Source: a virus. From it: a stretch of 24,261 nucleotides of DNA. The position numbers and the translations under genes were made by a program. Below, piece after piece: positions 1 through 24,261 of the stretch (position 1 is the stretch's first letter; each line of letters begins with the position of its first letter). The notes below the pieces were generated by a model. That model was not told where the DNA came from. It ran no database searches and saw nothing but the letters and a program-made list of their open reading frames with translations. The stretch is taken from the IMG/VR virus record IMGVR_UViG_3300010885_029968, positions 1-24,261 of that record. One strand, written 5' to 3'.

Positions 1-1
1 A

Positions 2-238
2 ATGACAGATTCGGAACGAGACGCGCTATCGCTATTTGCTGGGGTCATGCATCCAGATCGGGATAAGCGGCACGATTCCTATGGTTCCATCCGTCGTATC
101 GCTGCGCGGGCTGGCGGCATGGTCTACCGTGATCGTCATCTTCTGATGCGTACTCCTGCGTGTTACCGGGATTTGCATCGACAGGTTGTGCGGGATGATG
201 CGCCATGCTTGATTCGGACGCTGGCGGGGAAATCATGA
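2..238 (+). CDS. Small basic hypothetical protein, possibly 5'-truncated
   Basis: A 78-residue, arginine-rich reading frame opens at the second base of the window, so the true start may lie upstream and no ribosome binding site can be checked. I do not recognise a family. The protein is soluble-looking, with many Arg, Asp and His and no membrane segment. Its TGA overlaps the ATG of the next gene (ATGA), the arrangement used throughout this left-hand block, and this is the best support that it is a real gene. Codons follow the local style (CGG, GCG, GAT). It belongs to a run of small genes just upstream of terminase. No function is proposed. Confidence 0.5.
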   Translation: MTDSERDALSLFAGVMHPDRDKRHDSYGSIRRIAARAGGMVYRDRHLLMRTPACYRDLHRQVVRDDAPCLIRTLAGKS

Positions 239-405
239 GCGAAGATGAGCAACAGGCCGCTAAGCAAGGGCTGACGCTTCGGGCGTTCAAGCGGGAGCGG
301 GATCGGCGCGTACAACGTCACACGAAAAGATTCCAGAAGTACAAATTCGGGATACTCAATACTGACGTTTTGAAACCTCTGGAACTGAGACGGAAACAAC
401 GATGA
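235..405 (+). CDS. Small basic hypothetical protein
   Basis: This is a 56-residue protein starting MSEDEQQAAKQGLTLRAFKR, with an acidic first few residues and then a strongly basic, helix-prone remainder ending in LRRKQR. I chose the ATG at 235 because it overlaps the upstream stop (ATGA) and has GGGGA a few bases before it. An ATG at 205 is an in-frame alternative adding ten residues. Its own TGA overlaps the ATG of the next gene, so all three are probably translationally coupled. The basic character suggests nucleic-acid binding, but that is only inference. I do not recognise a family. Confidence 0.55.
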   Translation: MSEDEQQAAKQGLTLRAFKRERDRRVQRHTKRFQKYKFGILNTDVLKPLELRRKQR

Positions 406-662
406 AAACTCCAGCATGGCAGAGAAAAGCGGGGCAGAGTCCGTCCGGCGGACTGAACGCGGCGGGACGGGCAAGCGCGAAGGCGGCGGGACATAATCTC
501 AAGCCTCCAGCGCCGGCGCCGAAGACGAAGGCGGCCGCCGGACGGAAGGCGTCGTTCTGCGCGAGGATGTCTGGGATGAAGGCGAAGTTAACGTCTGAGA
601 AGACGGCGTCTGATCCCAAATCGCGTATCAATCTATCGCTAAAAAAGTGGAAGTGCCCATGA
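402..662 (+). CDS. Small basic phage protein with SFCARMSGM motif (DUF6321-like)
   Basis: This 86-residue, Lys/Ala-rich protein has three visible blocks: an N-terminal WQRKAGQSPSGGLNAAGRAS, a central KASFCARMSGMKAKLT and a C-terminal LSLKKWKCP. Small phage proteins with a SGGLN..GRA start, a SFCARMSG core and a final KWxC are common in tailed phages and are, from memory, grouped as DUF6321. Their role is not established. The two conserved Cys could bind metal, but this is inference. The start ATG overlaps the upstream stop, and the final TGA overlaps the next ATG at 659. It sits shortly upstream of terminase. Confidence is high that it is a gene and moderate for the family. Confidence 0.7.
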   Translation: MKTPAWQRKAGQSPSGGLNAAGRASAKAAGHNLKPPAPAPKTKAAAGRKASFCARMSGMKAKLTSEKTASDPKSRINLSLKKWKCP

Positions 663-832
663 AAAAAGCGGTATGGAATACTCCTGATCCATCGCGCATA
701 CCTGCGCGAGAAAAGAAATCTACTCCGTTGTCGTCGAAACAGAAGGCAAGCGCGAAGGCAAGCGCGGCAGCGGCTGGTCGTCCGTATCCTAACCTGATCG
801 ACAATATGAGGGCGGCGAAGAAGGGTAAGTGA
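659..832 (+). CDS. Small Lys/Ala-rich hypothetical protein
   Basis: A 57-residue basic protein with an alanine/lysine-rich middle (KASAKASAAAAGRPYPNL) and a short ordered-looking C terminus (DNMRAAKKGK). I chose the ATG at 659. It overlaps the stop of the preceding gene and has GTGGAAG about seven bases upstream. In-frame GTG codons at 647 and 653 are less likely starts. The stop TGA overlaps the ATG of the small terminase (TGATG). I recall short phage proteins ending in a GRPYPNLxDNMRAA motif next to terminase genes, but can attach no function. Low complexity suggests it is partly disordered and may bind nucleic acid. Confidence 0.6.
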   Translation: MKKAVWNTPDPSRIPAREKKSTPLSSKQKASAKASAAAAGRPYPNLIDNMRAAKKGK

Positions 833-1341
833 TGGCGCGTCGGTATTACACTGAGGACGATAAAGCGACGGCGCTGGCGTATCTGGAGGCGAATCGCGGG
901 AATGTACGGGTGACAGCGAAGCAGGTGGGGATACCGTTTCAGACATTGCAATATTGGGCGAAGGGTGGAGCGATTCGCCCTAATATGACTGAACTTTCGG
1001 TCATAAAAAAAGAGAGTTTGCGCGAACGGTGGGAATCGCTGGCGTATCAGGCGCTGGAGGCGGCGAAGAATCTGTCTGAGGAGGCGTCTTACAAGGACTT
1101 GGTGATGGCGGCCGCCATTGCAACAGATAAATCTCAGGCGCTGGCGGATCGGGAAAATGCGGAGCAGGCGGTAACGGAAGAAAGGTTTTTGCAGGTTGTT
1201 GGTACGTTGCGTGGGTTGTTAGATCAATATGTTACCGATACCGATACCCGTGCGGTCATTGCGTCCCAATTCGCGGCGATTACTGAAGCAGGACACGCTG
1301 ATGCAGGGGCTGGCGTCCCTGCTGGTTCCGAAGCAGGATGA
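832..1341 (+). CDS. terS: Terminase small subunit (HTH DNA-binding)
   Basis: A 169-residue protein with an N-terminal helix-turn-helix at about residues 8-45. It includes NVRVTAKQVGIPFQTLQYW, the usual pattern of a recognition helix ending in a conserved Trp. A long helical, Glu/Ala-rich region follows. This matches phage small terminase subunits, which bind the packaging site, oligomerise into a ring and hand DNA to the large subunit. Position directly before, and overlapping by 41 bases with, the large-subunit gene supports the call. ATG at 832 is preferred over GTG at 829: it overlaps the upstream stop and has AAGGG at 821-825. The last 13 codons overlap the large-subunit start. A transcription regulator is possible but less likely given its position. 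Confidence 0.75.
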   Translation: MARRYYTEDDKATALAYLEANRGNVRVTAKQVGIPFQTLQYWAKGGAIRPNMTELSVIKKESLRERWESLAYQALEAAKNLSEEASYKDLVMAAAIATDKSQALADRENAEQAVTEERFLQVVGTLRGLLDQYVTDTDTRAVIASQFAAITEAGHADAGAGVPAGSEAG

Positions 1342-2881
1342 GGCTCCCCTACCAGGCGCAGAATTAGCATACCCAGAATGGCTGGCGGTGTCGGCGTCTC
1401 TAACGGCTCCGATGGCGGCGCATCATGAGCGGGCGTGGGAGTGGTTCGATGGATTAAAGCTGGGCGTAAAGCCTCGCGCATTGATCGAGTGCTGGCCGCG
1501 AGGTCACGGTAAATCGTCCACGGTGGAGCTGGGGATTGTTCGGTCTTGCGTCCGGCGGTCGCGGAAGTTCTGGCTTTACTGTTCTCGGACGCAAGAGGCG
1601 GCGGATCGCCATGTCCAGAGCATCGCGGAGATATTCGAATCGCTGGGGATTGAGCGGGCGGTGAACCGATACGGCTACAGTAAGGGCTGGTCGGCGTCCA
1701 TGCTGAGAACCAATACCGGATTCAGTGTGCTGGCGTTCGGTCTGGATGCCGGGGCGCGTGGGGTCAAGCTGGGAGCGCTTCGTCCGGACGGGATTGTTCT
1801 GGATGATATCGATGAACTGGGAGACAGCGCCGCCAGGGTCGAGAAAAAGGAACAGACGATCACGCAAGGGGTGATTCCGGCCGGTTCTATCGACGCGGCG
1901 ATTGTGTTCGTCCAGAATCGAATTCACGCAAATTCGATCATGTCGAAGACGCTGTCGGGCGATTTGCGGATGCTGGCGAATCGTGAGGATCCTGCGGTTA
2001 TCATAGCGGTCGAGGGGTTGCGGACGGAGGAGCGGGGCGGCAGGGATATCATCGTCGAGGGCGTCCCTACGTGGTCCGGGAAAGATTTAGAGATTTGCCA
2101 GCAGGAAATCGACGACATGACGCTGCAGTCGTTCCTCCGGGAATGTCAGCAGGAGGTCGGGGCGGGCGGTCTGCTGTTCGGGAAGTTCCGCGAGGCGATT
2201 CACGAATGCACGCCGTTTGCGATTCCGAGGCATTGGAAGATTTGGGCAAGTCACGATTACGGTACGAACGCTCCGGCTTGTTCTCATGTGTTTTGTTCTG
2301 ATGAGGCGGGCGATATCTATGTCCTGGGTGAGCATTACCAGGCGGGGCAGGAATCGTCCCAGCAGTGCCAGTCGTTTCTGGATTTGTGCGCTCGGTTAGG
2401 GGTGGCGGCGCCTGTTGATAAGGCGAATCCGGACGGGGTCTGGGATTGTTCGCGGGTGGAATTGGTGGCGTTTGACTATGCGTCGACGTTTCCGCCAGAG
2501 AATCCAGAGCAGCGGCTCGGCGAGTATCCGGTCGAGGTCTGGTGGCGGCGTGGGGTTCCGGCGGTCCGGGCGGTCAAGGATCGGAAGGCGGGCTGGTCGA
2601 ATGGCGGCGAGTGGATCGCGGCTCGGCGGGACGGGAATCCTCGGATGTGGATCGTGCGTGGGGCGGCGCCGCGATTGGTGAAGTTTTTGTCGGGCGCGAT
2701 GTCTGCGGTCAGTGATCCAGACGAGCTGGATGCGGGTTATCGTGATGACCACGCGGGCGATTCCTGGCGTTACGGGCTGATGGTTCGCCCGTACAAGTCG
2801 CCGCCGGCGCCGGAAGCGGTAGCGCAGAATGCGGCGGTAGCGCCGAGATGGATGCAGAAGCGAGGGAAAAGGAAGTTATGA
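1301..2881 (+). CDS. terL: Terminase large subunit (packaging ATPase and nuclease)
   Basis: This 526-residue protein is the motor that pumps DNA into the prohead and cuts it. The ATPase half shows a Walker A motif, PRGHGKS, at residues 66-72 and a Walker B, GIVLDDIDE, at 164-172. The nuclease half (RNase H fold) shows the acidic residues expected: D319 in ASHDYG, D392 in VAFDYAS, and D482/D483/D487 in RDDHAGDSWRYG near the end. Length is normal for the family. The open frame extends upstream to 1229, but I chose ATG 1301, which has AGGA seven bases before it and a modest overlap with the small subunit. The TGA overlaps the ATG of the next gene at 2878. The protein works at the portal vertex. 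Confidence 0.95.
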   Translation: MQGLASLLVPKQDEAPLPGAELAYPEWLAVSASLTAPMAAHHERAWEWFDGLKLGVKPRALIECWPRGHGKSSTVELGIVRSCVRRSRKFWLYCSRTQEAADRHVQSIAEIFESLGIERAVNRYGYSKGWSASMLRTNTGFSVLAFGLDAGARGVKLGALRPDGIVLDDIDELGDSAARVEKKEQTITQGVIPAGSIDAAIVFVQNRIHANSIMSKTLSGDLRMLANREDPAVIIAVEGLRTEERGGRDIIVEGVPTWSGKDLEICQQEIDDMTLQSFLRECQQEVGAGGLLFGKFREAIHECTPFAIPRHWKIWASHDYGTNAPACSHVFCSDEAGDIYVLGEHYQAGQESSQQCQSFLDLCARLGVAAPVDKANPDGVWDCSRVELVAFDYASTFPPENPEQRLGEYPVEVWWRRGVPAVRAVKDRKAGWSNGGEWIAARRDGNPRMWIVRGAAPRLVKFLSGAMSAVSDPDELDAGYRDDHAGDSWRYGLMVRPYKSPPAPEAVAQNAAVAPRWMQKRGKRKL

Positions 2882-3051
2882 AAAAGAAGAAGATGTCTGA
2901 CGCGCAGATGAAGCTGGTGCGGATGATGCAGAAAATGGAAGGCAGCAAGGCGGATATGAAGGCGGACATGAAAAGCGGCGCCGCCGAGAATTCCCCTACG
3001 GACATGAAGCAGGACAGAACGATGGCCATGCGGATGATGAAAAAATATTAA
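2878..3051 (+). CDS. Small Met/Lys-rich hypothetical protein
   Basis: A 57-residue, highly charged helical-looking protein unusually rich in Met and Lys, with a short internal repeat (KADMKADMK) and a basic end (RMMKKY). I chose ATG 2878, which overlaps the terminase stop (ATGA), so it is probably coupled to terminase translation. An upstream in-frame ATG at 2848 would add ten residues and deepen the overlap. No family is recognised. Proteins this small, between large terminase and portal, vary between phages. A nucleic-acid or capsid-associated role would be a guess. Confidence 0.6.
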   Translation: MKKKKMSDAQMKLVRMMQKMEGSKADMKADMKSGAAENSPTDMKQDRTMAMRMMKKY

Positions 3052-3057
3052 GAAGTG

Positions 3058-3198
3058 ATGACTCATTTCTTATTTATTATGCTTGTCCTGACGATGGGGG
3101 CGGGCTTTTTTTTCATCTGGCGGGAATTGTACCTGCTGCGAATCGGGCGCCATGTGTTGTTCCCGCGACGAGCGGAGCGGGCGAAGAGGAAGCTGTGA
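3058..3198 (+). CDS. Tiny single-pass membrane protein (46 aa)
   Basis: Reading from ATG 3058 gives 46 residues. The N-terminal hydrophobic stretch is MTHFLFIMLVLTMGAGFFFI, followed by WRELYLLRIG and a basic tail ending RRAERAKRKL. The pattern predicts one transmembrane helix (about residues 3-21) with a positive cytoplasmic tail. The start follows the previous stop by six bases, with a weak AGAAG upstream, and the TGA overlaps the ATG of the next gene (TGATG). Unlike its neighbours it has a hydrophobic segment rich in TTT, TTC and ATT codons. Small phage membrane proteins can be holin-like, lysis-regulating or superinfection-excluding. The sequence alone does not decide. Confidence 0.6.
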   Translation: MTHFLFIMLVLTMGAGFFFIWRELYLLRIGRHVLFPRRAERAKRKL

Positions 3199-3317
3199 TG
3201 TCGATAAAACCTCCGGGGCGCGAGACGCCAGGTCAAGTCCTGAATTTGATGCTACTCGCGGCGTTGGTGGGGTGTGTCGCCTACGTCACGAATATTATTT
3301 TGCTATCTACAAGGTGA
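3198..3317 (+). CDS. Tiny single-pass membrane protein (39 aa)
   Basis: Reading from ATG 3198 gives 39 residues: a polar start (MSIKPPGRETPGQ), then a hydrophobic helix of about 22 residues (LNLMLLAALVGCVAYVTNII) and a short end, LLSTR. One transmembrane helix is predicted. The ATG overlaps the stop of the preceding membrane gene, and GAGGA lies about seven bases upstream, so the two are probably made together. The next gene starts 13 bases downstream, and its AGGAAGGA ribosome site overlaps this stop. With the 46-residue neighbour it may form a two-component membrane function, which is inference from coupling only. No family is recognised. Confidence 0.55.
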   Translation: MSIKPPGRETPGQVLNLMLLAALVGCVAYVTNIILLSTR

Positions 3318-3330
3318 GGAAGGAATCGCT

Positions 3331-3627
3331 ATGACTAATTGTGTTATCGGGTCGTTCGTCAATGCGACGACGAAGGAATCGTTTGATGTCGCTTTCCAAA
3401 ACGAGGAGGATTTCCTCGCGTATCAGGAATCGCTGGTGGCGACGGGGGAGTATTTGGTGAGTGGTAGTCGTCCCGTAAAATTTATCGACGATGTTCCGGC
3501 GGCGATTGTGGAGATCGCGGCGCAACAAAAAGCGGCGCTGATCGCGCGTATTCGGGCGACGTTCGGGGATTCGACGCTTGATCAGGCGGGGCTTCTGAAG
3601 CCTCTGGTGGACGCGGGCAAGAAATAA
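3331..3627 (+). CDS. Hypothetical protein (98 aa), pre-portal
   Basis: A 98-residue, soluble, mildly acidic protein starting MTNCVIGSFVNATTKESFDV. The first half looks like a small beta-rich or mixed domain. The second half is helical (AAIVEIAAQQKAALIARIRA) and ends KPLVDAGKK. The ATG at 3331 is preceded by AGGAAGGA at a seven-base spacing, a strong site. The longer frame from GTG 3274 would run through the preceding membrane gene in another frame and is rejected. It ends four bases before the portal gene. Position suggests a virion or head-assembly accessory role, but I recognise no family. Confidence 0.65.
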   Translation: MTNCVIGSFVNATTKESFDVAFQNEEDFLAYQESLVATGEYLVSGSRPVKFIDDVPAAIVEIAAQQKAALIARIRATFGDSTLDQAGLLKPLVDAGKK

Positions 3628-3631
3628 TCAC

Positions 3632-5806
3632 ATGAGAATGCCGAATTGGTTTGGCGGATCGTCTGCCAATGTCCCGAAGCTGAATGATCCAGATAATCCC
3701 AAGTCTGAATTAACGCCCAGGGACTACGAGGCGAAGGATGGTCGATCACAAGACCAGATTGGCGCCGACCAGCGGCTGTCGGCGTTCGTGCAGGATTGCT
3801 TCACTCGGGCGCGGCGGGCGCGTCAACCATTGGAACGTGACTGGACGCTCAATATCGCCATGATGGAGGGGCGCCAGTGGCTGGGGTGGGATGATGCGAC
3901 GCATCGTGCGATATCGCTGATGGATGATAACGAGCAGGATCGGTACATCACTGATCCGCTGATCGAACCATTGCTCACGAAGTGGGTGGCTCTGGTCACC
4001 ACGACGAAACCGGACGCTTCGGTTGTTCCGATGAACGATTCGGATGCATCGAGGCTGGCGGCGCGTGAAGGTAACGCGATTCTGGGGCATCTGGACCGGC
4101 GCTGTAATCTGGCGGGGCAATCCATCGAGGCGGCATACTGGCTCGGCGTCTGCGGGGTTGCGTGGGTAAAGGAGCGGTGGGCGCCGGAAGCGTTCGCGGA
4201 TGTTCCGGTGGACGGGGCGTGTAAATCGTTGGCGGTGGGCGAGGTCGAGGAGGAGGTTCTGTCTCCCTTTGAGGTGTTTTTGGATCCGTCGGCTCGGCGG
4301 TGGCGCGATGTGCGGTGGATTATCCATGCGACCATGCGCCCGCTTTCGTGGTTTCAGGAGCATTATGGTTCCGAGGAGTACGGCAGGGCGGGCTGGCGTG
4401 TGCAACCTGGCAAGATGGGCGGCATGGGTACGGCGGCGTCCGGTGGGTTCATTTCTCCGTTCATGGCGGGTTTCGGTGGGGCGTCGGCGTTACGGACGGG
4501 GCCTCTCTCTACTCCAAGCGGGGCGGCAAACAATGAGGCGCTGTGTCTGGAGATGTGGGAGGAACCTTCCGCTAAGTATCCAGAGGGTCGGTACATCGTG
4601 CTGGGCGGCGATGTGGTGTGCTATTCGGGCGATTGGCCCTACAAGCGCGGAAAGCGATCTTCGGCGTCACCAGACAACAAATTTCCGTTTATCCGGGGCG
4701 TTTACCGGGAGGCGTTCGGTCATGCGTATGGAATGTCTCTGGTTTCTAAATTGTCGCCGTTGCAGGTGGCGTATAACCGGCTGATATCGCGCGCGTTCGA
4801 GCGATTCGATCAGGACAAGCTCACAGTCGGGATCGAAAAGGGGTCTGGGTTGGCGCCGGATGATTTCGATCCGGGGGCTGTTGGGATCGAGGAAGGTCGC
4901 AACATCCGGAAGATTTTCTTCAATCGTGGGTCGCGGGAACCTTCCTGGATGGCGCCCCCTCCCCTATCGGAACTTGTGGATCGTTTGCGTCAGAGCGTGT
5001 GGATGGATATGCAACATATCGCAGGTATCCATGATGTAGACATGGGGCAGGCGCCGCCTGGGGTGACGGCTGGCGTTGCGATTGAGATGCTACAGCAGGG
5101 TGACAGGACGCAGATGGCTCTACCTCTGCAACAAATGGAGGCGATGGCGCAGTGGCGGGCGGAGTGGCGGCTGGCATTGTACGCGCAATTCGCCGCGACG
5201 GGCCTTCCGCGCATGATCGGTCTGGATGCATCAGGCAATCCGGACCAGGCGGCGGCGACGGTGCAATCGTTCAAGGGGATGATGGGCGGCGGGATGTGCG
5301 CGCCGTATGTGGCTCCGGGGTCGGCGACGCCAAAGAGTCCGGCGGGCGAATTTCAGCAGGTGATGGATTTGTTCGGGCAGGGTCTTCTGGGTGATCCGGC
5401 GGATCCAAAAACGAAGGCGTTGGCGATTCGGTTGCTGTCTCTCAGCAAGTCGAACGATATCCTCGAGCATCTGATGGATGTGGAGCGGCGGGCGGCGGCG
5501 GCCGGACCTGATCCAAATCAACAGGCGAAGATGGAGGCGGCGGCGGCGATGCAAGCGCATCAGCACGATCAGGAGATGCAAGCTGCCCAGATGAAACTTC
5601 AGGCGGCGGCGCAGTCCGAGCAGGTGAAGTCTCAGTCGGTGGCGCAGGTGGCGGCGGCTCGGACGCAGGCTCAGGCGGCTCTGGAAGCGCAGCGGCACGC
5701 GCAGGATATGCAAACGGCGGATTTGAAGCACGAGCAGGATGTGCAGAAACTACTGGTACAGCAACAAATGAATGGAGGAGATAGCAACATTGGAAACATC
5801 CAGTGA
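3632..5806 (+). CDS. Portal protein (P22-like type)
   Basis: A 724-residue protein that should form the dodecameric ring at the DNA-entry vertex. Features seen include an N-terminal helical region rich in charged residues, a core with the family-like stretch GQSIEAAYWLGVCGVAWVKE (about residues 165-185), a LSPFEVFLDPSARRWRDVRW segment, and a glycine-rich insert near residues 250-300. A C-terminal Ala/Gln-rich coiled coil runs from about residue 625 to 715, in the position of the P22 portal barrel. Length and layout fit P22-like portals of podoviruses. The start has no good ribosome site. ATG 3638, two codons in, is an alternative. The last 17 bases overlap the scaffold gene, and its end carries that gene's ribosome binding site. 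Confidence 0.88.
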   Translation: MRMPNWFGGSSANVPKLNDPDNPKSELTPRDYEAKDGRSQDQIGADQRLSAFVQDCFTRARRARQPLERDWTLNIAMMEGRQWLGWDDATHRAISLMDDNEQDRYITDPLIEPLLTKWVALVTTTKPDASVVPMNDSDASRLAAREGNAILGHLDRRCNLAGQSIEAAYWLGVCGVAWVKERWAPEAFADVPVDGACKSLAVGEVEEEVLSPFEVFLDPSARRWRDVRWIIHATMRPLSWFQEHYGSEEYGRAGWRVQPGKMGGMGTAASGGFISPFMAGFGGASALRTGPLSTPSGAANNEALCLEMWEEPSAKYPEGRYIVLGGDVVCYSGDWPYKRGKRSSASPDNKFPFIRGVYREAFGHAYGMSLVSKLSPLQVAYNRLISRAFERFDQDKLTVGIEKGSGLAPDDFDPGAVGIEEGRNIRKIFFNRGSREPSWMAPPPLSELVDRLRQSVWMDMQHIAGIHDVDMGQAPPGVTAGVAIEMLQQGDRTQMALPLQQMEAMAQWRAEWRLALYAQFAATGLPRMIGLDASGNPDQAAATVQSFKGMMGGGMCAPYVAPGSATPKSPAGEFQQVMDLFGQGLLGDPADPKTKALAIRLLSLSKSNDILEHLMDVERRAAAAGPDPNQQAKMEAAAAMQAHQHDQEMQAAQMKLQAAAQSEQVKSQSVAQVAAARTQAQAALEAQRHAQDMQTADLKHEQDVQKLLVQQQMNGGDSNIGNIQ
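5774..5780 (+). promoter_or_regulatory. Strong Shine-Dalgarno pointing to a TTG start
   Basis: GGAGGAG lies inside the end of the portal gene, nine bases before an in-frame TTG at 5790. The alternative ATG at 5772 has no ribosome site before it and would itself include these bases as codons 2-3. The placement argues that the scaffold starts at TTG 5790. Confidence 0.55.
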
Positions 5807-6683
5807 TAACTCATCGATGGATTCATCGATGGATTCGGCGGTGGATTCGGCGGTGGATTTCGATCCGGCTCCGATGGATTCGCCAGAAATTTCGAACGTA
5901 GCGGATGACAAGCCTCTACCGGATTGGTCCGAGATTTTCGGGGCGAAGGATAAATCGGCGGAAACCACGCAGTCAACGGACACGGATAAGGCGACGGATA
6001 AGGCGCCGGAAGCGGCGCCGGAAGTGACGCTGGAATCGCTGCAGGCGGAACTGGAGAAGTACAGGGCGTTCGATCCCCTACTGAACGAGCTGCGTTCTAA
6101 GGGCGTGGAGTCCGATGCGGCGTTGCGGGAGCGGTTGGCGGCGGAACAGGTGGCGGCCGAAACCCAGCAGGTGCTGGCGACGGCGCAACTACAGACCGAG
6201 CAGGAAATCGCGGCGGATATCCAGGCGCGAATCGATGCGGGTTTGTTGCCGTTCGATAAGGCTGAGCAGGAATTCGACCGCATGGTCGAATTAGCCAAGC
6301 GCGAATCGGATATCAATCAGCGGTTCGAGGCGATGGAGAATCTGAACAAACAGACGCAGGTAATTCAGGCGCTGGAAAGTTTCCCTTCTCTGAAGGCTTC
6401 CGGCGAGGAGGGATCGACGCTGGTGGCGGCTCTGGCGGATATCGCGCAGAGCGCGGGCGGCGATTACAATCCTCGGGCGGTAGCGCAATTTGTGGATAAT
6501 TTGCTGACCAAGCACGCGCAATCGGCGATTGCGGCGTATGAAGCGAAGCGGACCGCGTCGGCGAAGGAACCGGCGACGATGCGAGGCGCGAACGGTTCGG
6601 CTCCGGCTCCGCTGGGCGGGGCGAAGGATGTCTCGAACTATAGCTGGTCGGATATCTTCGGCATATCGGGACGACGAGTATAA
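5790..6683 (+). CDS. Capsid scaffold protein
   Basis: A 297-residue acidic, Ala/Glu/Gln-rich, largely helical protein between portal and major capsid genes, the standard place for scaffold. Seen in order: an Asp/Ser-rich repeat (SMDSSMDSAVDSAVD) at residues 9-23, a WSEIFG motif at 46-51, a long coiled coil (about 80-190), and a C-terminal tail with WSDIFG at 286-291 followed by a basic ISGRRV. Basic C termini of scaffolds commonly contact the capsid shell. I place the start at TTG 5790 because GGAGGAG sits nine bases upstream. ATG 5772 would add six residues. Scaffold is expected inside the prohead and lost before packaging. A protease domain is not visible. Confidence 0.75.
   Translation: METSSDNSSMDSSMDSAVDSAVDFDPAPMDSPEISNVADDKPLPDWSEIFGAKDKSAETTQSTDTDKATDKAPEAAPEVTLESLQAELEKYRAFDPLLNELRSKGVESDAALRERLAAEQVAAETQQVLATAQLQTEQEIAADIQARIDAGLLPFDKAEQEFDRMVELAKRESDINQRFEAMENLNKQTQVIQALESFPSLKASGEEGSTLVAALADIAQSAGGDYNPRAVAQFVDNLLTKHAQSAIAAYEAKRTASAKEPATMRGANGSAPAPLGGAKDVSNYSWSDIFGISGRRV
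5811..5858 (+). repeat. Four tandem copies of a 12-base unit in scaffold
   Basis: Two copies of TCATCGATGGAT are followed by two copies of TCGGCGGTGGAT, in frame, encoding SSMD, SSMD, SAVD, SAVD. The pairwise identity suggests recent duplication of each 12-base unit. Confidence 0.85.
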
Positions 6684-6698
6684 GATTTTTGATCGATA

Positions 6699-6712
6699 GC
6701 GCTCATTAGCGC
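6699..6712 (+). other. Short stem-loop after scaffold gene
   Basis: GCGCT, loop CATT, AGCGC form a perfect five-base-pair stem just after the scaffold stop. No T-run follows. It may stabilise the 3' end or be incidental. The real terminator lies about 15 bases downstream. Confidence 0.35.
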
Positions 6713-6726
6713 GGTGTTGTTTGGAG

Positions 6727-6757
6727 AAAAACCCTGAAATTGTTCGGGGTTTTTTTT
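6727..6757 (+). terminator. Rho-independent terminator between scaffold and capsid
   Basis: An 11-base-pair stem (AAAACCCTGAA with TTCGGGGTTTT, one G-T pair), a four-base loop ATTG, and a run of eight T. It would reduce read-through from the early morphogenesis genes into the capsid gene. I see no convincing promoter between it and the capsid gene, so it may work as an attenuator within a long transcript. Confidence 0.85.
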
Positions 6758-6785
6758 ATTTCTGGTGTACGCATAGGAGATCACC

Positions 6786-7844
6786 ATGCCTGTATCCTCT
6801 CAGGCGCTTACATTGATGGATTGGGCAAGCCAATCCAAGAGCGCCGCGAATCTTAAAATTACCATGTCGCTGTTGGAGAACGGCGGCGTTCTGGACGATT
6901 TGAAATTGGTAACAAATCCGTCCCTCGAAGTCAAGGGGCGCCGCATTACGGGCGCTGATTTGCCGACCACGGGCTGGGGTCGTATCAACCAGGCGCCAGC
7001 AAACATCAAAACGACGGTGCGACCGTTCGAGGAGCAGGTTTCGCTGGTGCGCGAGCTGATCCAGGTCGACCGCCGATTGAAGTCGCAGACGAACTGGATT
7101 GATGATCCGTTCGCCACGCAGATCGATGGCGCCGCTAAGGCGCATATGTACGATATCAACGACGCGTTCTTCAACAATGATCCGACCGTATCGGGTTACA
7201 ACCAGGACGCGATTGTTGGTCTGAAGGGTCGCCTTTCTGATCCGGCGACGTTCGGTCTGCCGGTGGTCAGTGGTTACACTCCGTTAGCGATCAACGGTTC
7301 TTCTGCGGCGGTGGGTAACAATCCGGCGCTGTCTCTGAACCTTCAGCAATCGATGACGCAGGCGGACGCTCTGAACTTCCTCGAAACCATCGGTCAGGCG
7401 TTCGCGTATCTCGGCGCCAGTGATGGGCGCGATTGTGTCGCGTACTGCAACTGGAAGGTGAAGGAGCGCTGGCTCCGGGCGGCTCGATTGCTTAATCAGG
7501 CGTTCCGCATCGATACGGACGCGTTCGGGCGCGAGGTGGAGATGTACCGCCAGTGCAAAGTGCGCGATATCGGATTCAAGAAGGACCAGACTTCCCTGAT
7601 CCTTTCGAATACCGAATCGTCCAACGGCTCGGCGGTGACGGGCGGCTCGGCGTGTTCGATTTACATCGTCCGCTATGGAGATAACTACTTCAAGGGGTGG
7701 CAGACGAACATCCTGGAACCGGAGTATTTGGGTACATCGACGGAAACGGGTATCTACGAAAACGTGCTGATTGACTGGGGCTTCGGGCTGTACTACAGCA
7801 ACACTCGTTCTTTCGTCCGAATTTTCGGGATTCCGATCAACTAA
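6786..7844 (+). CDS. Major capsid protein
   Basis: A 352-residue protein directly after scaffold, with a strong AGGAGA ribosome site six bases before the ATG, as expected for the most abundant virion protein. The N-terminal region is helical (MPVSSQALTLMDWASQ), followed by stretches typical of capsid proteins of this size (DLKLVTNPSLEVKGRRITGA, then NQAPANIKTTVRPFEEQ, then IYIVRYGDNYFKGWQTNI), ending in a beta-rich GLYYSNTRSFVRIFGIPIN. The HK97 fold is expected for tailed-phage capsids, but I infer it from gene position and look, not from a structural match. No protease-cleaved leader is obvious. It lies between two strong terminators with the cement gene. Confidence 0.85.
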   Translation: MPVSSQALTLMDWASQSKSAANLKITMSLLENGGVLDDLKLVTNPSLEVKGRRITGADLPTTGWGRINQAPANIKTTVRPFEEQVSLVRELIQVDRRLKSQTNWIDDPFATQIDGAAKAHMYDINDAFFNNDPTVSGYNQDAIVGLKGRLSDPATFGLPVVSGYTPLAINGSSAAVGNNPALSLNLQQSMTQADALNFLETIGQAFAYLGASDGRDCVAYCNWKVKERWLRAARLLNQAFRIDTDAFGREVEMYRQCKVRDIGFKKDQTSLILSNTESSNGSAVTGGSACSIYIVRYGDNYFKGWQTNILEPEYLGTSTETGIYENVLIDWGFGLYYSNTRSFVRIFGIPIN

Positions 7845-7861
7845 TAGAGAAAGGGAGAAAG

Positions 7862-7883
7862 GCGGCGGGGGAAACTTCGCCGC
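7862..7883 (+). promoter_or_regulatory. Leader hairpin between capsid and cement genes
   Basis: GCGGCG at 7862-7867 pairs with CGCCGC at 7878-7883. The purine-rich GGGAGAAAGG lies just before it, and the next start codon is 13 bases after it. No T-run follows, so it is not a terminator. Folding would shorten the path from the GGGAG to ATG 7896, which otherwise lacks a ribosome site. Confidence 0.4.
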
Positions 7884-7895
7884 TGGTACACAACT

Positions 7896-8279
7896 ATGGT
7901 ACATGATGGCTTGCTGTCGCTTCAGGACAGCGTAACGAAGACGGCGTCGTTTAACTCGACGGCGATTTCCACACCGACCACAACCTCGCTTCTGAGTGAG
8001 GATATCTTCGCGGAAATCTTCTATTCGGCGGCTTCCAATGCTTCCGGGTCGAACACGGTGACGTTCAGCATCGAACACTCAGACGATAACTCGACGTTCT
8101 ACGCGCACACCAGCGGGGCGGCGGACGCGATTTCTCTGTCTACCACGGCGAAGGTCGGGCGATTGTTCCTTCCGTGTTCAAGCAATAAACCGTACATCCG
8201 TTTGGTTTGTACGATTGCTGGGGCGGGGTCTACTCCAACGATTACGTACAATGCGTTCCTCGGAGTCAATCGACCGTAA
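7896..8279 (+). CDS. Capsid cement / head decoration protein (Bbp16-like)
   Basis: A 127-residue, Ser/Thr-rich, beta-rich protein following the capsid gene. The strand pattern VTFSIEHSDDNSTFYAHTSG, then GRLFLPCSSNKPYIRLVCTI, then TPTITYNAFLGV resembles the small beta-sandwich cement proteins of the Bbp16 type. In those, a DNSTF-type turn is followed by an RLxY strand and a final GxV strand. Such proteins bind the outer shell and stabilise it. Position right after the capsid gene and before a terminator fits high, matched expression. The ATG has no ribosome site at normal spacing. A hairpin upstream may compensate. Another minor structural role remains possible. Confidence 0.6.
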   Translation: MVHDGLLSLQDSVTKTASFNSTAISTPTTTSLLSEDIFAEIFYSAASNASGSNTVTFSIEHSDDNSTFYAHTSGAADAISLSTTAKVGRLFLPCSSNKPYIRLVCTIAGAGSTPTITYNAFLGVNRP

Positions 8280-8290
8280 AAATAAATAGA

Positions 8291-8326
8291 AATAATCCTC
8301 CATGATGGCATGGGGGATTATTTTTT
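8291..8326 (+). terminator. Strong rho-independent terminator after cement gene
   Basis: A 14-base-pair stem (left AATAATCCTCCATG, right CATGGGGGATTATT, one G-T pair), a four-base loop ATGG and a T-run ending at 8326. It closes the capsid plus cement unit. Confidence 0.9.
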
Positions 8327-8340
8327 ATTGAGGCTACACC

Positions 8341-9030
8341 ATGACGATGCAAGAGATTCGGGCGGAATGTCGGCAGTTACTGTTCGAGACGGGCGATGCG
8401 CCTGGGGCGACGGCGCCGCTTCTGTGGCAGCGGATTATTACGCGGTCGGTGGACAAGCTGGCAAAAGATCATTATCTGTTGTTCGGTCTGCTATCGGCGA
8501 ATCTGGTGGCGGGTCAGTCTCGGTACTGCATTCCGAATGTGTTCCGTGAGACGGGAATTTATATCAAGTACCCTTCGGCGACCAGCGACAAGACGCCGGT
8601 GGAAGATTTACAGCGGCGACAGATGCACAAGCGGAATCCGGGCTGGGAGAACTGGGCTTCGGGTACGCCCCTTTACGCGGTGTGCGATGCGGCGGGCGGG
8701 CCGTTCGATCTCTCTCCGGCGCCGGCGGTGGCGGTGACTAACGGGTTGTTCGTCGAGGGATACTATGCTCCGGGTCAGGTCTGGGAGCGAGACGCGAATG
8801 GCGCGGCGCTCACGCTGACGGATTCGAGCGTGTGTCCTCTGCCGGATTTTGCGTTGTCTGCGCTGATTTATGAGGCGTCGTATATCCGATGCATACAGTT
8901 TCCCACGAAGGAAAACGGCGCCCGCGTTGCGATGTTGCAAGCGGAGCGGATGCGGGAGATCGGGGAACTGGAAGTGAAGGCGGCGCGGTTCTTCCCGCGA
9001 AACCGGGGAGGGAACTATGGCACGAACTAA
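8341..9030 (+). CDS. Head-tail adaptor-like protein 1
   Basis: A 229-residue protein. The N-terminal third is helical (IRAECRQLLFET, WQRIITRSVDKLAKDHYLLF), and the middle is beta-rich, with WASGTPLYAVCDAAGGPFDL and then a SPAPAV turn and FVEGYYAPG strand. A C-terminal helical part follows. Adaptor proteins of short-tailed phages (SU10-adaptor-like families) show this helix, then GTP.Y, then L.PAP, then strand order and sit under the portal. I infer the role from that pattern and from the position after capsid genes. The gene begins 14 bases after a strong terminator without a clear ribosome site. Its last 14 bases overlap the next, similar gene. Confidence 0.6.
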   Translation: MTMQEIRAECRQLLFETGDAPGATAPLLWQRIITRSVDKLAKDHYLLFGLLSANLVAGQSRYCIPNVFRETGIYIKYPSATSDKTPVEDLQRRQMHKRNPGWENWASGTPLYAVCDAAGGPFDLSPAPAVAVTNGLFVEGYYAPGQVWERDANGAALTLTDSSVCPLPDFALSALIYEASYIRCIQFPTKENGARVAMLQAERMREIGELEVKAARFFPRNRGGNYGTN

Positions 9031-9748
9031 GGTGCAGCTGGAGAACAATACCCTGCTGCTGTTGGATGAGGCATCGAATACGACGATAGCCGATTTAGCG
9101 ACGGGGTCGGGCGGCTCGGCGACGATTGCGACGCTGGCGGTGATCGATAGATATATCGACGAGGGCGCGGCAAGGTTGTGTCGATCCTGCTACCTTTTGC
9201 CGGGAACCGGGACGGCTTCGTATGCGACGGGTCAGCGGGTGATCGGTCTGCACGATTTGACGGGCCAGATGGAGCGCTCGGCTTCGGCGGACGGGTCGCT
9301 GGTGTGGGCGTGTCTTTCGGTGGTGTTGGGTACGAACTACCTGGAGCGGACCGATATGGCGGCGCTGACGCTGATGCCGGGCTGGGAGACGACGGCGAAC
9401 GGTACGCCGCTGGTGTGGGCGGATATGGGGCAATCGATTCGGTTGTGGCCGGCGCCGTCGGCGGGAGCTACGTTGACGGTTCAGGGGTTTGTGACGCCGC
9501 CGTCTATCTCGTCGGTGACGTTTACCTGGATGCCGGATGATTTAGCGGAAGCGGTGGAATTGTACGCGGCATTGCAGGTGGCGATGAAGGTTTCGAGCGA
9601 TGAGACGATGAGGGACAAGATTCCTGTGCTGATGCAACGTTTTGACGGAAGGTGTGCGAATCTGTGGCAGAAGATGACGGGGGCGCTGCGGGATCGTTTC
9701 TGTCCAGTGGCGCCCACGTTTTTGTCGGTGGCGGCGCAGGCTGGTTAA
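9017..9748 (+). CDS. Head-tail adaptor-like protein 2
   Basis: A 243-residue protein with the same signature as its upstream neighbour: GWETTANGTPLVWADMG, then SIRLWPAPSAGATLTVQGFV, then a C-terminal helical region (DLAEAVELYAALQVAMKVSS). The ATG overlaps the upstream gene by 14 bases and has GGAGGGAACT directly before it, a strong site. It is likely a second connector component or a diverged copy of the first. Its stop TAA (9746-9748) shares TTAA with the stop of the convergent minus-strand gene. Codon use is GC-rich up to the stop, then the sequence turns AT-rich. Confidence 0.6.
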   Translation: MARTKVQLENNTLLLLDEASNTTIADLATGSGGSATIATLAVIDRYIDEGAARLCRSCYLLPGTGTASYATGQRVIGLHDLTGQMERSASADGSLVWACLSVVLGTNYLERTDMAALTLMPGWETTANGTPLVWADMGQSIRLWPAPSAGATLTVQGFVTPPSISSVTFTWMPDDLAEAVELYAALQVAMKVSSDETMRDKIPVLMQRFDGRCANLWQKMTGALRDRFCPVAPTFLSVAAQAG

Positions 9749-9906
9749 ACGTCTCCGGGTTGATATTTTTCCAGATCGGCGTTGCAATCGTGGATGGTTT
9801 GACGCAGGGACTGTATCAGTTTTTCCTGTCTTTTGTTTTCGTAGCACAATAAACTGATGATGACCAGGTATATGATCAGCGCTGTCTGTAATACTCGGAT
9901 TTTCAT
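9745..9906 (-). CDS. Small type II membrane protein, minus strand (53 aa)
   Basis: Reading the minus strand from ATG at 9906 gives 53 residues: a short basic start MKIRVLQTA, one hydrophobic helix (about residues 8-21, LIIYLVIISLLC), then a charged coiled-coil-like tail (ENKRQEKLIQSLRQTIHD) and the end EKYQPGDV. It fills the gap between two + strand genes almost exactly. Its stop overlaps the stop of the converging adaptor gene. Codons (ATA, TTA, AAA, CAG) are AT-richer than the neighbours, suggesting a separate origin (a moron-type gene). The basic start, single helix and coiled tail recall inner-membrane spanin subunits in miniature, or a superinfection-exclusion protein. The role is unproven. 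TAAAAT 7 bases upstream of the ATG is a possible -10, with no clear -35. Confidence 0.55.
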   Translation of the reverse strand: MKIRVLQTALIIYLVIISLLCYENKRQEKLIQSLRQTIHDCNADLEKYQPGDV

Positions 9907-9937
9907 GCGCTGATTTTACCTGATTCGAGGGGGTTTT

Positions 9938-10489
9938 ATGGCGGTTTTGTATCGGTATAGCTTCGCTGTTGCGAATTGGGCCGCCATGACGACGACGGCT
10001 AAGTTTTCGGACATTTCTCCGGTTGATCCAGACGGGCGGACAACCTACGAATCGGGCGATAGTGGGCCGAATTACTCGCGGTTATTCGGGGCGATGTATT
10101 TCGGGTCGGTGGAGACTGTCGCGCAGATCAAGGCGGAACTGTACGCGTCTGTCCCAGGCGCGGCTCCTCTCCCCCAGCGGTCGTATACGATTTACACGTC
10201 GAATGATGGCGTAACGTGGGCTTCTGCGGTGACGGGATCGCTGACGGATGGGTGGTCCTCGTTTGTTTACAATGGATCGCTGACGGCGGCTTATATCGGT
10301 ATTTACGTTTACTCGACGAATGCGGCGCAGATTCCGACCAGTACGCGGATGGGTACGCTGATCGTGACTGATCCTCCCCTATCATTTCCGCCGGCGGATG
10401 GGTGGACGTTAAAGGACGGTTGCAATGGTACGTCGTTCGGGTTTTCGGCGATTCCGGTGACGGCATGGACGCAGAAGGAGAACTGTTAA
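9938..10489 (+). CDS. Beta-rich virion protein of unknown function
   Basis: A 183-residue protein, rich in Ser, Thr, Tyr and Gly, with strand-like segments (YTIYTSNDGVTWASAVTG, AAYIGIYVYSTNAAQIP, MGTLIVTDPP). The SNDGVTW turn is typical of small beta-sandwich domains found in fibres and cell-binding proteins. It starts at ATG 9938 with GAGGGGG a few bases upstream. Its TAA abuts the ATG of the nozzle gene, so the two are in one unit. A tail accessory or decoration role is likely by position. I do not recognise a family. Confidence 0.6.
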   Translation: MAVLYRYSFAVANWAAMTTTAKFSDISPVDPDGRTTYESGDSGPNYSRLFGAMYFGSVETVAQIKAELYASVPGAAPLPQRSYTIYTSNDGVTWASAVTGSLTDGWSSFVYNGSLTAAYIGIYVYSTNAAQIPTSTRMGTLIVTDPPLSFPPADGWTLKDGCNGTSFGFSAIPVTAWTQKENC

Positions 10490-13468
10490 ATGGAATTCAT
10501 CGATTCTGCGTTTATCGGTCTGGATGCAACGTCTGCGCCGGAAAGCCTCCCTGCGGGTGTTTTGACTCAGGCAGATAATGTGTTCGTGGATGGGGGTGCG
10601 TTACGTTCGCGTCCGGGGAAACGGGCGCAACTATCGGCGGCGCTGGGAAAAACGATCGGGATGATACTCCCTTTCCGCAGGGCGGATGGTAGCGCTCATG
10701 CGTTGTTTGTGGCTGGGACGGGCGCCAGTGGATTGGTTTATCGGTGGGCTAAGGGGGCGACGACGGCGTCGGTGGTGACCAATTCCGGGTCGGTGACGTT
10801 CGATGCGACCACGGCGCAACTGACGCGGCTCGGCGATTACATTTTCATTACCGGTGCGAATTCGGGTAATGCCGGGAAGCTGTACCGCTACAACATTCTG
10901 ACAGATGCTGTGGAGGCGGACGCTTCGGCGGGGTTGGGGGCGTTCACTCGTTCGGTGACGGCTTCGACGGGTTTCGGCTTGCTGGCGGCGATTGGGGTCG
11001 GGACATGGTCGGCGGATTACTGCGCGACTCCGACCATGACGCTTCCTGACTACGAGTTCGCCGCGTCGAGTTCAGGCAATCCTCCCTCGTCCACGTATTG
11101 GGATTACAATGCGACCGCGGTGGAGGTGGAATCTGGAAACATTATCGATCCTGTGAATTTCAATCTTCTGTACGCACGGCTCGATGTGACGCAGGATTTC
11201 ATCCAGACAAAAGCGGCGATACTGACGCCAACGAAGGCGAACAGCGGGGGGATCGGCTCGGCGACGCGGTATGCGATGCATTATTCTCTGGCGTTCCGCT
11301 GGCGGGCCACGACGACGAACGACTCGCTGAAGATGACGATTATCGGGTACAGCGATACGGGTGGAACGACGGAGCTGGCGCGTCTGTCCCAGACGATCAA
11401 GGCGACGCAGACGACCAGTGCAGAGAATAAAACGCTGTATTTCTCGTTCGTGGGCGCCTGTCTGGATACCCAGTTAAAATCCGTCCGGGTACGGGTGGAT
11501 TGTATGCACGACAATCCTGGGACGAACGGGCCGTATGTGACGCGGCTGACCATCGGGGCGAACGAGAATACCGGCGCTTCGACCGGATTGATACGGTTTA
11601 CCCAGACGAATGCACAGCAAACGGTGACGATGTATGGCGCGGATGGCGTCAACGGGCTGATTTCGATCAGCGGGGAAAACCGGCTGACGGTGGGCGTTTC
11701 GTCGCTAAACCTTTCGACGGTTTCGCGGATATCGATACCGGTCACGCGGGTCGGCAGTATCAAGGATTTCGGGGTCAAGCTGGGGCTGAGAACGGGGCTG
11801 ACGACGGCGGCCGCCAATTCGGACCAGATGACATTCTCGACGGCGAACGGGCAGGAATACCTCACGGTTGACTTAACGACGATTGATGCATCGAGCAGGA
11901 CGGGTATCAACTATCTGGATTTTTACTTCGTGACGGATGTATCCAGCAGCACAGATGCGCTGGACGGATCGAAGGGAATTATCCTGGGCGATTTGTTGTT
12001 TTCTGGCAATCTGACAATCGGACAGGGTTATACCTACCGGGTGCGGGAGATCAAGTCTGCGGGAACGCTGTCAGAGGTTGCGGGGTCGGCTTCGGGGTTC
12101 TCGGCGACGATTACGCCAACAACGACTCAGGCGCGGGGTGTGGTGGTGATCGGTGGGTCTGGGACATTGCCGGACAACAGCGGCGCCTTGCTGGAGGTTT
12201 ATCGACGAGGCGGGCTGGTGGGTACGGATGATACGTACTATCGCCGCGTTTTACCGCCGTTCGATCCATCGACGAACCAGAGTTACTGGAACGCGACCAC
12301 GCGCACGTTTACAGACGATATTCCTGATGCGTCGTTGTTTCTGGCTCCTCTGCTGGATGATCACGATGCGACTCCGTTTTCCTCGACGGTTCCGGCGCGG
12401 GCGGCTGCGGCGTTTCGGGGGCAGGTGGTGATCGGGACCGATACGGGGATTTACGTCTCGCGGCTGGAGACCGGGGCGCGGGTGGGGCTGTACTGGTCGC
12501 TGGCGCCGGACCGGGCGTCGGCGTATGTCGAATTGCTGGGCTGGACGGGGAAGGTGCGCGGCACGGACGGATCGGCGCGCGCCGGTGGCGATTCGGTTCA
12601 GGCGCTGATCCCGTTTCAGTCTCGTCTGTGGGTTATGTTCCAAAGTTCGATTTACTTGTTGTCCGGGTCTGACTGCCGGGATTTTGTGTTGCGGCGGTGG
12701 GAGAACGACGGCGGGCGCGGGGCAATCGCTCCCAGGGCTTGCGGGGTGAATGCGGGGCGATTGTGGTATCTGGCGACGGACGGTCTGCGGGCGACGGATG
12801 GGGCGTCTGTTGATATCGTGTCGATGCCGGTGCAGAAACTGCTGGCTCCTGCGGCGTCGTTCGGACAGGGGTTGAATGCGTCGGCGTTCGCTACGTGTGC
12901 GCTGTGGTTTAGCTCGAATCGCGTTTTCATTTCGGCGCCGCTACCGGCTCAATCGAGTATCGGGGCGACGTATGTGATGGAAGATACGGGGTCGATGGGG
13001 GCGCGGTGGTACCGGTGGCTTCTGGGTACGGTGACGGCGGGGGCGGTGTTCGGCGGCGCGGGTGACTCGGAAGATATTGTCATCGGGGATAGCGGCGGGC
13101 AGATTTACCAATTGGGGCCGTCTACGGGCGATACGACAACGTCGGGCGGCTCGGTGGCGGCGGTGACGGTAACGGTGGCGTCTCGTCGGTTTCAGGCGGC
13201 GGATGCGCTTCTGCGGGCGGAACGTATCGGGTTTTCTGCCGCGTGTGCGGATAATTCATGGTCTGCCACGATTGGTGTCAATAATCAATCGTCTCTGGCG
13301 TGGTCGCTGGCGTATTCTTTGACGGCGGGGGAAAACACTCCGGGCTTGATTCCTGTCGGTCAGCAGATCAAGGGGAACGGGCTGTACTGGACGTTCTCGG
13401 CGGCGACGACTAATCCGCTAACGTTGCGCGAGGTGGTTTTCCGTGCGGTGGAAAGGGCAAAACTATAA
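10490..13468 (+). CDS. Large tail nozzle-like protein
   Basis: A 992-residue protein. The N terminus, LPAGVLTQADNVFVDGGALR, and the late segments LIPFQSRLWVMFQSSIYLLS (about residues 706-726) and GRLWYLATDGLRATDG (about 753-768) match the pattern of podoviral nozzle or tail-tubular-B-type proteins. In these, a beta-propeller-like body alternates strand motifs of the form LWV.F..SIYLL and a later LWYL..DG. A Thr/Ser-rich beta region (about residues 185-530) looks like inserted domains, perhaps carbohydrate-binding. The protein should sit at the tail tip below the adaptors. AAGGAGAA precedes the ATG at good spacing. TAA overlaps the next ATG. Family call is by pattern memory, so moderate. Confidence 0.65.
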   Translation: MEFIDSAFIGLDATSAPESLPAGVLTQADNVFVDGGALRSRPGKRAQLSAALGKTIGMILPFRRADGSAHALFVAGTGASGLVYRWAKGATTASVVTNSGSVTFDATTAQLTRLGDYIFITGANSGNAGKLYRYNILTDAVEADASAGLGAFTRSVTASTGFGLLAAIGVGTWSADYCATPTMTLPDYEFAASSSGNPPSSTYWDYNATAVEVESGNIIDPVNFNLLYARLDVTQDFIQTKAAILTPTKANSGGIGSATRYAMHYSLAFRWRATTTNDSLKMTIIGYSDTGGTTELARLSQTIKATQTTSAENKTLYFSFVGACLDTQLKSVRVRVDCMHDNPGTNGPYVTRLTIGANENTGASTGLIRFTQTNAQQTVTMYGADGVNGLISISGENRLTVGVSSLNLSTVSRISIPVTRVGSIKDFGVKLGLRTGLTTAAANSDQMTFSTANGQEYLTVDLTTIDASSRTGINYLDFYFVTDVSSSTDALDGSKGIILGDLLFSGNLTIGQGYTYRVREIKSAGTLSEVAGSASGFSATITPTTTQARGVVVIGGSGTLPDNSGALLEVYRRGGLVGTDDTYYRRVLPPFDPSTNQSYWNATTRTFTDDIPDASLFLAPLLDDHDATPFSSTVPARAAAAFRGQVVIGTDTGIYVSRLETGARVGLYWSLAPDRASAYVELLGWTGKVRGTDGSARAGGDSVQALIPFQSRLWVMFQSSIYLLSGSDCRDFVLRRWENDGGRGAIAPRACGVNAGRLWYLATDGLRATDGASVDIVSMPVQKLLAPAASFGQGLNASAFATCALWFSSNRVFISAPLPAQSSIGATYVMEDTGSMGARWYRWLLGTVTAGAVFGGAGDSEDIVIGDSGGQIYQLGPSTGDTTTSGGSVAAVTVTVASRRFQAADALLRAERIGFSAACADNSWSATIGVNNQSSLAWSLAYSLTAGENTPGLIPVGQQIKGNGLYWTFSAATTNPLTLREVVFRAVERAKL

Positions 13469-13623
13469 TGCCTCTCTTTGATCCTGCGAGACCGAACGTA
13501 TCGGACTACGAGGATGATATCCGGGCGTTGCTGGCGCGTATCAACGACCTGGAATCGCGACTGAAAGCGGTGGCGGCCCAGATTGCGAATCTGCAACAGC
13601 AGGTCGATTCTCTGGCTAAATGA
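13468..13623 (+). CDS. Short coiled-coil protein (51 aa)
   Basis: ATG 13468 overlaps the nozzle stop (TAATG) and gives 51 residues: a short PLFDPARPNVSDYEDD head, then a continuous heptad pattern (IRALLARINDLESRLKAV, AAQIANLQQQVDSLAK) with Leu, Ile and Val at a and d positions. It is almost certainly a parallel coiled-coil oligomer. AAAGGG lies upstream. It could be a trimerisation or docking peptide linking nozzle and ejection proteins, which is inference. GC-rich third positions support real coding. Confidence 0.65.
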   Translation: MPLFDPARPNVSDYEDDIRALLARINDLESRLKAVAAQIANLQQQVDSLAK

Positions 13624-13646
13624 TGGGGATTGAACAGGAGATCACA

Positions 13647-14321
13647 ATGGGAATCGAAAGCATATTCGGAGGGTCGGGCGGAGACGCCAGCGGTTACAGG
13701 TCGCAGGCGGATACGAGCGCGGCGGGATTGTCCGGCATGGGCAATATCTACGGGCAGAAGGCGCAGCGCGGCGCCGACCAGGCGAACTACTATCGACCGA
13801 AGGTGCGGTCTGCGGCGGAGAATTTCGCGCGGATGCTCGAGCAGGGAACGACAGATGACGAGCGGAACCGGTTTATCGGGCAATCGACAAACGGGGTTAC
13901 AACCAATTACCTGACTGCCAGGAATTCTCTGCTGGCGGATGCGGCGCGTAACGGGGTAGATGAGGGCGCGACGGCCGCCAGTCTCGCGGGACTCGAAGGC
14001 GGGCGGGCGGGCGCAATTACTCAGGCTCAGGGCAATGCCGCGAATTATTTCGATGATCGGCGATTTCAGCGGGCGGGTCAACTGAGTGACTTGTACGGCG
14101 GGATGTACTCGCAGGGCAATAACGAGGAAAATCAGGCGCTCGGGGCGCATGGCGACATTATGAAGTATTTGTCGCAATTCTACGGGAATCAGGCGCAGGC
14201 GGCGCAGGCTTCGGATGATGCGCGGTTCGGGTCGGTGATACAGGGTCTGAGCGGGTTGGCTTCCGGGGGTTTCTCGTTGCTGGGTCAGGGCGGCAGAGTG
14301 GTCGGGAAGGCTGGTAAGTAA
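13647..14321 (+). CDS. Internal virion / ejection-type protein 1
   Basis: A 224-residue, Gly/Ala/Gln-rich, helical protein. I place the start at ATG 13647, which has AGGAGA six bases upstream. Upstream in-frame ATGs at 13620 and 13623 overlap the stop of the previous gene and lack such a site. The N terminus is glycine-rich (FGGSGGDASG), the middle is a charged helical region, and the end is hydrophobic and glycine-rich (GLSGLASGGFSLLGQGGRVV), as in small pore-forming or ejection proteins of the P22 gp7 / T7 gp14 type. Role inferred from composition and from position between nozzle and the next ejection-type gene. Confidence 0.55.
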   Translation: MGIESIFGGSGGDASGYRSQADTSAAGLSGMGNIYGQKAQRGADQANYYRPKVRSAAENFARMLEQGTTDDERNRFIGQSTNGVTTNYLTARNSLLADAARNGVDEGATAASLAGLEGGRAGAITQAQGNAANYFDDRRFQRAGQLSDLYGGMYSQGNNEENQALGAHGDIMKYLSQFYGNQAQAAQASDDARFGSVIQGLSGLASGGFSLLGQGGRVVGKAGK

Positions 14322-14324
14322 ATC

Positions 14325-15938
14325 ATGGCTAACAATGGGGCGGCGGCTTTGCTGGCATTGCTGGGCGGCGCTGTGGGCGGATACGCTCAGGGTCGCACGA
14401 TGCGGAATCAGGAGCAGACGGCGGCTGATCAGCAGGCGACACAGCGTAAAGATATGCTCGATGAGCGGGCGACACAACAGAAGAACCTGAAGGACGAGCG
14501 GAGGCGACAGGCGCTGGTGAATGCTCCGGCGTTCTGGACGGCGACGAAATACAATCCGAATAAGGTGGCGTTGCGACAGAAGTACATTCAGGAGAATGAA
14601 TTGTACGGGGCTAATATCGGCGTCCCTGATGAGATGTCGATGACGGCGGGACCGGATGGTCGGAAAATGTACGGGAAGCTGGGCGCCGACCAGACGGTCA
14701 ATTCGGATGGTGAGCGGATTTATCGCAATGGTACGGTATTGGATCCAAATGTTGATCCGGAAGATTCGCCAGAGGAAAAGGCAAAGCTCTCTCTGTTGAC
14801 TTTGCAAAAGAAAATTGCCGAAGGGAAGCTCAGAGACGATGTTGTAGACAGTGGCGATAAGCGGATGCAAGGGGTTGTCGGCTCTCCGATTTCGGTTCAG
14901 GCGGCGGTAGTAAAACAAGAGAACGAGATACGGGCTGCGGCTGGGTTACCGCCGATTGCGGTTCCGGGTGAGGCATCAGGAAAAGAAAATATCGTATCCT
15001 CTTTTTCATTGCAGGGGCCTGTCAATCCAAATAATCCTATTCCCTCGGTTTCTCGGCAACCTATTCTGGACTCAACAGGTAAGCCTACGGGCGGATTCAA
15101 TGTTTTGACTCCTGATCAATCGGGACAAACACCAGGAACCGCATCAAAGGTCTATCCGGTTTTTAATCCGCCTATTTCGCCTACCCTTGATACCAAGTAC
15201 AAGCAGGCGCAGATTAGGGAAACGGACGCGCAAGCGGCGCAGCGGGAGGCGGAAGCGAAGGCGCTACCAGCAAAGGCGGCGGCGGCATATCAAGAGGCTG
15301 TACGGAAGGGTAATATCGAGGCTCAAAAACTGATCATCGAAAACTACCGGGCTATTACCGAGAGGATCAAATTGGCGCAGGACGCAGGAGATAAGGAGGC
15401 GACGCGACAGTTACAGTTAGAGCTGGCGAAGGGGAACTGGGCGACGCAGGGGTATGTGGCAGGAATTAACGCGAAGGCGGCTGGTGATCGGCAGGGTTCG
15501 CAGGATGTTAACAGTGCGATGGCGGCATTGCAAAGGATTGTCGAGGCTGACACTAAGGATATAAAAGATATCGAGGGGTACGCCCCCTACTCGCAAGCAA
15601 CAATAACGCCGAGCAGATTTTTTTCAAATACGAACAATACCACGTATCCGATGGGGCCAGATGGGAAACCTTTGTCGGCAGGGCAGGTTGCAGGGTATGC
15701 CGCAAAACTGAAAGCGGCGCGGAAGTCTTTCAATAGCCGTACTCCCATGCGCGCTATGGCGAAATACCGGGCGGGAATGCCTCTTAGTCCGGATGAAGTG
15801 AAGGCGCTGCCAGAGTTTATGCGTAAGAACTTAGTCTCGAATTCGCCCACACCAGCACCGGGCGGTGGTGTGGGCAGTGGCAACACCAAAGGGCTAAAAG
15901 GCAATATAGACGGTGTTGGTTACGAGTTTGTAAATTAG
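14325..15938 (+). CDS. Internal virion / ejection-type protein 2
   Basis: A 537-residue protein. An N-terminal hydrophobic, glycine-rich stretch (GAAALLALLGGAVGGYAQG, residues 4-22) is followed by a highly charged coiled coil (about 27-66). A middle part has many Pro and Asn, a second Ala/Glu/Gln-rich helical stretch lies about residues 285-400, and a flexible Gly-rich tail ends the protein. This layout fits ejection proteins that cross the cell envelope with the DNA. It starts three bases after the preceding stop. From about 14950 to 15680 the codons turn AT-richer than in neighbouring genes. The stop TAG forms the first unit of a tetranucleotide repeat. Family unrecognised. Confidence 0.55.
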   Translation: MANNGAAALLALLGGAVGGYAQGRTMRNQEQTAADQQATQRKDMLDERATQQKNLKDERRRQALVNAPAFWTATKYNPNKVALRQKYIQENELYGANIGVPDEMSMTAGPDGRKMYGKLGADQTVNSDGERIYRNGTVLDPNVDPEDSPEEKAKLSLLTLQKKIAEGKLRDDVVDSGDKRMQGVVGSPISVQAAVVKQENEIRAAAGLPPIAVPGEASGKENIVSSFSLQGPVNPNNPIPSVSRQPILDSTGKPTGGFNVLTPDQSGQTPGTASKVYPVFNPPISPTLDTKYKQAQIRETDAQAAQREAEAKALPAKAAAAYQEAVRKGNIEAQKLIIENYRAITERIKLAQDAGDKEATRQLQLELAKGNWATQGYVAGINAKAAGDRQGSQDVNSAMAALQRIVEADTKDIKDIEGYAPYSQATITPSRFFSNTNNTTYPMGPDGKPLSAGQVAGYAAKLKAARKSFNSRTPMRAMAKYRAGMPLSPDEVKALPEFMRKNLVSNSPTPAPGGGVGSGNTKGLKGNIDGVGYEFVN

Positions 15939-15963
15939 ATAGATAGATAGATAGGTAGATAGA
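15936..15963 (+). repeat. Tetranucleotide TAGA repeat
   Basis: About seven units of TAGA, with one TAGG variant, starting at the stop codon of the ejection-type gene and ending two bases before the terminator stem. It lies outside the coding frames, so length change would alter only spacing. Confidence 0.85.
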
Positions 15964-15964
15964 A

Positions 15965-15988
15965 AGACGCTTGAGGGCGTCTTTTTTT
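15965..15988 (+). terminator. Short terminator before the giant gene
   Basis: GACGC, loop TTGAGG, GCGTC, then seven T. The five-base-pair stem, extended by flanking A-T pairs, is compact but well formed. The TTG in its loop is an in-frame but implausible upstream start for the giant gene. Confidence 0.75.
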
Positions 15989-16003
15989 ATTTGGAGTTAT
16001 CCT

Positions 16004-19000
16004 ATGCCAGATGTAGATATCACACTGAAAAACGGGCGCAAAGTTCGTGTGGCGTTCGACAAGGCGCCGTCCGAGGAAACCATTGCGAAGGTGGCTCGGA
16101 TTGCGGAAGCGCGGGGTGCGGGGTCTGCGCCTTCGCGCAAAGATAATTCCAATTTGCCGGGTGGTACGCTGACTCTGGATAATTTGACGGCGCCGTCGTC
16201 TGAGACTCCTCTGGGTAATATGGCGCCGCCGATGGTCTCGGGCGCGGCGCCGCCGATGATGCCGACGATGGCGCTTCTTTCGGGCAATCCTGCGGAGATG
16301 CAGGGGGCGGGGTCTGCGGCTCCGGCTCCTCGCGCTATAACGCCACGCTTTGTCAGTCCGGTTCCGAAGTTCCGGATGCCGGTACGCGATACGAGCATGG
16401 ATGCATTCACGGCGGCGACGGGGCTGTCTCCTGAGATGCTGAATCAGATCGCCTACACTCCGGGCATGGAGGGGCTGTACGGTGGCACGACGGCTCCTGA
16501 TTTCAGCAATGAGCAGAAGGCGGCGGCGGGCGCGAATGCGGGGATGTCGGCGTTGCCCACGGCGGCGATGATGGCGACGACGATGGCGGCGAATCGGTTG
16601 GCGCAGACGGCGACGAATCCCTATATCAAGGGCCTCGGAATCCTGACAGGACTCGGTCTGGGCATGGGGGCGGCGGCGGGTGTGGATGTGGCGCAGAACG
16701 CGGCGCTACAGGGAGTACTGGGGGATACGGCGTACAAGGGGCTGGAAAGCAAGCTACAGGGCTACGAAACGAACTACCCCGTCGAATCGGCTATCGGGCG
16801 TAACCTTCCGTTTGCGGTGGTTGGTAAACCGGGCTTTTCTTTCACGCGGCAAGGACTACTACAGGCGGGAATGGGCGCGGCATCGAACGCGGGGATCGAT
16901 GTCGCTTCGCAGGTGGTGAGGAATGTGGGGGGTGGTCGTCCGGCGTTCGGACTGGATTATAACCGTCTGGGTGAGGCGGCCGGGGTTGGTGCGCTGTTTA
17001 GCGGCGGTCATACGGCTGTCGGGCAGGCGATGGAGAATGGTATCAATCGTGCGCTGACGCCATTTACGAATCGCATGGCGACGGCGCTGAACCAGAGGGC
17101 GGCGAATCGGTTCCGGGCGGCGGCGGGTGCGGATATCAGCGCGGCTGAGATGCTACCGGGGGTGGATGCGAACACGGCGCTGACGGATTATGCCGGGTAC
17201 AAACCGGGCGATACGCGCTATGACGGCGCGGGGAAACCGGTGCAGGTGGTCGAGGTGTTGCCCGACGGTCGTCTGCGGGTGCGGTCTGGAAACGGGAACA
17301 TGACTCCGGTGGTGACGCCGGATGTGTTCGAGGCTCAGACTAAGGCGGGGCGGCCGGATGCGGGACCGGATGCGCCGTACTCAAGGATCGGAATCAACAA
17401 CTGGCAGGCGTTGCGCGATTCGATGATATCGGAGTTTGGCTATACGCGAGACAAGGCGAACGCGGTGGCGGCCGAGTACGAATCGATAGCGCGGAGCTGG
17501 GCGCAGCGCAATGGGAAACCTGTCGAAGATTGGTATAAGCAACACGTTGCCGGAATCACGAACGGCGGCGAAATTATGGCGCAGGTGCAACTGGATGAGG
17601 CGAATCAGCAGTCTCTGCTGAAGGGCGGCAATCCGCTGACGGCTCAGGCGACGGACTTGAAAGGGTCGGCGACGGCGGTTCCTACGGCGGATTCTCCGGC
17701 GCGTCATGTTATTTCTGCGCTGGTGGCGCCGGATGTTTCGACGGCATTGCATGAGCTGGGGCATATCTTCAGGAAACAGGTCGGGGCGGAGAATCCCAAC
17801 GATATCGCCATGCTCCGGAAATGGGCGGGGGTTCGGCCGGGCGACGAATGGAATGTAGACCACGAAGAAAAGTTCGCGGTTTCGTTTGAGCATTGGCTCA
17901 AGACCGGTGAGGCGCCGAATGGTTCGCTTCGTCGGGTGTTCGGGAAGTTCCGGGATTGGCTGGGGTCGATTTACACACGTTTCGTGGGCGGTAAGGCGGT
18001 GGATACGCTGGGGGCGACGCCATTCAATCCTGAGGTGGTGGATATGCTGAAGCGCTACCACGCGGATATCTCGGACATGACGGGAGAAACTGCGGCGGCG
18101 GCTCCAGCGGCTCCGTCCGTCTCTCCGGGGCGGGTTCGGGGGAATAATGCCGCGCAGACTCAGGCGCAGACTCAGGCGGCTCCGTCTACGGTTCTTCGTC
18201 CGGTGATGCAGGATGGAAAACTTGTCGGTAATGAGGCGGGGCAGACGGCGAATATCGGGTCTGGGTTGATCGTCGATATTGCGAATGAGGGCGGGACGGC
18301 GAGGAAGTACCGGATTTCTACGTCCGGTCTGATCGAGGGTCGGACGGACGGGGCGCGAACGGCGACGGGCGTCGAGATTCGGGCGGGTGGCGGACCGCGG
18401 GCGCGATTGTCGGGATATGTGGTGGAGACGCCACAGGGTCTGCACTTCGTGGAATCTCTGGGTGATGGCGCGGCGGCGCAACCATCGGGTCAGACGATTC
18501 TTCCGGGGGCGACGACGACGACGGAGGCTCTGGCTCCTCTGGTACGGACTCCAGTGAATGCGGAGAATATCAAGAGCGGGTCGGCGGCCGAGGTTTCTTT
18601 GCCGGGGTCAAACGAAAAAATCGGGGTGCGGTATGCAATCGTTGAACTGGGCGATTTGATCCCCTCTCATACCGATACATTCGCTCCTAATCCGTTGTAC
18701 GATGCCGAGATGCAACCACGCGACCGGACGCGCATGGCAAGTTCCGACCAGGTCAACGATATCGTCGGAAAATTCAATCCGGCGCTGTTGATGGATTCCC
18801 CCTCGACGGCGGAAGGGGCGCCGATTGTCGGTCCCGATTTGCAGGTGGAATCGGGTAACGGGCGAACGCTGGCAATACGAAAGGTTTACGCAGAAGGCGG
18901 CGCCAGAGCGGACGCATACCGGACGGCGGCCACGGAGAAGGCGGCGGCGCTGGGAGTTAATCCAGACGATATCGCTGGCATGAAGAATCCGGTGCTGGTG

Positions 19001-22000
19001 CGGGTGCGGGAGACGGAAACGACGGACCGGGCGGGGCTGGCGGAACGGATGGGTAAATCCCCTATCGCGGCGCTGTCTCCTATCGAACAGGCGGCGGCGG
19101 ATGCGCGGGTGATCCAGGGTAATGGCTTGCTGTCGCGGTTCGTCCCTACTGAATCCGGCCGCATTTACTCTCCGGCGAATCTGCCGTTTATCCGGGAGTT
19201 CATGGGCAAGATTCCGGCGAACGAGCGCACGACGCTGATGCGGGCGGATGGGACGCTGTCGGATGCGGGAGAGGCGCGTCTGCGGGCGGCGATATTGTCT
19301 GCGGCATACGATGATCCGGCGTTCATCGAGCGCATGACGGATTCCGATCAATTGCGGAATCTGCGTAAGGCGATCATCGAGACGGCGCCGAAGTTGGCGC
19401 TGATCCGCGAGGGTATCAGCAAGGGTCGGCTGCACGATGTGGATATCTCGTCGGATATCTCGGCGGCGGTAGACCGTGCGCTGGCGTTGTCGAAGCAGGA
19501 GGGTTCGCTTCGGGACAATATCGCGCAGGATTTGGCGCAGCAGTCGCTGGATGGCGGCCTGTCGGATGAGGCGCGGGCTATTCTGGCTATTCTGGGCGAT
19601 GCAAATCGGGGCGGGGCGCGTCTGCGGGAACTGGTGGCGGCGTATTCGGACATGGTGGCGAGGGCGGGGAATCCGGCGCAGGAATCGATGGGCGGGAAGT
19701 CGTCGCCGCCGGACAAGATGGAATTGGTGCGGAAGGCGATATCGTCCGCGATGGGCGAAGAGGAACCGGCGCAGACCGGACCGGATTTGTTCGGGGATAT
19801 GGCGGCTCCAGCGGCTCCAGCGGCGAAAGAAGCTCCAGCGGCTTCTGCGTCTCCAGCGGCTCCTGTGGCTCCAGCGGCGAAGGAGGCGCCCACGACGGCG
19901 GCTCTGGCAATGGAGATGGTACAGCGGCATGGGGTGAAACCTACCGAGCAGAATCTGGCGCTGGCGGAAAACGCGGTGAAGATGGCGCAACAGCGGGGTA
20001 AGGACGGGTTGGACCAGGTCGATCAGTACGTGCTGACCAGTTATGATGCGGCGTCTGGGAATGCGACGATCACTTCGCCCAGAGCGGATAAGCAGGGAAA
20101 CTTTGCGTCTTATGAGGTCAACGTTCGGACGGGCGCGTCGTCTGATCCTGACTCGCTGTACCGGTTGAACGGGAGTACAGAGCAGGGGCAGAAATTTGAC
20201 GGAATCAATGTGTCGCTGGCGAAGGCGGGAATCAACGAGACGGTCGCCAGTAAGCATACGATGATAGCGCGAGAGCTGGCGCGTCGTGCGGGTTACGCTG
20301 TACCGGAAATGGGCAATGATGTCCTGAAGGCGGACACGCTATTTCAGAATCAGCAAGCAAGGCAGGAATCTTACTATAAAGAGGCTATGCGTCTGGATCA
20401 GATCGGCTATACGGACTCTTATGGGTATAAGCGAGGTCCGACTTGGACAAAAACTGACGTTTTGGACATGATTGACGCTAAGACGGGGAAACTTCGTCCG
20501 TTTACAGCACTGATCGGAGACAGAACTAAGATTGGTTATTATGAACCGATTGGCGGGAAAAATTCTCCGCTTTACAATAAGGTTCTCCTGTACGGCGGTC
20601 CCGGCTATGGCATGAAGCGAAATTGGACAGATCCCAATGACAACACTCTGTCAAGGGCAATATGGGCTGTGAACGCGGGACGAGCGACCAGAATCCACAA
20701 TTCAATGGCCGGACATAATGAGGTAAACGCACTGATTGTGGTAGGGTCACCAGAACAGGCGACCAGCAATCAAGAGTTTTACCGTGTATACGGTATGGAG
20801 CTGGATATTGCGCTCAAGTATGGATTGAATGGCGTAAGACCAAAAATATTAGAGGTTAACAAAGCAGTAAAAAAGATAGCCGAGGGGTTAGGTATAACTA
20901 AAATTGATACTTGGGATGATTACGTCAAATCTGCGCCATCTCTGTCATTTGAAGACAGATCCGCATTTATAAAGGCTCTGGGAGCGCCTACATTATCCAA
21001 AACGCTAAATATCCCATCCATACATCAAGTCTTAGATGGTTTTATTGATCATCATGACGCTAAAGTCGGAGACATTGTAGCTGCTGGAGTTTTGCGAAAA
21101 TTCGGACTTCCGCCAACTGAAACCAGAAAACAGACCTACGTTCCCATTCCGAATCTGAACGTTCATGTTTCCTATCCTTATGCTCTGCCAGGAGTATTAA
21201 CAGGGAGCGTCAATAAAGGGGTTTCAGCGCACGATGTTTTTTCCAGATGGCTGATCAATGCTGTAGCCAAGGCGAATCAGAGATCAGTGGAAATGATACA
21301 TCCGACGACGGGGCCATTGACTCCTGCGGAAGAGCAAAGGATAATACAATCGTTATTCCAGGGAGGTGAAAATTATGACGGACGAAGAAATGGATCAACT
21401 GGTAAAGACGGCTTTTCAGGAAGCGAAGGAGTTCGACCAGAGAATGAACCAGGACAAGAAACTGGTGGAGGATTTCTACGGACCGGGATCCTACCCGCAG
21501 TGGCAGGAAGATATCAAGGCAATGAAGTTACCGCCAAGCGAGGACGGCAAATTGCCGGAGGGCGCGATCAAGGCGCAGGGGCTGGGGGGTTAGATACCAG
21601 CAATCTATTCCAGACGGTTCAAGGCGCTCCGAATGGGGCGCCTTCTCGTTTTAAACGAGCGACGGATTTGACGGTGGATGTGGTGACGCGTGCGCCCAGA
21701 GCGTTGCAGGGGTCGGCGGATATCTCGGCTCCGGGGCGTCAGGGAATCATTCTGACAATTGCTCATCCGGGGCTGGCGACGAAGGCGTTCAAGGAACAGA
21801 TTCGGAACTTCAGGGATGTGAACTACGACCAGTGGGCGATGGATATGGACCAACGTCCAAACGCGCATCTGTACGACGAGTATTTGAAACTTTCGTACAA
21901 TCAGGAGCATGGCGAAGAAACGTTCTCGTCCAAGCTGGTCGAGCGCTTACCCTGGGTCAAGGGTTCTGAACAGGCGTATATTACCTATCTCGACCAGATT

Positions 22001-22840
22001 CGGGCGGATGTGTTCGACAAGTGGGCGGTGGCGCTGGGCGTTCCAGAAGGCGGGATGCCGGACGAGAAACAAGCGAAGTCTCTGAAGAATGCGGGGCGTT
22101 TTATTATGGACGCTTCCGGTAAAGGCGAGCTTCCAGCGGCAATTGAGGGCAGCAAGAAATTGTTGACGCTGGCGTTCTATTCCCCCAGTTTCGCGGCGTC
22201 CAGAATAGCTCTTCTGAATCCAATGCGGTATGCGAAGCTGTGGGCGGAGGATCCTGCGGCGGCGAAGCTGGTGACGGCGGCGATGGGCAAATTTGTCGGG
22301 GCGACGGCGGGAACGCTGGCGCTGGCTCAGGCGGCCGGTTTTCAGGTGGACACAGACTCCGAATCGCCCGACTTCCTGAAAATCAAAACGGCGGACGGGA
22401 AGTTCCGCTACGATATCTCTGGCGGCCTGTCTCCTTACCTGCGGCTGGCGTTTCGATTGGTGCGGGCGACGTATGATCGGGCGCAGGGCAATCTGCCGGA
22501 ACGGGGCAAGGATGCGCTGTCTATCCTGGGGAGTTTCGTCAAGGGGAAACTGTCTCCGGGGGCGTCTTTGCCGGTGGAGTTCTACACGGGCAAAACGGGC
22601 GGGGGGAAAGATTTTGATGTGACAAATGCGGTACTCTCGCGGGCGCTGCCGCTACCTTTCTCCGGGATGTACGAGGCTCTGTCGGGTGAGGGGCTGATGG
22701 GCGGGTTGCAACAGTTACCGGATGTCGTAGGAATTGGAACCAGTTATCGGCCGGACGGTGGCGGAGGGAGGTCTGGCAAGGGTGGCGGGTTGCCATCGCT
22801 CCCGAAACTGCCGGAGCTGCCACAATTACCGAAGTTATAG
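16004..22840 (+). CDS. Giant polyvalent protein: zincin, DdrB-like ParB and polyvalent domains
   Basis: A 2278-residue protein starting at ATG 16004, with GGAG seven bases upstream. In order: a small N-terminal domain (DVDITLKNGRKVRVAF), a Pro/Ala-rich linker, a hydrophobic glycine-rich stretch near residues 178-235, and a zinc-protease motif HELGH (583-587) with acidic HEEKFAVSFE from 620 as probable third-ligand region. Next is a DdrB-like ParB domain (about 870-1200; DLIPSHTDTF, APIVGPD, SGNGRTLA from 950), then Ala/Pro linkers (near 1266-1300) and an AT-rich-encoded segment (about 1443-1790) resembling large polyvalent-protein domains. An odd Gly-rich linker (1787-1865) comes from an overlapped frame, and a C-terminal module from about 1880 opens with SADISAPGRQG. 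Such proteins are thought to be injected with phage DNA and counter host defences. Virion packing is inferred from position. Confidence 0.8.
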   Translation: MPDVDITLKNGRKVRVAFDKAPSEETIAKVARIAEARGAGSAPSRKDNSNLPGGTLTLDNLTAPSSETPLGNMAPPMVSGAAPPMMPTMALLSGNPAEMQGAGSAAPAPRAITPRFVSPVPKFRMPVRDTSMDAFTAATGLSPEMLNQIAYTPGMEGLYGGTTAPDFSNEQKAAAGANAGMSALPTAAMMATTMAANRLAQTATNPYIKGLGILTGLGLGMGAAAGVDVAQNAALQGVLGDTAYKGLESKLQGYETNYPVESAIGRNLPFAVVGKPGFSFTRQGLLQAGMGAASNAGIDVASQVVRNVGGGRPAFGLDYNRLGEAAGVGALFSGGHTAVGQAMENGINRALTPFTNRMATALNQRAANRFRAAAGADISAAEMLPGVDANTALTDYAGYKPGDTRYDGAGKPVQVVEVLPDGRLRVRSGNGNMTPVVTPDVFEAQTKAGRPDAGPDAPYSRIGINNWQALRDSMISEFGYTRDKANAVAAEYESIARSWAQRNGKPVEDWYKQHVAGITNGGEIMAQVQLDEANQQSLLKGGNPLTAQATDLKGSATAVPTADSPARHVISALVAPDVSTALHELGHIFRKQVGAENPNDIAMLRKWAGVRPGDEWNVDHEEKFAVSFEHWLKTGEAPNGSLRRVFGKFRDWLGSIYTRFVGGKAVDTLGATPFNPEVVDMLKRYHADISDMTGETAAAAPAAPSVSPGRVRGNNAAQTQAQTQAAPSTVLRPVMQDGKLVGNEAGQTANIGSGLIVDIANEGGTARKYRISTSGLIEGRTDGARTATGVEIRAGGGPRARLSGYVVETPQGLHFVESLGDGAAAQPSGQTILPGATTTTEALAPLVRTPVNAENIKSGSAAEVSLPGSNEKIGVRYAIVELGDLIPSHTDTFAPNPLYDAEMQPRDRTRMASSDQVNDIVGKFNPALLMDSPSTAEGAPIVGPDLQVESGNGRTLAIRKVYAEGGARADAYRTAATEKAAALGVNPDDIAGMKNPVLVRVRETETTDRAGLAERMGKSPIAALSPIEQAAADARVIQGNGLLSRFVPTESGRIYSPANLPFIREFMGKIPANERTTLMRADGTLSDAGEARLRAAILSAAYDDPAFIERMTDSDQLRNLRKAIIETAPKLALIREGISKGRLHDVDISSDISAAVDRALALSKQEGSLRDNIAQDLAQQSLDGGLSDEARAILAILGDANRGGARLRELVAAYSDMVARAGNPAQESMGGKSSPPDKMELVRKAISSAMGEEEPAQTGPDLFGDMAAPAAPAAKEAPAASASPAAPVAPAAKEAPTTAALAMEMVQRHGVKPTEQNLALAENAVKMAQQRGKDGLDQVDQYVLTSYDAASGNATITSPRADKQGNFASYEVNVRTGASSDPDSLYRLNGSTEQGQKFDGINVSLAKAGINETVASKHTMIARELARRAGYAVPEMGNDVLKADTLFQNQQARQESYYKEAMRLDQIGYTDSYGYKRGPTWTKTDVLDMIDAKTGKLRPFTALIGDRTKIGYYEPIGGKNSPLYNKVLLYGGPGYGMKRNWTDPNDNTLSRAIWAVNAGRATRIHNSMAGHNEVNALIVVGSPEQATSNQEFYRVYGMELDIALKYGLNGVRPKILEVNKAVKKIAEGLGITKIDTWDDYVKSAPSLSFEDRSAFIKALGAPTLSKTLNIPSIHQVLDGFIDHHDAKVGDIVAAGVLRKFGLPPTETRKQTYVPIPNLNVHVSYPYALPGVLTGSVNKGVSAHDVFSRWLINAVAKANQRSVEMIHPTTGPLTPAEEQRIIQSLFQGGENYDGRRNGSTGKDGFSGSEGVRPENEPGQETGGGFLRTGILPAVAGRYQGNEVTAKRGRQIAGGRDQGAGAGGLDTSNLFQTVQGAPNGAPSRFKRATDLTVDVVTRAPRALQGSADISAPGRQGIILTIAHPGLATKAFKEQIRNFRDVNYDQWAMDMDQRPNAHLYDEYLKLSYNQEHGEETFSSKLVERLPWVKGSEQAYITYLDQIRADVFDKWAVALGVPEGGMPDEKQAKSLKNAGRFIMDASGKGELPAAIEGSKKLLTLAFYSPSFAASRIALLNPMRYAKLWAEDPAAAKLVTAAMGKFVGATAGTLALAQAAGFQVDTDSESPDFLKIKTADGKFRYDISGGLSPYLRLAFRLVRATYDRAQGNLPERGKDALSILGSFVKGKLSPGASLPVEFYTGKTGGGKDFDVTNAVLSRALPLPFSGMYEALSGEGLMGGLQQLPDVVGIGTSYRPDGGGGRSGKGGGLPSLPKLPELPQLPKL
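21361..21369 (+). promoter_or_regulatory. Strong internal ribosome binding site
   Basis: GGGAGGTGA, close to the ideal anti-SD complement, lies five bases before ATG 21375 and inside the giant gene. It supports independent translation of the overlapping 72-residue ORF. Confidence 0.65.
21375..21593 (+). CDS. Overlapping 72-aa acidic protein inside the giant gene
   Basis: Reading +1 relative to the giant ORF gives 72 residues: MTDEEMDQLVKTAFQEAKEF, then a charged helix with NQDKKLVEDFYG, then YPQWQEDIKAMKLPPSEDGK and the end KAQGLGG. It has a compact, natural-looking composition. Third codon positions in this frame are mostly G or C, as in the rest of the phage, whereas the giant frame here uses many A- or T-ending codons and yields a Gly/Arg-rich, featureless linker. 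GGGAGGTGA precedes its ATG by five bases. The function is unknown. It may act with the giant protein or be the remnant of a gene once standing between two separate genes. Confidence 0.65.
   Translation: MTDEEMDQLVKTAFQEAKEFDQRMNQDKKLVEDFYGPGSYPQWQEDIKAMKLPPSEDGKLPEGAIKAQGLGG
21621..21654 (+). terminator. Terminator-like hairpin inside the giant gene
   Basis: AAGGCGCTCC pairs with GGGGCGCCTT over ten base pairs (one G-T) with loop GAAT, followed by CTCGTTTT. It lies 28 bases after the stop of the overlapping 72-aa ORF. A second inverted repeat, CTCGTTTTAAACGAG, follows directly (21645-21659). The T-run is short and interrupted, and the same bases encode a GAPNGAP linker, so it may be incidental. 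Confidence 0.35.
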
Positions 22841-22841
22841 C

Positions 22842-22859
22842 TCGCACACACTTGTGCGA
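22842..22859 (+). other. Short perfect stem-loop after the giant gene
   Basis: TCGCACA, loop CACT, TGTGCGA: a seven-base-pair perfect inverted repeat between the stop codon and the terminator. It may protect the 3' end or bind a protein. Confidence 0.45.
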
Positions 22860-22862
22860 AGG

Positions 22863-22894
22863 AAGACCGCTACAATCGTAGCGGTCTTTTTTTT
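22863..22894 (+). terminator. Strong rho-independent terminator after giant gene
   Basis: AAGACCGCTAC and GTAGCGGTCTT form a perfect 11-base-pair stem with loop AATC and then an unbroken T-run. It separates the virion block from the small lysis-like block. Confidence 0.93.
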
Positions 22895-22914
22895 CGAGAG
22901 AAAGGGATGTCACG

Positions 22915-23154
22915 ATGGAATGGCAGGCGGTGGCGGCGAGTTCTGAGGCGGTGATTGCGTTTCTGGCGGTGGGCGGGGTGATCGGTGGCGGTATTCGTTT
23001 TTGTTACGTACTTTTTTCGAAGATCGACAGGATGACGGCGACGCTGGATGTATTGTCGAAGGCGCTGATCGGGACGGCGGACACGGTGCGCGATATCGAA
23101 AAGCGGGTGATTGTGCTGGAGCGGCATTACGCCATCAAGGAGACTAAGTCATGA
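22915..23154 (+). CDS. Small membrane protein, holin-like or lysis-associated
   Basis: A 79-residue protein with an N-terminal hydrophobic helix (AVIAFLAVGGVIGGGIRFCYV, about residues 12-33) and a C-terminal coiled coil (KIDRMTATLDVLSKAL, then TVRDIEKRVIVLERHY). One membrane helix with a cytoplasmic or periplasmic coiled tail recalls small phage lysis-accessory proteins (haemolysin XhlA-like layout, though here the helix is N-terminal). AAGGGA lies upstream. The TGA overlaps the start of the next membrane gene (ATGA), so they are coupled. It begins 20 bases after a strong terminator. No endolysin is visible in the window. Confidence 0.6.
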   Translation: MEWQAVAASSEAVIAFLAVGGVIGGGIRFCYVLFSKIDRMTATLDVLSKALIGTADTVRDIEKRVIVLERHYAIKETKS

Positions 23155-23354
23155 AGCCTGTGGAGATGGACGGATGGACGTATCGCCTACTGGCGGTATT
23201 GATTTTCGTGGTGTGTGTGGGGCTGATCGGGTGCTATATCACGCTGGAATTGATGGGGCGCACGGTTCCCCAGGCGATGGAGATCGGGATATGGGCGACA
23301 GCATCGTCGCTGGTGACATTGTTTTTACAGAAAAAGAAAGAGGATGAATCATGA
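23151..23354 (+). CDS. Putative holin (two membrane helices)
   Basis: A 67-residue protein with a short polar head, a strong helix (LLAVLIFVVCVGLIGCYITL, residues 13-32), a short loop, a second weaker helix (AMEIGIWATASSLVTLFL, about 42-59) and a charged tail QKKKEDES. Two helices plus a charged C terminus in under 70 residues is a common holin layout, which forms holes in the inner membrane for lysis. Start overlaps the previous stop, with AAGGAG upstream. Its stop overlaps the next start. The call rests on topology and neighbours, not on a family match. Confidence 0.55.
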   Translation: MKPVEMDGWTYRLLAVLIFVVCVGLIGCYITLELMGRTVPQAMEIGIWATASSLVTLFLQKKKEDES

Positions 23355-23554
23355 GCTGGTTATCGCAGGTTTTGAAGCGGGCGGTTGGTGCGCCAGAAAT
23401 CGATTTGATCAAGCTGGCGGAATCGAATCCTCTGGCGGCGGCGCTGATCAAGCCTCTGGAATGGGAGGCTATGAAGCGCGGGGTTGATGCGCTGGATGAT
23501 GCGACGTTTGAGGCGCTCCGGGTGGCGGTGAACAAGCGGGCGTTCAGAAAATAG
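23351..23554 (+). CDS. Small hypothetical protein after holin-like gene
   Basis: A 67-residue helical, soluble or peripheral protein: MSWLSQVLKRAVGAPEIDLI, then NPLAAALIKPLEWEAMKRGV, ending VAVNKRAFRK. No continuous membrane segment is seen, and the amphipathic N terminus could lie on a membrane. It overlaps the holin-like stop (ATGA) with GAGGA upstream, so it is the third gene of a coupled set. Family and role are not recognised. Confidence 0.6.
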   Translation: MSWLSQVLKRAVGAPEIDLIKLAESNPLAAALIKPLEWEAMKRGVDALDDATFEALRVAVNKRAFRK

Positions 23555-23565
23555 TTTTGAGAGAA

Positions 23566-23583
23566 TCTTACGCGAGCGTAAGA
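23566..23583 (+). promoter_or_regulatory. Stem-loop just upstream of the last ribosome site
   Basis: TCTTACG, loop CGAG, CGTAAGA form a seven-base-pair perfect stem one base before AAAGGAG of the final gene. No T-run follows. It could separate the two genes' mRNA segments or affect initiation. Confidence 0.45.
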
Positions 23584-23596
23584 AAAGGAGATTATT

Positions 23597-24261
23597 ATGG
23601 CTATGTATGTTCCTGAACAGGAAATTATCGGGCTGTCGGGGCAGATCACGACGGTTAATAACCTGCTGGATGCGGCGGGAAGCGGGGCGAATCCTCTGGA
23701 CTGCGCTCCGGGCGGGGTGAAGCTGAATACGTTATCGTTCGATATCACGACCAGCGGGGTAATTTCCGGCGGGACGATCACGCCGGAAATTTCGGCGGAC
23801 GGGGTTAACTGGAAGCCTGTGTTTGTGACGCAGATTAACGCTGCGGCTCAGGTGGTCTCAACGATATCCGTGTCTACGGCGGGGTCGTATCTGGTATCGA
23901 CAAGTTTTCGGTATTTCCGGTTGCGATTGTCGGCGGCGGTGACGGGCGGCGGCTCGGTGGCGGCGCGAGGATGGCTGTCTGCTGAATCAAATATGCCGGC
24001 TGTATTGCCGGTCGTTTTGAATAATGAGAATCCTATTGGCGCGACCAGTGACGCGGCGGCGTCGTCTGATACTGGCACGTTTTCCCTATTGGCGTTTTTT
24101 AAAAGGCTTCTGAATACCTATCTGTCGCCGCTACTGACGCGCTACCCTGCCGATATTGCCATTACCGGGTTAACCGGGCAATCGGCGACGGTGAACAACC
24201 TGCTTGACGGGGCGACGGCGGGTGCGGCGGTTACGGATTGTGCGCCAAATGGGACGTTGTA
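23597..24261 (+). CDS. Fibre-like beta-rich protein, 3' end outside window
   Basis: An open frame from ATG 23597, with AAAGGAG seven bases upstream, runs to the right edge without a stop (221 codons seen). It is rich in Gly, Ala, Thr and Ser. A near-copy of the N-terminal segment (IGLSGQITTVNNLLDAAGSG, residues 11-30) recurs at residue 190 (TGLTGQSATVNNLLDGATAG), each followed by a DCAP motif, so the protein has tandem domains of about 180 residues. The middle (TITPEISADGVNWKPVFVTQ, then YFRLRLSAAVTGGG) is a beta-sandwich pattern also seen in the cement protein. Repeated beta domains suit a tail fibre or surface protein. The function is not certain. Confidence 0.7.
   Translation, partial: MAMYVPEQEIIGLSGQITTVNNLLDAAGSGANPLDCAPGGVKLNTLSFDITTSGVISGGTITPEISADGVNWKPVFVTQINAAAQVVSTISVSTAGSYLVSTSFRYFRLRLSAAVTGGGSVAARGWLSAESNMPAVLPVVLNNENPIGATSDAAASSDTGTFSLLAFFKRLLNTYLSPLLTRYPADIAITGLTGQSATVNNLLDGATAGAAVTDCAPNGTL

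Follow-up and report, generated by a model that had tools for sequence, protein, structure and literature searches.

A candidate minus-strand membrane-protein ORF at a junction in the structural block of a probably temperate phage

Short phage peptides with a single membrane helix are used in superinfection exclusion, and the ORF considered here would encode a product of 53 aa that is similarly short and has one predicted helix; no sequence match between this product and the small membrane proteins of superinfection exclusion was found. With respect to gene position, the closest described systems are the morons of temperate phages, which are of variable content and seem, on comparing relatives, to have been inserted in the late operon (PMC2629481). 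The likeness to the morons of the P22-like phages, such as the ant moron (mnt, arc, ant, sieA and others), lies in a variable late-operon location in a phage that is temperate, or here probably so. The difference is that the present locus is a single 53-codon ORF without a detected promoter, terminator or homologue, known from sequence alone, and that its position, from an adaptor-like gene to the next structural gene, is another one. A further point of comparison is offered by the two-component spanins (Rz/Rz1), whose genes differ widely in sequence (PMC6139136) and whose likeness to the product is a membrane helix with a helical tail.

The open reading frame and its predicted product

The window, which is the whole of a 24,261-base IMG/VR virus record, has a plus-strand structural block that encodes a terminase (phrog_38, E 1.1e-29), a P22-like portal (Pfam, E 2.7e-13), a major capsid protein (phrog_212, E 2.7e-24) and two SU10-adaptor-like proteins (E 1.5e-07 and 3.5e-12), with the large proteins of the block taken for tail proteins. 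The features at the junction that follows the second adaptor are these:

9017-9748, plus strand: gene of the second SU10-adaptor-like protein, the upstream neighbour (E 3.5e-12)
9745-9748, both strands: convergent stop codons with a common TTAA (read directly)
9745-9906, minus strand: 53-codon ORF, N-terminal hydrophobic helix and charged helical tail (ORF call, Kyte-Doolittle, AlphaFold2)
9927-9933, plus strand: GAGGGGG, the Shine-Dalgarno-like motif of gene 9938-10489
9938-10489, plus strand: downstream neighbour, 183 aa, with a weak F5/8C-like match under the cut-off (profile search)

The initial annotation described a lone minus-strand membrane-protein gene that exactly fills the space between the two plus-strand genes. 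Read from the sequence, the 53-codon ORF with its ATG start is indeed there, real as sequence and a candidate only as a gene, and its TAA overlaps, as described, the TAA of the facing adaptor gene (9746-9748). The exact fit has to be relaxed, as the ORF takes 158 nt of a 189-nt gap (9749-9937) and leaves 31 nt, which include the Shine-Dalgarno-like motif; that it fills the greater part of a gap with no other explanation is nonetheless a point for a gene. The membrane helix proposed at the outset also holds as a prediction, with a Kyte-Doolittle mean of 2.28 over the 19 residues from residue 3. The tail that follows is charged and helical on the evidence of both sequence and model, and AlphaFold2, run on the single sequence, gives one helix over residues 4-47 (mean pLDDT 87).

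This architecture and the wide sequence variation of spanin genes speak for the suggestion of a miniature inner-membrane spanin. Such a spanin would have a periplasmic domain that works with a lipoprotein of the outer membrane, whose gene lies close by or overlaps, and no lipobox ORF was found on either strand in 9000-10700. Compared with Rz/Rz1 the product is very short, with only about 30 residues past the helix, it matches no spanin family, and its ORF runs opposite to the lysis-like cassette of this phage and is a long way from it; in that cassette the gene at 22915-23154 already has a weak Rz-like match. The proposal therefore fails on length, partner and location, and is considered very improbable.

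A homologue search, which had been set as a check on the ORF, has since been run and returned nothing significant from the databases or the relatives. For the 53-aa sequence there is no significant match in IMG/VR, annotated phages, GTDB genomes or PDB sequences, none among plasmids (searched also at the DNA level), and none to the Pfam, PHROGs, NCBIfam and PADLOC profiles; Foldseek of the model against viral models gave no match, and tblastn against 160 fetched loci reached a best E of 0.32. The best profile, phrog_6808 of unknown function, aligns with residues 16-52 at E 0.0087, the best E for the reversed sequence being 0.17.

Is such an ORF more than chance would provide? By length it barely is, which is weak evidence when taken alone: when the gap is shuffled with its dinucleotides kept, a minus-strand ORF with an ATG start and 53 codons or more turns up in 4.7% of 5000 sequences, and in 417 of 8000 in a second set, and an ORF as long appears in 25% of shuffled gaps if three start codons and either strand are allowed. 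Hydrophobicity separates it from chance more clearly, in that none of the 417 chance ORFs contains a 19-residue stretch of 2.0 or above on the Kyte-Doolittle scale, a test picked after the ORF had been seen. The minus strand of the window has 93 ORFs of 40 aa or more, of which 3 come to 2.0 or above; the present one is the highest, and the other two are antisense to plus-strand ORFs.

Codon usage speaks the other way. In a model built from 18 plus-strand genes with leave-one-out scoring (the giant gene being taken in frame 16004), the minus-strand ORF scores 0.002 per codon against 0.188-0.477 for those genes, the third highest value among the 93 minus-strand ORFs, and on synonymous codons it scores 0.055 against 0.253-0.596, ranking 47th of 93. 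The GC content at its codon positions (0.48/0.24/0.54) has the low second position of most plus-strand genes in more extreme form, which is a point for a gene. The codon usage as scored is not phage-like and counts against a gene, although it is compatible with coding, since the codons of a gene acquired not long ago could be foreign. It also favours the main rival explanation, in which the gap is a non-coding AT-rich spacer, the minus-strand ORF is accidental, and an inverted repeat at 9865-9922 works, immediately before the ribosome site of gene 9938, as a hairpin in the RNA or as a site bound by a protein. This explanation, which leaves the hydrophobic minus-strand frame unaccounted for, is a serious possibility, if short of a probable one.

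The AT-richness noted initially is likewise of limited use. The ORF does have a lower GC content than the plus-strand genes (42% against 52-61%), but the other gaps of this phage are at 34-57% GC, so that AT-richness is not diagnostic of a foreign gene here and sits well with a spacer.

The junction in related phages

Two contigs of the same species, L002 and L004, have terminases 100% identical to that of the window, and L004 encodes a Peptidase_S24 repressor (E 3.5e-13) and a Phage_integrase protein (E 1.2e-29), both upstream of the region shared with the window. The lysogeny module of this contig occupies 3431-5948 and comprises the S24-type repressor, with a small membrane protein immediately downstream, and the phage integrase. 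As L004 encodes the repressor and the integrase, the species is probably temperate. No host was found, as the terminase alignment, scanned against GTDB, brought up no relative.

The two contigs come from a scan with the terminase, in which 155 stretches matched, 153 of them relatives, and 80 loci were kept, the other 78 being at about 48-56% identity. When an alignment of the second adaptor was used for scanning, 253 stretches matched, of which 108 were relatives, and a further 80 loci were kept, some on contigs of the terminase scan; together these are the 160 fetched loci, related or same-species. Close relatives that span the locus were not obtained from scans with the adaptor, capsid and tail-like proteins, and with the portal two fragments of the same species were obtained, both ending within the portal gene, short of the locus. 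As a separate observation, the giant protein of 2278 aa encoded at 16004-22837 has a ddrB-like ParB superfamily domain at residues 870-1002 (Pfam E 3.7e-36), no match in the 160 loci and, by sequence, almost no relatives in IMG/VR, with one 58-residue match in L163.

The second adaptor is present in 105 loci. With 9 that are too short downstream and 50 near-duplicates (12-mer rule) removed, the distinct junctions number 46. With common start codons, 37 of these have a plus-strand ORF of 50 aa or more that begins no further than 60 nt from the adaptor stop (hand count from a listing); when six start codons are allowed, and starts anywhere from -150 to +60, one follows the adaptor at 45, the exception being L142. 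These ORFs mostly encode small membrane proteins and typically stand first in a lysis-like cassette: an approximately 80-aa membrane-plus-coil protein, or one of 98 aa with hydrophobic stretches, followed by other small proteins, one of which starts MSWL. Antisense minus-strand ORFs with hydrophobic stretches are also seen at the relatives' junctions (for example 57 aa in L008 and 84 aa in L160), which weighs against a gene.

Profiles built from the junction proteins of the relatives find their counterparts in the window at its right end:

22915-23554, plus strand: small membrane/lysis-like cassette of 79, 67 and 67 aa (profiles from relatives)

Here the first and third genes, 22915-23154 and 23351-23554, are matched at E 0.0021 and 0.00014, and the middle one, 23151-23354, ranks first for its profile without being significant (E 0.35-0.58). 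Beyond the cassette, an open frame at 23582-24259 runs off the end of the record; it has a motif repeated near both ends by eye and no Pfam match. The phage thus seems to keep at the far end of its structural block the cassette that its relatives have right after the adaptor, and because of this displacement the comparison supports the junction as a site of variable content. The presence or absence of the ORF in related phages, another check set earlier, has the outcome that it is absent from all relatives examined, whose adaptors are only 22-34% identical to that of the window; an empty site was not seen among these distant relatives, in which other genes occupy the place.

The prevalence of plus-strand ORFs at the junction raises the question of whether the gap holds a plus-strand gene or its relic, namely a GTG-initiated ORF of 66 aa at 9652-9852 that would be a short or decayed form of the relatives' small membrane gene. 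Its codons at 9751-9849 score 0.206, inside the range of the genes, a value that 0-2.6% of wrong-frame stretches reach, depending on frame. However, the best E against the relative cassette profiles tried is 6.8, Pfam and PHROGs give no significant match, no clear ribosome site precedes the GTG by eye, and the ORF overlaps the adaptor gene by 97 nt. A plus-strand gene or relic is consequently held to be unlikely. Most of the hydrophobic segment of the minus-strand ORF lies past 9852, where the plus-strand ORF ends, a point for the minus-strand gene.

Signals around the start codon

Two further features surround the start of the minus-strand ORF:

9913-9918, minus strand: TAAAAT, a -10-like hexamer 6 nt before the ATG, without a good -35 (by eye; absent from the promoter scan output)
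9865-9922, no strand assigned: imperfect inverted repeat with arms at about 9865-9882 and 9907-9922 and a 24-nt loop (folding)

The ATG of the ORF is preceded, at 11 nt, by a weak ribosome site, AGGT. A promoter and terminator of its own, as morons usually have, were not found by consensus scans: a sigma-70-like search of 9500-10500 gave no promoter, and the minus strand from 9745 to 8313 gave no terminator. From its position as read by eye, the TAAAAT could possibly serve a leaderless minus-strand transcript.

The inverted repeat brackets the minus-strand start codon and has a T-run on neither side. With GC content allowed for, its fold has a residual of -13.8 kcal/mol, which 1 of 1211 60-mers of the window equals or exceeds, and a 60-mer as strong is present in 8 of 300 shuffled gaps. 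A hairpin among the strongest in the window is in keeping with the spacer explanation, as is the occurrence of hairpins in other gaps of this phage. Against that explanation, the gap folded whole as plus-strand RNA is not unusually structured (z -0.86), whereas as minus-strand RNA it is (z -3.14). Moreover, four other intergenic gaps (6684-6785, 8280-8340, 15939-16003 and 22841-22914) have plus-strand hairpins with T-runs, two from the terminator scan (6724-6757 and 15961-15986) and two from folding (in the gaps 8280-8340 and 22841-22914), and the studied gap differs from these because its hairpin has no T-run. An intrinsic terminator in 9749-9937 was rejected for that reason.

Two other candidates were also rejected: a known RNA in the region, the best being sR32 at 9606-9634, under its gathering score, and repeated operator sites, the longer arm motifs being unique to this spot among the window, L002 and L004. 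The T-run hairpins themselves, at 6724-6757, 8276-8335, 15961-15986 and 22833-22892, are intrinsic terminator-like features on the plus strand within the structural block, and one of them sits just before the capsid gene.

A proposed moron-like gene and its possible role

The reading favoured, tentatively and at a little under even probability, is that ORF 9745-9906 is a small moron-like gene for a membrane protein, orphan in sequence and placed at a junction of variable content. The moron proposal of the initial annotation is in part sustained, by the signs of a temperate phage (a common rather than strict attribute of moron carriers, seen here through the repressor and integrase of L004), by the variable locus and by the absence of the ORF from relatives; it is weakened by the want of a promoter, a minus-strand terminator, phage-like codons and a homologue. 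Morons are dispensable for particle assembly and lysis and benefit the prophage or the host. The gene would lie on the strand opposite the late operon and be expressed independently of it, probably from the prophage. Its product would be a single-pass inner-membrane peptide, with an anchor at residues of about 3-21 and a short amphipathic helical tail, that may act at the membrane, for instance in the exclusion of superinfecting phage or the modulation of an envelope protein. Transcription, translation, membrane insertion and function are all inferred in this proposal.

A more elaborate version treats the junction as a swap site, from which the cassette moved to the far end and where a new minus-strand membrane micro-gene replaced it, with its start codon inside the inverted repeat, which could serve a leaderless transcript of the prophage as an operator or as a lock on translation. 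This version is thought rather improbable.

As it stands, the ORF counts as one among many unproven small phage ORFs. If real, it would add to the orphan membrane micro-genes located at variable sites and be a candidate for exclusion or effects on the envelope, in a group of temperate phages that was met here only as contigs from metagenomes; its placement would illustrate how late operons exchange small modules.

Follow-up and report, generated by a model that had tools for sequence, protein, structure and literature searches.

The pid moron of phage P22, a late-region ORFan of 86 aa (PMC3573128), and the embedded Rz/Rz1 gene pair of phage lambda (PMC5295617) are the closest described counterparts of the locus analysed here, a 72-aa ORF lying out of frame within a giant polyvalent ORF. 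The pid gene occupies a site between genes and is transcribed in the direction opposite to its neighbours, whereas the 72-aa ORF lies inside another ORF, on the same strand, and leaves that ORF unbroken; and whereas pid has been demonstrated by its protein and phenotype, the 72-aa gene is proposed here from sequence alone. In comparisons of an operon between related phages, a moron stands out as a gene that appears inserted (PMC2629481). Since the 72-aa gene sits inside an ORF and not between genes, we call it only ‘moron-like’, possibly a self-contained unit of that type; the moron feature of an own promoter and intrinsic terminator is suggested by rare consensus matches at the right places. 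With Rz/Rz1 the locus shares a complete small gene placed out of frame in a larger gene, and flexible linkers that tolerate the overlap. However, Rz and Rz1 act in one complex, whereas here the two functions look unrelated, the outer ORF specifying a 2289-aa polyvalent protein, and the 72-aa gene, unlike Rz/Rz1, seems to carry its own transcription signals. Polyvalent phage proteins that carry DdrB-ParB and LPD domains have been described (PMC5512222), and the giant ORF likewise combines a ddrB-ParB domain with a peptidase-like motif; that description makes no mention of an overlapping gene, a small gene, a frameshift or a terminator. Searches of the open-access literature turned up no account of a gene with its own promoter and terminator lying within a giant phage ORF. 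Because gene callers discard small ORFs inside long ones, such genes are missed.

The window, by which we mean the whole stretch of DNA analysed, and the features of the locus are as follows.

Window: 24,261 nt from an uncultured bacterial virus, IMG/VR virus record IMGVR_UViG_3300010885_029968, positions 1 to 24,261
15971..22840, plus strand: giant polyvalent ORF, 2289 codons from TTG 15971, the window's longest gene
20250..21374 (boundaries approximate), plus strand: low-GC tract within the giant ORF; coding is in the giant frame, with foreign codon usage
21317..21345, plus strand: sigma-70-like promoter TTGACT-17-GATAAT, about 30 nt before ATG 21375
21361..21369, plus strand: Shine-Dalgarno sequence GGGAGGTGA, five bases before ATG 21375
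21375..21593, plus strand: nested 72-aa ORF, +1 to the giant frame, from ATG 21375 to TAG 21591-21593
21584..21589, plus strand: GGGGGG run where the coding-like frame changes back, a possible indel or -1 slippage site
21621..21644, plus strand: terminator-like hairpin AAGGCGCTCC-GAAT-GGGGCGCCTT then CTCGTTTT, -17.8 kcal/mol
21662..22756, plus strand: giant C-terminal module, homologous to the C-terminal module of relatives' giant ORFs

The evidence from composition and signals leads us to think it fairly probable that the 72-aa ORF encodes a protein as a genuine gene, placed out of frame within the giant ORF, and that both frames are in use. The window also holds terminase, portal and major head genes. 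The giant ORF, which probably starts at ATG 16004 behind a GGAG site, is a polyvalent-protein ORF in being very long and multidomain with a ddrB-ParB domain (residues 881-1013, E 3.7e-36), and it also contains a HELGH peptidase-like motif. The small ORF lies directly 3' of the low-GC tract (GC 0.40-0.53, compared with about 0.60), which has no detectable homologue and looks like a recently acquired module; its structure prediction was unusable (pLDDT 36), and one match to it was set aside as chance, being short and lying in an apparent DNA polymerase III alpha subunit.

Start, Shine-Dalgarno sequence and stop of the 72-aa ORF all lie inside another ORF in a different frame, the arrangement that defines a nested gene. 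The coordinates and the pI of 4.5 bear out the earlier note, which had drawn attention to a Shine-Dalgarno sequence five bases upstream of ATG 21375 and to an acidic 72-residue product in the +1 frame. Among the 457 ATGs of the window, ATG 21375 ranks first by Shine-Dalgarno match. The 8.1-kDa product is predicted to be mainly helical (AlphaFold, pLDDT 76), with a C-terminal tail predicted to be disordered and linker-like.

Codon composition points to the inner frame as the coding-like one. Across 21371-21610 the GC content by codon position is 0.68/0.57/0.33 in the giant frame and thus 0.57/0.33/0.68 in the +1 frame, the pattern of the phage's other genes, so that the GC-rich third positions do belong to the +1 frame, as had been claimed; likewise, the giant frame here does read as a Gly/Arg/Glu-rich linker (28% Gly and 11% Arg). 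We trained a codon log-likelihood model on the other genes of the window. Over the small ORF it gives +20.3 for the 72-aa frame, -21.9 for the giant frame and -46.6 for the third, and in 438 real-gene windows the in-frame median is +20.2, whereas out of frame the values hardly ever rise above zero (maxima of -9.9 at +1 and +4.0 at +2). The giant frame across the small ORF therefore scores like a gene read out of frame. The maximum-likelihood +1 segment, 21362-21581, shows that the change of frame fits the ends of the 72-aa ORF. Part of the +20 score comes from amino-acid composition, since the signal is weaker when only synonymous choice is scored (+2.9 for the 72-aa frame, against a native 5th percentile of +2.6 and -22.8 for the giant frame). 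Open-frame length alone is unremarkable, because the giant ORF holds further nested ATG-initiated frames of 60 codons or more, every one with a strongly negative score. No second frame-swapped island of 60 codons or longer exists in the window or in about 100 fetched contigs, whose giant ORFs reach 5542 codons.

The elements flanking the small gene suggest that it could be expressed alone. The promoter-like sequence is the sole 10/12 match on both strands of the window, and a match within 100 nt upstream would arise by chance with P about 0.009 in this AT-rich stretch. The 10-bp hairpin, which starts 28 nt past the 72-aa stop, is one of two strong terminator-like hairpins in the window, with about 0.25 comparable hairpins followed by a T-rich tail expected per 24 kb strand; for both elements the thresholds were chosen after the site had been seen. 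The hairpin falls on a GAP-N-GAP coding repeat built of palindromic GGCGCC, and for that reason we give it moderate weight as evidence; its T tail, too, is imperfect. We scanned 12,822 ATG-initiated ORFs, 40-200 codons long, from the window and related contigs (3.03 Mb of strands). A comparable Shine-Dalgarno sequence was present in 186, of which 5 also had the promoter and 12 also the terminator; a single one, the 72-aa ORF, had all three. The earlier note had proposed that a true gene-within-gene would couple production of the small protein to that of the giant one, and this is not what promoter-like and terminator-like elements on either side of the small gene appear to indicate.

Searches for relatives of the small protein returned nothing: tblastn against 50,697 phage records, peptide-pattern scans of IMG/VR and GTDB genomes, comparison with PHROGs, NCBIfam, PADLOC and Pfam, and a fold search all found no homologue. 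These empty protein searches count against the claim that the gene is real, within the bounds of methods that need close similarity. A match to P450 BM3 (E 0.003 over 39 helical residues) was rejected as chance, the hits being one protein in many mutant entries. By analogy with other small acidic phage proteins, one might guess that the product binds a host or phage protein, and it may have a role in manipulating such proteins.

The outer frame has relatives at its 3' end. From phages reached via terminase, we took four C-terminal modules, one from MW202497 and one from each of three IMG/VR relatives, in ORFs of 1583, 3313, about 4467 and 5542 codons. A profile built on these alone matches the window's giant protein at residues 1930-2197 (sequence E 1.4e-11 in a four-sequence search). 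In the three IMG/VR relatives (L086, 2844-12782, 3313 codons; L088, 1787-18412, 5542 codons; L091/L092, about 4467 codons) the module ends the giant ORF, and these three ORFs share little beyond it. The module may resemble LPD38; the LPD38 model (PF18857) matched nothing in the window or the relatives, and the control was likewise silent. The relatives' giants lack an island of this kind and align to the window's giant at the C-terminal module alone, and none of the contigs found spans the nested locus. No tyrosine integrase occurs in 19 records of relatives, and we therefore do not assume lysogenic expression as in classic morons. The module being already C-terminal in the relatives' giants, and having no credible start codon of its own in the window, the fusion of two neighbouring genes that the earlier note had offered as one explanation does not serve as the main account.

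That the coding-like frame runs in the giant frame, shifts to +1 from about 21362 and returns at 21581-21590 invites readings in which a frameshift stands in place of nesting. One, which we regard as unlikely, holds that the 72-aa frame is the start of a separate 488-aa gene running from ATG 21375 into the C-terminal module, through either an indel or programmed -1 slippage at the GGGGGGT heptamer (21584-21590), the giant ORF being then a secondary fusion, or the module being made twice. The return of the frame falls exactly at the run of six Gs (the 24 kb contain four runs of this kind), and a single additional G would join the two frames. The predicted disorder of the 72-aa protein's tail would suit a linker, and the Shine-Dalgarno sequence and ATG fit a real gene start. 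Against this reading, the module sits within the giant ORF in relatives, the hairpin would fall inside the gene, and in a sequence with the additional G about 280 nt of overlap would precede the stop of the upstream gene. As for an indel, the window shows none over 4.2-4.7 kb of comparison with two same-species contigs, which end before the giant ORF. As for slippage, the strong hairpin begins about 31 nt downstream of the slippery run, which is far for a frameshift stimulator.

The coding signal might also be a by-product of the linker, a possibility we rate as quite unlikely: a genuine Gly/Arg/Glu-rich linker with A-ending codons, derived from a low-GC donor, would yield by chance an open, hydrophilic, coding-like +1 frame with the SD-like GGAGGT. 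The linker adjoins the low-GC tract with its similarly foreign codons, the Gly-Gly codons GGA GGT by themselves create an SD-like sequence, and the linker's own codon usage often leaves the +1 frame open, with a median score of about +13. Because such a linker can mimic a coding +1 frame, we tested it as a null. When the giant protein was kept and its codons were redrawn with the usage of the low-GC tract, the observed score was reached in 5e-5 of cases and never with an open frame; when the linker codons were permuted, the +1 frame was open and equally coding-like in under 5e-5. Permutation among synonyms only, with the linker's codon counts kept, gave the observed score and openness in 2%. 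Over the whole giant ORF, 0/400 synonymous re-draws held an ATG-initiated nested ORF of at least 60 codons scoring at least 15 (maximum 13.9). The inner frame carries coding signal beyond the demands of the outer protein, the synonymous-only part of that signal being weaker; the promoter, the ATG spacing and the terminator are likewise unaccounted for by a chance origin.

A pair of compensating single-base frameshifts within a single ancestral giant frame could have placed 72 residues out of frame with no separate gene. This would suit the 0/+1/0 frame order with switches at about 21362 and at the G run, and the relatives with one continuous giant, but it is unlikely, for it leaves unexplained the window's best Shine-Dalgarno sequence exactly at a switch and a stop no more than two codons from the second one, and the relatives' sequence 5' of the module is unlike the 72-aa frame. 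Promoter, hairpin and stop go unexplained by either frameshift account.

The nested gene thus remains our preferred reading, and the reciprocal test bears on its other half, the use of the giant frame: only 0.5% of synonymous re-draws of the 72-aa gene leave the giant frame open across it. Both frames are open beyond chance. This rarity suggests that the giant frame is probably kept open, and, taken with the position of the module at the end of the relatives' giants, it argues that the giant ORF is probably more than an accident and that its frame looks maintained. What the earlier note had described, a real small +1 gene that the giant frame crosses as a linker, is supported by codon scores, Shine-Dalgarno sequence and re-draw nulls; of its phrase ‘passive read-through’, the read-through as a linker stands, whereas ‘passive’ sits poorly with so rarely open a frame.

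If the nested gene is real, we envisage that host RNA polymerase would start at the gene's own sigma-70-type promoter and produce a short mRNA of about 300 nt, ending at the intrinsic terminator, and that the strong ribosome-binding site on this mRNA would direct synthesis of the 8-kDa acidic helical protein independently of the giant one. Transcription of the giant ORF would pass through, with giant-frame ribosomes reading this stretch as a flexible linker rich in Gly. Those ribosomes would also keep the terminator hairpin from forming, so that the C-terminal module would still be made. Such masking of a hairpin rests on transcription-translation coupling. Expression, and a promoter and terminator that work, are what we infer from the arrangement of these signals.

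The two frames may also differ in age. In de novo overprinted viral genes, where likewise two frames share one stretch of DNA, codon usage is a clue to age, ancestral frames tending to match genome codon usage better than overprinted ones (PMC3744397). Here the usual nested case appears reversed, codon usage marking the small inner frame as native and the large outer frame as overprinted. The codon-usage test is suggestive of a small frame older than the giant one, and the direction of overprinting is only suggestive because a linker can be reshaped freely. We tentatively propose that a unit of promoter, ribosome-binding site, 72-aa gene and terminator was captured in the giant polyvalent gene and adopted out of frame as an inter-module linker, the outer gene being overprinted on an older inner one whose terminator is silenced by ribosomes translating the giant frame. 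The flanks of this putatively acquired cassette show only 10-nt exact repeats, near chance. If correct, the proposal would mean that phage mega-genes can house independent small genes in their loose linkers while the frame of the mega-gene stays intact, would provide an example of an outer frame younger than the inner one, and would predict an interplay of transcription and translation in which giant-frame ribosomes override an inner terminator.

Elsewhere in the window, long minus-strand open frames at 13506-14918 (470 codons) and 18608-20257 (549 codons) lie opposite coding regions and are both probably GC-driven shadows. The product of 9938-10489 has a weak match, under the Pfam cut-off, to an F5/8 type C (discoidin-like) domain and may be a carbohydrate-binding virion protein. 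At 1229-1345 the terminase ORF begins ~40 codons ahead of its similarity to most relatives, and its true start may lie further in. Between the terminase and portal genes, at 3081-3105, a strong terminator-like hairpin is followed by TTTTTTTT.
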